Below, piece by piece: positions 1 through 64,000 of a stretch of DNA of 64,000 nt. This stretch comes from Algimonas porphyrae. GTDB lineage: Bacteria > Pseudomonadota > Alphaproteobacteria > Caulobacterales > Maricaulaceae. The stretch covers positions 1,676,001-1,740,000 of the forward strand of contig NZ_CP163424.1 in the NCBI RefSeq assembly GCF_041429795.1, in the 5' to 3' direction. A model generated the notes under the pieces. The model searched no databases. It was not told the origin of the DNA and worked only from the letters and a program-made list of their open reading frames with translations. The first letter of the stretch is position 1. Every line of letters starts with the position of its first letter. A program made the translations under genes and the position numbers.

Positions 1-402
1 GATGCGATTGCCGATGGCCACCAGATCATCGACATAGCTATCGATGACGTCTTCGAACTCGCCGTCGATCCCCTCGAAAATGACCTTGTTCCCTTCCAGG
101 CGATAGGGTGATGTATGACCAAGGACGAGACGAGTGCCGACCCCCGGGGCCGGGCGGACCGCACGCTCGCGCAGGCTCGGACCGGTATAGATCACCATTT
201 CCTTGAGGGCTTCGTCCCAGACGGTGAAGTCGAGACGTGTCCGTAGGGACGGATTTGGCGCAAAACGGCCGTAGGATGAGGGCGTTGCCGTCGAACCCGT
301 CGCTGCGAAGGTGTGAGGCGATACGGTCAATGGCTGTCCGAAAGACGGCGCAGAGATTGCCAAGAGAGGAGACAGAGTCAGAGCAGCAACGATATGTTTC
401 AT
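1..402 (-). CDS. DUF547 family secreted protein, partial (first of three tandem copies)
   Basis: The frame opens at an ATG at 402 and is still open at base 1, so only the N-terminal 134 codons are present. It begins with a signal peptide (MKHIVAALTLSPLLAISAPS, then FGQ). The mature part has the same blocks as the two copies to its right: RLDFTVWDE, YTGPSLRERA, GHTSPYRLEGNK and a final YVDDLVAIGNRI. Function is unknown; DUF547 proteins are usually exported or periplasmic. The three copies lie head to tail and must come from duplication. No Shine-Dalgarno sequence is visible before the ATG. The upstream region carries leader elements shared with the other copies. The gene is certain; the function is not. 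Confidence 0.85.
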   Translation of the reverse strand, partial: MKHIVAALTLSPLLAISAPSFGQPLTVSPHTFAATGSTATPSSYGRFAPNPSLRTRLDFTVWDEALKEMVIYTGPSLRERAVRPAPGVGTRLVLGHTSPYRLEGNKVIFEGIDGEFEDVIDSYVDDLVAIGNRI

Positions 403-420
403 GACATATTCAAAGCATAT

Positions 421-439
421 TCTGGATTGCAAATCCAGA
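421..439 (-). promoter_or_regulatory. Inverted repeat in the DUF547 leader, shared in part by all three copies
   Basis: This is a perfect 8+3+8 inverted repeat (TCTGGATT, gca, AATCCAGA). Its TCTGGATT arm (minus strand) lies 29 nt upstream of the ATG. The same eight bases occur 29 nt upstream of the ATG of the second copy (1784-1791) and the third copy (3144-3151). A second block, TGCTTT on the minus strand, starts 15 nt before all three ATGs. Only the first copy has the full palindrome; the third is imperfect and the second keeps one arm. It could be an operator or promoter element. The role is inferred from position and conservation only. Confidence 0.45.
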
Positions 440-509
440 TTCGTTCAAATTGCGGTTATGGTGAGGTCTGCAAGACACGAACCGTGGGATCGGCGCAAAT
501 TTTAATGGC

Positions 510-1754
510 TCAGTCAGACGGCTCATCGGAATCTGAGCTAGAGCCAGTGTTCTGACTTGGGTCTGGCAGCTCCATTTCGATCGGCAGTCCGGATGACAGT
601 CGGTCCTCCTGCGGAACGGTCTGGATGTCCTCGATCGTGACCGTGCTGAACAGGCCACGGCGACGGATTTTGGTCATTTTCTGCCCGGTTTCATTGACAG
701 CTCTCGCGAGCACGGTTGGGACTTTCGTCGTTCCGCTCGAAGTTGCGGAGTAGACATTGCCGAGTTGAATCCGGTCATTTGTGCCTTTGGTCATATCGGC
801 GACATCGGCTTCGTAACGGGCGATTTTCACGACGGCGGTTGCGTCGGCTAGCTCTGTCTTGACCTCGGGAGTCAACAGGCTGTTCATATGCCGTCGAACA
901 TCGGCGTTAAAATCAACTGCAAAAAAGTAGGGCGCGGCATCATCATAATGTCGCGAAATCTTCGGTTCATCGCCATAGACGATAAAACCGCGCAGCGAAT
1001 TAGCGAACTCGGTGCCTGAGAAACGCAGCGTGTCCCAGACCGTATTCCCGGCGTAGGCTTTCCGCTGGAGGGAGGGCGATCCAATGTCGCCATGGAAAAA
1101 ACCGTAGATCACCAAAGGGTTGGCCCAATTGGCATAGACGATATCCTGGCGGATATTGCGCAGCGACAAGACTACCCCGTCGATCGTAACCCGTTTCGTG
1201 TCATGGAAGCGTAGCCCATCCGCACCCTTGATCCGGGAAGGGCTGCTGAGCGGATAGTTTTCGGCAATCGCATGAACGACAAGCACGTTGTGAAGGCTCA
1301 GCCAGTAGGCAAGTTGCTCGTCACGCGGCAATGAGGTGAGATCGACCCGGTTGGCGATCGCGACAAGGTCTTCGACGTAGTGACCGAGCATCTCGGTAAA
1401 GTCGTCATCAAACCCTTCGAACAGGACCTTATTGCCCTCAAGCCGGTAGTGGGACGTGTGGCCGCGTGTCAGTCGCGATCCGACAATCGGGTAGGGCCGA
1501 CTGGCCCGCTCTCGCAGGCTCGGTCCGGTATAGAGAACCGACTCTTTCAGAACTTCGTCCCAGAAGGTGAAATCGAGCCGGGTTGTCCGGCTCGGGTCGG
1601 GGGTAAAGTGAGAATAAGGCGAGGCCATCTGGCTCGCCTGTGACTTTGACTGGACTAAGACCGGGGACGGCGTCGACATGGCCTGCATCTGCGCAAACGC
1701 GGATGGGGCGATAAGCTGAGCCATGACGATGCAGGCGGCGGCAACAGATTTCAT
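510..1754 (-). CDS. DUF547 family secreted protein (second copy)
   Basis: The product is about 414 residues from the ATG at 1754. An upstream start at 1772 would put six extra residues before the signal peptide, and the paralogues both start at the equivalent of 1754. The signal peptide ends near APSAFAQ. DUF547 landmarks are YWLSLHNVLVVHAI (around residue 145), a VVLSLRNIRQDIVYANW segment and NPLVIYGFFHGDIGSPS. The usual DUF547 CASxGCP-like motif is therefore present without its cysteines. A C-terminal extension of about 100 residues ends in an acidic, Ser/Asp-rich tail. Substrate and partners are unknown. It is closely related along its whole length to the third copy. Confidence 0.85.
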   Translation of the reverse strand: MKSVAAACIVMAQLIAPSAFAQMQAMSTPSPVLVQSKSQASQMASPYSHFTPDPSRTTRLDFTFWDEVLKESVLYTGPSLRERASRPYPIVGSRLTRGHTSHYRLEGNKVLFEGFDDDFTEMLGHYVEDLVAIANRVDLTSLPRDEQLAYWLSLHNVLVVHAIAENYPLSSPSRIKGADGLRFHDTKRVTIDGVVLSLRNIRQDIVYANWANPLVIYGFFHGDIGSPSLQRKAYAGNTVWDTLRFSGTEFANSLRGFIVYGDEPKISRHYDDAAPYFFAVDFNADVRRHMNSLLTPEVKTELADATAVVKIARYEADVADMTKGTNDRIQLGNVYSATSSGTTKVPTVLARAVNETGQKMTKIRRRGLFSTVTIEDIQTVPQEDRLSSGLPIEMELPDPSQNTGSSSDSDEPSD

Positions 1755-1887
1755 GCAGCCTGCAAAGCACAAAACGCGTCTGAAATCCAGAATCGTCCGA
1801 CCCGAGCCTGACGCATCCCATCTTTGGCTGATGAGACTTGAACACGGGCCTCCAGATTATGGGGCCTGACGATGTACTGCCGCGCGA

Positions 1888-3114
1888 CTATTCCGCCGGG
1901 TCGTCTGAGGATTGCTCCGTGCCTGTTTCCGGTAGTTCCATTTCGATCGACAGGCCTGATGACAGTCGGTCCTCTTCCGGAACGGTCTGGATATCCTCGA
2001 TCGTGACCGTACCGAACAGGCCGCGACGACGGATCTTGGTCATTTTCTCGCCTGTCTCCTGTATCGCTCTGGCCAGGGTTGACGAAACTTCGCGAGTGCC
2101 GCCGAGTGGATCGAGGGTCCGGACGCTGCCCAGCTGAATACGGTCATTCGTACCTTTGGTCATGTCGGCGACATCGTCTTCGTAACGGGCAACTTTCACG
2201 ACAGCCGTGGCCTTGTCGAACTCTTCCTTCACCTCGGGATTGAGGAGTGCGCCCATATGGCGACGGACCTGCGCATTGAAGTCGTTGGCGAAGAAATAGG
2301 GGGCCGCATCCTCATAGTGACGCGAGATCTGAGGCTTGTCGCCATAAACGATGAAGCCGCGCAGGGAATTGGCAAATTCCGTTCCTGAAAAGCGCAGTGT
2401 GTCCCAGACCGTGTCTGCCGTGAAGGCTTTACGCTGGATCGATGGCGAGCCGAGATCACCATGGAAGAAGCCGTAAATCACCAGCGGGTTTGACCAGTTC
2501 GCATAGACGATATCTTGCCGGATATTGCGCAGCGAGAGCGGCACACCGTCGATGGTGATGCGTTTCGTATCGTGAAAGCCGAGGCCGTCAGCGCCCTTGA
2601 TGCGCGATGGGCTGCTGATGGGGTAGTTTTCGGCGATGCCCTGAATGACCAGGATATTGTGGAGGTTCATCCAGTAGGAGAGCTGCGCATCCTGTGGAAT
2701 GGAGGCCAGATCGATCCGGTTGCCGATATCGACCAGGTCTTCGACATAGATGTCGAGCATCGTCTTGAAGTCGTCATCGATCCCTTCGAACAGGACTTTA
2801 TTGCCTTCGAGCCGGATCGGCGATGTATGACCAAAGGTCATCCGCGAGCCGACGACTGGCGATGGCTGGCTGGCCCGCTGACGCAGACTGGGGCCTGTAT
2901 ACAGGACCATATCCTTCAGGATTTCGTCCCAAAGCGTGAAATCGAGGCGCGTCGCCTTGGTCGGATTGGGCGTAAAGCGACTATAGGGTGAAGCCGACGC
3001 GGTCGCTGCCGACAGGGTCAGGGACGGCGTGGAAATAGTCTGTGCCTGTCCGAATGACGCCGGAGCGATGGCCAGAGCAGCTGTGAATGTGAAGAGCGCG
3101 GGCAGATGTTTCAT
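1888..3114 (-). CDS. DUF547 family secreted protein (third copy)
   Basis: The product is about 408 residues from the ATG at 3114; a GTG two codons upstream is the alternative. The signal peptide reads MKHLPALFTFTAALAIAPAS and then FGQ. The DUF547 core has YWMNLHNILVIQ, VPLSLRNIRQDIVYANW and the cysteine-free FFHGDLGSPS segment. Near the C-terminus it carries KMTKIRRRGLFGTVTIEDIQ, which is nearly identical in the second copy, so the C-terminal extension is part of the family in this genome. The tail is acidic. The 5' leader contains a diverged version of the inverted repeat seen at 421-439. No function can be assigned. Confidence 0.85.
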   Translation of the reverse strand: MKHLPALFTFTAALAIAPASFGQAQTISTPSLTLSAATASASPYSRFTPNPTKATRLDFTLWDEILKDMVLYTGPSLRQRASQPSPVVGSRMTFGHTSPIRLEGNKVLFEGIDDDFKTMLDIYVEDLVDIGNRIDLASIPQDAQLSYWMNLHNILVIQGIAENYPISSPSRIKGADGLGFHDTKRITIDGVPLSLRNIRQDIVYANWSNPLVIYGFFHGDLGSPSIQRKAFTADTVWDTLRFSGTEFANSLRGFIVYGDKPQISRHYEDAAPYFFANDFNAQVRRHMGALLNPEVKEEFDKATAVVKVARYEDDVADMTKGTNDRIQLGSVRTLDPLGGTREVSSTLARAIQETGEKMTKIRRRGLFGTVTIEDIQTVPEEDRLSSGLSIEMELPETGTEQSSDDPAE

Positions 3115-3189
3115 GCGCACGCTAAAGCATATCTCCGGATCGAAATCCAGACAAACCTTATCGAATAACGATAATGTTAGATTGGGTGC

Positions 3190-3711
3190 CTAGCGAAGCG
3201 ATCCTGAGATTTGATCCAGACCGTCCTTGAAGAAGCGGGTCCGGTCAGCAGCCGCCATTTCGGTGCGGATCAGTGTCTCTGCAGTATCTACGGCCAAGTC
3301 GGCTGCTCTGGATTTAACTTCTGCCAGCGCCTGTGCTTCGGCGGAGGCAATTTTTGCTTCGGCCTGAGCGGCGCGGCGTTGCAGACGCTCTTTCAGATCA
3401 GTTCTGGCGCGCACAGCCATGGCCTCGGCGTCGCGGCGAGCTTGATCGACAATCTCTTCGGCCTGAGCTTCGGCTTCGGCCTGCTTACGCTGGTAGGAGG
3501 CGAGCAGAGCCTGCGCTTCTTCGCGCAGGCGACGCGCCTCATCGAGCTCGTCGCGAATGGCGTCCGATCGACTGTCCAGCGCGCTGCCCATGGCTTTGAA
3601 AGCGCCTTTCCAGGCGATCAGAGCAAAGAAGAGGAGCAGGGGGACCAGAACCCAGAACTCGGATGACAAGTACCAGGCTTTGCCGCCGGCCATGACAAGA
3701 TCAAAAGTCAT
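3190..3711 (-). CDS. atpF: F0F1 ATP synthase subunit b
   Basis: This is the peripheral stalk subunit linking F0 to F1. One N-terminal membrane segment (FWVLVPLLLFFALIAW, residues 18-33) is followed by a long Ala/Glu/Arg-rich coiled coil (about 50-150), the normal b architecture at about 173 residues. I chose the ATG at 3711 because GGAAAGG lies about 10 bases before it; a TTG at 3720 that overlaps the stop of the b' gene is the alternative. It is the last gene of the minus-strand F0 operon, directly after b'. Confidence 0.95.
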   Translation of the reverse strand: MTFDLVMAGGKAWYLSSEFWVLVPLLLFFALIAWKGAFKAMGSALDSRSDAIRDELDEARRLREEAQALLASYQRKQAEAEAQAEEIVDQARRDAEAMAVRARTDLKERLQRRAAQAEAKIASAEAQALAEVKSRAADLAVDTAETLIRTEMAAADRTRFFKDGLDQISGSLR

Positions 3712-3716
3712 CGTGA

Positions 3717-4244
3717 TCAAGCCTTTCCAAGCGCGACACGAAGCTTCGCGTCGGAGACGGATTTGCCCGTCAATTCAGTCACGACGGCGCCGGCCACTTC
3801 GGCTGCCACGGCGTCGATGTTGGACAGTGCGGCCGTTTTGATTTCACGAATACGCGTCTCGGCCAGTTGCGCTTCGCGATCGGCTTCGGCGTCGGCTGCG
3901 TCCAGTTCGGTGCGGATTTCCGCGTCGAGTGACTGGCGTGTGCTTTCGGCGACATTCATGGCCTTGGCCCGAGCATCGCGCAGCGACGTCTCATAGGCTT
4001 TTTCGGCCTCTTCCGCTTCCTGCTTCATGCGGGTCGCGGAATCGAGGTCATCGGCAATTCTGTCAGTCCGGGTCCCGATCGTATCGCGCAAGCCCGGAAG
4101 AATGAACCGGGACAGCGCGAAATAGAGGACAGCAAAGGTCAGAACGAGCCAGAATATCTGGCTCGTCCATGTCGACAGGTCGAGCTGAGGCATGCCGCCA
4201 GAGGCAGCTTGTGCAGTGTCGTCATAGACGGTTTCAGCAGCCAT
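3717..4244 (-). CDS. atpX: F0F1 ATP synthase subunit b'
   Basis: This is the second, diverged b-type stalk subunit; alphaproteobacteria and phototrophs have a b/b' heterodimer instead of a b homodimer. It has 175 residues. An N-terminal hydrophilic stretch ends in GGMPQLDLSTW, then comes a single membrane segment (IFWLVLTFAVLYFALSRFILP, about 30-50) and a coiled coil rich in Ala, Glu and Arg. It lies between the c subunit gene (40 bases upstream) and the b gene, which begins at its stop. The symbol follows the Rhodobacter usage; other annotations call it atpF' or atpG. Confidence 0.93.
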   Translation of the reverse strand: MAAETVYDDTAQAASGGMPQLDLSTWTSQIFWLVLTFAVLYFALSRFILPGLRDTIGTRTDRIADDLDSATRMKQEAEEAEKAYETSLRDARAKAMNVAESTRQSLDAEIRTELDAADAEADREAQLAETRIREIKTAALSNIDAVAAEVAGAVVTELTGKSVSDAKLRVALGKA

Positions 4245-4284
4245 GGCTCTTCCCGGTCCGTGCGTGTTTTACGTCAGGTCTGTT

Positions 4285-4512
4285 CTAGAATGCGAACAGG
4301 ATGATCATGGCCAGAACGAAGCCGAACAGGCCTGTCGCTTCGCAGAGTGCGAAACCGAGCAGCAGGTTCGTACGCTGACCGGCAGCGGCAGATGGGTTGC
4401 GCAGGGCACCTTCGAGATATTTCGAGAAGATGGAACCGATACCGATGCCGGCACCGATAAGGGCGGTTCCGGCCAGGCCGGCACCAATGAATTTTGCGGC
4501 TTCTGCTTCCAT
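4285..4512 (-). CDS. atpE: F0F1 ATP synthase subunit c
   Basis: This is the proteolipid of the rotor ring, 75 residues with two membrane helices joined by a polar loop (RNPSAAAGQR). Helix 1 is glycine-rich (AGTALIGAGIGIGSIFSKYLEGA). Helix 2 (TNLLLGFALCEATGLFGFVLAMIILF) carries the proton-binding carboxylate, the Glu of LCEATG. Length and order (a-c-b'-b) are standard. A good ribosome site (GGAGATCCC) precedes the ATG. Confidence 0.97.
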   Translation of the reverse strand: MEAEAAKFIGAGLAGTALIGAGIGIGSIFSKYLEGALRNPSAAAGQRTNLLLGFALCEATGLFGFVLAMIILFAF

Positions 4513-4545
4513 GATGGGATCTCCTAGAGTTGGATAGCGTAAGGT

Positions 4546-5295
4546 TTAGTGATCGACGTGGTAGACGTCGTTGAGATAGACACAGGTCAGGATCGCGAAC
4601 ACGAAAGCCTGCAGGGCTGCGACCAGAAATTCGAGCGCAACGATCGCCATCGTGCCGGCAATCGGCAGGATCGCACCCAATGCCGTCACGCCGCCCTTGG
4701 CGACGAGGTAGGCGGCAAAGATCGCGAACAGTTTCAGCATGACGTGACCAGCCACCATATTGGCGAACAAACGTACAGCCAGTGTCACGGGACGGGCGAT
4801 GAAGGAAATGATCTCAATCGGCACGATAATCGCGTACATCGGCACGGGCAGACCAGCCGGCGCGAAAATCTTGAACCATTTGAAGCCGTTCTTCCAGACA
4901 CCAGCGACGACCACGACAAGAATGGTGAAGATCGCCATGGTGGCGGTCACGGCCAGGTGCGACGTCGTGGTGAAGGCGTAGGGGTTCATGCCGATCAGGT
5001 TGGCGAACAGGATGAAGAAGAACAGGGCAAAGATGAAGGGCATGAAGCGCATGGCTTCCGGCCCGACCGTATCGCGAACCATATCCGCGATGAATTCATA
5101 GGAAAGCTCGCCAAGTGACTGCATACGTCCAGGGATCAGCTTGCCCCGCATGGTCAGAATGAAGAAGGCAATGATGGCAACGACGGACGCCACCATCCAG
5201 AAGGCAGAGTTCGTCCAGGACACGGTCTGTCCGGCAATCTCGAAGAGATCGACCTGACGATCAATCTCGAACTGTTCCATGGGTCCGCTTGCCAC
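4546..5295 (-). CDS. atpB: F0F1 ATP synthase subunit a
   Basis: This is the stator channel subunit that passes protons to the c ring. It has 249 residues and several hydrophobic helices. The essential Arg lies in ITLAVRLFANMVAGH, in the form RPVTLAVRLFANMVAGHVMLK (about residues 168-188). The N-terminus (MEQFEIDRQVDLFEIAGQTVSWTNS with a short MASGP lead) is typical of alphaproteobacteria. An internal ATG at codon 6 is possible. It follows atpI by 11 bases and precedes atpE by 33 bases in the same operon. Confidence 0.96.
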   Translation of the reverse strand: MASGPMEQFEIDRQVDLFEIAGQTVSWTNSAFWMVASVVAIIAFFILTMRGKLIPGRMQSLGELSYEFIADMVRDTVGPEAMRFMPFIFALFFFILFANLIGMNPYAFTTTSHLAVTATMAIFTILVVVVAGVWKNGFKWFKIFAPAGLPVPMYAIIVPIEIISFIARPVTLAVRLFANMVAGHVMLKLFAIFAAYLVAKGGVTALGAILPIAGTMAIVALEFLVAALQAFVFAILTCVYLNDVYHVDH

Positions 5296-5306
5296 GTCCC
5301 GCTCCT

Positions 5307-5675
5307 TCAGTCTTCATCTTCCAGCTCAGGACGTGCGTCACCTTTGGGAATATGCCCCGTTTTCGCATCCATGGCATCCGCCGTGCGAAAGACGCTCATA
5401 AACCCGGCAGCGATGCCGAACCCAAGCCCAATCAGGAGTCCGAATGGTTGCGATCCGAATAGCTGGTCAATTCCCCAGCCTAAAAGCAGACCCACCAAAA
5501 CGGACGCCAAAAGTTCCGTACTCAATCGCCAGGCCATTCCCAGAAGCGAATTATCGTCCTTGTCATCCTTGCCAAGCTTGGCATCGCGGCGTGCTTTGGC
5601 GGCTGCGAGCTTGTCCTCGAGCGCGTCGAGGTCGGTCTGGAGGGAGGTGTCGGACTGTCCGTTCTGTTTCGGCAT
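5307..5675 (-). CDS. atpI: ATP synthase accessory protein AtpI
   Basis: This is a small membrane protein that helps assemble the c ring and is the first gene of the F0 operon. A charged N-terminal part (LEDKLAAAKARRDAKLGKDD) is followed by two hydrophobic helices, one with LLASVLVGLLLGWGIDQLFG and one with PFGLLIGLGFGIAAGFMSVF, then an acidic tail. I report the ATG start (MPKQNGQSDTS). A TTG at 5699, preceded by AGGGG at about 7 bases, would add eight residues and is a real alternative. Confidence 0.85.
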   Translation of the reverse strand: MPKQNGQSDTSLQTDLDALEDKLAAAKARRDAKLGKDDKDDNSLLGMAWRLSTELLASVLVGLLLGWGIDQLFGSQPFGLLIGLGFGIAAGFMSVFRTADAMDAKTGHIPKGDARPELEDED

Positions 5676-5991
5676 GAAAACCAAGCGTGACGCTGACAAA
5701 ACAGGCCCCTGAATGGGACCTGTTGAAAGCGGGGCCTACCTAACGAAGGGGGTAGGCGAAGTCAACAAAAGCAGGTGAGGGTCTAAGTCTTTGATAGAGA
5801 TGAAAAAAAGCTATTTTACCACGCTTTTATTCGGGCTTTTCTCAGGTCAGGTTGAAGACGAGTTGATTCAGTTGGGCAACGCGTTGATCGAAACGGCGAG
5901 GCGACGGCCATTATCATCGCGGCTCAGGATCGTAACGCGCTCATTGCGCAAGGCAGTCTGTGTCGGTCGGATGCAATTTGTCCCGACAACA
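5676..5991. other. Intergenic region between atpI and smc, no gene
   Basis: No supported coding frame is present. Just upstream of atpI is a perfect 7+10+7 inverted repeat (GCCTACC at 5734-5740, GGTAGGC at 5751-5757). Beside it on the minus strand is TTGACT (5760-5765), a plausible -35 element for the atp operon with only a weak -10 match downstream. Near 5803-5828 the minus strand reads AAAAGC, an 11-base loop and GCTTTT followed by T residues, a weak candidate terminator for smc. The remaining 160 bases after the smc stop show nothing I recognise. Confidence 0.4.
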
Positions 5992-8900
5992 TTACTCAGC
6001 CGCTACCAGCTGTTCGGCGCGGGCCAGTTCGACGCTCAAGAGTTGCGACACGCCCTGTTCGGCCATGGTGACGCCGAACAGGCGGTCCATGCGGCTCATC
6101 GTGACCGGGTTATGTGTAATGGCGATGAATTTGGTATTGGTCAGCCGTTTCATCTCGTCCAGCACATCGCAATAGCGACCGACATTATAGTCATCCAGCG
6201 GCGCATCGACTTCGTCGAGCACGCAGACGGGGGCCGGATTTGACAGGAAGACCGCAAAGATCAGGGCCGTCGCGGTCAGCGCCTGTTCCCCGCCGGATAG
6301 CAGGCTCATCGGTTTGAGCGTCTTGCCGGGCGGTCTGGCGAAAACTTCCAGTCCCGCTTCCAGCGGATCATCGGACTCCGTCAGAGAGAGCCAAGCTTCG
6401 CCGCCGCCAAACAGCGTGACGAAAAGCTTGGAGAAATGGCCATTGACCACATCGAAGGCTTCCAGAAGCCGCTGGCGGCCTTCTGTGTTCAGTTCGTCAA
6501 TGCCTTCGCGAAGACGGGCGATTGCGGCGATCAGATCCTCGCGCTCCGTCTTCATCACATTCAGTTTTTCTTCCTGCTCGGCGGCTTCTTCATCGGCACG
6601 CAGATTGACCCCGCCCAGCTTTTCGCGCTCCGCCGCCAGCCGTTCGAGCTTGCGCTCGATATCGTGCTCGGACAGGCCGGATGCCGGATCGAGCTTGCCA
6701 ATATGTTCGGTCAGTTCGGACGGTTCGCATTGCAGGGTTTCGTTGATTCGGGCCTTGGTCTCGCCGATGCGCTCCTGCGCGGCGACCAGCCGGGCCTGGG
6801 CCGCGGCGCGGGCCTCGCGCGCTTCGCCGGCCTGTTTCTCCAGATCGCGCGCTTCGATTTCGGCCTCGCGCAAGTGCGTCTCAGCATCGGCCAGCGCGTC
6901 AGCAGCAGACTGGCGGCGCGCTTCCGCGGTTTCCAGCTGTTCGAACAGTGCCTTGCGGCGATCTTCGAACTTGTTCGGCCCCTCGGTTGCTGTCGTATAG
7001 TTGATCTCGGCAGCGTCGCGCCGACCCTCCAAGGTTGAGACACGGTCACCCGCCTGCGTGCGGCGACGTTCCCAGTCGGCCCGCTCAGTCTCAACCGCCT
7101 TGAGCCGCGTCGTGCGGGCTTCGATCGCATTGTGCAGTGATCGGTAGGTGGAATTCTTGTCGTCGGCATCCGAGCGGGCCGCGAAGAGCCGTTCCGATAG
7201 AGCATCGCGTTTCGGGCTCAGCGTGTCGTCCGTCTGCGCAGCGGCGACAGCCTGTCTTGCGGCATCCCGCTGAGCGGAGAGTTCGGTAATTTCGGCTTGC
7301 AGCCGCGCAATCCGGTCTTCGAGCGACCGCTTTTGCGCAGTTTCGCGCGCAACATCCGTCTCGTACTGGGCGACAGCAGCCTGCGCGGCCCGTTCCTTAC
7401 GTTCGAGGTCCGGAAGGGCCGCCCGCGCCTGCACGGCGGCATCCTTTGCGGCGTTCCTACGCGCGCGGGCCGCATGAAATTCGGTCTGGGCGATTTCGAC
7501 AGCGCTCTCAGCGACTGCAATTTCGGCGACCATCTCCTGCAGTCGGCCTTGCTGCTTTAGCTTGACCGATGCCGCCGTCTCGGCCCCGGCTTCCATCACG
7601 AAGCCGTCCCAGCGGACGAGATGACCGTCGCGCGTCACCAGTCGCTGACCGGGCTTCAGCTGGTCGCTCAGCTCTGCGGCACTGTCCGTCACACCGATCT
7701 GGTCCAGCCTTGCGGTGAGTTCGCTCGGGCCGCTGACAAGATGAGACAGGGGCGTGGCCCCCGATGGCAGGCTCTGCGCCGGTGAGGGTGCCCCTGTCCA
7801 GCGCAGGGCCGACTGGCCGGAAATGGCGGCGTCCAGGTCTTCACCGAGCGCGGCAGCGAGGGCCTGCTCATAGCCTTTCTGGACCGTGATCTGCGAAAGT
7901 GCCGTTTCCGCCGCCTGGTCGCCGCGATTGACGATACGGTCGAGCGCAGCGCGTTCCGATGTCAGCGCGCCGAGCGCCGTCTTCGCATCATTGAGCGCTT
8001 CGCGCGCCTGCTGGTCGGCCTCGTCGGCCTCGTTGCGAGCCAGCGCGGCATCGCGTTCCACCTGTTTGGCGGTTTCGAGTGCGTCCATGGCCTCATTGGC
8101 GGCGGCAGCGAACAGATTGGCCGAGGCCCCGTCGTCGCCCGCCATTCCGGACAGTTTCGCCGTGGCCTCTTCCAGTTCGGTTTCACGCGCGCGTAGGCGG
8201 CGTTCCGACTGTTCCAGCTCACGCGCGGCACTCTCCGCACGGGCAGTCTGCCCGGCAATTTGCGCGGTCAGTTCATTCATGTCGGCTTCAATCTGGTTGC
8301 GCAGGCGCAGCGCCGCTTCGGCCTCGTCGCGCGCTTCGTCCAGCGCCGCAGACTGATCGCCAACGGAGGCGAGATTGTCATGCTCCACCTTCAGCCGCGT
8401 TTCCGCCGCCAGAGCGTCCTCGACGATACCGGATTCGCGCTCGATATCCGCCGTCAGCTGTTCGATCTGGGCAGCCAGTTTGCGCACTTCAGACTGGGCG
8501 GCGTGTTCATCGGCTTCCAGTGTTTCCTTGGCGGCGTTCAGTCGCGCCAGTACGGCAGCGGCGATCAGCTGCTCTTCCTGTTTCGGTTTCAATGTCCCCG
8601 ATAGATCGCTCGCCAGCCGTTGCGCTTCGGCGGCGCGGAGCGCGCTATCCTGAACGGCCTGATCGCAGGCCTTGAGCGCATCCTGCGCGCCGGCCAGCGT
8701 ATCCAGAGCCGCGACCCAGCGTTTCAGCCATAGCAGCGCCTTATATTCGTGGATCTCACCGGCCAGACGTTTGTAGCGTGCCGCCTGACGCGACTGTCGC
8801 CGCAGGCTGAGCAACAGGCCGTCCACCTGCGCCATAATATCGTCCAATCGGTCGAGATTGTTCTCGGCGGCGCGCAGACGCAGTTCCGCTTCATGGCGGC

Positions 8901-9435
8901 GGGAATGCAGGCCGGAAATACCGGCAGCCTCTTCGAGGACGCGCCGCCGGTTGGCGGGTTTGGCGGAGATCAGTTCGCTGATCTGGTTCTGCCGGACGAG
9001 GGCCGGGGAGTTGGCCCCCGTCGACGCGTCGGCGAAGAGCAATTGCACGTCCTTGGCGCGGACGGTCTTGCCGTTGATCTTGTAGGTCGATCCTTTGCCC
9101 TTGGTGATGACACGCATAACGTCGAGTTGATCGGAATCGTTGAAGGCTGCGGGCGCGACCCGGGCACTATTGTCGATATGCAGGGTGACATGCGCCTGAT
9201 TGCGGCCCGGACGCTGGCGCGTACCGGAAAAGATCACATCTTCCATCTGCGATCCGCGCATAGCCTTGGCGCTATTGGCGCCCATGACCCAGCGGATCGC
9301 TTCCAGCAGGTTCGACTTGCCGCAGCCATTCGGGCCGACGACGCCCGTCAGACCTGGCTCGATCAGGAAATCTGTGGGCTCGACGAAGCTCTTGAAGCCC
9401 GTCAGCGTGATCTTTTCAAAGACCAGCGCGCCCAT
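5992..9435 (-). CDS. smc: Chromosome segregation protein SMC
   Basis: This is the structural maintenance of chromosomes ATPase, which loads on DNA with ScpAB and compacts sister chromosomes. It has 1147 residues, the normal size. Walker A (GPNGCGKSN) is at residues 34-42. Two long coiled coils (about 165-500 and 680-1000) flank a hinge near 510-670 (SALRWTGAPSP, LVSGPSELTARLDQIG). The C-terminal head has the ABC signature LSGGEQALTATAL and Walker B VCVLDEVDAPLDD. It is the last gene of a minus-strand cluster after dciA and two dsbA-like genes, an order common in alphaproteobacteria. Confidence 0.97.
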   Translation of the reverse strand: MGALVFEKITLTGFKSFVEPTDFLIEPGLTGVVGPNGCGKSNLLEAIRWVMGANSAKAMRGSQMEDVIFSGTRQRPGRNQAHVTLHIDNSARVAPAAFNDSDQLDVMRVITKGKGSTYKINGKTVRAKDVQLLFADASTGANSPALVRQNQISELISAKPANRRRVLEEAAGISGLHSRRHEAELRLRAAENNLDRLDDIMAQVDGLLLSLRRQSRQAARYKRLAGEIHEYKALLWLKRWVAALDTLAGAQDALKACDQAVQDSALRAAEAQRLASDLSGTLKPKQEEQLIAAAVLARLNAAKETLEADEHAAQSEVRKLAAQIEQLTADIERESGIVEDALAAETRLKVEHDNLASVGDQSAALDEARDEAEAALRLRNQIEADMNELTAQIAGQTARAESAARELEQSERRLRARETELEEATAKLSGMAGDDGASANLFAAAANEAMDALETAKQVERDAALARNEADEADQQAREALNDAKTALGALTSERAALDRIVNRGDQAAETALSQITVQKGYEQALAAALGEDLDAAISGQSALRWTGAPSPAQSLPSGATPLSHLVSGPSELTARLDQIGVTDSAAELSDQLKPGQRLVTRDGHLVRWDGFVMEAGAETAASVKLKQQGRLQEMVAEIAVAESAVEIAQTEFHAARARRNAAKDAAVQARAALPDLERKERAAQAAVAQYETDVARETAQKRSLEDRIARLQAEITELSAQRDAARQAVAAAQTDDTLSPKRDALSERLFAARSDADDKNSTYRSLHNAIEARTTRLKAVETERADWERRRTQAGDRVSTLEGRRDAAEINYTTATEGPNKFEDRRKALFEQLETAEARRQSAADALADAETHLREAEIEARDLEKQAGEAREARAAAQARLVAAQERIGETKARINETLQCEPSELTEHIGKLDPASGLSEHDIERKLERLAAEREKLGGVNLRADEEAAEQEEKLNVMKTEREDLIAAIARLREGIDELNTEGRQRLLEAFDVVNGHFSKLFVTLFGGGEAWLSLTESDDPLEAGLEVFARPPGKTLKPMSLLSGGEQALTATALIFAVFLSNPAPVCVLDEVDAPLDDYNVGRYCDVLDEMKRLTNTKFIAITHNPVTMSRMDRLFGVTMAEQGVSQLLSVELARAEQLVAAE

Positions 9436-9438
9436 ACA

Positions 9439-10149
9439 CTATTCGGCAGGTTCTTGTTCGGGCGCGTCCGCGACGGGCATGTCTTCGCCGAGCAGAGGCA
9501 GGATCTGTTCTTCAATGGATTCCAGGGTGAAGACGCGCTTGAGCTCACCATTGATGACGAAGGCAGGTGTGCCGGCAACGCCCATATCGATGCCGGACTG
9601 CATCCGATCCATATATTCTTCACGCAACGTGTCATTGGCCATGCACTGGACGAATTCGTCTTCGGACAGGCCGGAGGATTTAGCGAGATTGACATAGGCT
9701 TCGCGCGCTTGTCCTTGTTGCGCGAGGGTCAGGATCTGGCTCTGACGGTCGAACTGCAGCTTGATATTCTTGAACCAGTCATCCTCATTTGCACAGAGCG
9801 CAATCATGAAACCGGCATCGGCCAGATCGGGTGCCCCGGCGAGAAATTCGCGGAAGACGTAACGGACCTTGCCGGTATCGACATATTTCGCCTTGAAGTC
9901 CGGATAGACTGTCTGGTGCCAGTTGGCGCAGGCCGGACAGGTGACAGAGGCAAACTCCATCACGGTTACGGCGGCGTTGGGATTGCCGATGGCATGATCG
10001 TCAGGGCGCTCGAAGGGCGTCCGCTCAGCGTCGCCGCTGGTCGCAACCGTATTGGTGGTGGCCGTCGTATCGGTCGCCGTACCGTTGCCGCAGGCCGCCA
10101 ACAGGGCCGCCGCGCTGATCAGGATCGAAGTGCGAATCATCGAGGTCAT
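9439..10149 (-). CDS. DsbA-family thiol oxidoreductase, lipoprotein
   Basis: This is a periplasmic thioredoxin-fold protein expected to form or isomerise disulfides. The N-terminus is a lipoprotein signal (MIRTSILISAAALLAAC) with lipobox LAAC. A Thr-rich linker and the DsbA-like domain follow, with active site CPAC in SVTCPACANWHQ, the cis-Pro segment GVAGTPAFVINGEL and an acidic C-terminus. The start is uncertain: ATG at 10149 or 10140, since neither has a strong ribosome site and a longer frame upstream lacks support. The gene ends 3 bases before smc starts. It is related to the next gene upstream. Confidence 0.87.
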   Translation of the reverse strand: MTSMIRTSILISAAALLAACGNGTATDTTATTNTVATSGDAERTPFERPDDHAIGNPNAAVTVMEFASVTCPACANWHQTVYPDFKAKYVDTGKVRYVFREFLAGAPDLADAGFMIALCANEDDWFKNIKLQFDRQSQILTLAQQGQAREAYVNLAKSSGLSEDEFVQCMANDTLREEYMDRMQSGIDMGVAGTPAFVINGELKRVFTLESIEEQILPLLGEDMPVADAPEQEPAE

Positions 10150-10257
10150 AAGGAAGCATCCCGAATTGGGTGTGGGTTTCAAGGTAGGCGCACAGCTTTG
10201 CAGGCCCCGGGAGCCGACAATCGGTCAGCTAGATGTGGATAGCAAGTGAAGGAACGC

Positions 10258-10908
10258 TTAGCGTCTGTCCATCCAGCTGCGAATGGCGTCCGCATTATGG
10301 TCGCCGTCCATCACCTCGCCATCGAAGATGAATGACGGAACGGCGTGAATATCGGCCGCTGAGGCCCAGTCGGCTTTCTGCCGAACCGCCGCCATCATGT
10401 CCGGGTCTGACAGGCAGGCCTGAATGGCCTCGTCACTCTGCAGGCCAGCCCCCATTGCAATAGCATCATATTCGGGTTTTGGGCTGATCCGGTTCTGAAC
10501 CATGCCCAATATCGTCGTCTGCCGCGCGAATTGATCTTCGATGACGGTGATATATTCCCCTTTCGGGGCGCATTCTGCCATCAGAAAACCAGTCAGGGAG
10601 AGTTGGACAGGTTCCGTCGGCATTGGGCGGAACACAAGCCGCAGCCGGCCCGTCTCGACCAGTTCTGTTTTGACGATGGGCCAGTGGTTCGCGAACCAGT
10701 GACCGCAGGCCGGGCAAACATTGGAGGCGTAGAGGATCATCGTATGCGGCGCATCGACCGATCCGATGACGTGATCCGTGGGCGCTTCGGCATAGATATA
10801 TTCCGTTGCGGGCGTCTCATCCGGGATCGGCGTGCTATATTGGGCATGGGCTGGCGCGGTGGCCAATACAGCGGTCGCGAAGGCGGACAAAAGGGCGGCA
10901 CGGATCAT
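10258..10908 (-). CDS. DsbA-family thiol oxidoreductase, secreted
   Basis: It has 216 residues with a cleavable signal peptide (MIRAALLSAFATAVLATAPAHAQ). The DsbA/thioredoxin-like domain has active site CPAC in SNVCPACGHWF and the cis-Pro region DIHAVPSFIFDGEV. Its ATG overlaps the stop of the dciA-like gene (ATGA), so the two are translationally coupled. The downstream neighbour is a second DsbA-family protein that is lipid-anchored. Two different DsbA-like proteins in this position suggest specialised periplasmic oxidation roles, which is inference. Confidence 0.88.
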   Translation of the reverse strand: MIRAALLSAFATAVLATAPAHAQYSTPIPDETPATEYIYAEAPTDHVIGSVDAPHTMILYASNVCPACGHWFANHWPIVKTELVETGRLRLVFRPMPTEPVQLSLTGFLMAECAPKGEYITVIEDQFARQTTILGMVQNRISPKPEYDAIAMGAGLQSDEAIQACLSDPDMMAAVRQKADWASAADIHAVPSFIFDGEVMDGDHNADAIRSWMDRR

Positions 10909-11462
10909 GTCTGGTTCCTGATGACTTCGCGGCCAAGCCGCTCCAACGCTGTCTTTAGACGCTCATTACGCACTTGTGTAAGGCCTTCCTGCAGTTGCGT
11001 CTCCTCGGACGGGGTCAGGCCGCGTTTGCGCCGTGGCGGGGTTTCGGCAGGACGCGCCGGCGCCTGAACGACCTCAATCCGGTTGACCTGATCGGCGCCC
11101 AGATGAGTGGCGAGGCGTTCCAGTATCTGTCCGGAGGCGGCCAGAATGAGGGAAGCTGCGGGTCCTGGCGCGCTGATCACGAGCGTTCGGCCCGTTTTCG
11201 AGCCGCGAAACCGGACTGGGGCGCTGATCTTCGACCAGCGGGGACCCATGATTTCTGGCCAGACCCGGGCCAGCGCCAGGGCGGAGCTGCCGCGTTTCTG
11301 ACCCTGCGCAGCCAATGGGCGCATGACTCTGTTGACGGCCATGCTGGCGCTCGGCAGCGCGCGGGCCTGCGGGCGAGCGCGCTGCGCTTCCAGATAGCGT
11401 TCGATCTTGGCACGTTCGCCGGGTGTGAGGGGTCGCTTTGTCACAGACCGACCTTCGACCAT
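10905..11462 (-). CDS. DciA-like protein (DUF721)
   Basis: DUF721 proteins include DciA, the loader or partner of the replicative helicase in bacteria without DnaC. The DUF721 core is visible from about residue 60: LALARVWPEIMGPRWSKIS, then RFRGSKTGRTLVISAPGPA and ASGQILERLATHLGADQVNRIEVV. A basic, Pro-rich linker and a helical tail follow. The ATG at 11462 gives about 185 residues; a longer open frame upstream would run through the mutY start region and is not credible. It is divergent from mutY with only 38 bases between starts. Confidence 0.8.
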   Translation of the reverse strand: MVEGRSVTKRPLTPGERAKIERYLEAQRARPQARALPSASMAVNRVMRPLAAQGQKRGSSALALARVWPEIMGPRWSKISAPVRFRGSKTGRTLVISAPGPAASLILAASGQILERLATHLGADQVNRIEVVQAPARPAETPPRRKRGLTPSEETQLQEGLTQVRNERLKTALERLGREVIRNQT

Positions 11463-11500
11463 TGCGCTGCGTCCGTAAAGCGCACAGATTTGCGGATAGA

Positions 11501-12556
11501 ATGTGGACCGACTCCCAGATCCAGGCCCTGCGGGCTGCCTTACTCCACTGGTATGACCGGGAAGGGCGGATCCTGCCGTGGCGGGTGCGACCTGAAGACC
11601 GGGCGGCGGGCGCGACCCCTGACCCCTATGCGATCTGGCTGTCGGAAGTGATGATGCAGCAGACGACGATCCCACATGGGACGCCTTACTGGCACAAGTT
11701 TCTGACGCTTTATCCGACGGTGGAGGATCTGGCAGCGGCCCCGCTTGACGATGTGCTGACCCATTGGGCCGGTCTCGGTTATTATGCGCGCGCGCGGAAC
11801 CTGCATAAATGCGCCGCCATCATTTCGGAGGCGCATCAAGGACGGTTCCCGGAGACCAAAGCGGAATTGCTGCGCTTGCCGGGAATTGGCGACTATACCG
11901 CCTCGACGATCGCGGCGATCTGCTTCGATCAGCCCGAAAGCATCGTCGATGGCAATGTCGAACGGGTGATTGCGCGTATGCACCGGGTTGCGACGCCTTT
12001 GCCCAAGGCCAAGCCGGAGATCAGACGACTGGCCGCTGCGCTCGCCGATCCGGATCGTCCGGGCGATTACGGTCAGGCCCTGATGGATCTGGGCGCGACG
12101 ATCTGCACCCCGCGCGCACCGTCCTGCGATCTGTGCCCCTGGTCGGATGAGTGCGCCGCCTATGCGCATGGCGACATGACGGCCTATCCGATAAAGACGC
12201 CCAAAAAGGAGACCCCTGTCCGGTTGGGCCATGCCTATGTCATGCTGAAGGACAATCAGATCTGGCTGCGGCGGCGCAGCGAAGCGGGACTGCTGGGCGG
12301 GATGATGGAGGTGCCGGGCAGTGACTGGCAGTCCGAGCGCCCAGACTTTTCACCGCCGGTGGAGGCAGAGTGGAGCCGTCTGACCGCACCGGTCCGGCAT
12401 GTCTTCACCCATTTCGAATTGCGGCTCGATATTCATCTCGCGCAGGTGATGACCGACCCGCCGGGCGACGGGCGATGGGTGGCCGTCTCAGCGCTTCATA
12501 CACAGGCTTTGCCCAGTCTTTTCAGAAAGGTACTGGACAGAGCGAATGTGACCTAG
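11501..12556 (+). CDS. mutY: A/G-specific adenine DNA glycosylase MutY
   Basis: It removes adenine mispaired with 8-oxoguanine. The product has 351 residues from the ATG at 11501 (MWTDSQIQALR); 21 upstream in-frame codons have no homology-like content. The catalytic Glu49 lies in LSEVMMQQT. The helix-hairpin-helix is LPGIGDYTA with the catalytic Asp in VDGNVERV. A complete iron-sulfur loop, C-x6-C-x2-C-x5-C, is formed by CTPRAPSCDLCPWSDEC. A C-terminal NUDIX-like 8-oxoG recognition domain ends the protein (LLGGMMEVPGSDW, HVFTHFELRLDIHL). Confidence 0.96.
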   Translation: MWTDSQIQALRAALLHWYDREGRILPWRVRPEDRAAGATPDPYAIWLSEVMMQQTTIPHGTPYWHKFLTLYPTVEDLAAAPLDDVLTHWAGLGYYARARNLHKCAAIISEAHQGRFPETKAELLRLPGIGDYTASTIAAICFDQPESIVDGNVERVIARMHRVATPLPKAKPEIRRLAAALADPDRPGDYGQALMDLGATICTPRAPSCDLCPWSDECAAYAHGDMTAYPIKTPKKETPVRLGHAYVMLKDNQIWLRRRSEAGLLGGMMEVPGSDWQSERPDFSPPVEAEWSRLTAPVRHVFTHFELRLDIHLAQVMTDPPGDGRWVAVSALHTQALPSLFRKVLDRANVT

Positions 12557-12639
12557 TCTAGAGGAATCGGGCGGGGTCGTCCCACATCGGCCCCGTCCAC
12601 ATTTTCAATTCGTGCTCACTTCGACGCCCGGTCCGATGA

Positions 12640-13890
<1,251 letters not shown>

Positions 13891-13989
13891 GAAATTAGCA
13901 GGTGTGAATATCCACAGGGGCGGACGTTAAGGTTTGACGTTGCCTTGTGCGCCATCCGTCAGGCATAAACCCGCACAGGGAGAGACAAT

Positions 13990-15297
13990 ATGAAATCAGC
14001 ACTCATGGCGACGGCCTTACTTTTCGCAGCCGCACCGAGCTTTGCGAACGATGCGACGCAGGATCTGAGCTTGCGTATCCAGGCAGATTACGATGCGCGG
14101 CTTGGCGATCTGTTCGTTCACTTTCATGAAAATCCGGAGCTATCCTTCCGTGAGTTCGAAACCGCAAAGCGTATCGCTTCCGAACTGACTGCGCAGGGCT
14201 TCGATGTGACGACGGGTGTGGGGGAGACAGGAGTCGTCGCGGTGATGCGCAATGGCGACGGCCCGACCGTTATGATTCGCGCCGACATGGACGGCCTGCC
14301 GGTCAAGGAAGATAGCGGTCTGTCCTATGCCTCGACCAAGCGTCAGGTCGGGATCGACGGGGTTGAAAACTATGTCATGCATGCGTGCGGGCATGATGTG
14401 CATGTCACGTCACTGATCGGGACCGGCACGCAGATGGCACGGCTCAAGGATGACTGGTCCGGCACGCTGATCCTGGTGGCGCAGCCGGCCGAGGAAATCA
14501 TTTCCGGTGCGCGGGCAATGATCAAGGACGGTCTTTACGAGCGCTTTCCCAAGCCGGACTATGCGCTGGGCTTTCATGTCTGGTCACCCGTCGAAGCGGG
14601 TAAGATCATGGTCCCCAAAGGGCTGGCCTATTCCAGCTCGGACAGTGTCGATGTGACCATTCGCGGCGTCGGCACGCATGGCGCTGCGCCGCATATGGGT
14701 GTCGATCCGGTGCTGGTGGCAAGTGCTTTTGTCGTCAATCTGCAGAGCATCATCAGCCGCACGATCAACCCGCTGCAACCGGGCGTCATTACGGTCGGCT
14801 CGTTTCACGCCGGGACCAAGAACAATATTATCGGCGACAGTGCCGAGTTGAAACTGACGGTACGGTCCGACGATCCGGGCGTGCGGCAAACCCTGCTGGA
14901 CGCGATCGACCGCGTTGCCGCCGGAACCGCCAAGGCTTACGGCGTGCCGGATGATCTGATGCCAGTCGTGACACGTCTGCCGCGCAATACGCCCCCTTTG
15001 AAGAACGATGCGGAAACGGCGACCTTCCTCGAAGCGAAGCTGATCGAGGCCATGGGTCCGGACGCCGTCATTCCGCCGGGCCGCAGCGGTATGGGCGCAG
15101 AGGACTTCGCCGAATTCATCGATCCCGAACACAATATTGACGGCGTCTATATGGCGGTCGGCGGCACACCTGTCGATCAGCTGGACGGTGTCGCCTCGCA
15201 CCACTCGCCCTTCTTCAAGGTCACGCCCGAACCGGCCATTACGGCAGGCACGGAAGCGATGGTCATCAGCGCGATGGCGCTGTTCGACCGTGGGTAG
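13990..15297 (+). CDS. Secreted M20 family amidohydrolase/peptidase
   Basis: It has 435 residues with a signal peptide (MKSALMATALLFAAAPSFA), so it is periplasmic or exported. M20D features are HENPELSFREFET near residue 40, IRADMDGLPVKE, the metal-site HACGHDVHVT, QPAEEIISGA, the dimerisation-domain start AYSSSDSVDVTIRGVGTHGAAPH, and the C-terminal GRSGMGAEDFAEF and ASHHSPFF. Relatives hydrolyse N-acyl amino acids such as hippurate or indole-acetyl conjugates; the exact substrate is unknown. A clear GGGAGAG ribosome site precedes the ATG. It stands alone between ccrM (divergent) and a geneless stretch. Confidence 0.9.
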   Translation: MKSALMATALLFAAAPSFANDATQDLSLRIQADYDARLGDLFVHFHENPELSFREFETAKRIASELTAQGFDVTTGVGETGVVAVMRNGDGPTVMIRADMDGLPVKEDSGLSYASTKRQVGIDGVENYVMHACGHDVHVTSLIGTGTQMARLKDDWSGTLILVAQPAEEIISGARAMIKDGLYERFPKPDYALGFHVWSPVEAGKIMVPKGLAYSSSDSVDVTIRGVGTHGAAPHMGVDPVLVASAFVVNLQSIISRTINPLQPGVITVGSFHAGTKNNIIGDSAELKLTVRSDDPGVRQTLLDAIDRVAAGTAKAYGVPDDLMPVVTRLPRNTPPLKNDAETATFLEAKLIEAMGPDAVIPPGRSGMGAEDFAEFIDPEHNIDGVYMAVGGTPVDQLDGVASHHSPFFKVTPEPAITAGTEAMVISAMALFDRG

Positions 15298-15759
15298 CAG
15301 GCAGGACCACAGGTCCGACCGCTGATCTGGCGGCAGAGGAAAAAGGTGCGGAGGGCGTCCGCGGTGTCGGCCTGTCCAGCGACCGGCCAGGGTGGCTATG
15401 GCGGTGGCGATTGCTGCCGCCGAAAACGGGCTTTCACCGCAGCACGGTTCTGATCATCCGGAGCCTTCTGTCCTTCAACGGTGTCTCCGGACTGGCTGAG
15501 CGTGGGGGCAAACCCATATCACAGCCGAACCGTGATCTCCGGCTCAAAGGTCGGTTAGCGTCCTACCCGCCCTCCGCATGACCGAAGATACGAGGGTAAA
15601 GTAGCCTCGCGTTTCGCAGGCGGGGATCGGGTTTCTGCAAGTCGCGGCGTTACGGCTACACAGCCCTGTCGATGGGGGGATGGATTGCCGGTCGGCGGGT
15701 CCACAGGCCTGCACCGCCGCCCTATTTCGAGATGGGCGTGAATCGGATAGGGGAGGACC
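15298..15759. other. Geneless 460-base stretch with strong hairpins, candidate structured RNA
   Basis: No start codon gives a credible protein. The stretch is GC-rich and full of complementary segments. On the minus strand ATCACGG-TTCGG-CTGTGAT (15518-15536) folds with one G-U pair, which would be a mismatch on the plus strand. The minus strand also has two copies of CCGGAG (complement at 15485-15490 and 15537-15542) that could each pair with a single CTCCGG (complement at 15458-15463), which would allow alternative structures. I could not match it to RNase P, tmRNA, 6S, SRP or a known riboswitch. An RNA role is a hypothesis. Confidence 0.3.
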
Positions 15760-16572
15760 ATGCGCCAATATCTCGATCTGCTCCGACATGTCATGGACAC
15801 GGGTATCGACCGGATGGACCGGACGGGGACCGGGACGCGCGGCGTATTCGGTTATCAGATGCGGTTTGACCTCACTGATGGCTTTCCGATGGTTACGACC
15901 AAGAAGCTGCACCGCAAGTCGATCGTGCACGAACTGCTCTGGTTCATCGCAGGCGATACGAACGTCAACTATCTGCAGGAGAACGGCGTTCGCATCTGGG
16001 ATGACTGGGCAGACGCAGACGGCGATCTCGGCCCGGTCTACGGCAAGCAGTGGCGGCGCTGGGAAGGGCCGGACGGGCGCATCATCGATCAGCTGACCAA
16101 GGTCATCGAACAGATCAAGACCAACCCCTATTCGCGCCGCCATATTGTCTCGGCCTGGAACCCGGCGGAGGTGGACGGCATGGCGCTGCCGCCCTGTCAC
16201 AGCCTGTTCCAGTTCTTCGTGGCCCCCGATACCGCGGGCGGACGCGACCGTCTCTCCTGCCAGCTTTATCAACGCAGCGCCGACATCTTCCTCGGCGTGC
16301 CGTTCAATATCGCCAGCTACGCGCTGCTCACCCACATGGTCGCGCAGGTCTGCGACCTCGATGTCGGTGACTATGTCCACACATTCGGCGATGCGCATAT
16401 CTACCATAATCACTTCGAGCAGGTGGAGCTGCAGCTGACGCGGGAGCCGAAACCGCTGCCGCGGTTGGAACTGAATCCTGAAGTGAAGGCGATCACGGAT
16501 TTTACCTACGCGGACGTGAAGCTGGTGGGATATGAGGCGCACCCGCATATTGCGGGGAAGGTAGCGGTTTAA
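15760..16572 (+). CDS. thyA: Thymidylate synthase
   Basis: It converts dUMP to dTMP with methylene-tetrahydrofolate. It has 270 residues, close to the E. coli enzyme. The catalytic Cys146 lies in [11 protein letters not shown]. Other landmarks are [29 protein letters not shown], the phosphate-binding RR in [31 protein letters not shown] and the [14 protein letters not shown] segment. A strong GGGGAGGA ribosome site precedes the ATG. It lacks its usual neighbour folA, which lies 3.3 kb downstream after unrelated genes. The following small ORF begins at its stop codon. Confidence 0.97.
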
Positions 16573-16979
16573 TGCATTGGCCGTTACTTTTAACGCTTCT
16601 TACGACGATGTCAGGGCCACTAATTGTAGTAGAGATGAAGGCCTCGAGATTAGGTAAATGGGTGGTCGTAGGCTATACTCTTTTCTGTTCGTTTTATGTC
16701 CTCGCAAATGTTATGATCTTTCATGCGGTCAATACTACCGCGCGACAAGTAGCAGCTGAGCTATCTAATTTTGAAGCCATTGAATTTCCAGAACAATTGG
16801 AAGTTATGCATGCTGCTATGACCGCTGCGGAGTCGCATTGGATATATGACTGGGTGGATCCGTTTGGAGTTTTGATACTATGGATAGGGTTGCTTATTAT
16901 CTGGTTTGCAACCCGATTGGTTATAAAGGAAATCAATATTTCAAGTACGGAGAAAAAACAACTTGAAGTAGATTTTTAG
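16572..16979 (+). CDS. Hypothetical AT-rich membrane protein
   Basis: A 135-residue frame whose ATG overlaps the thyA stop (TAATG). I do not recognise the family. Three hydrophobic segments are visible: about residues 4-20, 33-51 and 97-116 (PFGVLILWIGLLIIWFATRLV). Between the second and third is a polar region, with a charged tail after the third. The DNA is much more AT-rich than its surroundings (one 60-base line at 16681 has 23 G+C) and uses codons rare elsewhere in the window. It is likely acquired DNA. It could be a real small membrane protein or relic coding sequence. Confidence 0.6.
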   Translation: MHWPLLLTLLTTMSGPLIVVEMKASRLGKWVVVGYTLFCSFYVLANVMIFHAVNTTARQVAAELSNFEAIEFPEQLEVMHAAMTAAESHWIYDWVDPFGVLILWIGLLIIWFATRLVIKEINISSTEKKQLEVDF

Positions 16980-16987
16980 ATCTTTCG

Positions 16988-17134
16988 CTAACTTCGCTTT
17001 ATCCTCCACCTGATCAGCCACCAGATCATAAGAGCGCATATTATCTTACCGCCGATGCTCATCAACACATTTGGAGATAATGGGATATTAGCCTTTCCGC
17101 ATATTTCGGGAAAGTTAGTGGTATAAATCTCCAT
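16988..17134 (-). pseudogene. C-terminal fragment of a VUT-family transporter
   Basis: A 48-codon frame whose ATG overlaps the stop of the PhnA-like gene (TGATG). Its last half, SPNVLMSIGGKIICALMIWW followed by LIRW, matches the C-terminal membrane helix of the intact VUT-family protein at 19284-19862 (LPNVTMSIIGKMVGALVIWW, LIRR), with about 16 of 24 residues identical. The rest of the transporter is missing. The composition is AT-rich, so it is a diverged or foreign relative rather than a fresh local copy. It is best read as a gene remnant; a tiny single-helix protein is possible. Confidence 0.6.
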
Positions 17135-17475
17135 CAGCCTTTCTTCACGAACTCCGTCTTCAACTTCATCGGGCCGATGCCGACGATCTTGCAGTCGATG
17201 TCGTGGTCTTCATCGACGAGCCGGTTGATCCGCACCTTCGTGCCGACCTTCACCGTCTTGCTGGTGCCCTTGACCTTCAGGTCCTTGATCAGCGTGACAG
17301 TGTCGCCGTCCTCCAGCGCATTGCCATTGGCATCGCGATAGACTTTTCCAAGGTCATTGGCAGGCGCGCTGTCGGCTGCGGCCCATTCATGGGCGCATTC
17401 GGGACAGATCAGGAGCGGGCCGTCGGCATAGACATAGTCTGAGCCGCATTCCGGGCAGGGCGGTGTGTCGGTCAT
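17134..17475 (-). CDS. yjdM: PhnA/YjdM-like zinc-ribbon protein
   Basis: It has 113 residues. An N-terminal zinc ribbon has two CPxC pairs ([10 protein letters not shown] near residue 7 and [10 protein letters not shown] near 24). The conserved PhnA core follows: [20 protein letters not shown] and [20 protein letters not shown], then [19 protein letters not shown]. The family was named from the phosphonate operon region, but it is not a phosphonoacetate hydrolase in most genomes and its role is unclear. It lies 15 bases after the Lrp-type regulator on the same strand, so the two may be co-transcribed. Confidence 0.9.
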
Positions 17476-17490
17476 GGCGAGCTTTCAGGC

Positions 17491-17964
17491 CTAGAATTCT
17501 GTATCGACCGGGATGATGTGACCATCCTTGAGACGTTCCATCGAGAAGGCGGAGCTGACATCATTCAGTCCGGGAACGAGGCGGATGAGTTTACGATAGA
17601 TCTCGTCATAATGCTCCAGATCATAGGCGAGGATTTTCATCAGATAATCGACATCGCCGGTCATGCGGTGGCATTCGACCACTTCCGGAATCTTCTGCAT
17701 CGCCGCATTGAAGGCGCGCAACCAGTCCTCGGAATGATCTTCGGTATGCAGCGTGACGAAACAGGTCATTTTCAGTCCCATGGCCATGGGATCGACGCGG
17801 GCCACGCGGCCCGAAATGATCCCGGCTTCTTCCAGGCGCTTGATCCGCCGCCAGCATGGATTGCTGGTCAGACCGACCTGTGCCGCGATCGCCTGTATGG
17901 ACTGACTCGCGTCGCGCTGAAGTTGCATGAGAATCTTGCGATCAATCAAATCAAGCTTATGCAT
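17491..17964 (-). CDS. Lrp/AsnC family transcriptional regulator
   Basis: It has 157 residues. The N-terminal helix-turn-helix starts LDLIDRKILMQLQRDASQSI and contains VGLTSNPCWRRIKRLEEAGII, the typical Lrp/AsnC recognition unit. A RAM ligand-binding domain follows (FVTLHTEDHSEDWLRAF, VVECHRMTGDVDYLMKILAYD). Members sense amino acids and regulate amino-acid metabolism or transport. The MTGDVDYLMK motif is standard. The target is unknown; the adjacent PhnA-like gene is the only likely operon partner. Confidence 0.93.
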   Translation of the reverse strand: MHKLDLIDRKILMQLQRDASQSIQAIAAQVGLTSNPCWRRIKRLEEAGIISGRVARVDPMAMGLKMTCFVTLHTEDHSEDWLRAFNAAMQKIPEVVECHRMTGDVDYLMKILAYDLEHYDEIYRKLIRLVPGLNDVSSAFSMERLKDGHIIPVDTEF

Positions 17965-18055
17965 GCGTCACTGATGGGATATGTTCACTAAAACTTCAAG
18001 TAAATGTGGGATAATTTGGGATGAAATAGGGTTGGCGATGGGATAGACAGTGATC

Positions 18056-18328
18056 ATGAAGATTTTTACGGACCACCCGGCGGATGTCGGCGAAACTTAC
18101 GCTCAGCATATGGGTGTCTCGATGAGTTTCGGCTTTCGTATGATCATTGCCGGGTTCGGATGCATTCTGCACGGGCTCTTTCCCTTCATCTGCACCCGGA
18201 CCGGGAGCCGCATGATCGAGCGGCTCAATCACGAAATGTGTACCCATCGCGATCGCCGCACGCGGCCTGACTGCCCCGGTACGGCGACGCGGGCTACTGA
18301 GACGGCCCCCACAGGCGAGACGGCCTGA
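18056..18328 (+). CDS. DUF6356 family small membrane protein
   Basis: It has 90 residues from the ATG at 18056; a GTG two codons earlier is less likely. It starts with FTDHPADVGETYAQHMGVSM, the conserved opening of DUF6356, followed by one or two hydrophobic helices (FGFRMIIAGFGCILHGLFPF) and the conserved TRTGSRMIERLNHEM. A low-complexity Thr/Arg tail follows and may be a local extension. The family is common in alphaproteobacteria and has no known function. It is divergent from the Lrp gene. Confidence 0.75.
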   Translation: MKIFTDHPADVGETYAQHMGVSMSFGFRMIIAGFGCILHGLFPFICTRTGSRMIERLNHEMCTHRDRRTRPDCPGTATRATETAPTGETA

Positions 18329-18345
18329 AACTCAGAATCCTGCGA

Positions 18346-19287
18346 TCAGTCGCGCCTCGTTATGCGTTGGCTGACGGCCCAGAGTAGGGCCACTGCAAGC
18401 ACCAGCGCGGACAGACGCGGACTTGTCATCGCCAGCACACCCAGCCCTGCCAGACCCAGAACCGTATAAGCCAGCAGTGCCAGCGGCACGGAGAGATCGC
18501 CCGTCGCGATTGCATTGCTGGTCCGGAAAGACCCCCCGCGCCGCCGGTCGCGCTGCACGCCGCGCAGCATGCGCCCGACATTATGGGCAAGAAACAGCAA
18601 TGTCGTCGACGCCGTCAGTGTCAGCATAACATCGGATGGCTGCCCCAGCAGCGCCGTGATCAGTAGCAGCGGGACAAGCAGAACGATCAGTTTCCAGATT
18701 TCCAGACCCTTGAGCAGCAGGGGCAGCTTGCCGGGCAGGCTCGGGCGCTCTTCCAGAATGTTCACAGGCTGCAGCGCGGCAGTCGTCGTGATCTCGGCGG
18801 CAGCGGGCGGTCTGATCGCATAGGCCGATTGCGCCGCTTCCCAGACGGCGAAATCCTGCGTGCTGTTGCCGGCATAGTCGAACCCGTCCGGAAAACGGTC
18901 TTCGAGGAAGGCGGCCTTGTTCTCCGATGTCATATTATAGGTCGGCGAGGTACCGAAGGAATCGGTGACAAAATCCAGCGTCTCGCCGAGGCGGCTGACG
19001 AGGGACTGTTCCGTGCCGGAGCAGAGATAGACGTCGCGCCCCTTCGCGACAGCCTGCCGGGCGAGATCGACAATCCTCGGTTCCAGCGGCAGGGCGTCGA
19101 CGGCAAGCCGCTCACCGATGCGCGCGACCATGCGCTGCTTCATCTGCGGTTTGGACCGCAGGCCGAGCCAGCCATACTGGACCGCGCGGTGTGGATCGCG
19201 CTTGATCGCTTCCAGGATCATTTCATGCGTCAGGTCGCTCTTGATCAGCGTGCCGTCGACATCAAGGATGAGAGGGCGAGCGCTCAT
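18346..19287 (-). CDS. HAD hydrolase fused to a truncated UbiA-like membrane domain
   Basis: It has 313 residues. Residues 1-170 are a HAD domain: LDVDGTLIKSDLTHE with the two catalytic Asp, LCSGTEQSLV as motif II and the FDYAGNSTQDFAVW motif IV region. Residues 195-313 resemble the start of UbiA prenyltransferases (LLKGLEIWKLIVLLVPLLL and later FRTSNAIATGDLSVPLALL), but the usual NDxxDxxxD motif is replaced by HNVGRMLRGVQRDRR. The domain ends after about four helices instead of nine. The normal HAD-UbiA fusion is about 470-490 residues, so prenyl transfer is unlikely. It overlaps the VUT gene by 4 bases. Confidence 0.75.
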   Translation of the reverse strand: MSARPLILDVDGTLIKSDLTHEMILEAIKRDPHRAVQYGWLGLRSKPQMKQRMVARIGERLAVDALPLEPRIVDLARQAVAKGRDVYLCSGTEQSLVSRLGETLDFVTDSFGTSPTYNMTSENKAAFLEDRFPDGFDYAGNSTQDFAVWEAAQSAYAIRPPAAAEITTTAALQPVNILEERPSLPGKLPLLLKGLEIWKLIVLLVPLLLITALLGQPSDVMLTLTASTTLLFLAHNVGRMLRGVQRDRRRGGSFRTSNAIATGDLSVPLALLAYTVLGLAGLGVLAMTSPRLSALVLAVALLWAVSQRITRRD

Positions 19288-19862
19288 TCGGCTATGCCCT
19301 CAGCGCGTGTCCGAGGCGGATCATTTTTCTCGATCGTGCGGCGGATCAGCCACCAGATGACCAGCGCGCCGACCATCTTCCCGATAATGCTCATGGTGAC
19401 GTTGGGCAGGGTGAACATGCCGTCCCGGATCGCTTCGGCCCCGAACAGGAAGACGGATGTGTCCACGGGCGCTGCGAGAGCGGAGGAAAGCAGGACCCGG
19501 CTCGACAGTTTCAGCTTGGTGAAGGTGAAGACCGCCCAGTCCACCAGCTCGGACACGGCAAAAGCGACACCGGATGCCAGGGCCAGCTCGCCGCCACTGG
19601 TCGCCCAGGTCAGTCCCAGCGCGACCGCCATGGCGATCAGTACCCAGTGACCGATCTCACGCTGCGCAAAGTCGCGCGCCACCAGGACAAGTCCCGTCAC
19701 GATTGTCACCGGATTGAACAGCCAGCCCAGCCCGGGCAGCGCCACCATCGGGGCCCAGGTGAAGCTCCAATTGATGAGCGGGATCAGCAGGACATAGACT
19801 GCCGTGACGATGACCGCCCGGGTTGGTGACGATACGAGTTCACGCTCTGCATAGGTCGACAT
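19284..19862 (-). CDS. VUT family transporter (YhhQ/queuosine-precursor type)
   Basis: It has 192 residues from the ATG at 19862 (MSTYAERELVSS), with a longer upstream frame rejected because it runs antisense into folA. Five or six membrane helices are visible. VUT landmarks are VARDFAQREIGHWVLI and ASGVAFAVSELVDWAVFTF, and the C-terminal helix is GKMVGALVIWWLIRR. YhhQ-type members import queuosine precursors; the substrate here is not shown by sequence. Its stop overlaps the start of the HAD gene. A fragment of a related gene lies at 16988-17134. Confidence 0.83.
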   Translation of the reverse strand: MSTYAERELVSSPTRAVIVTAVYVLLIPLINWSFTWAPMVALPGLGWLFNPVTIVTGLVLVARDFAQREIGHWVLIAMAVALGLTWATSGGELALASGVAFAVSELVDWAVFTFTKLKLSSRVLLSSALAAPVDTSVFLFGAEAIRDGMFTLPNVTMSIIGKMVGALVIWWLIRRTIEKNDPPRTRAEGIAE

Positions 19863-19907
19863 GGATGAGCCTATACGCGGTGACGTGCGGACTGTAACCC
19901 ATCCGAC

Positions 19908-20447
19908 ATGATTCCTTATCCACGGCTCATCCTGTCTGCCATCGTCGCCCGGTCCCGCAACCGTGTCATCGGGCGGGACGGCGATCTGCCCTGGCGGCTG
20001 GGATCCGATCTGAAACATTTCAAACGGATCACCATGGATAAGCCCTGCCTAATGGGTCGCAAGACATGGGAAAGCCTGCCCTTCCCACTACCCGGTCGTC
20101 CCAATCTGGTGCTCAGCCGGGACCGGAACTACCAGGCGGACGGGGCCGAACTTTTCGATGACATCAATGTGATGATTGCGCGCGGCGCCGAATTGGCGGG
20201 TGCTTTGGGCGGAGATGAGGTGATGATCATCGGCGGTGCGCAGCTCTATAAGGCGAGCCTGCCGCACATTCAGCGTATCTACGAAACCATTGTGGATGCG
20301 GACATTTCAGGTGACGCCGTCTTTCCAGCGCTGGACGAGCGGGACTGGACGATTCGTGATGCAAGAACCCATCCTGCCGGGCCGCGCGACGACCATGCTT
20401 TCACGACACGCGTGCTGGATCGCCGATTGGCTGGCAGATCGTCTTGA
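19908..20447 (+). CDS. folA: Dihydrofolate reductase
   Basis: It reduces dihydrofolate to tetrahydrofolate and so recycles the cofactor used by ThyA. It has 179 residues. The substrate Asp34 lies in RLGSDLKHFKRIT. Other landmarks are NRVIGRDGDLPW, the NADPH-binding MGRKTWESLP and RPNLVLSRD, and the second nucleotide segment EVMIIGGAQLYK. It is divergent from the VUT gene with 45 bases between starts. In related genomes it commonly follows thyA and precedes hflK; here only the hflK side is kept. Confidence 0.96.
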   Translation: MIPYPRLILSAIVARSRNRVIGRDGDLPWRLGSDLKHFKRITMDKPCLMGRKTWESLPFPLPGRPNLVLSRDRNYQADGAELFDDINVMIARGAELAGALGGDEVMIIGGAQLYKASLPHIQRIYETIVDADISGDAVFPALDERDWTIRDARTHPAGPRDDHAFTTRVLDRRLAGRSS

Positions 20448-20497
20448 AAGCGAGGGCAACTGTCTCCACATAGGCGCGGATTCGATTGGAGATTTAA

Positions 20498-21658
20498 ATG
20501 CCAGACAGTAATTCTCCCTGGGGCCCGAAAAAGGGTTCCGGTGACAAGGGCAACTCGCCCTGGGGTAGTGGAAATAAGGGGAACGGGAAAAAGCCCGGCC
20601 CGACAGCCTCAGGCGGAGGCGACCGTTCGCCCGAACTCGACAATGTGATCGAGGGCTTCAAGACCCGTGTCCGCTCCGGCGGTCCGCGTCGTCCCAACCG
20701 TGGCGGCGGCAATGGCGGCGGCGGACAGTTTCGCATCGGCCCGTTCGGACCTCTGGGTATTGCAGCCGTCGTCGGTGCGATGCTGCTGATCTCGACCTCC
20801 GTCTATACGGTGGACCAGACGGAGCGCGCCCTGGTGCTGCGCTTTGGCGATTATGTCCGCACGGAAGGGCCGGGCCTGAAATTCAAACTGCCGAGCCCGA
20901 TCGAAACGACTTACAAGCAGGAAACCGAAATCATCCGTAAGGATGCCATTGGCGGTAATGACCTGACGTCGCTGATGTTGACGGGTGACGAGAATATCGT
21001 TGACATCAACTTCACTGTCCTGTGGCGCATCAACGATCTGGCGGATTATTATTTCGAGGTCGACGATCCCGCCAAGGCCGTCATCGCTGTGGCCGAAAGT
21101 GCCATGCGCGAGATTGTGGGCAAGAATGATCTTGAAGGGATCATCACAACGGACCGCCTGGCGATCACGACGGCTGTTCGCGATTTGATGCAGCAGACAC
21201 TCAATGAATATAAGGCCGGTGTCCGCGTTGTCGAAGTGCAGCTGCAAAAGGCCGATGCGCCGGATCAGGGCGGTGTCGTCGATGCCTTCCGCGATGTTGT
21301 CGATGCCGCGCAGGAGCGTGAGACCACGATCAACCAGGCCGTTGCCAGCCAGAACACGATCGTTCCGGAAGCGCGCGGTGTCGCCTCGCAGATCCTGCAG
21401 GACGCCGAAGCCTATCGTGACCGCGTGATCGCCGAAGCTGAAGGTGAGGCCGAGCGCTTCAACCTGATCTATCAGGAATATCGCAGAGCCCCCGTGGTGA
21501 CGCGACAGCGTATGTATCTCGAGACGATCGAGGAGGTCTATGCGCCAGCTGAGAAGATCATTCTGGATAGCGAGGCCGGATCCGGGATCGTTCCCTATCT
21601 GCCGCTCGACCAGCTCGGCAATCGCAATACGCAACGTCCTTCAACTCCACCACGCTAA
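20498..21658 (+). CDS. hflK: FtsH protease modulator HflK
   Basis: It has 386 residues. The Gly/Pro/Lys-rich cytoplasmic N-terminus starts NSPWGPKKGSGDKGNSPWGS, then one membrane helix (IGPFGPLGIAAVVGAMLLIS, about 80-105), then the SPFH/prohibitin domain (VDQTERALVLRFGDYVRTEGPG) and a long helical tail. HflK with HflC forms the large periplasmic cage around FtsH. It lies 12 bases upstream of hflC. The gene itself is intact, although its partner is interrupted. Confidence 0.95.
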   Translation: MPDSNSPWGPKKGSGDKGNSPWGSGNKGNGKKPGPTASGGGDRSPELDNVIEGFKTRVRSGGPRRPNRGGGNGGGGQFRIGPFGPLGIAAVVGAMLLISTSVYTVDQTERALVLRFGDYVRTEGPGLKFKLPSPIETTYKQETEIIRKDAIGGNDLTSLMLTGDENIVDINFTVLWRINDLADYYFEVDDPAKAVIAVAESAMREIVGKNDLEGIITTDRLAITTAVRDLMQQTLNEYKAGVRVVEVQLQKADAPDQGGVVDAFRDVVDAAQERETTINQAVASQNTIVPEARGVASQILQDAEAYRDRVIAEAEGEAERFNLIYQEYRRAPVVTRQRMYLETIEEVYAPAEKIILDSEAGSGIVPYLPLDQLGNRNTQRPSTPPR

Positions 21659-21670
21659 GGGAGGTCAGTC

Positions 21671-22567
21671 ATGAATAATTCGCGCCTCGTCATGCTCGCC
21701 GTTCTCGGCGGCCTGATCATTCTCGCCATCTTCGCCTCGCTCTTTACCGTCGAGGAACATGAACAAGCGATCGTCTTCCAGTTCGGTGAAGCTCAGCGGG
21801 TCGAAAACCCCTGGGGCGAAGAAGCCAATGCCGGCCTCAAGATCAAAACGCCATTCATCGAAAACGTCGTCTATCTGTCACGCCGCAACCTCGAAGTTGA
21901 CCTGCGCCCGGTTGAACTGCTGGCGGCGGATCAGGAACGTCTCGTCGTCGACGCCTTCGTTCGCTACCGTATTGTCAATGCGATCCGTTTCTATGAAAAA
22001 CTGCGGAACGAACGCGGCGCTCAGGATCAGTTGCAGGCCATTTTCGACTCGACATTGCGGGACGTGCTGGGTCGCGTCGACACGCCGGAGATCATTTCCG
22101 GTCGACGCTCCGAACTGATGGCCGAGATTTAGGCCGTCGCCGACCGCGTGGCGGAAGCTGAAGATCTGGGCATCGACATTATCGATGTGCGGATCAAGCG
22201 CGCCGACCTGCCACAGGAAAACTATCAGCGTGTTTTCGACCGGATGGTGTCGCAACGGACACTGGAAGCCAATCTGATCCGCGCCGAAGGCGTCGAGCGC
22301 GCCCGCGAAATCAGCGCCACGGCTGAGAAGGAAGCCACTGTGATCCGCGCCAATGCGCAGAAACAGGCCGAGATCATTCGCGGTGAGGGCGATGGCCGCC
22401 GGAATGCGATCTATGCGGCAGCCTATGAGCAAGACCCGGAATTCTTCGCCTTCTACCGGTCAATGGAGGCCTATAAGAGAGGGCTGGGGAATGGTACGAC
22501 CTATGTTCTGTCACCGGACTCCGATTTCCTCGCCTATCTGGATGATCAGGCGGGCGGTCGACGCTAG
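21671..22567 (+). pseudogene. hflC: HflC, interrupted by an in-frame amber codon
   Basis: One continuous frame encodes a full HflC of about 298 codons except for a TAG at 22130-22132 (codon 154). Before it: the membrane helix LVMLAVLGGLIILAIFASLF and the SPFH domain with VEEHEQAIVFQFGEAQRV, up to SGRRSELMAEI. After it: AVADRVAEAEDLGIDIIDVR, IKRADLPQENYQRVF, then the helical tail. The stop stands where relatives usually have Gln, so CAG to TAG is the simplest change. A GTG at 22148 could restart a 139-residue C-terminal part. A sequencing error, a pseudogene, readthrough or a split protein all fit. Confidence 0.85.
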
Positions 22568-22588
22568 CGCGTCTGCCGGACTTACACG

Positions 22589-22795
22589 ATGAGTTGGGTA
22601 ACGATCCTTCTGCTTGTCTTCGGCGGTGCTTTGGCCGTCGAAGGTCTCGGCTGGGCCGTCGCTCCTGACGGCATGCGCAATGCCTATGACGAAATGCTGC
22701 GCATGCTCGATCCGCAACGCCTGTCGATGATCGGGCTCATCTGTTTCACACTGGGTATTCTAATGATTGTTGCCGGAATCCGGATGGCTGCCTGA
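22589..22795 (+). CDS. DUF2065 family small membrane protein (YjeT-like)
   Basis: It has 68 residues with two hydrophobic helices (WVTILLLVFGGALAVEGLGW and LSMIGLICFTLGILMIVAGI) joined by a short amphipathic segment that contains the DPQRL motif. DUF2065 proteins are commonly encoded next to hflC, as here, and are thought to act with the HflKC-FtsH system, although no biochemical role is established. It lies 21 bases after hflC on the same strand and likely belongs to the same operon. Confidence 0.88.
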   Translation: MSWVTILLLVFGGALAVEGLGWAVAPDGMRNAYDEMLRMLDPQRLSMIGLICFTLGILMIVAGIRMAA

Positions 22796-22865
22796 CGGTT
22801 TCGTCATGCAAAGGAACGCAGCCGAGTTCTTGGCAAATCGGTGCGTATGCCTCACACTCCCTTTC

Positions 22866-24269
22866 ATGTTTCGTACTGTCTGTCTGGGCTTGGCCCTGTC
22901 CCTGTCTTCTCTGGCTCTGGCCGAGGCGCGTCCCGCACCGGATGGGTTTGTCGAGCTGACCAAGCGCCTATCGCCATCCGTGGTCAATATTTCCACCGCG
23001 CAGACTGTTGATTTCGATAGCGAAACGGTCCCGGCCTTTCCGGAAGGATCGCCGCTCGAGCGCTTCAACGATTTTTTCGGCAATCGCCGCGGTCGTGACG
23101 GGCGCGTTGCACGTTCGCTTGGCTCCGGTTTTCTGATCGATGATGCGGGTCACATCGTGACCAATAATCATGTCATTGACGGGGCCGATCTGATCGAAGT
23201 GAACTTCCCTGACGGCGACACATACGAAGCTAGTCTCGTTGGGCGCGACCCGGCGACTGATCTGGCCGTTCTGAAGATTTCGCCGCGCGAACCGATCCCG
23301 CATGTCGCCTTTGGCGATTCTGACGCGGCGGAAGTCGGCGAATGGGTGATCGCGATCGGCAATCCGTTCGGCTATTCCGGCTCGGTCGCAGCAGGTATTA
23401 TTTCGGCACGCAACCGCAACATCCAGATGGGATCCTATGATGATTTCATCCAGACGGATGTGGCGATCAATCAGGGCAATAGTGGCGGCCCGCTCTTCAA
23501 TATGGACGGTGACGTAATCGGCGTGAACACGGCGATCATTTCGCCCAGCGGCGGCTCCGTCGGCATTTCCTTTTCCATTCCGGCCGATCTGGCGCAAAGT
23601 GTCGTCAAGCAACTGATCGACTTCGGTGAGACGCGGCGCGGCTATATGGGTCTGCGATCACAGGCGGTGACGCCAGCACTGGCCCGCTCCTACCGTCTGG
23701 ACGAACCTAAGGGCGCGATCATCCGCTCTGTTGTCGATGGCGGACCAGCAGATGAGGCTGGGCTGAGGACAGGCGATCTGATCACCCGGATCGGTGACCG
23801 GGAGATCACGGATATCCGCATCCTCTACCGCGCCGTTGCCGAGGCCGAAATCGATACCGAGGTCGAGGTCGAATATATCCGGCGCAGACGCACAGCCACG
23901 ACCCGTGTGCGGATCGAGCAGCTGGCAGAAGATCTGAGCGATGAGGAACGACTTGAACTGGACGTCGAACAGGGGGCTGGCGAAGTTACGGTGGGCGGCC
24001 TGTCGGTCGAAGCGCTGACCCGCGACGTTCGGCGCACCAATCGCCTGCATGCCGACACTAAGGGTGTTCGCGTCGTGAGTGTGGCGCGCAACAGCCAGGC
24101 ATCCGGTAAGATACTGACAGGTGACATCATTGAGGAAGTCGCCTTCGAAGCCGTGACCTCGCCGCGGGAATTTCAAGTCGCGATGGAAGCGGCCCTGAAC
24201 GAAGAAGAAACGGTGACCCTGCTGATCAACCGGGGTGGCAACTATATCTTCTACGCCATCGACAGCTAG
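22866..24269 (+). CDS. degP: Periplasmic serine protease DegP/HtrA
   Basis: It degrades or refolds damaged envelope proteins. It has 467 residues from the ATG at 22866, which gives a clean signal peptide (MFRTVCLGLALSLSSLALAEA); upstream in-frame starts add an unlikely N-terminus. The catalytic triad is His102 (VTNNHVIDG), Asp132 (DPATDLAVLK) and Ser206 (INQGNSGGPLF). Two PDZ domains follow, the first around 265-360 (GYMGLRSQAVTPALARSYRL, GPADEAGLRTGDLITRIGD) and the second to the end (ASGKILTGDIIEEV). It is downstream of hflKC-DUF2065, a common alphaproteobacterial order. Confidence 0.94.
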   Translation: MFRTVCLGLALSLSSLALAEARPAPDGFVELTKRLSPSVVNISTAQTVDFDSETVPAFPEGSPLERFNDFFGNRRGRDGRVARSLGSGFLIDDAGHIVTNNHVIDGADLIEVNFPDGDTYEASLVGRDPATDLAVLKISPREPIPHVAFGDSDAAEVGEWVIAIGNPFGYSGSVAAGIISARNRNIQMGSYDDFIQTDVAINQGNSGGPLFNMDGDVIGVNTAIISPSGGSVGISFSIPADLAQSVVKQLIDFGETRRGYMGLRSQAVTPALARSYRLDEPKGAIIRSVVDGGPADEAGLRTGDLITRIGDREITDIRILYRAVAEAEIDTEVEVEYIRRRRTATTRVRIEQLAEDLSDEERLELDVEQGAGEVTVGGLSVEALTRDVRRTNRLHADTKGVRVVSVARNSQASGKILTGDIIEEVAFEAVTSPREFQVAMEAALNEEETVTLLINRGGNYIFYAIDS

Positions 24270-24278
24270 GGGCGACGA

Positions 24279-25151
24279 TCAGTCATCGACGATTTCGGCG
24301 TCTGAATATCCTTGGAAATACAGGGCTGTGCGAAGGTCTGTGCAGGTGATCGCACTGTGCGCGGCGGCTGCGACGGCGGGCTTGGCATAATAGGCCAGAC
24401 CCAATCCGGCGATGTCGATCATGGCCAGATCATTGGCCCCGTCTCCGATCGCCAGAGCCCGTTCAGGCTGACCTTCACAGGCGGCGAGCAGCGCGTCGCG
24501 TTTGGCCTCCCGCCCCAGAATTGGGTAACCGACCCGGCCTGTCAGCTTTCCGTCCGCTTCGATCAGCCTGTTCGCCTGATGGGCGGCGAAACCGCAGGAA
24601 TTGGCGACGCGCTGCGTAAAAAAAGTAAACCCGCCCGACACGATCAGTGTGTTCGCCCCATGGCGAGACATGGTTCTGGCCAGCGCGCGGGCACCCGGAT
24701 TAAGGCGTATCCGTTCGTCGAAACAGTGCTGCAAGACGGAGACAGGCAGGTCTTTCAGCAAGGCTACGCGGTCTTCGAGTGCGCCTTCGAAGTCGATCTC
24801 GCCGCGCATGGCCCGTTCCGTGATCTCGGAGACATGGCCCTTGACCCCGGCAAAGTCAGCCAGCTCATCGATACATTCCTGACCGATCAGTGTGCTGTCC
24901 ATGTCGCACACCAGAAGCTGGCGGCGGCGATCACCGGCCGGTTGTACGCAGACATCCCCGGTGAGCCGGGCCGATGCGAGGATGGCGCGCGCATCGGCGC
25001 TGTCATGGGCCGTTGTCGATCCTTCGATGGCGCGCCCGGGGGACAGGGTCATGATGTCGGTCAGGCCCAAAACGCGAGCCCCTTCGGCCAGTGTGTCACC
25101 GCTTTCACGTGGCAGGACAAGCGTGGCGATCTGGTCTAGAGACGCGGACAT
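24279..25151 (-). CDS. serB: Phosphoserine phosphatase
   Basis: This is the last step of serine biosynthesis. It has 290 residues from the ATG at 25151. An N-terminal regulatory-like region covers about 1-75. The HAD catalytic loop is LLVCDMDSTLIGQECIDE with Asp83 and Asp85. Then come the RVALLKDLP segment, VSGGFTFFTQRVA (motif II Ser), the Lys of LGREAKRDALL and the metal-binding IGDGANDLAMIDIAGLGLAY. The start codon shares two bases with the miaA start codon on the other strand. Confidence 0.95.
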   Translation of the reverse strand: MSASLDQIATLVLPRESGDTLAEGARVLGLTDIMTLSPGRAIEGSTTAHDSADARAILASARLTGDVCVQPAGDRRRQLLVCDMDSTLIGQECIDELADFAGVKGHVSEITERAMRGEIDFEGALEDRVALLKDLPVSVLQHCFDERIRLNPGARALARTMSRHGANTLIVSGGFTFFTQRVANSCGFAAHQANRLIEADGKLTGRVGYPILGREAKRDALLAACEGQPERALAIGDGANDLAMIDIAGLGLAYYAKPAVAAAAHSAITCTDLRTALYFQGYSDAEIVDD

Positions 25152-26073
25152 GAGTGTGCTCGACAATGTGCTGGATGAAATGCGACCAGTCATCTGTATC
25201 GCAGGCCCGACCGCAAGCGGCAAGTCGCGCTTTTCGGTCGATCTGGCACAGCGCGTCGATGGCGAAATCGTCAATGCTGACGCCTTGCAGGTCTATGCCG
25301 ATCTGCAGATCCTGTCGGCCCGCCCGCTGCTCTCCGACATGGGCGGCGTTCCTCACCATCTGTTCGGCCATGTGCCCGCAGACACGGCCTATTCGACAGG
25401 TGAATGGCTGCGGGACGCGGTTCCGGTTATTCTGGACATCATGGGGCGCAACCGAACTCCGATCCTCGTCGGCGGGACTGGCTTGTATTTCAAGGCGTTG
25501 CTTCAGGGTCTTGCGGATGTTCCGGCGATCAGCGACCCCGTTCGTCAGGCCGTGCGGAGTTTGAACCTGGAGGCCGTGCAGATGGAAGCGACCGCCGTCG
25601 ATCCGTTGGCGACAGCCCGTATTCTGGGTGAGGACCCGCAGCGTCTGGGCCGAATTGTCGAAGTTTTCCGCGAAACGGGCCGCCCGCTATCGTCCTGGCG
25701 GGCGCAGACCCGTCCGGTCATCCCGTCGCGCCACGCCAGTCCGGCGATCATTCTGCCAGATCGCGAAACACTTTATGATCGGATTAATGCGCGCTTCGAC
25801 GCTATGCTGTCCTCCGGGGCACTAGATGAGGCGACCAGCGTGCAGGCAAAGCAGATAGACCGTTCCGCACCCATGTTAAAGGCCATCGGCCTGTCGCATT
25901 TACTGCGCTATCTGGACGGCGAGTTGTCGCTGGAGGAGGCGATCGCACTGGCTAAGCGCGATAGTCGCCGTCTAGCCAAGCGGCAGATGACGTGGTTTCG
26001 CAATCAGACGCCGGACTGGACCGTTCTGCGAACGGAACAGGATCAGGCGCGGTTTTCGGACAGTTTTGCATGA
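25150..26073 (+). CDS. miaA: tRNA dimethylallyltransferase MiaA
   Basis: It adds the dimethylallyl group to A37 of tRNAs that read UNN codons. It has 307 residues from the ATG at 25150, or 297 from an ATG at 25180. The P-loop GPTASGKS is at 19-26. Then come VNADALQVYADLQILSARP, TPILVGGTGLYFKALLQGLA and the C-terminal KRQMTWFRNQ. The longer frame extending upstream is antisense to serB and has no family features. The stop overlaps the next start (ATGA). serB and miaA are divergent from the same CATG. Confidence 0.95.
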   Translation: MSVLDNVLDEMRPVICIAGPTASGKSRFSVDLAQRVDGEIVNADALQVYADLQILSARPLLSDMGGVPHHLFGHVPADTAYSTGEWLRDAVPVILDIMGRNRTPILVGGTGLYFKALLQGLADVPAISDPVRQAVRSLNLEAVQMEATAVDPLATARILGEDPQRLGRIVEVFRETGRPLSSWRAQTRPVIPSRHASPAIILPDRETLYDRINARFDAMLSSGALDEATSVQAKQIDRSAPMLKAIGLSHLLRYLDGELSLEEAIALAKRDSRRLAKRQMTWFRNQTPDWTVLRTEQDQARFSDSFA

Positions 26074-26753
26074 CTGACGCACCACAGCCTGCACGCCAGA
26101 GCTTTCGCTGGTGGATGGTGATCCTCGGCATCGGCCTTGTCGCGATCGTCGTCCTGATCCTGTCACTGAATGATGTCCAGTCGGCGCTCGCCTGGCTGGA
26201 AGGGCAGGGGCGCAAGCCCTGGGCGCCGATCGTGGCGATCGGTCTGTTCGTGATCGGCTCCTATGTGCTGGTCCCGCAATGGGTTCTGATCGGGGCGGCG
26301 ATGACGACTTTCGGTTTTTTCGGCGGTATCTGGGTCTCTTGGATCGGCAGTATGCTCGCCGTGATCGTCCATCTCGGTCTGGCGCGGCCGTTGGGCGGGC
26401 GCATCCGCGCGCGCTATACAGGATCGGGACTCCGGCGGCTGATGGCGATGTTTCGCGACAATAGCCTGAAATCCGGTTTTATCGTGCGGCTGATCCCGTC
26501 AGGTCCGGCGCTGCTCGTCAATAGTGCGGCAGGGCTGGCGGGCGTAAAACCCATACGCTTTCTGATCGGCACGAGTGTGGGGATCATCCCGAAGATTCTG
26601 CTGACCGGATTTGTCGCGCAAGGGGCCATCTCTCTGGCCGATGGGGAACGGATTGCGCTCTGGATTACGCTCGGCGCGGCCTTCGCTGTCGTGCAGTTTC
26701 TGCTGATCCGGTACCTCAAGCGGACGCGAAATGTCACTGAAAGTGAGAAATAG
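26070..26753 (+). CDS. TVP38/TMEM64 (VTT domain) membrane protein
   Basis: It has 227 residues from the ATG at 26070 that overlaps the miaA stop. The first helix is WWMVILGIGLVAIVVLILSL. The VTT/DedA-like core follows: VPQWVLIGAAMTTFGFFGGI (a variant of the family's FxxE/P-G motif), RYTGSGLRRLMAMFRDNSLK and SGFIVRLIPSGPALLVNSAAG, LAGVKPIRFLIGTSVGIIPK. VTT proteins are linked to lipid scrambling or phosphate-lipid recycling. A second VTT-type protein of the DedA branch lies at 39185-39721. Confidence 0.85.
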   Translation: MTDAPQPARQSFRWWMVILGIGLVAIVVLILSLNDVQSALAWLEGQGRKPWAPIVAIGLFVIGSYVLVPQWVLIGAAMTTFGFFGGIWVSWIGSMLAVIVHLGLARPLGGRIRARYTGSGLRRLMAMFRDNSLKSGFIVRLIPSGPALLVNSAAGLAGVKPIRFLIGTSVGIIPKILLTGFVAQGAISLADGERIALWITLGAAFAVVQFLLIRYLKRTRNVTESEK

Positions 26754-26909
26754 CAGCGATTCAAGCCGTTTGCCGGACGAATTGCTTGCATTTGGGACCT
26801 TCGATTTCCATTAGCTTGCCCAGATGGGAAGGCCCGACGGATTCGCCGCAGCTTGATCACGCTCCCCCACGGGATAACCGTTGGTCGGCTTCCTGACACA
26901 GAGCACTAA

Positions 26910-27974
<1,065 letters not shown>

Positions 27975-28009
27975 TGGCATCGTCCCGGCAATAACAGGGT
28001 GCGACAATT

Positions 28010-28921
28010 GTGGCGCGGAGACGATCTGACAATTCAGAAGGCCGGGCCGGATTGCTCCTCTTGATCCTGCTCAGTGCGCTACTGCTGATCACTCAGCGCG
28101 AAGCCGCCTTGGAACGCCGGACCACACCGCTTCTTACCAGTGATATTCAAGCTCCCGTTGCGGCGTGGCTCGGTTCGCCTTTTCGTCAGCTTGAAGGAGC
28201 GGTGGAAGACGCCGAAGAGGGTCGCCGCGCACTGGAAGAGAATAAGGCGCTTCGGGCCGAGCTGGCTTTCCTGCGGGCCGAGAATAACCGTCTGGTCGCG
28301 ATGCGGGATCGTCTGCAGCGTCTGGAAGACTTGCTCGGCGTCGAGCAGACCGCCGACATTCCCGAAACGCGCATTGCCGTCAGAGCTGTCTCCGACCCGT
28401 CCAGCCCCTTTGTGCGGTCGCTACTGATCGGGGCGGGCCAGGCCTCGGGCGTTCGCGAAGGGCAGGCCGTCCTCTCCGATGCTGGCATGATCGGTCATGT
28501 TGTCAGCGCCGGTCGACAGTCGGCACGCGTCTTGCGCATCGATGATCTCAATAGCCGCGTTGCCGTGATGAGCCGACGCAGCGGCGCACGGGCCATCCTT
28601 GCGGGCTCGAACACGGCGCGGCCCAGCCTCGCCTTCATCTCCGACGTGGATGGCTGGGCCGAGGGCGATCATGTCGTGACGTCCGGCGATGATGGGCAAC
28701 TGCCGCAGGGCCTGCCGATCGGGGTTGTCGATCCGGACGGTCTGGTCTCGCTGGACTTCAATGCCGACCCGGTCGACTGGGTGTTTGTGCTGCCATACAC
28801 GCCGCCAGTTGATCCGGCCGATGTGGATCTGGACATGAATGCGGAAGGCGAAAGCGTTGATGCCGACACGCCGATTATCGCCGAAGCCGCCGCCGTATCG
28901 ACGCCCGAGGAGGAGGGGTGA
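28010..28921 (+). CDS. mreC: Rod-shape determining protein MreC
   Basis: It links MreB to the periplasmic synthases. It has 303 residues from a GTG start. There is a short basic N-terminus, one membrane helix (GLLLLILLSALLLITQREAA), a coiled coil (about 60-105, EENKALRAELAFLRAENNRL) and the beta-rich periplasmic domain (SLLIGAGQASGVREGQAVLS, GMIGHVVSAGRQSARVLRID). An acidic tail of about 40 residues ends the protein. Its stop overlaps the mreD start. Confidence 0.94.
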   Translation: MARRRSDNSEGRAGLLLLILLSALLLITQREAALERRTTPLLTSDIQAPVAAWLGSPFRQLEGAVEDAEEGRRALEENKALRAELAFLRAENNRLVAMRDRLQRLEDLLGVEQTADIPETRIAVRAVSDPSSPFVRSLLIGAGQASGVREGQAVLSDAGMIGHVVSAGRQSARVLRIDDLNSRVAVMSRRSGARAILAGSNTARPSLAFISDVDGWAEGDHVVTSGDDGQLPQGLPIGVVDPDGLVSLDFNADPVDWVFVLPYTPPVDPADVDLDMNAEGESVDADTPIIAEAAAVSTPEEEG

Positions 28922-29433
28922 TGGCCGCGCTCGGTGCCTATCCGGTTCATCGCAATACGCATCTTATCCCGGCCATGCTGGTCTTTTTGCTGTCCGGTCT
29001 GCTGACCGTTCTGGAACTACGGCTATTCGGGCAAAGCTGGCCGCTGACCTGGTTGCCGCTGGCCGTCGTCGCGCTCTGGCCCCGTCAGGTCGCGATGCTT
29101 CCGACCGCGCTGCTGTTCATGCTGGGCGGGCTATGGGTAGACTGGACGACACTGGGCGCGCCTGGTCAGTGGTCGCTCGTTTTTCTGATCGCCTACCTGC
29201 TGGTCAGTCCGGGACGCAGTGAAGGCGATCGCGGCCTGACGGTCGGGATGTCCCGCTTTGCCGCGACGCTGGCGATCGGTCTGCCGGTTTTCATTCTGAC
29301 GGGACGGCTGGTTTACGGCATCTGGCCGGACTGGGCCGCGTTGGGTCGGGGCGTATGCGTCGCGACCGTGCTGGTTCCGCTGCTCATTCTGGGGCGTGAC
29401 GCGCTCGCGCGGCGCATGAGCCGGGACGACTGA
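28921..29433 (+). CDS. mreD: Rod-shape determining protein MreD
   Basis: It has 170 residues and is an integral membrane protein with about five helices (first ones: IPAMLVFLLSGLLTVLELRL and WPLTWLPLAVVALWPRQVAM). The ATG overlaps the mreC stop (TGATG), and a GTG one codon earlier is unlikely to be used. MreD belongs to the MreBCD complex. Sequence conservation of the family is low, so the call rests mainly on topology and on the exact operon position between mreC and mrdA. Confidence 0.88.
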   Translation: MAALGAYPVHRNTHLIPAMLVFLLSGLLTVLELRLFGQSWPLTWLPLAVVALWPRQVAMLPTALLFMLGGLWVDWTTLGAPGQWSLVFLIAYLLVSPGRSEGDRGLTVGMSRFAATLAIGLPVFILTGRLVYGIWPDWAALGRGVCVATVLVPLLILGRDALARRMSRDD

Positions 29434-29435
29434 TC

Positions 29436-31319
29436 ATGGCCAAGTCGCGCAAATCCAGACAGGCTGTGGAAGCCAAGTCCGATGCGCAGATGACGCGCCG
29501 GACGGCCATTCTGGCGCTGGGCGGCATTGGCGGGTTCGGGATTATCGGAGGCCGCCTCTATCAGCTTCAGATCGCCGAGAGCGAAAACTACCTCGCTTTG
29601 TCCGAAGAGAATCGCTTCAACTATCAGACGGTCCTGCCGAGCCGCGGTATCATCCGTGACCGTCACGGTGAACCGCTGGCGTCGAACACGCTCGATTACC
29701 GTATCGATCTGGTGTCGGAACAGATCGATGATCTCGATCTGACGCTCAAACAACTGGGTGACATCATCAACCTCTCCGAGGGCGAGATCAAACGGATCCG
29801 GCGCGACGTGAAGCGCAGGCCGGATTTCGTGCCCGTGACGGTCAAGGATCATGTCGACTGGGATCAGTTCGCCGCGCTCAACATGCGTGTCCATGCGCTG
29901 CCGGGCATCGTGCCCACGGCGGGTGAGGGGCGGACCTATCCGAGGGACGCGGTATTCTCACACATCACAGGCTATGTGGGTAAGGCGAATGATCGTGACA
30001 TTGAGCGGGACGACGATCCGCTGCTGCTGCAACCGGCTTTCCGGATCGGGAAGGTCGGGGTCGAACAGGCCATGGATGTGCCGCTGCGCGGGCAGGGCGG
30101 TCGCCTGAAAGTGGAGGTCAATGCGCGCGGGCGCGTGGTCCGTGAATGGCCTGACCCATCAGACGCGGCGACTCCGGGGCAGGATGTCTGGATGACGCTG
30201 GACGCGCCGCTGCAGCGTTTCACCGCCGAGCAGTTCGGTGACGATAGTGGCGGCATCGCGGTCGTCGACGTCATGACGGGGGAGCTGCGAACGCTCTTGT
30301 CCATGCCGACTTATGACGCCAACCTGTTCGTATCCGGACTGACGCAGGCCGACATGGACGCGCTGAACAATGATGAGCGTCGTCCGCAATATAACAAGGT
30401 CCTGTCGGGCGGCTATGCGCCCGCCTCGACCTACAAGATGGCAGTAATGCTGGCCGCGCTGGAAAGTGGGTTGGTCGATCCGGATCGGCGCATTTTCTGC
30501 GGCGGCAAGGTCAAACTCGGCAACAGGGATTTTCACTGCTGGCGCAGCAAGACTGGGCACGGCGCCATGAATATGCGCGACAGCCTGAAGCAGAGTTGTG
30601 ACACATATTATTACGAAATTTCGCAGGTGATCGGCATTCAGGCCATCGCTGACATGGCGCGTCGGCTTGGCCTCGGTCAGTCATACGGGCTAAACATTGG
30701 CGGCGAGCGGGACGGCATCGTCCCCGACCCGGGCTGGAAGCGCGATCGTCTCGGCTCTGGCTGGCGGATGGGCGATACGCTGAACGCATCGATCGGTCAG
30801 GGTTTCGTCCTGGCGACGCCGCTGCAGCTCGCTGTAATGACGGCCCGTCTGGCCAACGGATCGCAGGCCGTTTCGCCCAGCCTCTATGCGGGATTTGACC
30901 GCGACAGCTTTGCGTCGCTGAATATCGACCCGGATCATCTGCGCCTGGTTCAGGACAGTATGTGGAGCGTCTGCGAGGAGCCAGGCGGCACGGCATTCCG
31001 CCCGAACGGTCTGGGGATTGCCGGGCTCGACATGGCAGGCAAGACCGGGACGTCGCAGGTCCGCGGCATTTCCCGTGCGGAACGGGCGACGGGTGTTCTG
31101 CGAAATGACGAGCTGCCTTGGAAGTATCGCGATCATTCGCTGTTCGTCGGCTACGCGCCTTATGATCGCCCGCGCTTCGCTGTCGGCTGCGTGGTCGAGC
31201 ATGGTGGATCCGGTGCGGGGCGCGCCGCAACGATCGTGCGATCGGTTCTCGGAGAAGCGCTGCGCCGCGACGGGCTCGGGGCCCGAACGGATGCCGGTGC
31301 GGAGCGCACGGCCCTGTGA
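29436..31319 (+). CDS. mrdA: Penicillin-binding protein 2, elongation transpeptidase
   Basis: This is the cross-linking enzyme of the elongasome. It has 627 residues. After a short basic cytoplasmic tail there is a membrane anchor (AILALGGIGGFGIIGGRLYQ), then the pedestal domain (LPSRGIIRDRHGEPLASNTL) and the transpeptidase domain. The active-site Ser331 lies in APASTYK, the second motif is SCDTYYYE and the third is KTG at 536-538 (MAGKTGTSQVRG). It begins 2 bases after mreD and its stop overlaps rodA. Confidence 0.96.
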   Translation: MAKSRKSRQAVEAKSDAQMTRRTAILALGGIGGFGIIGGRLYQLQIAESENYLALSEENRFNYQTVLPSRGIIRDRHGEPLASNTLDYRIDLVSEQIDDLDLTLKQLGDIINLSEGEIKRIRRDVKRRPDFVPVTVKDHVDWDQFAALNMRVHALPGIVPTAGEGRTYPRDAVFSHITGYVGKANDRDIERDDDPLLLQPAFRIGKVGVEQAMDVPLRGQGGRLKVEVNARGRVVREWPDPSDAATPGQDVWMTLDAPLQRFTAEQFGDDSGGIAVVDVMTGELRTLLSMPTYDANLFVSGLTQADMDALNNDERRPQYNKVLSGGYAPASTYKMAVMLAALESGLVDPDRRIFCGGKVKLGNRDFHCWRSKTGHGAMNMRDSLKQSCDTYYYEISQVIGIQAIADMARRLGLGQSYGLNIGGERDGIVPDPGWKRDRLGSGWRMGDTLNASIGQGFVLATPLQLAVMTARLANGSQAVSPSLYAGFDRDSFASLNIDPDHLRLVQDSMWSVCEEPGGTAFRPNGLGIAGLDMAGKTGTSQVRGISRAERATGVLRNDELPWKYRDHSLFVGYAPYDRPRFAVGCVVEHGGSGAGRAATIVRSVLGEALRRDGLGARTDAGAERTAL

Positions 31320-32446
31320 CCGTCCATTTTGAGGATCGCCCGGATGTCGGCGGAAAGCTTTTCCGTCTGGACTGGTTGCTACCCGTTCTGATCGGGGTGC
31401 TGGGACTGATTGGCGTTCTCGCCATTCTATCCGCAACAAACGGCATCTGGGAGCGCGGTGCGATACAGCATGCGGTGCGTTTCGGCGCGGCTTTCATCGG
31501 CATGATCATCGTCGCCATGATCGATATCCGCTTCTGGTATGCGGTCGCCTATCCGGCCTTTCTGGCGGCGCTGGTTCTGTTGCTCGGCGTCGAGTTTTTC
31601 GGCATCAATGTGAACGGGTCCGTGCGTTGGCTGGATCTGGGTTTCATGCGGGTGCAGCCGTCCGAGCTGATCAAACCCGCCGTCGTGCTGGCGCTGGCCC
31701 GTTATTATCACGACCTGCCGAGCTGGCGCGTATCCGACCCCTTCGGACTGATCGGTGCCATGCTGATCATCGGCATTCCCATGGCGCTGGTCTTGCGCCA
31801 GCCCGATCTGGGGACGTCGCTGCTGATCGGGGCGACGGGGATTGCCTTGATCTTCCTCGCCGGGGTCAGTTGGCGGATCATTACGCTGGGATCGATCCTG
31901 GCCCTCGTCAGCCTGCCGTTCATCTGGCAATTCGGGCTGCGTGACTATCAGCGCTCGCGGGTGCTGACATTTCTCGATCCGGCCCGCGATCCCGCTGGCG
32001 CGTCCTATCATATCACCCAGTCCAAGATCGCGCTGGGATCCGGCGGTCTGTCCGGCAAGGGCTATCTGCAAGGCACTCAGAGACAGGGCGGTTATGTCCC
32101 CGAAAACAGGACGGACTTCATCTCGACCGTCATTGGCGAGGAGTTCGGCTTCATCGGCTCAATCGGATTGCTGGCCGTCTATATTGCGGTGATCGCCGCC
32201 TGCCTGCGACTATCCCTGCAATGCAAGGCCGTCTTTTCGCGTATGCTGATCCTCGGCCTGTCCATCACTTTCACGCTCTACATCTTCATCAATCTGGGCA
32301 TGGTGATGGGGCTTTTGCCTGTGGTCGGCGTGCCGTTGCCGCTTGTATCCTATGGCGGGACGGTGGTGCTGGTCGTCATGGGCAGTTTCGGCCTGATGCT
32401 CTCAGCGCACCTGCATACGTCCAGTCTCCTCCCCCGCAGCGACTGA
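31316..32446 (+). CDS. rodA: SEDS peptidoglycan glycosyltransferase RodA
   Basis: It polymerises glycan strands together with PBP2. It has 376 residues and about ten membrane helices. SEDS landmarks are NGSVRWLDLGFMRVQPSELI (about 102-121), LRQPDLGTSLLIGATGIALI, the periplasmic loop ALGSGGLSGKGYLQGTQRQG and YVPENRTDFISTVIGEEFGF, and the end motif PVVGVPLPLVSYGGTVVLV. The start overlaps mrdA by 4 bases. Its 3' end overlaps the convergent REC-HPt gene by 45 bases. Confidence 0.96.
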   Translation: MTVHFEDRPDVGGKLFRLDWLLPVLIGVLGLIGVLAILSATNGIWERGAIQHAVRFGAAFIGMIIVAMIDIRFWYAVAYPAFLAALVLLLGVEFFGINVNGSVRWLDLGFMRVQPSELIKPAVVLALARYYHDLPSWRVSDPFGLIGAMLIIGIPMALVLRQPDLGTSLLIGATGIALIFLAGVSWRIITLGSILALVSLPFIWQFGLRDYQRSRVLTFLDPARDPAGASYHITQSKIALGSGGLSGKGYLQGTQRQGGYVPENRTDFISTVIGEEFGFIGSIGLLAVYIAVIAACLRLSLQCKAVFSRMLILGLSITFTLYIFINLGMVMGLLPVVGVPLPLVSYGGTVVLVVMGSFGLMLSAHLHTSSLLPRSD

Positions 32447-33217
32447 CGAAGACGGCGTGTCGAGCAAGGCTGCCTCCAGCCGCGGCAGGCTTTCCCGCAC
32501 GGCCTGCAGCAAGGCGGCCATCCCGTCCATGATCTGATCACGCGGCGCATCGCGCAAGGCGTCAGCAAGCCGGGGGGCACGGTCTAGACCGACCATCAGC
32601 GAAGCGCTGCGAAGCCCATGCAGAGCCGCCAGCATCCGGGTCCGGTCATCGCCGCGGCCTGACAGCGTTCCGGGCAGCGATCTGGAAATCTCGCGCAGCG
32701 ATTCAGACAGGCCGGCCCGGTAGTGGCGCCATATCCGCTCCCGCGTAATATCGTCGGCCTGACCAGGGCCGTTAGTAATGACCGCGTCGTCCAGCAGGGG
32801 ACGAACGCCCTGATCCGTCGTGTGGTTCGGGAAACAGTTCATCAACGGATAGCCGCCATCATGGATAAGGCGCATCGCATCGTCGAGATCGCCGGGTCGG
32901 AGCGGCTTCGCGATCAGACCCTGCAATCCGGCATCGCGGTAGGCCTGTATGTCTTCGGCCTGATTATAGGCCGTCAGAGCGATCAATGCGGGCGTCATGG
33001 CGGGCATGTCCGAGCGACTGAGGATGCGGGCCATGTCCAGCCCATCCAGGCCTGGCATGACGATGTCGAGCAAGGCGGCATCGAAATATTCGTCGTGGAC
33101 AAGCTGCAGGGCGTGGCTGCCATTCGTCGCCACTGACACATGGTGGCCGTCCCGTGACAGAATGGACCGTGCAACCAGACCGTTGGCAAGGCTGTTATCA
33201 ACAATCAAGACGCGCAT
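32402..33217 (-). CDS. Response regulator receiver fused to an HPt-like domain
   Basis: It has 271 residues from the ATG at 33217; a TTG five codons upstream is possible and neither has a clear ribosome site. The REC domain (1-118) has the phospho-acceptor Asp51 in ALLDIVMPGLDG, the Thr in LIALTAYN and Lys104 in LIAKPL. After a linker, residues 190-215 (LAALHGLRSASLMVGLDRAP) match the HPt pattern HxLRxxSxxxG with His200. No kinase or DNA-binding domain is present, so it likely passes phosphate in a relay. No cognate kinase is nearby. Confidence 0.82.
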   Translation of the reverse strand: MRVLIVDNSLANGLVARSILSRDGHHVSVATNGSHALQLVHDEYFDAALLDIVMPGLDGLDMARILSRSDMPAMTPALIALTAYNQAEDIQAYRDAGLQGLIAKPLRPGDLDDAMRLIHDGGYPLMNCFPNHTTDQGVRPLLDDAVITNGPGQADDITRERIWRHYRAGLSESLREISRSLPGTLSGRGDDRTRMLAALHGLRSASLMVGLDRAPRLADALRDAPRDQIMDGMAALLQAVRESLPRLEAALLDTPSSSVAAGEETGRMQVR

Positions 33218-33344
33218 AGAGATTTTTTGCAATCAAAATTGCTAAGGTTTGATGAACATGATCCTGCCGTCGCTCCGCGGTCTGTCCTTGACGACAGGAT
33301 TGTGATCGCTAACCAGAATTTCAAAACTTTGGGGAACAGAAATC

Positions 33345-34712
33345 ATGCCATCAGCACCGGGGACGGCTCAGTGGTCGTCACGCTTCGCATTTGTTATGGC
33401 CGCAGTCGGCTCTTCTGTCGGTCTCGGCAATCTCTGGCGGTTTTCAAGCGAGGCAGGTTCGAATGGGGGCGGCGCCTTCATTCTGATCTATCTTCTGGCA
33501 GTCGTACTGGTCTGTATTCCCGTTCTGATGAGCGAGTATCTCGTCGGTCGCGCAGGGCTTTCGGCCAATGCCGTCGACAGTGTCGGGGAACTGGCGATAA
33601 AGTCCAAGCGCACGCGCAACTGGGGCGTTCTCGGCTGGATCGGTATGGTCGCGGGCTTCCTGATTGTGACGTTCTATTGCGTCGTTGCGGCCTGGGTGAT
33701 CCGTTACATCTTCAAATTCCTGGGTAATGACTTTGCCGGGAAGACTTCGGACGAGGTGGCGGATGTCTTCGTCAACTTCATTTCGACGCCGATGCAGGTT
33801 CTGCCCTGGTTTCTGATCTTTGCCCTGATCACCACATGGCTGGTCTCGCGCGGCGTCAATCGCGGGATTGAATTTGCCGCCAAGGTCCTGATGCCGCTCT
33901 TTTTCGTCCTGCTCGCCGGGCTCGCCCTGTTTGCGCTGGTCTCCAACATTGGGAATGGCGGCACGGCAGAGGCGATGGCCTTCCTCTATTCGCCCGACTT
34001 TTCGAAAATCACTCCCCAAGTCGCCAATGCGGCTCTTGGGCAGGCATTTTTCTCCGTCGGCGTCGGCTCGGCCATCATGATTACCTATGGCTCCTACTTA
34101 CCGCAGGATATCTCCATTCCCAAAGCGTCTGTTCTTGTCGGGTTGGTCGATACAGGTGTCGCATTGATCGCGGGACTGGCGATCTTCCCGATCGTCTTCG
34201 CCTTCGGCCTGGAAGCGTCAGCCGGTGCGGGTCTGTTCTTTATCACCCTGCCCAATGCTTTCGTGTCCATGGGGTCTCTCGGCACCATCATCGGGGCGGC
34301 GTTTTTCTTCCTCGCCTTCTTTGCCGCCATCACATCGTCGGTCAGCCTGCTGGAGCCCTCTGTCGCTTTCGTGTCGGAGCGGTTCAAACTGACCAAGGCG
34401 AAAGCTGCCTGGATCATGGGCGCCATCATGATCCTGATTGGACTGATCAGCGTCTACGGCGTGCGTCCGGGCGGCGATACGTTCGCACTCGATGCAATCG
34501 ACGGTTTTACGGGTCAGGTCATGCTGCCCCTTGCCGGTCTATTGATCGTGCTGTTTGTCGGATGGCGGCTCGACAAGGCGATCATTGCCGAAGAATTCCA
34601 GGGCAGTGAATTGCTCGGCAAATTGTTGCTCCTGCTGACGCGTTTCGTCGCACCGATCTTCGTTTTCATCGTTTTACTGTCGTCGATTTACACAGGTTAT
34701 TTCGCAGGCTGA
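33345..34712 (+). CDS. Sodium-dependent transporter, NSS/SNF family
   Basis: It has 455 residues and about twelve membrane helices. Helix 1 has the sodium and substrate motif FVMAAVGSSVGLGNLWRFSS. The next segment, GGGAFILIYLLAVVLVCIPV, is also diagnostic, followed by LMSEYLVGRAG. Later it has FFSVGVGSAIMITYGSYLPQ, which fits helix 6. Members symport amino acids or related solutes with sodium; the substrate is not readable. It is a single gene flanked by a divergent REC-HPt gene and a downstream lipoprotein gene. Sodium coupling suits a marine origin, which is inference. Confidence 0.93.
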   Translation: MPSAPGTAQWSSRFAFVMAAVGSSVGLGNLWRFSSEAGSNGGGAFILIYLLAVVLVCIPVLMSEYLVGRAGLSANAVDSVGELAIKSKRTRNWGVLGWIGMVAGFLIVTFYCVVAAWVIRYIFKFLGNDFAGKTSDEVADVFVNFISTPMQVLPWFLIFALITTWLVSRGVNRGIEFAAKVLMPLFFVLLAGLALFALVSNIGNGGTAEAMAFLYSPDFSKITPQVANAALGQAFFSVGVGSAIMITYGSYLPQDISIPKASVLVGLVDTGVALIAGLAIFPIVFAFGLEASAGAGLFFITLPNAFVSMGSLGTIIGAAFFFLAFFAAITSSVSLLEPSVAFVSERFKLTKAKAAWIMGAIMILIGLISVYGVRPGGDTFALDAIDGFTGQVMLPLAGLLIVLFVGWRLDKAIIAEEFQGSELLGKLLLLLTRFVAPIFVFIVLLSSIYTGYFAG

Positions 34713-34828
34713 AACTGACTGTATTGTAACCTGACGCATTCAGACAAAGTTCAGCCAATATGCTTTACTCATCAAAGCTGATGATCTGGAATAAGAATTG
34801 CTTGGCACAGATGAACGGGGAAAAGTCT

Positions 34829-35452
34829 ATGAAACGTGGGTGGTTGATGATCGGCCTGGGTGCAGCACTCTGCACCGGATGTGCGACCGTCGATCTGCAA
34901 TCCATGGCTGGGATGGAGCGCTCAACCGCTGCTGTGTCTGAGACCGATACGAATGTCGTCGAGCGGGCCGTCGCCAAGTTGCGCGCCGTCTTCGCGTCGC
35001 GTGGATTTGGCGAGAAATCGTCGCAGAAAAAGATGCAGGCTGCGGCTGATGTGCTGATGAACGGGCTCAACGCCTCGCTGTCAGCCGATCCTCAATATGA
35101 CGACCTGCCACGCCTGATTGCGGAAGTCCGTGAGGATATGCGCTTGGCAACCCGGCATGTTGAACAGACCACACGCGCTGCGGAGATCTATCTCGAAGTG
35201 GCACCGGAGGATCGTCTTCTCGACAAGGAACTGGACAGCCTGCAGGCAGCGCTTCTGGCATCCGAACGGGCGTCTCGTGGATTTTCCGCAGCGCTTGAGA
35301 ATTATGAGACGGGATCGAGCCAGACCAATCCGGATCTGATCGCGTTTCGAACATCCGTCGATGCGCTGCGCGAATCCACGGATGCCTTTGGGGCGCGGGT
35401 GCGGGCCACCCGCTCGCAACGTCTGGGTCTCGACCCCGCCGCTGTCGGCTAG
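34829..35452 (+). CDS. Hypothetical helical lipoprotein
   Basis: It has 207 residues from the ATG at 34829, with GGGGAAAAG about seven bases before. The lipoprotein signal is MKRGWLMIGLGAALCTGC, with the Cys at position 18. The rest is charged and almost entirely helical in appearance (VVERAVAKLRAVFASRGFGE, LLDKELDSLQAALLASERAS). I do not recognise the family. It lies about 100 bases upstream of the Mla-like operon on the same strand, so a role at the outer membrane with that system is possible but unproven. Confidence 0.75.
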   Translation: MKRGWLMIGLGAALCTGCATVDLQSMAGMERSTAAVSETDTNVVERAVAKLRAVFASRGFGEKSSQKKMQAAADVLMNGLNASLSADPQYDDLPRLIAEVREDMRLATRHVEQTTRAAEIYLEVAPEDRLLDKELDSLQAALLASERASRGFSAALENYETGSSQTNPDLIAFRTSVDALRESTDAFGARVRATRSQRLGLDPAAVG

Positions 35453-35558
35453 GACCGACGCGCCGTCCGTGCGCTTTCCATCGATTTATTGATCTTCACG
35501 TCAGGCTGAGCGGGTCTACGCTCTTGACCGCGACAGGGGTGTGCCGCAGGTCACCCCC

Positions 35559-36695
35559 ATGTTGAGCGTTCCGGCCCGATATTCTCTTTCGCAGAACGGC
35601 GACAGGCTTCTGGTCGTGGCCGAAGGCCGCTGGACTGTGGAAACTGCCTCGTCGGTGAACGATGCGCTGGCCGCCGATTTTCAGAAGTCCACCTATGTAA
35701 CCGTCGATTATGACCTATCTGCCGTTGAGGAACTCGACACGGCAGGGGCTTACATTCTCACGCGCGCGCTGCGGATGGAGATCATGTGCGATATGCGCGA
35801 CTGGCAGCTGCACGGGGCGACGCCGGGGCAGACCGTCCTGATGAAAGTGGCCGCGGATTCGCAGCCCTGCACGCCACCACCGCAAACACGTCAGTTCCGC
35901 GATACGCTGATCCGGGTCGGGCAGGCGACGAGTTGCTTCTGGGACGAACTTTACGCCACCATCTCCTTTCTCGGCGAGTTTTTCGCGGTCTTTGCGCGCG
36001 TTCTGATGCAGCCGCGCCGGCTGCGGATCAAATCCACGGTCGCGCTCATGGAAGAGGTGGGGCTGGACGCGGCCCCGATCGTTGCCGTTCTGTCCTTCGC
36101 GATCGGTGCCGTCATTGCCTATATGGGCGCGAACCTGCTCGGTGCGCTCGGGTTCTCTGTTTTCATGGTCGATCTCGTCGGCTTCGCCATGTTGCGCGAA
36201 CTGGCGGTCGTCATAACGGCCATTTTGATCGCCGGACGGTCTGCATCGGCGTTTACGGCGCAGATCGGTGCCATGAAGATGCGCCAGGAGATCGACGCCA
36301 TGACCGTGATGGGGCTGGATACGCTCGAAACGCTGGTCGTGCCGCGTGCGATAGCCTGCCTGCTGACGATTCCCATTCTGACGTTCCTGGCGATGATGAG
36401 CGGTATTCTGGGTGGTCTCGTCGTGGCTTGGGTGACGCCGACACAGATTTCCCCGCTGCTGTTTCTCAGCCGTCTGCAGGAAATGGTCGGCCTGCAGCAC
36501 TTCTGGGTCGGGATGGTCAAAGCGCCCTTCTTCGCCATCGTGATCGCCATTATCGGCTGTCGTCAGGGCCTGGCAGTCAAAGGGTCTGTCGAAAGTCTCG
36601 GTTCGCGCGTGACCACCTCAGTGGTTCAGGCGATTTTCGCCGTCATTCTGATCGACGCTCTGTTCGCGATCCTCTTTTTCCAGATCGGCGTGTGA
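35559..36695 (+). CDS. mlaE: Lipid ABC transporter permease, MlaE family with STAS-like N-terminus
   Basis: It has 378 residues from the ATG at 35559 (CAGGT at a suitable distance); a GTG at 35541 is possible. Residues 1-95 resemble a STAS/MlaB-like domain (GRWTVETASSVNDALAADFQ, AVEELDTAGAYILTRAL), fused to the MlaE permease with GFAMLRELAVVITAILIAGR, SASAFTAQIGAMKMRQEIDA and MGLDTLETLVVPR. MlaE is the inner-membrane core of a phospholipid transport complex. It is followed by mlaF (1 base gap) and mlaD. Confidence 0.92.
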   Translation: MLSVPARYSLSQNGDRLLVVAEGRWTVETASSVNDALAADFQKSTYVTVDYDLSAVEELDTAGAYILTRALRMEIMCDMRDWQLHGATPGQTVLMKVAADSQPCTPPPQTRQFRDTLIRVGQATSCFWDELYATISFLGEFFAVFARVLMQPRRLRIKSTVALMEEVGLDAAPIVAVLSFAIGAVIAYMGANLLGALGFSVFMVDLVGFAMLRELAVVITAILIAGRSASAFTAQIGAMKMRQEIDAMTVMGLDTLETLVVPRAIACLLTIPILTFLAMMSGILGGLVVAWVTPTQISPLLFLSRLQEMVGLQHFWVGMVKAPFFAIVIAIIGCRQGLAVKGSVESLGSRVTTSVVQAIFAVILIDALFAILFFQIGV

Positions 36696-36696
36696 C

Positions 36697-37542
36697 ATGG
36701 CCGATCCGCGCACCCGCGAAGATGTTCCCCTGATCGAGGCGCGAGGCATACTCACGCAGTTCGGGCCGAACGTCATTCACGAAAATCTGGACTTCGAAGT
36801 CCGTCGCGGCGAGATCGTCGGCCTTGTCGGCGGGTCGGGCAGCGGCAAGTCGGTTTTGATGAATACGCTGCTGGGCCTGAAGCAGCCGGAAGGCGGTACG
36901 ATCCGGTATTTCGGGAAGAGCCGGTCGGACCTTTCCGCAGATGAGGAAATGCGGCTGAAGAATGAAATCGGCGTTCTGTTTCAGGGCGGTGCGCTTTTTT
37001 CTTCATTGACTGTACGCGAAAACATCATGGTGCCGCTGATCGAACATCTCGACATGCCCAAGGAGCTGATGCGCGAACTGGCCGACATGAAAATCCATAT
37101 GGTCGGTCTGCCGACGGAATTGGCTGTGCTGCACCCCTCAGATCTCTCAGGCGGCATGAAGAAGCGGGCCGGGCTGGCCCGTTCGCTCGCCCTCGATCCG
37201 CAAATTCTGTTTCTGGACGAGCCTACGGCCGGGCTGGACCCGATCGGCGCGCATGCGTTTGATACGCTGATCCTGTCCTTGCGCGATGCGCTCGACCTGA
37301 CCGTTCTGATGATCACGCATGATCTGGACAGTCTTTACGCGATTTGCGACCGTGTTGCCGTGCTGGTCGACAAGCGGATCGGAGTCTATGACGACCTGGG
37401 GGTTGTTGCCCAATTCGATCATCCCTGGGTTCAGGAATATTTCAGTGGCCCGCGATCACGCGCCGCGATGGCAACGCCGGCAAAGAAGAAAAGAGCCAAA
37501 GCCGTGGACGCGTTGGTCCAGGGTCAGGCGACAAGGCGATAG
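36697..37542 (+). CDS. mlaF: Lipid ABC transporter ATPase, MlaF family
   Basis: It has 281 residues. Walker A is GGSGSGKSV (about 45-53), the Q-loop is GVLFQGGALFSSLTVRENI, the signature is LSGGMKKRAGLARSLALDPQ and Walker B is ILFLDEPTAGLDPIGAHAFD, with the switch His in MITHDLDSLYAI. A Lys-rich tail (KKKRAKAVDAL) ends the protein. It powers the MlaE permease. It sits in a tight operon between mlaE and mlaD. Confidence 0.95.
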   Translation: MADPRTREDVPLIEARGILTQFGPNVIHENLDFEVRRGEIVGLVGGSGSGKSVLMNTLLGLKQPEGGTIRYFGKSRSDLSADEEMRLKNEIGVLFQGGALFSSLTVRENIMVPLIEHLDMPKELMRELADMKIHMVGLPTELAVLHPSDLSGGMKKRAGLARSLALDPQILFLDEPTAGLDPIGAHAFDTLILSLRDALDLTVLMITHDLDSLYAICDRVAVLVDKRIGVYDDLGVVAQFDHPWVQEYFSGPRSRAAMATPAKKKRAKAVDALVQGQATRR

Positions 37543-37545
37543 GGC

Positions 37546-38523
37546 ATGGAAAACAAGGCTAATTACGCTCTGATCGGCATGTTCGTTCTGGTCGCCTTGG
37601 TGGCGACAGTCGGTTTCATCCTGTGGCTGACGGGCTCGACCTTCGACCAATCGTTCGAAGAATATGAAGTGTCCTTCCAGGGGCCAGTGCGGGGCCTGTC
37701 GCCGGGGTCCGAAGTGCGGTTCAACGGAATCGGCGTTGGTGAGGTCACGGGGATCCGGCTCGACCGGGAGGATCCGAATACGGTTCTGGCAGACATTCGC
37801 GTCGACGCGAACACGCCGGTCGATACGAAAAGCGTTGCCAAACTTGAACCGCTGGGTCTGACAGGGTTGAATTATCTGCAGATTTTCTCAGGCGGTGAGG
37901 AGTATCCGCTGATCCGCGACCTGCCTGGACGCGGACCCAAGCGTATCGAGGGGCAGGCCGATGCGCTGTCGGATATTCTCGAAGGCGGTGGGACGGTCGT
38001 CGAACAGGCGCAGCAAGCCATGCAGCAGATCAACAAGTTGCTAAGCGACGACGCCATCGATGACGTTCAGGGCATTCTCAGCAATGTGAACCGGATCACA
38101 GCCGAACTGGACGTGTCCGATTTCGACATGGACAATGTCAACAGCCTGGTCGGGGAATTCCGCTACACGGTACGCCGGATTGGCGTGCTGGCCGAAGAGG
38201 CGCGGGTCACGCTCAGCAAGGCGAACGGGGTCATCGATGAGGACATTCCGTCCTTCTTTGACCGTTTGCAAACGACTCTGGGTCAGGTTGATCGGACGCT
38301 CGGCGCCTTCGAGACGACATCCGGCAATGCGGACGAATTGATCATTGACACGCGCGACGCCGTGAACCGGTTGTCAAATTCCGGCCTCACCGATCTGGAA
38401 GAAACCGTCGATGCCATAAGGCGTCTCGTCCTGTCGCTTGGCCGTGTGGCCGATGCGCTGGAACAGAGCCCGCTCGAATTCATCTCCGGTACCGAGTCCG
38501 ATACTGTGGAGCTGCCGCAATGA
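37546..38523 (+). CDS. mlaD: MCE-domain lipid transport protein, MlaD family
   Basis: It has 325 residues. One N-terminal membrane helix (YALIGMFVLVALVATVGFIL) is followed by the MCE domain (VSFQGPVRGLSPGSEVRFNG, IGVGEVTGIRLDREDP) and a long helical C-terminal part of about 200 residues. MCE proteins form hexameric rings that carry lipids across the periplasm. The long helical tail is like PqiB/Mce-type members rather than the short E. coli MlaD (about 183 residues). Its stop overlaps the start of the lipoprotein gene. Confidence 0.93.
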   Translation: MENKANYALIGMFVLVALVATVGFILWLTGSTFDQSFEEYEVSFQGPVRGLSPGSEVRFNGIGVGEVTGIRLDREDPNTVLADIRVDANTPVDTKSVAKLEPLGLTGLNYLQIFSGGEEYPLIRDLPGRGPKRIEGQADALSDILEGGGTVVEQAQQAMQQINKLLSDDAIDDVQGILSNVNRITAELDVSDFDMDNVNSLVGEFRYTVRRIGVLAEEARVTLSKANGVIDEDIPSFFDRLQTTLGQVDRTLGAFETTSGNADELIIDTRDAVNRLSNSGLTDLEETVDAIRRLVLSLGRVADALEQSPLEFISGTESDTVELPQ

Positions 38524-39164
38524 TCCGTCCTTTCCTCCTGGCCATTGCCACGTCCGCGCTCGCGGGCTGCTCAATTATTCCGGATCCGGCCCCGGCCGAC
38601 ATCATCTATCGTCTGTCGCTGAGCGGGGAGAGCGTTCCGGCATCACCCAACGCCACAGTGATTCGCGTGGACCGTCCATCCGCCACGAGCGTGTTTAATA
38701 CGCGGTCCATCGTCGTCTCGCCGGACGGGCGTCGCCTGTCTACGGCGGCGCAGGCGCAATGGCCCGAAGGTACGCCGAGCATGTTGCAGGAAGCCCTGAT
38801 CGACGCCTTGTCCCGCAATCCGGATCTGATCGGCGTTCTGCCTCAGTCTGGAACCCGGACCGATACGCGGGTCCATCTGACGATCAAGAATTTCGAAGCG
38901 CAGTTCGACCGTGGCGAAACGGCTGCGCCTCTGGCCGTCGTGCGGTACACTGCTACGCTCGCCAATGCGGCTGACCGTCGTTTGCTTGATACGTTTGTGA
39001 CCCGTCATGAAGTCCGCGCCGACGCGTCGCGTGTATCCGCGATCGTCATGGCGATCGAAAAGGCCAATGACGCCGCGATGAAGGATATTGTCGACTGGAT
39101 CGCGCGCGCAGACCAAGCGGGAATGATCGAAGGGCAGGGCGCGCTCGCGACCGCCTCTGGCTAA
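38520..39164 (+). CDS. ABC-type transport auxiliary lipoprotein (PqiC-like)
   Basis: It has 214 residues. The lipobox is LAGC in MIRPFLLAIATSALAGC, then a Pro-rich stretch (IIPDPAPADIIYRLSL) as in PqiC/COG3218 lipoproteins. The core has VIRVDRPSATSVFNTRSIVV and WPEGTPSMLQEALIDALSRN. Such proteins sit at the outer membrane and dock MCE tunnels. It overlaps mlaD by 4 bases and ends the operon, which has no MlaC-type soluble carrier; this lipoprotein may replace it. Confidence 0.85.
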   Translation: MIRPFLLAIATSALAGCSIIPDPAPADIIYRLSLSGESVPASPNATVIRVDRPSATSVFNTRSIVVSPDGRRLSTAAQAQWPEGTPSMLQEALIDALSRNPDLIGVLPQSGTRTDTRVHLTIKNFEAQFDRGETAAPLAVVRYTATLANAADRRLLDTFVTRHEVRADASRVSAIVMAIEKANDAAMKDIVDWIARADQAGMIEGQGALATASG

Positions 39165-39184
39165 GGACACGGCCTGAACAGGGG

Positions 39185-39721
39185 TCAGTTTTTCTTCCGG
39201 GCCCTGCGAATCCAGACCATGATGAGCGCGATCCCGATCATCAGGCCGCCCAGTGGCAGAATGATCATCTCGATCCTGTCGCCAAACAGCTCGCCCAGCC
39301 CGTGGCAGAGGGCGAAGATCACCGTGCAGTAAAGCAGCGCCGTCGCGAAAATGACGATACAGAAGCGCAGATAGCTGACCTTGAAGTAACCGCAGGCGAC
39401 ATAGACAGGGATTCGTGCCAGCGGGACGAAACGGGCCGTCATCAGGGTCATAATCAGGTTGCGGCGGACTTTGCCACGAAATTCCATCACATGTTCGCGT
39501 TCAGCATAGGCGCGCGCACGCGACGACGTGTGTGCAGCGCGACCAATCCAGTATTTCCAGATATCGGACAGGAACAGTCCGGTCAGAATGATACCGAAAA
39601 TATAGGGAAAATGGTTTGGGTCGGCGGCCGAAAGTGTCGCAGCCGCAATGACGGCGGCGTCCTCCTGTACGAACGGACCCAGAAAGATACCGACATAGAG
39701 AATCCAGCTTGGGTCCATCAT
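39185..39721 (-). CDS. DedA family membrane protein
   Basis: It has 178 residues and about four or five membrane helices. DedA features are the FVQEDAAVIAAATLSAADPN entry (the family's FxxE motif region), GIILTGLFLSDIWKYWIGRA and TLMTARFVPLARIPVYVACGY with the conserved R/G, then the terminal hydrophobic helix and a basic tail (RRARKKN). DedA proteins are linked to undecaprenyl phosphate or other lipid recycling and to proton-force homeostasis. The gene is convergent with the Mla operon (20 bases). Either of two adjacent ATGs could be used. Confidence 0.88.
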   Translation of the reverse strand: MMDPSWILYVGIFLGPFVQEDAAVIAAATLSAADPNHFPYIFGIILTGLFLSDIWKYWIGRAAHTSSRARAYAEREHVMEFRGKVRRNLIMTLMTARFVPLARIPVYVACGYFKVSYLRFCIVIFATALLYCTVIFALCHGLGELFGDRIEMIILPLGGLMIGIALIMVWIRRARKKN

Positions 39722-39945
39722 GGCATGCCTATGCCAAGTCCGGCTGGGGCCTGTCTCGACCTAATTCGTGTCGAAATGGCCAAAATGTGAGGATTTACAG
39801 CTGAAATTAGGTCAGGCTTGATTGTTGAAACGTCAGACAGCGCGTGGCATAGCGCCGCGAACTTCTAACAGAGCCCGTTCGAGATACCCCCGGCGGTTCA
39901 CCGGACGCGCTCCCAATGCCTTGTGCAAGCCTGTAACTGGATAAG

Positions 39946-41292
39946 ATGACGATGGACATCAAGGAACTCGAAGCGGACGGACTGACCAAGAAATATCAGG
40001 TCACCGTCACAAAAGAAGCGCTGGAAGAAAAGCTGGACGCCAAAATCAAGGAGATGCAGCCGCAAGTCTCCCTGAAAGGCTTCCGTCCCGGCAAGGTTCC
40101 GGCATCGCATATCCGCAAGATGTTCGGGCAGAGCATCATGAAAGATGTGGTCGAAGAGGTTCTGAACGAAACCAGCCAGCAGGCGATCAACGACAATAAG
40201 CTGCGTCCTGCCGGTCAGCCGCAGATCGATCTGCGCGCCAACGGCGAAGACGTCACCAACGGCAAGGCCGACCTCGAATATAATATGACGGTCGAGAGCA
40301 TTCCCGAATTCGAGGCCGTCGATCCTGCGACGCTGAAGTTCACGCGTCTTGTGACCGAGCTGGATGACGCCATCGTCGATGAGCGACTGGCGGAACTGGC
40401 CAAGGGGCAGAAAACCTACAAGAAGAAAGCCAAGACGGCCAAAGCCAAAACGGGCGATGCGGTTCTGATCGATTTCGTCGGCTCGATCGACGGCGAGGAG
40501 TTCGAAGGCGGCGCGATGGAAGGTCATCAACTCGTACTCGGCTCCGGCACATTCATCCCCGGCTTCGAAGACGAGCTGGTCGGTGTGAAAGCGGGTGATG
40601 AAAAGGATGTCGTCGTGACGTTCCCCGATGACTATCAGGCCGCCGATCTTGCCGGCAAAGAAGCCGTGTTCAAGACGGTCGTGCATGAAGTGCAAGGCGA
40701 GAAAGACGCCGTGATAGACGACGAGCTGGCCAAGAAGTTCGGCATGGAAGACCTCGACGCGCTGAAAGCGGCGATCAAGGAGCAGCTTGAAGCCGAACTG
40801 GACGGCCAGAGCCGCATGAAGCTCAAACGCGCCATTCTGGACGAGCTGGACGGCAAGCATGATTTCGAGCTGCCGAAAGGCATGGTCGAGACCGAGTTCA
40901 CCAATATCTGGAATCAGGTGAAGGCCGAGAAGGAAGCCGGTCAACTGGACGAGGACGATGCCGCCAAGTCCGATGAAGAGCTGGAAGCCGATTATCGCAA
41001 GATTGCGGAACGCCGTGTGCGTCTGGGTCTGGTTCTGGCCGAGATGGGCCAGAAAGAAAATATCGATATTTCGAATGACGAACTGCAGAATGCGCTGGTC
41101 GCCGAAGCCCGCCGCTATCCCGGTCAAGAACAGCAAGTGATCGAGTTCTATCAGAAGAACCCGCAGGCACTCGCGCAATTGCGTGCTCCGATCTATGAGG
41201 AAAAGGTCGTGGACCTGATCACGGACAAAGCGACCGTGAAAGAGAAGAAGGTCGATCGCGACACTTTGTTCGAAGATGATCCGATGATCTAG
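39946..41292 (+). CDS. tig: Trigger factor chaperone
   Basis: This is the ribosome-bound folding chaperone and peptidyl-prolyl isomerase. It has 448 residues. The ribosome-binding motif GFRPGKVP is at about 44-51. The FKBP-like PPIase domain is at about 150-245 ([40 protein letters not shown]), and the C-terminal helical arms hold the substrate cradle. The start could also be an ATG two codons later. It is followed by a clear terminator and then clpP and clpX, the usual order. Confidence 0.96.
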
Positions 41293-41316
41293 ACGGTCAT
41301 GTCACGACAGGATTTC

Positions 41317-41345
41317 AAAAGCCGTCCTTCGGGGCGGCTTTTTCT
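41317..41345 (+). terminator. Rho-independent terminator after tig
   Basis: A seven-pair stem (GCCGTCC at 41321-41327, GGGCGGC at 41332-41338, one G-U pair) closes a TTCG loop. It is flanked by AAAA and TTTTT. It lies 29 bases after the tig stop and separates tig from clpP. Confidence 0.9.
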
Positions 41346-41391
41346 TTACCCTGTGTCAGAACTGATTCTGTGCGTTCACCCTTTGCGAACA

Positions 41392-41421
41392 CTTGCGCGC
41401 GAGACGGGGCATCGCAATATA
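41392..41421 (+). promoter_or_regulatory. Possible clpP promoter
   Basis: CTTGCGC starts at 41392 and AATATA lies at 41416-41421. Read as sigma-70 this is TTGCGC, a 17-base spacer and AATATA; read as a heat-shock type it resembles CTTG and a later AT-rich -10. The position, about 57 bases before the clpP ATG and after the tig terminator, makes it plausible. It is a by-eye match only. Confidence 0.3.
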
Positions 41422-41477
41422 GGCTGAAACCGGTGTCGGCGTCCTGTCGGCATACTCTGACTGAAAGTTCCCTTCGA

Positions 41478-42107
41478 ATGTATGATCCGATCGAAAAATT
41501 GAATTCTGTCACCAACTATCTGATCCCGACCGTTGTCGAGCAATCGTCACGCGGAGAGCGCGCGTTCGATATCTATTCGCGTTTGTTGCGCGACCGCATC
41601 ATCTTTCTGACCGGCCCGGTCGAAGACAATATGTCGGCGTCCATCTGTGCGCAGCTGCTTTTCCTGGAATCCGAGAATCCCAAGAAAGAGATCAGCATGT
41701 ATATCAACTCGCCCGGCGGCGTGGTCACGGCCGGCATGGCGATCTACGACACGATGCAATATATTCGCTGCCCTGTCAGCACGGTCTGTATCGGTCAGGC
41801 TGCGTCGATGGGCTCGCTTCTTCTGGCAGCCGGTGATCCGGACATGCGCGTCGCGTTGCCTAATGCCCGCATCATGGTGCACCAGCCATCGGGCGGGTTC
41901 CGGGGGCAGGCGTCCGATATCGAGCGCCACGCACAGGACATTCTCGCCATGAAAAAACGTCTGAACGAAATCTACGTCAAGCATACCGGCAAGAAATATG
42001 CGACGATCGAGAAAACGCTCGACCGCGATCACTTCATGACCGCCGAGGAAGCCAAGGACTTCGGACTGGTCGATCACGTCTACGTCAAACGCGGCGAAGA
42101 CGCGTAG
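41478..42107 (+). CDS. clpP: ATP-dependent Clp protease proteolytic subunit
   Basis: It has 209 residues from the ATG at 41478 ([20 protein letters not shown]). The catalytic Ser110 is in [14 protein letters not shown], His135 in MVHQPSGG, and the Asp is in the LDRDHFM segment. Fourteen subunits form the barrel that degrades substrates unfolded by ClpX or ClpA; in Caulobacter ClpXP degrades CtrA and is essential. A 36-codon upstream extension of the frame has no clpP-like content. Confidence 0.96.
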
Positions 42108-42507
42108 CGTCAAGAAAACATTCTCTGGATGTTGTTAGCGATGCGCCGGGCCGCAATGCGGTCCGGATGGGCTGACAGCCCGTTGCTGCGTCAAGGTCTG
42201 ATCCCGTGTCTTCCGCGTAGTGGATCAAATTAGCGACTCGCTATGCTGCTATACGGTCCAGTTGACATTGCTGGGCATTTGTTCGCTCCCGATCGCGATC
42301 CACCTCGGCTGCGTTTAACCAAGATTGTCTTTCGACTGACTTGAACCGCAGATGAGACTTGCACATGTCCCGCTATCGGTGTCGAATGGAGATTCGAAAG
42401 GCGGTGTTTACATAATGCTGTCATATGACTGGTATGGTGGGTCATTGTCCGGCATCCAGATTGCAGGGGGTCCCGTCGGGTGCGAGCCGGCACGGGACAG
42501 ATAAAGT
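42108..42507. other. Geneless 400-base gap between clpP and clpX with hairpins
   Basis: No coding frame is supported. Two hairpins follow clpP: CCGGGCCGC, AAT, GCGGTCCGG (42146-42166, nine pairs with one G-U) and GGGCT, GAC, AGCCC (42169-42181). They have no T run, so they are weak as a terminator. A perfect palindrome TAGCGA-C-TCGCTA lies at 42231-42243, and a TTGACA hexamer at 42262-42267 has no good -10 partner. The clpX promoter must be in this stretch. I recognise no known RNA. Confidence 0.4.
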
Positions 42508-43773
42508 ATGAGCAAGAGTACGACGACAGAGAGCAAAAACACGCTGTACTGTTCCTTTTGCGGCAAAAGCCAGCACGAGGTTCGCAAGCTGATTGCAGGT
42601 CCCACCGTCTTCATCTGTGATGAATGTGTCGAACTCTGCATGGATATCATCAAGGAAGAGGGTAAATCTTCGCTGTCCAAAGGGCAGGAAGGCGTACCCA
42701 CGCCCAAGGAAATCTGCGATATTCTCGATGATTATGTGATCGGGCAGGATTACGCCAAGCGTGTTCTCTCCGTCGCCGTGCACAACCATTATAAACGCCT
42801 GAACCATGCCGCGACCAATCCGGACGTGGAACTGGCCAAGTCCAACATTCTGCTGGTTGGTCCGACGGGCTGCGGCAAGACGCTGCTGGCGCAGACGCTG
42901 GCCCGTATCTTGGATGTGCCGTTCACCATGGCCGATGCCACGACCCTGACCGAAGCCGGTTATGTCGGCGAGGACGTGGAAAACATTATTCTGAAGCTGC
43001 TGCAGGCGTCTGACTATAATGTCGAGCGGGCGCAGCGCGGCATCGTCTATATCGACGAAGTCGACAAGATCAGCCGCAAATCGGACAATCCGTCGATTAC
43101 GCGTGACGTATCCGGCGAGGGCGTTCAGCAGGCGCTGCTGAAGATCATGGAAGGCACGGTCGCAAGCGTTCCGCCTCAGGGGGGTCGGAAACATCCGCAG
43201 CAGGAATTCCTGCAAGTGGATACGACCAACATCCTGTTTGTGGTCGGCGGCGCCTTTGCGGGTTTGCACAAGGTCATCGCCAATCGCGGCGATCAGGCTT
43301 CGATCGGATTTGGCGGCAAGGTCCGCGAAGAAGATGAACGCGGCGTCGGCGATATTCTGCGCGGCGTTCAGCCCGAAGATCTGCAGAAATTCGGCCTGAT
43401 TCCTGAATTTATCGGACGACTGCCCGTGATTGCGACACTGACCGACCTGGACGAGGAAGCGCTGGTCACGATCCTGACCGAGCCGCGCAACGCCCTAGTC
43501 AAACAGTATGAAACCCTGTTCGGCATGGAAGAGGTGAAACTGACCTTCACGGATGATGCGCTCAAGGCGATCGCGAAGAAAGCGCTGGCCCGCAAGACCG
43601 GCGCCCGCGGTCTGCGGTCCATAATGGAAGGCATCCTCCTGGACTCCATGTATGACCTGCCGTCATATGAAGGGGTCGGAGAAGTCGTGATCAATGCCGA
43701 TGTCGTCTCGGGCGAAAATGACGCCACGCCGCTTCTGATCTATGATGAAACGCAGACCGAAAAAGCGGGCTGA
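42508..43773 (+). CDS. clpX: Clp protease ATP-binding subunit ClpX
   Basis: This is the AAA+ unfoldase that feeds ClpP. It has 421 residues. The zinc-binding domain is [16 protein letters not shown] with [10 protein letters not shown] (about 13-43). Walker A is GPTGCGKT, Walker B is [11 protein letters not shown], sensor and arginine-finger regions include [12 protein letters not shown], and the ClpP-binding loop IGF is in [10 protein letters not shown]. It is followed by a strong terminator. The lon gene that often follows clpX is not here. Confidence 0.97.
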
Positions 43774-43794
43774 GGCCGAAAGCATATAAAAAAT

Positions 43795-43820
43795 GAAGTC
43801 GCCCTCGGGCGGCTTTTTTT
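43795..43820 (+). terminator. Rho-independent terminator after clpX
   Basis: Stem GTCGCC (43798-43803) and GGCGGC (43808-43813), loop CTCG, one G-U pair, followed by seven T residues (43814-43820). It starts about 25 bases after the clpX stop. Confidence 0.9.
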
Positions 43821-43958
43821 GTGGATCCTGTTAGGGGGCATTCCGCTATCGGAGCGGACCGCGACGGATCAGGCATAGATGGCTGAAATGTCATATTGTC
43901 TGCCCTGTCTTTGCCATATTTGCCGGGCTTTGTTATGAGGTAACGAAAAGGGGCTAAA

Positions 43959-44816
43959 ATGGCGGGTGTAATGGACTGGATGCGGGCAGTGTCGCGCGAT
44001 CCCCGTCATTATCAGATCGCCATTCTGTCATCCCTGATCCTTGTCGGATTGTTCGTCTATAGTTTCAGGCTGCCCTGGTGGCATGTCCTCGCCTGTGTCG
44101 GTTCCACATTGGGCACACAGGCGCTGGCAGACAGGTTCATCGCCAAGCGCTCGTTCGATCCACGCAGTCCGCTTATTTCGGCGCTCTCGCTGACGCTCCT
44201 GCTCCGAACAGGCAGCATCACCCTGTCGATTCTGGCAGGTGTGCTGGCGGTCGGGTCGAAATATGTTCTGCGCTGGCGGGGCAAACACGTCTTCAACCCG
44301 GCCAACTTCGGACTGGTGATCGTCAGCCTGATTTTCACCTCCGCCTGGATTTCACCCGGGCAGTGGGGCGCCGCACCTGTGCTGGCCTTGTTCCTGCTAG
44401 GTCTGGGCGGCATTGTGACAGGCAAGGCGAAGCGCTGGGACGTCAGTCTGGCGCTGCTCGGCAGTTACGCGGCCTTATTGCTGGGGCGGGCGCTATGGCT
44501 GGGCGATCCGGTCGCCATACCTTTGCATCAACTGCAGAGCGGAGCCTTGCTCATCTTCGCTTTTTTTATGATCAGCGATCCGAAGACGACGCCGGATGCG
44601 CGGACCGGTCGACTGATCTTTGCGGCGCTGGTGGCCAGCGTTGGATTTGCGATCCAGTTCGGCCTTCATAATAGTGCCGGGATCATTCTGGCGCTTATTC
44701 TCTGTGCCCCAACCGTTCCGCTTATCGATCATCTTGTCGGGGGCGAGCGCTATGCCTGGCCCCGTTTTATCCGTCCGACCCAAGGAGATACCTATGTCCT
44801 CACGCCTGCTGAGTAG
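43959..44816 (+). CDS. RnfD/NqrB-like membrane protein (stand-alone)
   Basis: It has 285 residues and about eight or nine membrane helices. Family marks are RSPLISALSLTLLLRTGSIT, the HVFNPANFGLVIVS motif and FMISDPKTTPDARTGR, which is the RnfD/NqrB region near the flavin-attachment Thr. In Rnf and Nqr this subunit holds FMN and takes part in ion-coupled electron transfer; here no other Rnf or Nqr subunit is near. Its 3' end overlaps the DUF2330 gene by 23 bases, which indicates translation coupling. Function of the pair is unknown. Confidence 0.83.
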   Translation: MAGVMDWMRAVSRDPRHYQIAILSSLILVGLFVYSFRLPWWHVLACVGSTLGTQALADRFIAKRSFDPRSPLISALSLTLLLRTGSITLSILAGVLAVGSKYVLRWRGKHVFNPANFGLVIVSLIFTSAWISPGQWGAAPVLALFLLGLGGIVTGKAKRWDVSLALLGSYAALLLGRALWLGDPVAIPLHQLQSGALLIFAFFMISDPKTTPDARTGRLIFAALVASVGFAIQFGLHNSAGIILALILCAPTVPLIDHLVGGERYAWPRFIRPTQGDTYVLTPAE

Positions 44817-46176
44817 CGTTATCGCGCTGAGTGCTACCGCCGTCGCCACACAGGCCTCGGCCTTTTGCGGCTTTTATGTCGCCAAGGCCGATACGGATCT
44901 GTTTAACCAGAGCAGCAAGGTCGCCATGATGCGGGACGGGGAGCGCACCGTCATTACCATGGCCAATGACTATCAGGGTGAGCCCGAAGAATTCGCCATG
45001 GTCATTCCGGTCCCCACCGTCATTACCAAGGATCAGGTTCACATCAGCGATCCGGCGCTCCTGACGCATCTGGACGCCTACACGGCGCCGCGACTGGTCG
45101 AATATTTCGATGACAATCCATGCGACTCACATCGCTACCGCTTGTTTGACGCCGTCCCGGCACCGGTCGCGATGGAGTCCGAGACTGTGACATTGCAGAA
45201 ACGCGCTGAGGCGTTGGGCGTGACCATCGAAGACGAATTCACAGTCGGCGAATATGACATTCTGATCCTGTCGGCCGAGGAAAGCGACGGGCTGCAGACG
45301 TGGCTGGAGGAAGAGGGCTACCGCGTACCCGCCAAGGCGCGCCGGACGCTGGGTAGCTATATCAAGCAAGACATGAAATTCTTCGTTGCCAAGGTCAATC
45401 TGGAAGCGCGCGCGGAGAACGGGTCTGAATATCTGCGACCCATTGCGGTGGCCTTCGAGACACCGAAATTCATGCTGCCGATCCGGCTGGGAACGGTCAA
45501 CGCCAAGGATGATCAGGACCTGTTCGTCTATATGCTGACACGGTCCGGTCAGGTTGAGACGACCAATTACCGGACGCAGAAAATCCCGACGGGGCAGGAG
45601 ATTCCGCCCTATGTGAAGGATGAATTTGGCGACTTCTACAAGGCCATGTTCGCCACCGCCGCGGACCGTGACGGCGGGCACGGTGTATTCATGGAATATG
45701 CTTGGGACATGAACTGGTGCGATCCCTGCGCCGCAGACCCGCTATCGAATGAACAGTTGCAGGAACTGGGTGTCTTCTGGCTGGATAGCCCGACTGACGG
45801 CCCCGCCATTCAGCCTCGGCGCGGTCGCCCGATTCAGCAGGCCAAGGATGTCTATGTGACACGCCTGCACGTGCGCTACGACGCCAAGAGCTTTCCCGAG
45901 GATCTGAAGTTCAAGACGACGGGCAATCGCGACAACTTCCAGGGACGCTATGTGCTGCGCCACGCCTATGATGGCGAGATGACGTGCGAAGCGGCATCCG
46001 AATACAAGACAGACGTCAATGAACGACGCCAAACGGAAATCAAGACGCTAGCCAATCTGACGGGTTGGAAGCGCGACGATATTCGCGAGCGTGTCGAGGC
46101 CGATACGGGGTTCTTCGATGTTTCGAAAACCGCTCCAAACCACAAATGGTGGTCGCGCATATGGTCGCAGGACTAG
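44794..46176 (+). CDS. DUF2330 family secreted protein
   Basis: It has 460 residues from the ATG at 44794, with AAGGAGATACCT as ribosome site. The signal peptide is MSSRLLSSVIALSATAVATQ, then ASA, and the mature protein begins with Phe-Cys (FCGFYVAKADTDLFNQSSKV), a typical DUF2330 opening. Further conserved parts are FAMVIPVPTVITKDQVHISD and DEFTVGEYDILILSAEESDG. Cys pairs recur (WCDPCAADP), suggesting disulfides or cofactor binding. It overlaps the RnfD-like gene, and the two are likely one functional unit at the membrane. Confidence 0.87.
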   Translation: MSSRLLSSVIALSATAVATQASAFCGFYVAKADTDLFNQSSKVAMMRDGERTVITMANDYQGEPEEFAMVIPVPTVITKDQVHISDPALLTHLDAYTAPRLVEYFDDNPCDSHRYRLFDAVPAPVAMESETVTLQKRAEALGVTIEDEFTVGEYDILILSAEESDGLQTWLEEEGYRVPAKARRTLGSYIKQDMKFFVAKVNLEARAENGSEYLRPIAVAFETPKFMLPIRLGTVNAKDDQDLFVYMLTRSGQVETTNYRTQKIPTGQEIPPYVKDEFGDFYKAMFATAADRDGGHGVFMEYAWDMNWCDPCAADPLSNEQLQELGVFWLDSPTDGPAIQPRRGRPIQQAKDVYVTRLHVRYDAKSFPEDLKFKTTGNRDNFQGRYVLRHAYDGEMTCEAASEYKTDVNERRQTEIKTLANLTGWKRDDIRERVEADTGFFDVSKTAPNHKWWSRIWSQD

Positions 46177-46270
46177 TCGGAACTATAGAATGGCGAGTTG
46201 TTCGTTCGTGATTGTATATTAACCACGATTATCTAAAGGATTTTAACAGCTGTTTGCTAGCTAAGGTCCT

Positions 46271-47758
46271 ATGGGACAGGGCGCTGACAACAGGTTTTTC
46301 CGCGAAACGCGCGGCAATATGTCGATCACGACGGCGCTGGTTGGCTTGATGCTCGCGACGGCCACGGGAGCCGCTTTCGACACCGGACGCCAGGTTACGA
46401 CATCTCAGAAACTGCAATCCATTTCGGACGCCGCTGCGCTGGCGGCTATGTCTGAGCCGGGAATGAGTGACCGTGAACGCAAGGCGATGGCGCTTCGGTC
46501 TGTCAATGACTTCGCAAAACGAAGCGGTGCCAAATATGCGGATCTTCAGGCCGATGCACAGGTGCGTGCGGGCGGCGAGCAGGTCTATGTCTCTGTCGCA
46601 ACGGAAGTCCCGATGTTGTTTGGCGGGTTGATGGGGAGCGATACACGGCGCGTGTCTACGGAATCCATAGCTGCGGAATTCACGGGGGGGAGTTTGTCCC
46701 CTCTCTCCATGTCCTTTGTTCTTGATCTGTCCTCATCGATGCAGGGCAATCTAGGCGGAAGCAGCAAGGTCGACATGACGCGCAGCGCAATTGCCGATCT
46801 GATCGCTTCGATCGAAGCGGATTTCGGCGGCAAGGCAGCATCGCAGTCGCGGTTCAGTTCAGCTCTCTACCCCTTCAACTGGGGTATGGTCGACACCGAA
46901 ACCGTCGCTCTCGAACCGGGCGGTCAGACGGTGCTTGATCGATTATCCTACGTGTCATTGTCTGATGGCAGTGTTCCAACGACTGCAATGGAACGCGCCG
47001 TCAAAGAACAGATGGACGACGCCAAATCCGTATCCGGCAGAGATCGTTTCATTATCTACATCACGGATGGCAAAGTCGACGAAGACAAGGATGACAGGCT
47101 GAATCGCTATCTGCGCGAGGACGATATCTTCGAAGCGGGCCGGAACAAGAATTGTGAAAAGCTGGCCAAGACGCTCGCACGACTGGATCGTCAGCTGGAA
47201 CCCCATCTCGTTGAAGTCAGCGCGAATGCGAGCGCGCTGTCAGTGAACGTTGCCGGTCTTGTGAATGTCAATCTCGGGGATGAGGCCGGCGGTAATGATG
47301 CGAATTCCACGGGTATGCATTCCGGGCATGGCCATAATAACGGCACGTTGAAGAAAATGGCCAAGCGGCTTGAGGCCCGCCGCGACTATGTCGAGCAGTG
47401 TCGACCCGTTCAGCCCGTGCGTGTCGCAGAAGCCTGCGAAAAGGCGCGCGAGGAGGACATCTCAATCGTTGCCGTCAACCTTTCCGGTGAAGATGGCATC
47501 GCGTCGAACACGATCGATATGTGCGTGAACGGCCTTTCCAACAATAATGGCAAAGTAAAAAAGGGTGCTAAGACAACACCCGATCGTCCGGACTCCGGGA
47601 CGAAAACGAAAACGCTGCCATCAGGACTGACCGTGCGGATTTCCAGCGACGAAACATCCTATTCTGCGGATGTTCGCAACCTCAAGGAGTTGCGGGAGAT
47701 GCTGAATTCCGTTTTGCCGGAAGCCAGTTCGAAACGGACGGTGCGCCTCGTCCGCTAA
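46271..47758 (+). CDS. TadG-like pilus assembly protein with VWA domain
   Basis: It has 495 residues. The N-terminal TadE/G segment (RGNMSITTALVGLMLATATG, with DTGRQVTTSQKLQSISDAAA) is the normal TadG membrane anchor. A von Willebrand A domain follows with an intact metal site, DLSSSM (SFVLDLSSSMQG, about 150-160), and the later FIIYITDGKVDEDKDDRLNR. A Gly/Asn/His-rich stretch (GGNDANSTGMHSGHGHNNGT, about 340-360) interrupts the C-terminal half. No other tad/cpa pilus gene is nearby, so it is an orphan. A TTAACCAC half-site lies upstream at 46219-46226. Confidence 0.82.
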   Translation: MGQGADNRFFRETRGNMSITTALVGLMLATATGAAFDTGRQVTTSQKLQSISDAAALAAMSEPGMSDRERKAMALRSVNDFAKRSGAKYADLQADAQVRAGGEQVYVSVATEVPMLFGGLMGSDTRRVSTESIAAEFTGGSLSPLSMSFVLDLSSSMQGNLGGSSKVDMTRSAIADLIASIEADFGGKAASQSRFSSALYPFNWGMVDTETVALEPGGQTVLDRLSYVSLSDGSVPTTAMERAVKEQMDDAKSVSGRDRFIIYITDGKVDEDKDDRLNRYLREDDIFEAGRNKNCEKLAKTLARLDRQLEPHLVEVSANASALSVNVAGLVNVNLGDEAGGNDANSTGMHSGHGHNNGTLKKMAKRLEARRDYVEQCRPVQPVRVAEACEKAREEDISIVAVNLSGEDGIASNTIDMCVNGLSNNNGKVKKGAKTTPDRPDSGTKTKTLPSGLTVRISSDETSYSADVRNLKELREMLNSVLPEASSKRTVRLVR

Positions 47759-48366
47759 GGCGCGATGACGGCGCAGGCAATGCGCGATCCAGCGGCCCCT
47801 GTCGGTTGCGACACATAATCATCCGCGTCGGCGTGAATGATGAAAGCCGTGCCATTGGCGTCGAACAGGGGGGCCATCCCCTCACGCGGGGACAGGCTCA
47901 CACGCTCATTCTCAATCACTGTCTGCACCACACCCGATTGCGGCGCTTCGACATTGGGCATGTCACCCGCATGCGGATTGGGCGCATCCGCATCGAAGCC
48001 ATGATTATTTCCCATCGGGTTGTAATGACCGCCAGCACTTGTGAAATCCGGGCCGTCACAGCGTCCGGTCTCATGGAAATGAACGGCATGCGCCCCCGCC
48101 GTAATCGCCGTCACGTCCAGCGTTACGGTGACACCGCCTGCGGACTGGTCTGACACGGTCACGGTCCCGATTTCCGCGCCGGATGTATTCATGACGGGAA
48201 AACTCTGGCTCATCATGACGACGGTATCTGCATCGGTGTCGGTCATCATCTCGGTTGCCACGTCCAGCGTATTGTCGGCATCCGGACGATCGATTTCGGC
48301 CTCAGGGGATCCACAGGCTGTGAGCATGGCCGCGCTTGTCAGAAGTAGAACTTTCTTGAGCATCAT
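47755..48366 (-). CDS. sodC: Cu/Zn superoxide dismutase, lipoprotein
   Basis: It dismutates superoxide in the periplasm. It has 203 residues from the ATG at 48366 with GGAG six bases before. The lipoprotein signal is MMLKKVLLLTSAAMLTAC. The metal ligands are in HAVHFHETGRCDG, FTSAGGHYNPMGNNHGFDAD, PHAGDMPN and FIIHADADDY, so copper and zinc sites look complete. The conserved Cys pair is CDG and RIACAVI near the end. Its stop overlaps the stop of the TadG-like gene. Confidence 0.93.
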   Translation of the reverse strand: MMLKKVLLLTSAAMLTACGSPEAEIDRPDADNTLDVATEMMTDTDADTVVMMSQSFPVMNTSGAEIGTVTVSDQSAGGVTVTLDVTAITAGAHAVHFHETGRCDGPDFTSAGGHYNPMGNNHGFDADAPNPHAGDMPNVEAPQSGVVQTVIENERVSLSPREGMAPLFDANGTAFIIHADADDYVSQPTGAAGSRIACAVIAP

Positions 48367-48549
48367 CACGTCTCCAAGGGTGGAATTTCCAGTCATTCTA
48401 GGTTTTCCAACGTCACTGACAAGCAAATGTTCCTATGGTGTGACGGTTTGTGAAACCGGCCTTCGGATGATAGAAATCGTTCTGTTGAAACACTCGAATC
48501 GCAGGACCGTTTTTGGTCATGATTGGTGTGTCTGCGATAAGGATGTCAT

Positions 48550-51360
48550 GTGAGCGACGATACGGACGAACCGGCTGAAAATTCGCCCGCCCGCGAAGAT
48601 GGCGTCTCCCCGATCACTATCGAAGAGGAGATGAAACGCTCCTATCTCGACTATGCGATGAGCGTGATCGTCAGCCGGGCCATTCCGGATGTGCGCGACG
48701 GTCTGAAACCCGTTCATCGACGTATCCTTTATTCGATGCACGAGAACGGCTTCACGCGCGACAAACCCTATAAGAAATCGGCCCGGGTCGTCGGTGATGT
48801 GATCGGTAAATATCACCCGCATGGCGACAGTGCCGTCTATGACGCGCTGGTCCGCATGGCGCAGGATTTTTCCATGCGCCTGCCACTGCTCGACGGGCAG
48901 GGTAATTTCGGCTCGGTCGATGGCGATCCGCCTGCTGCGATGCGCTATACCGAAGTCCGCATGGATAATCCGGCAGCGCAGCTCCTCGCGGACATCGAAA
49001 AGAATACCGTCAATTTTCAAGACAATTACGATGCGTCCGAATCCGAGCCTGTGGTTCTGCCGGCCCGGTTTCCAAATATTCTGGTCAATGGCGCTGGCGG
49101 TATTGCCGTCGGTATGGCGACCAATATCGCGCCGCATAATCTCGGGGAAGTCTGCGACGCCGCCATGGCGCTGCTCGATAATGGCGCGCTGAGCGACAGC
49201 GAATTGCTGGACATCATTCCGGGGCCTGACTTCCCGACCGGCGGCCAGATCATGGGTCGCAGCGGGGCCAAGCAGGGCGTGCTGACAGGGCGCGGAACCG
49301 TGACCGTGCGGGCCAAGACCGAGGTCGAGGAGATCCGCAAGGATCGCTATGCGATCATCGTCTCGGAGATCCCGTTCCAGGTGAACAAGGCTTCCATGAT
49401 CACCAAGATTGCCGCGCTGGTGAATGAAAAGCGGATCGAAGGTATTTCCGCCGTGCGCGACGAGTCCGACCGTGTCGGCATGCGGGTCGTCATCGAGTTG
49501 AAACGCGACGCCGTCGCCGATGTCGTTCTCAATCAGCTCTATCGCTATACCCCGCTACAGCAGAATTTCAGTTCCAACATGCTGGCGCTGAACGGGGGCA
49601 AGCCGGAACAGATGAATGTCCGTCAGATGCTGGAAGCCTTTCTCAGCTTCCGCGAAGACGTCATTGCCCGCCGCACCAAGTTCGATCTCGCCAAGGCGCG
49701 GGACCGGGCTCACATATTGGTGGGCCTGGCAACCGCAGTTGCGAATATTGACGAAATTATCCGCCTGATCCGCACCAGCCCCAATCCTGCCGCGGCCCGC
49801 GAAGCGCTGACGGCGCGAAACTGGCCAGCTGAAAGTATGGGTGCATTAATCCGGCTGATCGCCGATCCGCGCTCCCGCCTGCAGGATGACGGCACGATCA
49901 AGCTGACGGAAGAACAGGCCCGCGCCATTCTCGATCTGCGTCTGCAGAAGCTGACGGCGCTTGGCATGGAGGAAATCACGGACGAAGCGGAAAAGCTGGC
50001 AGCGAAAATCACCGACCTACTGGAAATTTTACGCTCGCGTGACCGCGTCCAGACGATCATTCGCGACGAGCTGACAGAGGTCCGCGAGACTTTCGCGACA
50101 CCGCGGCGCAGCGTGTTCATGGATGGTGGCTTCGACTTTGACGATGAAGACCTCATCGCGGTTGAGGACATGGTCGTAACTGTGACGAATAATGGCTACG
50201 TCAAGCGCACACCGCTGGATACGTACCGCTCGCAGCATCGTGGCGGTAAAGGTCGTTCGGGTATGCAGACCAAGGACGAGGATTTCGTCACGACGGTCTT
50301 TGTCGCGACCACCCATACGCCGATCCTGCTCTTTTCATCCAGCGGCATGGCTTACAAGCTCAAGGTGTGGAAGCTGCCGCAAGGTGGGGCTGCGACCCGT
50401 GGGCGAAGTTTTAATCAGCTCCTGCCTCTGGACAGAAATGGCGGCGACGGCGACGAGAAGATCACCTCGATCATGGCGCTGCCGGAGAATGAGGACGATT
50501 GGGCCGGGCTGGATATCATGTTCGCCGCACGGTCCGGCGGCGTGCGTCGCAACAGTCTGGCGGACTTCACGCGAGTCAACCGTAACGGCAAGATCGCGAT
50601 GAAACCGGATGAAGGCGACGGGATCGTCGACGTCCGGGTTGTCAGCGAAGATGATGACATCATGCTGACCACGGCAGAAGGCAAGGCGATCCGGTTCCGC
50701 GTCACAGATGTACGGCGTTTCAACAGCCGGTCATCGACCGGTGTTCGCGGGATCAAGCTGTCCGGCGACGATCATGTGATCAGCATGGCCGTTCTGCGTC
50801 ATGTCGATCTCACCATCGAAGAACGAAACGCCTATCTCAAGCGCTCGGCCATAGAGAGGCGGGCGCTGGGCGACGACGTTGAAGACGGGGTCGATGACGA
50901 TGAGGGTGAAGTCGAAGCCAGCCTGTCGGATGAGCGCTACGGTGCGCTCAGCGCGGCGGAGCAGTTCGTCCTGACCCTGGCCGATGACGGGCTGGGTAAA
51001 CGGACATCCTGTTACCGCTACAAGGTTCAAGGGCGTGGGGGCGGCGGCCTCAAGGCGCAGAATCTGGACCGGGGCAGCAAGGCCGCTGACGCAAAACTGG
51101 TCCGCAGTTTCGTCGTCGAGGATAATGATCAGATCATGCTGGTTACGGATGGCGGGCAGCTGCTGCGGACCGGCGTCAGCAACATTTCGATCGTATCGCG
51201 CAGCTCCAAGGGTGTCTGGGTTATCCGGACGCGCGAAGACGAACATGTCGTCAGTGTCGAGCGGATTGCCGATACGGATGATGAGGATGCTGACGCAGCC
51301 GACTCGCCTGACACCTCAACCGAGATCGACCGTCCTGACGATGGTTCAGACACGGGGTGA
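48550..51360 (+). CDS. gyrA: DNA gyrase subunit A
   Basis: It has 936 residues from a GTG start. The catalytic Tyr133 lies in AAMRYTEVR. The quinolone-determining region [17 protein letters not shown] keeps the wild-type Ser94. The GyrA-box is QHRGGKG (a variant of QRRGGKG) in the C-terminal DNA-wrapping domain, which has repeated beta-blades. An acidic insertion ([20 protein letters not shown]) lies in that domain and an acidic tail ends the protein. The subunit cuts and rejoins DNA for negative supercoiling. Confidence 0.97.
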
Positions 51361-51377
51361 TCGAAGGAGGTGGACTT

Positions 51378-52127
51378 ATGCGGGCACTGTTGATTGGCGC
51401 TGTTGCGGCCTTGGCCCTTGCGGGTTGCGCGACGACATCCACGCCGCAATCGTCGGCGATGACGGTTGATGATAAAGGGTTTGCCAAGCTTCAGACGGGA
51501 TCGGTTTATCACGTCGGAACAGGTCTGTTTTGCCCTGACAGTTACGGTGATCTGCCGCTAATTCGCACGATGGAGTATCAGAAGGCTGTCGATGCGAGCT
51601 GCAATTACGAGGATGAATCCTCACGTGTGACGGTTTACGCCTACGCATCTGGCGGGCCGCTTCAGGACGAACTTGAGCGGAGCGTCGCTGCCGTACTCGA
51701 GGCGTCAGAGGATAACGAGCTTACTTTGTCCCAAACGCTCAGTGAGAAATGTCGGGATTTCGGGTCAAGTTACAATCTCCAGTCTCAACTCTTATCAGGC
51801 CTTTCGAACATATTGAGCGATGGCGGCAACGAAATTCAGATCGATCCATCCGATGAGGGCGGACCTGTACCCTATTTTGTCACTGCCCTTCAGGGCGAGG
51901 GGCTCAATACATTCGTTGCCATCAGCCAGGCTGACAGATGGCGCATCAAGGTGCGCTATACAACTCTGGGAGTTTTCGATGCGGAGGCAGAGGCGCTTCA
52001 GTGCGCCTATCTGCACGATGTCGTCAGAACGACCGTCCTGTCACGCGGCAAGGCAGATGGCGCGATTGAAGAGGCGGATTTGCAATCCCTCGTGGACCGC
52101 CTCTCCGAGCCGAAAGACGAACGCTGA
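51378..52127 (+). CDS. Hypothetical lipoprotein
   Basis: It has 249 residues from the ATG at 51378; AAGGAGG lies about eight bases before it and overlaps the gyrA stop region. The lipobox is LAGC in MRALLIGAVAALALAGC. Beyond it I recognise no family. Three later Cys residues (LFCPDSYG, VDASCNYEDE, LSEKCRDFG) could form disulfides. It is likely co-transcribed with gyrA because only 17 bases separate them. It ends tail to tail with a thioredoxin-like gene with no gap. Confidence 0.8.
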   Translation: MRALLIGAVAALALAGCATTSTPQSSAMTVDDKGFAKLQTGSVYHVGTGLFCPDSYGDLPLIRTMEYQKAVDASCNYEDESSRVTVYAYASGGPLQDELERSVAAVLEASEDNELTLSQTLSEKCRDFGSSYNLQSQLLSGLSNILSDGGNEIQIDPSDEGGPVPYFVTALQGEGLNTFVAISQADRWRIKVRYTTLGVFDAEAEALQCAYLHDVVRTTVLSRGKADGAIEEADLQSLVDRLSEPKDER

Positions 52128-52607
52128 CTAAGCGCGCCTGTTCGGTGGTGGGCAGGTCATGTCGAAGGTTTGCAGATTACGTTGCGCCTGTCCTTGCAGG
52201 TTGCGCAGGTGCTGAGCCATCGCATTCGTATCGTAGCTGATATTGATGCAGCCGAGTGTGCGCTTCGTATCGCCATCGATGACGGCAGCAAATCCGGTAA
52301 TGCCCATCCATTCATTGTACTGCGTGGTGATGCCACGGTCGAAAACCTGATGCGCATTATAGTCGCCGTGCCCTGCGGAGATGTCGATGCTGACATATTC
52401 GATGCGCGGATCGCGGATCGTTTGCATGGCTTGCGACAGTCTGGGTTCGACAACCTTGCAGGGGGCACACCAGTCGGCCCGGAACATGACGACATAAATG
52501 TCGGGGACGGATGGGGTGTGAACCCGATATGTCTGGCCAGTGGCCGGTAGGGCTGATCCGACGCTCAGAAGAGCGCCCATCAGGCCTGTCAAAATGGCGA
52601 TTCTCAT
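52128..52607 (-). CDS. Secreted thioredoxin-fold protein with CxxC
   Basis: It has 159 residues with a signal peptide (MRIAILTGLMGALLSVGSAL, PATGQ). The active site is Cys47-Ala-Pro-Cys50 in FRADWCAPCK. The rest (NEWMGITGFAAVIDGDTKRT, LGCINISYDTNAMAQHLRNL) matches the next gene upstream at the same positions, so the two are paralogues. Two further Cys residues (LGC and TCPPP) are shared with that paralogue. Likely a periplasmic thiol reductase or oxidase; the partner is unknown. Confidence 0.85.
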   Translation of the reverse strand: MRIAILTGLMGALLSVGSALPATGQTYRVHTPSVPDIYVVMFRADWCAPCKVVEPRLSQAMQTIRDPRIEYVSIDISAGHGDYNAHQVFDRGITTQYNEWMGITGFAAVIDGDTKRTLGCINISYDTNAMAQHLRNLQGQAQRNLQTFDMTCPPPNRRA

Positions 52608-52765
52608 GAGCCTGTCCTGAAAGTGGAATTATGGACCTTGCAATAATGCTGCCAGATGGTCTGCCATAGCGAAGGAGGGTGGGTCAAAACACAATGCCCG
52701 AGCGGTGAAACCGGTCGGGCATGAGAGTGTTTATGCGACATTGAACACGCTTATCTTGCGCGTGC

Positions 52766-53245
52766 CTATTCGACGAGCGGCGTATTATAATCAGCCGGGC
52801 ATTCCGTTGCGGAACTGGTCGATGCCCGTGTCATGACCGCTTGGCCTTGCGCTGTCTGAGCCATCTGACGCAGAGCACGCGCCATTTCGGTCGGTGCGAT
52901 CCTCGGCGTGACGCAGCCAATGACCGCTTTCGTATCGGCATCGACAATAGCGGCAAAACCCGGCAGCCCCACCCAGCGATTGAAGACCGGGACGAGGTTG
53001 CGATTAAAGGCGTCGTGGGCGCTGCGCTCCCACTTTGCCGCGGTCGTTGTATCGACGATTACTTCTTCGGCTTCGACGCCAGCGATCTTGATGGCTGCGC
53101 TCAGCGCGTCATCCAGCATTTTCGAGGCGGGTTCGCCGTCATTGCGGAAATTCACGACATAGACGTCGGGCGCGGCCATCGCAGGAAGCGCAATCATGGC
53201 CGACAGCAGGGCGGAAATGGCGAGGGCGGTTCTCAGTTTCATCAT
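52766..53245 (-). CDS. Secreted thioredoxin-fold paralogue lacking the CxxC site
   Basis: It has 159 residues from the first ATG of a pair (53245), with GGATGAG just upstream; a TTG at 53254 also opens the frame. The signal peptide ends IALPAMA. It aligns with the preceding protein across its length (VYVVNFRNDGEPASK against VYVVMFRADWCAPCK; NRWVGLPGFAAIVDADTKAV against NEWMGITGFAAVIDGDTKRT), but both catalytic Cys are replaced (Glu38 and Ser41). Two other Cys are kept (IGC, ATEC). It cannot be a classic thiol oxidoreductase and may be a binding or scaffold protein. Confidence 0.78.
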   Translation of the reverse strand: MMKLRTALAISALLSAMIALPAMAAPDVYVVNFRNDGEPASKMLDDALSAAIKIAGVEAEEVIVDTTTAAKWERSAHDAFNRNLVPVFNRWVGLPGFAAIVDADTKAVIGCVTPRIAPTEMARALRQMAQTAQGQAVMTRASTSSATECPADYNTPLVE

Positions 53246-53458
53246 CTCATCCAATTGTTACAGGGGACCAAACCGGTCGATTTGTTCCGATCTGTGACAG
53301 ATGAGAGTGAAGAAAATTGAAATGACGCGGTAAGCCGCGCTTAAGATTTAGGGTGGTTGCAACGGATGCAACCTTTAGCCAGCGTAACCTTTACCAAGCC
53401 AACCTATCGCGCGTCCAAGTTTGGATCCGTGCAGCCCCGTGCCGGCAGCAATACGCAG

Positions 53459-54784
53459 CTAATCAAAGACGCGATCGAAAATCGTATCGACATGTTTCAG
53501 ATGATAGGCATCGTCGAACATGGAATCGATCTGATCTGCCGTCAGAAGTGCGCTGACCTCTGGATCCTGATGCAGCAGTTGCTGGAACGCCCCGTCACCG
53601 GCACCGCCTTCGTCGCGGAACATGTCCCAGACCTTCATCGCATTACGCTGTACCAGACGGTAGGCGCTTTCGCGCTGTTCGCCTGCTTGGGTCAGCGCCA
53701 GCAGGACGCGCTGACTGTTATGCAGACCCCCGAGCCGGTCCATATTGGCTTTCATCTTGTCGGGATAGACAACCAGATTTTCGATCACGCCTGCAAGGCG
53801 GTGCAGAGCGAAATCCAGATGGATGGTCGTATCCGGGGCGATGCCGCGCTCGACCGATGAATGGCTGATGTCACGCTCATGCCAGAGGGCGACATTTTCC
53901 ATAGCGGGCATGACCGCCATCCGGACCAGTCGGGCTAGACCGGTCAGATTTTCCGTCAGAACTGGATTGCGCTTGTGCGGCATGGCGCTTGAGCCCTTCT
54001 GGCCTTTGGAGAAGAATTCCTCCGCTTCGAGCACTTCCGTACGCTGAAGATGTCTAATCTCGACCGCGATATTCTCGATCGAGGAGGCGATCACGCCCAG
54101 CGCGGCGAAATAGGCAGCGTGGCGATCGCGGGGAATTATCTGCGACGAGACAGGCTCGACCGACAGACCCATTTTCTCGGCCACATGCGCTTCGACGGCG
54201 GGGTCGATATTGGCAAAGGTCCCGATCGCGCCGGAGATGGCGCAAACGGCGATTTCGTCTCGCGCTTGTAGAAGCCGGTCGCGACCTCTGGAGAACTCAG
54301 CATAAAAACGGGCCAGCTTGATGCCGAAAGTGGTCGGCTCGGCATGGATGCCGTGGCTGCGGCCAATCGTGATCGTATGTCGATGTTCCAGAGCGCGGGA
54401 CTTCAACGCTGCAAGAACCCGGTCCATCCCGACCAAAAGAAGATCGGTTGCTCTCGCCAGCTGTACCGAAAGCGTCGTGTCGAGAATGTCGGAGCTGGTA
54501 AAGCCTTGATGGACGAAACGAGCCTCTTCGCCGATAAATTCGGCCAGATGCGTCAGAAAAGCGATGACGTCATGTTTGACCTCGCGCTCGATGGCGTCGA
54601 TCCTGGCGACATCGAATTCGGCTGCGCCGCCTTTTTCCCAGATGGTCTCTGCGGCTTGCTTCGGAATGACGCCCAGATCGGCCAAGGCGTCACAGCCATG
54701 CGCTTCGATTTCGAACCAGATTCGATACTTGCTGGCCTGAGACCAGATCGCAGACATTTCAGGGCGGGCATAACGGCTGATCAT
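53459..54784 (-). CDS. purB: Adenylosuccinate lyase
   Basis: It acts twice in purine biosynthesis and releases fumarate from SAICAR and adenylosuccinate. It has 441 residues. It begins MISRYARPEMSAIWSQASKY. Landmarks are GFTSSDILDTTLSVQLARA, GRSHGIHAEPTTFGIKLARF and the superfamily signature GSSAMPHKRNPVLTENLTG (about 265-283) on the flexible catalytic loop. The DMFRDEGGAGDGAFQQLLHQ region completes the C-terminal domain. It lies after an MFS gene on the same strand. Confidence 0.96.
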   Translation of the reverse strand: MISRYARPEMSAIWSQASKYRIWFEIEAHGCDALADLGVIPKQAAETIWEKGGAAEFDVARIDAIEREVKHDVIAFLTHLAEFIGEEARFVHQGFTSSDILDTTLSVQLARATDLLLVGMDRVLAALKSRALEHRHTITIGRSHGIHAEPTTFGIKLARFYAEFSRGRDRLLQARDEIAVCAISGAIGTFANIDPAVEAHVAEKMGLSVEPVSSQIIPRDRHAAYFAALGVIASSIENIAVEIRHLQRTEVLEAEEFFSKGQKGSSAMPHKRNPVLTENLTGLARLVRMAVMPAMENVALWHERDISHSSVERGIAPDTTIHLDFALHRLAGVIENLVVYPDKMKANMDRLGGLHNSQRVLLALTQAGEQRESAYRLVQRNAMKVWDMFRDEGGAGDGAFQQLLHQDPEVSALLTADQIDSMFDDAYHLKHVDTIFDRVFD

Positions 54785-54828
54785 GCTCGCCTCTTAGCGA
54801 TTGCGACGCGTGTGGGAAGGGGACGGTA

Positions 54829-56163
54829 TCAACTCGCCGTGGAATTTCTCGCTTCGGCGTCAGCCCAGTCCTTGGGCAAAGTGCGCCGCACCATCATGAA
54901 GCTGATAACGGCCAGTATGAACGATCCGAAGACGGTCATCAGCGCGTAGCGTGTCGCTTCCAACTGGCTGACGGTGTCGCTTGCAAACACGTCGATCAGA
55001 AAGCCTGCAACTGTCGGACCGCCGCCAAGCGCGATCATGTTGAGGATGAAGAAGAACAAAGCCGTAGACATGGCCCGGATATGGACTGGCGCCAGAGTCT
55101 GCGCGATTGCAAAGCTTGGTCCCAGATACACACCCAGCAGAAACTGAAACGGGGCCAGCAGGACCAGATGCATATTGATGCTCGGAACCCACAGCGACAG
55201 GAGGCCGATCGGTAGTGCAATCAGAATCGAGAGTGCCGGGACCCAGCCATAGGCCGAGACGGACTTCTTGGCCTGCTTGTCGACAAAACGGGCACCGAGA
55301 AACGTTCCGCTGGCATAAAACAGACCGTTCATGACGCCGAGCCAGAGCAGAATTTCGCGCAGCCGCGCGCCAGTCATGTCCGGTTCGAGCAGACCGAGAT
55401 ATTTTGTCTGGAAGCCGGACAGCGCGTAGGCCGCAAAACTGGCAAAGGCGATCCCGAAAGACATCCACCACCAGGACGGAATACTCAGAAGCGTCTTCAG
55501 GGCCTGACTGAACGGAACTTTTGGTATGTCAGTGCTGGGTGCCGCTTCCATGGCGCCCCGCTTAGGTTCTCGGATTGTGAACATGACAATGACGGCCAGC
55601 AGAATGCCGCTCACGCCGAGGATGATGAAGATGCGTCGCCAGTCGACGGCAGACGGATCCGCACCCATCAAAGCGACGGTGATGAAATAGGCGCTCATGA
55701 TGCCGAGCGGGATGCCGAGCGAATAGACGCCGAGTGCGCCCGCGCGTTCTTCTTTTCCGTAGAGGTCGGAGATGATGGAGTGGCTAGGCGGGCTGCCGCC
55801 AGCTTCGCCGACGCCGACGCCAATCCGGGCCAAGCCGATATGAAGAAAGTTCTGAGCCAGGCCTGTCAGGGCTGTAAATCCGCTCCACGTGGCGAGCGCG
55901 ATGGCCAGAAGCCCTTTGCGGTTCACCCGATCCGCAATAAACGCGATTGGTATGCCCATGACGGTATAGAAAATCGCGAATGCGAGCCCTATCAGAAGCC
56001 CCATCTGCGTGTTGGTGAGTTCCAGATCGGCCTGAATCCAGGGAGCCAGAATGCCGACGATCTGGCGGTCGATGAAATTGAAACCGTAAACGAGTGTGAG
56101 CAGCAACAGCACATAGGTCCGGTAACGGCTGCGCGGCTGTCGGGGGGGCTGTGGATCGGTCAT
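54829..56163 (-). CDS. MFS transporter, Spinster-like
   Basis: It has 444 residues from the ATG at 56163 (AAGGA seven bases before it), with about twelve membrane helices. Spinster-type marks are YGFNFIDRQIVGILAPWIQA, the helix 2-3 loop FIADRVNRKGLLAIALATWS and GLARIGVGVGEAGGSPPSHS, IISDLYGKEERAGALGVYSL. Bacterial relatives move varied solutes or drugs; the substrate is not readable here. It is followed by purB after 44 bases, so the two may be co-transcribed. Confidence 0.9.
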   Translation of the reverse strand: MTDPQPPRQPRSRYRTYVLLLLTLVYGFNFIDRQIVGILAPWIQADLELTNTQMGLLIGLAFAIFYTVMGIPIAFIADRVNRKGLLAIALATWSGFTALTGLAQNFLHIGLARIGVGVGEAGGSPPSHSIISDLYGKEERAGALGVYSLGIPLGIMSAYFITVALMGADPSAVDWRRIFIILGVSGILLAVIVMFTIREPKRGAMEAAPSTDIPKVPFSQALKTLLSIPSWWWMSFGIAFASFAAYALSGFQTKYLGLLEPDMTGARLREILLWLGVMNGLFYASGTFLGARFVDKQAKKSVSAYGWVPALSILIALPIGLLSLWVPSINMHLVLLAPFQFLLGVYLGPSFAIAQTLAPVHIRAMSTALFFFILNMIALGGGPTVAGFLIDVFASDTVSQLEATRYALMTVFGSFILAVISFMMVRRTLPKDWADAEARNSTAS

Positions 56164-56236
56164 GCAGGTCCTTGAAATGGTCGGCCCTGCAAAAGCCAAT
56201 TTCCGTTAAAGCGCAAGGGCTATCTTTATTGGCCCG

Positions 56237-57127
56237 CTACATCAAACCCAGCATCTTGAAGCTGGCGACATCTTCGCGACCGATGACAAGGTGGTCGTGA
56301 ACGATGACATTGATGGCTTTCAGCGTCTCAACAATCCTCTGCGTCAGTTCGATGTCCTGCCGGGACGGAGTCGGGTCTCCGGACGGGTGATTATGCGCCA
56401 GAATGACCGCTGTCGCATCATGCACGAGGGCGCGCCGTACGATCTCACGAGGATAGACCGGCGCCCGGTCGACCGTGCCCTGTCCCATAATCTCATCGCC
56501 GAGCAGCCGGTTCTTCTTGTCGAGGAAAAGGACCCGGAACTGCTCCCGCCCTTCGAACTGCATGGCGGAACGACAGTAATCCAGAAGGGCATTCCAGCTC
56601 GACAGGACGGGCCGATTGATGACGGCACTCCGATTGATACGGACGCTGACCTGATGCAACAGCTTCATATGCTGCGCCGAGCTGGCGCCGATACCCTTGA
56701 CTTCGACCAGTTTCTCGACGGGCGCGGCCACAACATCCGCCAGCGATCCGAACTGCTTGATCAATGCTTTTGCGATCGGCTTCGTGTCGATCCGGGGTAA
56801 GACCTGAAACAGGATCAGTTCCAGAAGTTCGTAATCGTCGAACGCATCGCCACCGCGTCGGGCAAACTTGTCGCGAAGGCGGTCGCGATGATCATGGAAG
56901 TGAGGCTTGCTCTGCGACGGTCGGTTTGTGGTCTCAGGCTTGGGCTCGGGCTCGGCTTCAGGCTCGGCTTCAGGCGGGGAGGGTGTCGTCTGCGAGGGCT
57001 CACCGTAAGGTGCGTCAGCTATGTTGTCGACCGAGACATCGTCCGGCTCGGTCTTGGTCGCGCGCTTGAATAGCGCTTCGAACGCAGCCAGAGATTCCCC
57101 GACAGCAGGACGATCCTCAGGCGGCAT
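56237..57127 (-). CDS. radC: RadC family JAB-domain protein
   Basis: It has 296 residues. A Pro/Glu-rich N-terminal region (SPPEAEPEAEPEPKPETTNR) precedes the RadC core. A helix-hairpin-helix (VEKLVEVKGIGASSAQHMKL, about 145-165) is followed by the JAMM metal motif in ILAHNHPSGDPTPSRQDIEL. Despite the name, a repair role is doubtful. It starts inside the last codons of map (11-base overlap). The Pro/Glu region of about 40 residues looks like a flexible linker. Confidence 0.92.
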   Translation of the reverse strand: MPPEDRPAVGESLAAFEALFKRATKTEPDDVSVDNIADAPYGEPSQTTPSPPEAEPEAEPEPKPETTNRPSQSKPHFHDHRDRLRDKFARRGGDAFDDYELLELILFQVLPRIDTKPIAKALIKQFGSLADVVAAPVEKLVEVKGIGASSAQHMKLLHQVSVRINRSAVINRPVLSSWNALLDYCRSAMQFEGREQFRVLFLDKKNRLLGDEIMGQGTVDRAPVYPREIVRRALVHDATAVILAHNHPSGDPTPSRQDIELTQRIVETLKAINVIVHDHLVIGREDVASFKMLGLM

Positions 57128-57938
57128 AGGGCTTGTGCAGTCCGGTCGGGGAGGCCGTGAAGATTTCGCAACCCGTATCCGTCACGCCGATCGAATGTTC
57201 GAACTGTGCCGTCAGTTTCCGGTCACGCGTAACAGCCGTCCACCCGTCGGACAGTATCTTTACGCCGGGACGGCCGATATTCACCATGGGCTCGATAGTA
57301 AAAAACATGCCTTCACGCAGTTCGACACCGTCGCCCGGACGCCCATAATGCAGGATGTTGGGGCTGTCGTGGAAGAGCTGGCCCAGACCATGGCCGCAGA
57401 AATCCTCGACGACGGAATAGCGTTCGCTTTCGACATAACTCTGGATAGCGTGTCCGATATCCCCGGTCGTGTTGCCGGGTTTGACCACGCCGATGCCCCG
57501 CATCAGCAATTCATAGGTCACATTCATCAGACGTTCGGCCCGGCGGTTCGGGGTTCCGGCCACATACATTCGCGACGTATCACCGTGCCAGCCATCCACA
57601 ATGACGGTCACATCGATATTGACGATGTCACCGTCCTTGAGAGGCTTCGGGCCGGGAATGCCGTGGCAGACGACATGATTGATCGAGGTGCAGAGCGAAT
57701 GTTTGTAACCGCGATAGCCCATCGTCGCCGGAAGCGCCCCATGATCCAGAATGAAGTCCTGAGCAGCCTTGTCCAGCGTTGCGGTGCTGACGCCGGGCAC
57801 GACGAGCGGAGCCAGATGGTCCAGACAGGCGGCGGCGAGGTGGCCTGCCTTGCGCATGCCGGCGAAGCCATCGGCGCCATGCAGTTTGATCGCGCCGTCT
57901 CGCAGGGCCGGCGCTTCTGTCGCTTCAATATAATTCAT
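57117..57938 (-). CDS. map: Methionine aminopeptidase, type I
   Basis: It removes the N-terminal Met from nascent proteins. It has 273 residues. The five metal ligands fall in VNIDVTVIVDGWHGDTSRMY (two Asp), CGHGLGQLFHDSPNI (His), MFFTIEPMVNIG (Glu) and QFEHSIGVTDTG (Glu). The substrate His is in SINHVVCHGIPG. Type I without an N-terminal zinc extension, as in most bacteria. radC begins at its 3' end, an arrangement common in alphaproteobacteria. Confidence 0.96.
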   Translation of the reverse strand: MNYIEATEAPALRDGAIKLHGADGFAGMRKAGHLAAACLDHLAPLVVPGVSTATLDKAAQDFILDHGALPATMGYRGYKHSLCTSINHVVCHGIPGPKPLKDGDIVNIDVTVIVDGWHGDTSRMYVAGTPNRRAERLMNVTYELLMRGIGVVKPGNTTGDIGHAIQSYVESERYSVVEDFCGHGLGQLFHDSPNILHYGRPGDGVELREGMFFTIEPMVNIGRPGVKILSDGWTAVTRDRKLTAQFEHSIGVTDTGCEIFTASPTGLHKPYAA

Positions 57939-57970
57939 ACAGGCAATGTAGCAATGATGTGGCCTGCCCG

Positions 57971-58408
57971 CTAGCGCTCGTCTACATTAACGGGAGTAGG
58001 CTTGTTGGGCTCCGCAGGGGCAGCGTTAGGCCGTGATAGCCGTCCTCGCACAGTCCGCCCGAATTGCGCTGTTTTCTCGACGCCGAGGTCGCCGATCCGT
58101 CCAGCATGGTCCCGGACGCGATCCAGACCCGCTTTCAGACCGAAAGACAGGGCGCCTGAAAGTCCAGCAATCGTGATCGGCAAGACAGTCGCCAGTCCGA
58201 CCGACCAATGCGAATGCGCAGCAAGGTAAAGGAGGGCCGCTGCAACCCCGATGGCGATGATGATAAGCCCCCACAAAAGGATATGCACAAGCAGTAAAGG
58301 GGCTGTCAGCCTGTCGATGGCCTGGTTTTGGGCCAGGCGACCCGCCAGCCGCGCGGCTCTCTGCGGATCCCGTCGCGCGCGGAATATCTGTATCAGCTCG
58401 ATCAGCAT
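57971..58408 (-). CDS. Hypothetical membrane protein
   Basis: It has 145 residues. The first 35 are basic and helical (RARRDPQRAARLAGRLAQNQ), then come two hydrophobic helices (LLLVHILLWGLIIIAIGVAA and SVGLATVLPITIAGLSGALS) and a C-terminal region with charged helices and a Pro/Asn-rich tail. I do not recognise a family. It lies 32 bases upstream of map on the same strand. Codon use is ordinary for the window, which supports a real gene. Confidence 0.65.
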   Translation of the reverse strand: MLIELIQIFRARRDPQRAARLAGRLAQNQAIDRLTAPLLLVHILLWGLIIIAIGVAAALLYLAAHSHWSVGLATVLPITIAGLSGALSFGLKAGLDRVRDHAGRIGDLGVEKTAQFGRTVRGRLSRPNAAPAEPNKPTPVNVDER

Positions 58409-58494
58409 ATCTGGGCTCTACCACAGGCCTTGAAAGAAGCCTATTGCGGAGGCTGTGCAGCTTCATTCTGCGCCTTAAAATGGGTGATGCAAAT

Positions 58495-58500
58495 TTGACA
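58495..58500 (+). promoter_or_regulatory. Possible -35 element for the TonB-dependent receptor
   Basis: TTGACA is a perfect sigma-70 -35 hexamer and lies about 130 bases before the receptor ATG, in the intergenic region. No convincing -10 stands 16-18 bases downstream, so the promoter may use another spacing or sigma factor. Weak by itself; noted because the receptor looks highly expressed. Confidence 0.25.
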
Positions 58501-58630
58501 CACATACAAAGTAATTGTGCCGTTTGCTTCCTTGCGATCTGGCAATGCTGAATTTCCAGTCATAAAGCCGTCACAACTGCGAGTCCTTTTGGGCTCGGGG
58601 GACAATGAGCAGATAGAAGGGAAGCTCTCA

Positions 58631-61624
58631 ATGCGTAGAACTCTAAAGTCGAAGTTTTTGCTATCGACGATCATGGGCGGGGTTATGGCCTCTGCTGGCA
58701 TGACCGCCGCAATGGCACAGGATGCGACCGCTGACGAAGACGAAGTCATCGTTACCGGTTCACGTCTGAACGTGAACCCGAACCTGACGGCCGCCAATCC
58801 GGTTCTGACGGTCGATGATTCCGAAATCTCTTTCCGGGGTACGGTCAACATCGAAGATCTCACCAACAACCTGCCGCAAGTCTTTGCGGGCCAGGCGGCT
58901 GAGGTTTCAAACGGTTCCTCCGGTACATCAACACTGAACCTGCGCGGTCTCGGTGCGGTTCGTACGCTGACGCTGATCGATGGTCGCCGTCTGCCTTACG
59001 GTTCGTCACAGACAACTGCCGTCAACCTTGACCTGATCCCGACCAACTTGGTCGAGCGCGTCGAGATCCTGACAGGCGGTGCTTCCGCCGTTTACGGTTC
59101 CGATGCGATCGGTGGTGTTGCCAACTTCATCCTGAAACGCGACTTTGAAGGTGTCGAGCTGGACGCTCAGTACTCGTTCGAGCAGAACAGCAACGGCATC
59201 GACCTGTATGATGACGTTCTGCGTGCCGGCGGTCAGCCAGTTCCAGATTCTGTCACAGATGGTGAGCAGATCAACCTCGCAGCCACGATTGGTGTCAACT
59301 CCGCTGACGGCCGCGGTAACGTGACAATCCATGGTTCGTATCAGAACCGCGAAGAAATCGTCCAAGCCAACCGTTCTTTCTCCGCTTGTACACTGGGTGC
59401 GTCTACTGGCGCCTCATCTGCAAACGGATTTGGTTGTGTCGGTTCCGGTAACTTCCGTCTCTTCGCTGGCCCCGGTGGTCTGGCATTCCAACAGGAAGAT
59501 GGCACGATCATCCCTTACGTTGGTGGTCCGGCTCAGACGTTTAACTTCGGTGCGTCGAACTTCTTCCAGCGTCCTGCTGAACGCGTGACGATCTTCGGTA
59601 AAGGTCACTATGAGATCTTCGACGGTCACGAGCTGTTTGCTGACATTTCCTACGTCAACAACTTCTCCGACGCACAGATCGCTCCGTCCGCTTCGTTCGG
59701 TTTCGGTGCTTATCAGATCAACTGTGACAACCCACTGATCAACGGCACGCCAGGTCTGAACCTCGCGACTGACGTCTATGGCTGTACGGCCGCAGACATC
59801 GCTGCTGGTAATGACGTCGGTGGTATCACCGCATCGCACCGTAACGTCGAGGGTGGTTCTCGTAACTCGCGCCTCGAGAACGAAGCGCTGCGCATGTCAT
59901 TCGGTCTGCGCGGCACACTCGCCGACAGCTGGGACTATGAACTGTTCACGCAGTTCTCGCGCACAAATGACGAGTCGATCTCGACGAACGACTTTGTTAT
60001 CGCCAACCTGCAGGACGCATTCTTTGCTGTTGACGATGGCAACGGCAACGTTGTCTGCCGTAGCGGCAACCCAGGTTGTGTGCCTTACAACGTCTTTACC
60101 CGTCCGGGTGGACAAACAGGCGTAACGCAAGCAGCTCTGGACTACATCCAGGGTATCGGCATCGTTTCAGGTGAAACCGAGCAGCTCGTCTTCGGCGGCA
60201 ACGCGCAGACGAACCTGTCCGATTATGGCATTGCATCGCCATGGGCCCCTGACACAGGCGTCGGCCTTCTGGTTGGTGCTGAGTGGCGTGAAGATACGCT
60301 GAATGCGACACCTGACCAGATCAGCCAGATCCCTGGCGGCGGCTTCACCGGTGTTGGTGGCGCGACGCTTCCTGTTCAAGGTTCCGTTCAGGTCTTCGAA
60401 CTGTTCGGCGAACTCGAAGTGCCGATCGTTACTGGCATGGCCGGTATCCATGAGCTCGTCTTCAACGGTCAGTATCGTTACTCAGATTACGATACAGACG
60501 GTAATGGCGTTCAGAACAGCTTCTCGACCGATGCTTACGGTCTGCAGCTGCGCTACGCGCCTGTTGAAGAGCTCACATTCCGTGGCCAGTTCCAGCGTGC
60601 CGTTCGCGCACCTGGCGTGATCGAGCTGTTTACCGGCCAGAACACGAACCTGCCAAACCTGAACCAGCTGCCAAACGGTCTGTTTGACCCTTGTGCGGGC
60701 CCAACCCCAGCAGCATCCGCTGCAGCGTGTGCCAACACAGGCGTGACGGCGGCTCAGTATGGTAGCGTTCCTGACGTCATTGCCGGCCAAACGCAGTCTC
60801 TGACAGGTGGTAACCCGCTTCTGAATCCAGAAGTCTCGGATACGTACACGCTGGGTCTGGTGTTCACGCCGACCTTCGTTGACGGTCTGAATATCACGGT
60901 CGATTACTTCGACATCACTGTGGAAGACTTCATCAATGCGGGTATCCCGTCACAGACTGTTCTGGACAACTGTCTGGCCACTGGCGACGCGACGTTCTGT
61001 AGCCTGATCACACGGGACGCCCTCGGCTCTCTGAACTCAGGTCAGGCCGGCGTTGGCTTCCAGTCGACAAATATCAACATTGCTGAACTGTCGACCTCTG
61101 GTTTCGACGTTCAGGTTGGTTATCAGTTCGATCTGGCTGGCATGGGTGCCGAAAATGCAGGCGACTTCGCTCTGCAATATGCAGGTACGTTCACGGAAGA
61201 GTTCAACTTCGTTCCATTCCCAGGTGACGCAGGCACGGATTGTGCCGGCTTCTTCGGGAATGCCTGTGATGTTGCCAACACACCGGTTGTTCCAAGCTAT
61301 CGCCACCGTGCGATCTTCACCTGGAACACGCCTGTTGATGGCCTGCAGGTCAACACGACTTGGCGTCACTACTCCGGTGTTGATAACATCGGTGCGAACC
61401 CTGCGCCTGTCGACACGGATCTGCCCGCTCAGGACTATGTCGATCTCGCAGCCAGCTACGAGTTCATGGAAGGCATCACAGGCCGGGTTGGCGTCAACAA
61501 CCTGTTCCTCGAGCAGCCTCCTGTCTCGATCTCGGCTGGTCCGCCACTGGGCAACGGTAATACGTTCCCAACGATCTATGACACAGGTCGCTTCATCTTC
61601 TTCGGTCTGAACACCAAGTTCTAG
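58631..61624 (+). CDS. TonB-dependent outer-membrane receptor
   Basis: It has 997 residues from the ATG at 58631 (AGGGAAG upstream). The signal peptide is MRRTLKSKFLLSTIMGGVMA to AMAQ. A TonB-box-like EDEVIVTGSRL follows, then the plug domain (LNLRGLGAVRTLTLIDGRRL, GGASAVYGSDAIGGVANFIL) and a 22-strand barrel ending FIFFGLNTKF with terminal Phe. Its size and the plug's GASAVYGSDAIGGVANF suit the large oligosaccharide- or peptide-type receptors. Codon choice favours GGT, GCT and CGT more than its neighbours, which suggests high expression. It is followed by a terminator. Confidence 0.94.
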   Translation: MRRTLKSKFLLSTIMGGVMASAGMTAAMAQDATADEDEVIVTGSRLNVNPNLTAANPVLTVDDSEISFRGTVNIEDLTNNLPQVFAGQAAEVSNGSSGTSTLNLRGLGAVRTLTLIDGRRLPYGSSQTTAVNLDLIPTNLVERVEILTGGASAVYGSDAIGGVANFILKRDFEGVELDAQYSFEQNSNGIDLYDDVLRAGGQPVPDSVTDGEQINLAATIGVNSADGRGNVTIHGSYQNREEIVQANRSFSACTLGASTGASSANGFGCVGSGNFRLFAGPGGLAFQQEDGTIIPYVGGPAQTFNFGASNFFQRPAERVTIFGKGHYEIFDGHELFADISYVNNFSDAQIAPSASFGFGAYQINCDNPLINGTPGLNLATDVYGCTAADIAAGNDVGGITASHRNVEGGSRNSRLENEALRMSFGLRGTLADSWDYELFTQFSRTNDESISTNDFVIANLQDAFFAVDDGNGNVVCRSGNPGCVPYNVFTRPGGQTGVTQAALDYIQGIGIVSGETEQLVFGGNAQTNLSDYGIASPWAPDTGVGLLVGAEWREDTLNATPDQISQIPGGGFTGVGGATLPVQGSVQVFELFGELEVPIVTGMAGIHELVFNGQYRYSDYDTDGNGVQNSFSTDAYGLQLRYAPVEELTFRGQFQRAVRAPGVIELFTGQNTNLPNLNQLPNGLFDPCAGPTPAASAAACANTGVTAAQYGSVPDVIAGQTQSLTGGNPLLNPEVSDTYTLGLVFTPTFVDGLNITVDYFDITVEDFINAGIPSQTVLDNCLATGDATFCSLITRDALGSLNSGQAGVGFQSTNINIAELSTSGFDVQVGYQFDLAGMGAENAGDFALQYAGTFTEEFNFVPFPGDAGTDCAGFFGNACDVANTPVVPSYRHRAIFTWNTPVDGLQVNTTWRHYSGVDNIGANPAPVDTDLPAQDYVDLAASYEFMEGITGRVGVNNLFLEQPPVSISAGPPLGNGNTFPTIYDTGRFIFFGLNTKF

Positions 61625-61648
61625 AACCGATCGAAAGATCAAGTTCAG

Positions 61649-61680
61649 CGGGTCGCCTTCGGGCGGCCCGTTTTCGTTTT
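61649..61680 (+). terminator. Rho-independent terminator after the TonB receptor
   Basis: A nine-pair stem CGGGTCGCC (61649-61657) and GGCGGCCCG (61662-61670) with one G-U pair closes a TTCG loop. TTTT, then CGTTTT, follows. It lies 25 bases after the receptor stop. Confidence 0.92.
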
Positions 61681-61850
61681 GGGCAAGCGCTTCAAATCTT
61701 CGCAGCGCAATGTGCACCATTACGCTTCCATTGCTTGCCCCCGCGCTTTGCCTTTGCTAGAGCGCGCGCGATCACCGGGCAGGGAGGCCTGCCGGGTTCG
61801 AATGATGCGCCGGGTTCCTTCCGGCTTTACTGGTAACGGACACTTCATAC

Positions 61851-62408
61851 GTGACTGCTGACGATGTCATTACGGGCGAAGCTGCGGCTCGCTATGCCGA
61901 GGCGTTGATTGAATTGGCGGATAACGCCAAGTCATTAAATCGCGTGGAAAAAGACCTCGCTGTCATAGCGCAGGCTTTCGCGGATAGCGACGAGTTGCGG
62001 CGCATGTCCGACAGCCCAGTCGTTGCGACGGACGATAAGGTCTCGGCCCTGACGGCGATCGCCAAATCAGCCAAGCTGAGCCCGCTGACGCAGCAATTTA
62101 TCGGCACAGTCGCCGCGAATCGGCGCGCCGGCGAACTGCCTATCATCATCAAAGCCTTTAATGAGCAGGTCGCCCGTCTGCGCGGCACGCAAGTTGCCCG
62201 CATTTCGTCCGCAACCAAGCTGACGCAGGCGCAACTGACGAAACTCAAATCGACGCTGAAGGCCGAGCTCGGTCATGCCGTCGACGTTGAAACGCATGTC
62301 GATCCTGATCTTCTGGGCGGCTTCGTCGTCAAGATCGGGTCGCGCCTGTTCGATGCATCACTTAAAACAAAGCTCGAGGATCTACGCCTCGCTCTCAAAT
62401 CCGCCTAA
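61851..62408 (+). CDS. atpH: F0F1 ATP synthase subunit delta
   Basis: It joins the peripheral stalk to the top of F1. It has 185 residues from a GTG start. The N-terminal domain begins ITGEAAARYAEALIELADNA, and the C-terminal part has the delta signature LGGFVVKIGSRLFDASLKTK. It is the first gene of the F1 operon, here separated from the F0 operon by about 56 kb of the window. It lies 47 bases before atpA. Confidence 0.95.
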   Translation: MTADDVITGEAAARYAEALIELADNAKSLNRVEKDLAVIAQAFADSDELRRMSDSPVVATDDKVSALTAIAKSAKLSPLTQQFIGTVAANRRAGELPIIIKAFNEQVARLRGTQVARISSATKLTQAQLTKLKSTLKAELGHAVDVETHVDPDLLGGFVVKIGSRLFDASLKTKLEDLRLALKSA

Positions 62409-62455
62409 ACGGACGCCTGAACGCGCCTAAGCCAAGACCTTAGAGGACTTTTTTC

Positions 62456-63997
62456 ATGGACATTCGCGCCGCTGAAATTTCCACAATCCTGAAACAGCAG
62501 ATCCAGGACTTCGGCAAGGAAGCCAAGGTTTCCGACGTCGGTCAGGTCCTGAGCGTCGGCGATGGTATCGCCCGCGTCTACGGCCTGGACAATGTCCGTG
62601 CCGGTGAAATGGTCGAGTTTCCGGGTGGCATCAAGGGCATGGCCCTGAACCTTGAAACCGACAATGTCGGTGTCGTGATCTTCGGTGATGACCGTTCGAT
62701 CAAGGAAGGCGATCAGGTTCGCCGTCTGGGTGAGATCGTGGACGTCCCTGTCGGCAAGGGCCTGCTCGGCCGCGTCGTCGACCCGCTCGGCAATCCGATC
62801 GACGGCAAAGGCCCGATTGAAGCGACAGAGCGCCGCCGTGTCGACGTCAAGGCGCCGGGCATTATTCCGCGTAAATCCGTTCACGAGCCCGTCCAGACAG
62901 GCATTAAGGCCATCGACGCGCTGATCCCGATCGGTCGCGGTCAGCGCGAACTGATCATTGGTGACCGTCAGACCGGCAAGACAGCGGTCGCGGTCGATGC
63001 GATCCTGAACCAGAAATCGGCCTTCGATGACGGTCGTACGGATGATCAACTTTACTGTATATATGTGGTGATTGGGCAGAAACGCTCGACCGTCGCTCAG
63101 CTCGTCAAGACGCTCGAAGAAAACGGCGCCATGGATTATTCCATCGTCGTGGCCGCGACCGCATCCGAGCCTGCTCCGCTACTTTATCTCGCACCCTTCT
63201 CGGGCTGCGCCATGGGCGAATATTTCCGCGACAATGGCATGCATGCCCTGATCGTTTATGATGATCTGTCCAAGCAGGCCGTTGCCTATCGTCAGATGTC
63301 CCTGCTGCTGCGTCGTCCGCCAGGACGCGAAGCCTATCCGGGTGACGTTTTCTATCTGCACTCCCGTTTGCTGGAACGTGCGGCGAAGATGGATACGCCT
63401 TATGGCGGCGGCTCACTGACGGCGCTTCCGATCATTGAAACGCAGGGTAATGACGTTTCGGCCTTTATTCCAACCAATGTGATTTCCATTACGGACGGCC
63501 AGATCTTCCTTGAAACCGATCTGTTCTTCCAGGGTATTCGCCCGGCCTTGAACGTCGGTCTGTCCGTGTCTCGCGTCGGGTCTGCCGCGCAGATCAAGGC
63601 GATGAAACAGGTTGCTGGCCCGATCAAGGGCGAGCTGGCTCAGTACCGCGAAATGGCGGCCTTTGCGCAGTTCGGTTCCGACCTCGACGCGTCCACACAG
63701 GCCCTGCTGGCACGCGGCGACCGCCTGACAGAATTGCTGAAACAACCGCAATTCTCGCCGCTCGAAGTGGAAGAGCAAGTTGTCGTGCTTTATGCGGGTA
63801 CACGTGGTTATCTGCAGAATGTCGCCGTGGCCGATGTTCAGGATTATGAAGAAAAGCTTCTGGCGCATCTGCGCTCCGATCACACAGCCCTGTTGTCGAG
63901 CATCGCAACCGACAAGAAGCTGACCGATGCGATCGAAGCCAATGTGAAGGACGTGCTGGAAGCCTTCACGTCCAGCTACGTGGCGGCCAAGGCGTAA
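62456..63997 (+). CDS. atpA: F0F1 ATP synthase subunit alpha
   Basis: It is the non-catalytic nucleotide-binding subunit of F1. It has 513 residues, complete with its stop at 63995-63997. Walker A is [10 protein letters not shown] (about 169-178). Other landmarks are [40 protein letters not shown] and [20 protein letters not shown]. The gamma, beta and epsilon genes would be expected just beyond the window. Confidence 0.97.
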
Positions 63998-64000
63998 GGA

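Follow-up and report, generated by a model that had tools for sequence, protein, structure and literature searches.

An in-frame amber codon within hflC of Algimonas porphyrae is most likely a nanopore basecalling error at a would-be GANTC site

We analysed a stretch of 64,000 nucleotides of the Algimonas porphyrae genome, here called the window, which is contained in one contig of 3,169,281 bases. The window carries hflK and hflC side by side, and the reading frame of hflC is interrupted by an amber codon. The features of the window which are relevant for our argument are the following.

20498..21658, forward strand: hflK, intact and adjoining hflC (TIGR01933, 264 bits, cut-off 159).
21671..22567, forward strand: hflC reading frame with one in-frame TAG, recognised by its translation, by HflC profile matches and by comparison with relatives.
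22126..22130, forward strand: GATTT, from the sequence and the codon-context counts a would-be GANTC (CcrM) site with the final base read as T.
22130..22132, forward strand: the in-frame TAG, where the seven nearest relatives have a glutamine codon (CAG or CAA); position 22130 is suspected to be miscalled.
22589..22795, forward strand: open reading frame of 68 amino acids 3′ to hflC, without NCBIfam match and named DUF2065 in the initial annotation.
12640..13824, reverse strand: ccrM-like gene for a GANTC adenine methyltransferase with a RAMA domain (NF050803 CcrM, 610 bits, under the cut-off of 830 bits).

The hflC frame comprises 299 codons and ends with a TAG at 22565-22567; the sole internal stop is codon 154. 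The piece before this stop matches positions 10-148 of the HflC model TIGR01932 with 89.8 bits, and the piece beginning at the GTG at 22148 matches positions 189-317 of 318 with 125.1 bits, each by itself below the cut-off of 134.4 bits. As deposited the frame falls short of full length, and both halves are individually recognisable as HflC. The frame is open on both sides of the stop and the pieces match consecutive parts of the model. The initial annotation is therefore borne out in its description of an otherwise intact hflC frame which is interrupted at 22130-22132 without an indel, next to an intact hflK. The break sits within the Band_7 domain match. We considered whether the genome encodes a second HflC and found two further Band_7 proteins, which at 38.5 and 22.5 bits remain far from the HflC cut-off and were rejected as copies. 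As to the 3′ end of the gene, the next small open reading frame begins 21 bases after the gene's own TAG and in the same frame (22565-22591). A readthrough fusion of both frames was rejected. The shared frame occurs in five of eight genomes, the window included and with some starts approximate; it is not conserved and we therefore take it as chance.

We then compared hflC with its homologs. The gene is readable in 15 of the 17 other genomes of the genus, and none of these copies has an internal stop. The remaining two are G008, which gives no match, and G014, in which the gene is split between two contigs. The site of the stop is occupied by CAG in six and by CAA in one of the seven nearest relatives; the eight more distant genomes of the genus have GAA or GAG. 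In the family 125 of 137 genomes, our own included, have a match to hflC which covers 277 or more of the 298 residues (counted by hand). Stops are also reported for the copies of G064, G068 and G072. Each of these is the last codon, and thus the window copy alone of the 125 has a stop in the middle of the gene.

In the part of hflC downstream of the stop we saw no relaxed selection when dN/dS was compared between the window and its relatives. The values for this C-terminal part are 0.083-0.122 for the window against five relatives (a sixth was not computable) and 0.032-0.125 for the other pairs (10 of 15 computable). For the N-terminal part, dN/dS is 0.021-0.048 between the window and the four computable relatives; the C-terminal part hence evolves faster in the window, and the relatives have the same tendency. 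As synonymous sites are near saturation, a recent event in hflC is not datable by these values. An unrelaxed downstream part is predicted by every reading except an old loss of the gene.

The sequence context of the stop suggests where it comes from. GANTC is the target site of the cell-cycle methylase CcrM. The suspect T at 22130 takes at once the last place of a would-be GANTC and the place of the first base of the glutamine codon of the nearest relatives. Judged by its sequence, the ccrM-like gene is expected to encode the enzyme which methylates this site. Methylation of GANTC serves cell-cycle control in many Alphaproteobacteria, according to the consulted parts of a study on agrobacteria (PMC12710330). 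In a first sample of 464 kb of our genome the motif is rare, with 721 GANTC sites versus 1,690 expected from base composition. In 649 open reading frames of at least 250 codons GANT precedes 64 of 11,732 CAG, CAA and CGA codons; hence about 0.5% of the codons which become a stop by a single C-to-T change have this context.

Following a first pass over 464 kb we scanned 1.244 Mb of the genome (the window and 59 further stretches, about 39%) for stops which interrupt a frame whose coding signal continues past them. This yielded 90 candidates, seven in GANT context and 83 in other contexts. Four of the seven are split genes, namely hflC and the three genes listed here.

L100:9904 (G000:C1 about 2557904), reverse strand: rpoD, split by an in-frame TAA in GATT-TAA.
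L118:18149 (G000:C1 about 2132149), forward strand: ilvE, branched-chain amino acid aminotransferase, split by a TAG in GATT-TAG.
L118:14276 (G000:C1 about 2128276), forward strand: an unnamed conserved gene with a TAG in GAGT-TAG, without NCBIfam match.

Thus all four splits found in 1.244 Mb sit directly behind GANT with T as the next base, and the stop recurs at the motif. As for the other GANT candidates, L093:18039 was rejected as a split as two different families flank the stop, and L111:8885 and L143:19073 have an ATG at most three codons away. Outside the GANT context we examined 21 of the 83 candidates with HMM libraries (one set at E = 1e-10) and found none with the same family on both sides: nine have different families, nine a family on one side only and three a family on neither side. 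L099:2890, a candidate from the first pass, has no family on either side. The equivalent error read from the reverse strand, by which a TGG before ANTC becomes TGA, occurs in none of the 90 candidates; two weak cases of this type were listed besides.

The two pieces of rpoD match positions 5-554 and 556-631 of the 631 positions of PRK05658, and sigma region 4 lies in the downstream piece. Fourteen of the 17 relatives are readable at this site and all of them have glutamine and no stop, while the other three have no RpoD or only a piece of it; two relatives (L149 and L151) retain an intact GATTCAG. The genome has a single RpoD, the next match reaching 136 bits versus a cut-off of 354 bits, and we infer that this second protein is RpoH. 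A primary sigma factor which lacks region 4 is unable to direct normal transcription. Since region 4 is needed and no other copy of RpoD was found, either the deposited rpoD sequence is wrong or its stop is read through. It is hard to believe that a cell could live with a truncated rpoD. The assembly is therefore probably wrong at this position and, as the signature is the same, in hflC as well.

In ilvE the TAG lies 27 codons short of the gene end, and the nine bases GAGATTTAG are common to the stops of ilvE and hflC. The site could be read in 11 of 17 relatives, of which ten have aspartate and one glutamine, with no stop; the nearest two relatives differ, with aspartate at 89% identity and glutamine at 88% identity. 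The unnamed gene is present in 18 of 18 genomes of the genus and its TAG lies 37 codons short of the end. Among the 11 of 17 relatives read at this site, two have glutamine, six histidine and three leucine, again with no stop, as the stops reported for G001 and G015 precede the start codon. With mostly aspartate in the one and glutamine, histidine or leucine in the other, the codon that was lost is less certain in these two genes than in hflC and rpoD.

The weight of this recurrence has to be judged with some care. We first noticed the GANT motif on hflC, and the other three splits were chosen by eye from the candidate list with the motif being sought. Only these three cases are therefore independent of hflC, and hand-picked as they are, they give a strong indication and no clean p-value. 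All three sit in a context which is held by 0.5% of the eligible codons. On the other hand, 64 codons of the type CAR or CGA behind GANT are intact in the open reading frames of at least 250 codons versus four broken ones. Since most are intact, the motif alone is no guarantee of an error.

The published record of the complete LMG 26424 genome of Algimonas porphyrae, presumably that of the window's own assembly, describes sequencing exclusively by Oxford Nanopore (R10.4.1, sup@v4.2.0, 59x) and assembly with Trycycler and Medaka; short reads are nowhere mentioned (PMC11556061). It reports 41 tRNAs and 25 pseudogenes versus 22 pseudogenes in an older draft genome of this type strain, deposited as NBRC 108216 (PMC11556061). 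A methylation-linked error presupposes a nanopore-only assembly and a basecaller which was not trained on the motif, and this is the situation found here (v4.2.0). In the parts consulted, such errors are described for other Alphaproteobacteria. In nanopore assemblies of agrobacteria GANTC is one of several motifs with SNP errors nearby, and v4.2.0 was richer in errors than methylation-aware models (PMC12710330). For Brucella assemblies two potential GANTC-linked errors are given, and only some occurrences of the error motifs are affected (PMC12392509), as in our sample. A further paper, again as far as consulted, describes nanopore ambiguities as chiefly A/G and C/T with the minimal common motif RA/TY (PMC11610573). 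A confusion of T and C in the last base of GANTC, which follows a T, is in line with these reported errors.

We suggest that the TAG of hflC results from a basecalling error which entered the consensus of an assembly built from nanopore reads alone, and from the sequence analysis we put the probability of this reading at roughly 95%. The nanopore-only assembly, the position of the base at the end of a would-be CcrM site and the same signature in three more genes including rpoD all favour it. The error could have arisen as follows. CcrM would methylate the adenines of GANTC, and the GANTC site would accordingly be methylated in this strain. In some sequence contexts the modified signal would lead the basecaller to confuse C and T at the motif end, and polishing with Medaka at 59x would have left the wrong base in place. 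The deposited base should then disagree with reads or with a second, independent assembly. The stop is real in the deposited sequence and most likely absent from the organism; the strain very probably has an uninterrupted hflC. The living cell would most likely produce a full-length ordinary HflC which assembles with HflK around FtsH. The initial annotation had listed sequencing error, recent loss, readthrough and restart without ranking them. The first is now strongly favoured. An amber suppressor (among 38 of 41 tRNAs) and a reassigned TAG find no support, and a recent loss is compatible with hflC taken by itself but leaves rpoD unexplained.

The strongest of the competing explanations is a real and very recent nonsense mutation in hflC, either of the species or of the laboratory stock, which ends HflC at residue 153 while hflK stays intact. 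Six of the seven glutamine codons in the nearest relatives are one step away from TAG, and the unrelaxed selection downstream is what a very recent change would leave behind. Furthermore, loss may be tolerated, since 10 of the 137 family genomes lack an hflK match at E = 1e-25. Six of these (G008, G038, G099, G104, G107 and G115) also have only weak hflC matches, and for five of the six the listed completeness is 90% or more, so that some members of the family may do without the HflKC system. Against a recent loss it has to be said that the mutation must have fallen by chance on the end of GANT, a position held by 64 of 11,732 such codons, and that a mutation in hflC offers no explanation for the stops with this signature in rpoD, ilvE and the fourth gene. 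We therefore regard a recent loss as improbable.

Alternatively, the genes could be truly interrupted and yield full-length proteins by decoding of UAG (UAA in rpoD), probably as glutamine. The frame is open and conserved on either side of the stop in all four genes, and glutamine stands at the site of hflC in the seven nearest relatives and at that of rpoD in 14 relatives. The decoding apparatus argues against it. The initial annotation had proposed a search for an amber suppressor; none of the 38 tRNAs found, of the 41 reported, has a CUA anticodon. A weak 39th hit is not a tRNA according to ARAGORN, and the three unread tRNAs are perhaps, as a guess, in a masked rRNA operon. Release factor RF1 is intact (473.6 bits, above the cut-off and without a stop). 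Among the ends of the 649 long open reading frames TAG occurs 246 times and TAA 127 times, counts which include false ends such as that of rpoD. A reassigned TAG is thus unsupported. Moreover, GANT also precedes putative ends of other open reading frames (seven of 649, one being the rpoD split itself), and by eye nothing obvious is common to the sequences downstream of the four stops. We consider readthrough of hflC very improbable. Just as hard to believe is the far-reaching version in which all four stops are real and UAG or UAA after GANU is read as glutamine by an unknown context-dependent readthrough, the primary sigma factor included. The least probable explanation, which we hardly credit at all, is a split gene with a restart at the in-frame GTG at 22148, 15 bases past the TAG, and two cooperating fragments: both are recognisable as HflC, but by eye no Shine-Dalgarno-like sequence precedes the GTG and the second piece would be without the N-terminal hydrophobic segment, the break lies inside the Band_7 match, and it is absent from the other 124 near full-length copies.

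A basecalling error at the would-be CcrM site thus remains our explanation, and our analysis argues against claiming a loss of hflC or amber readthrough in this species. The complete genome of the type strain probably has false stops at CcrM sites, four in about 39% of the genome and one of them in rpoD. In nanopore-only genomes of Alphaproteobacteria in-frame stops at GANTT should be distrusted before a pseudogene or recoding is called. We found no literature which treats Algimonas porphyrae together with hflC, and among the best matches listed no publication joins nanopore sequencing, CcrM, GANTC and a premature stop. The consulted parts of the two papers on GANTC errors (PMC12710330, PMC12392509) make no mention of Algimonas.

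Among known systems, the gene resembles HflC, which surrounds FtsH together with its partner HflK (TIGR01932; structures 7vhp, 7wi3 and 9cz1 from E. coli), in that both halves match the model and hflK is adjacent; unlike the HflC of TIGR01932, the deposited frame carries one in-frame TAG. From the GANTC errors known from nanopore sequencing, as the consulted parts of PMC12710330 and PMC12392509 describe them, our case differs in the kind of evidence: the errors here are deduced from broken conserved genes and not by means of short reads. In other respects the cases are alike. Each concerns a nanopore assembly of an alphaproteobacterium with a CcrM gene and a single-base difference at or next to GANTC, and the basecaller v4.2.0 is shared with the agrobacterial study (PMC12710330).
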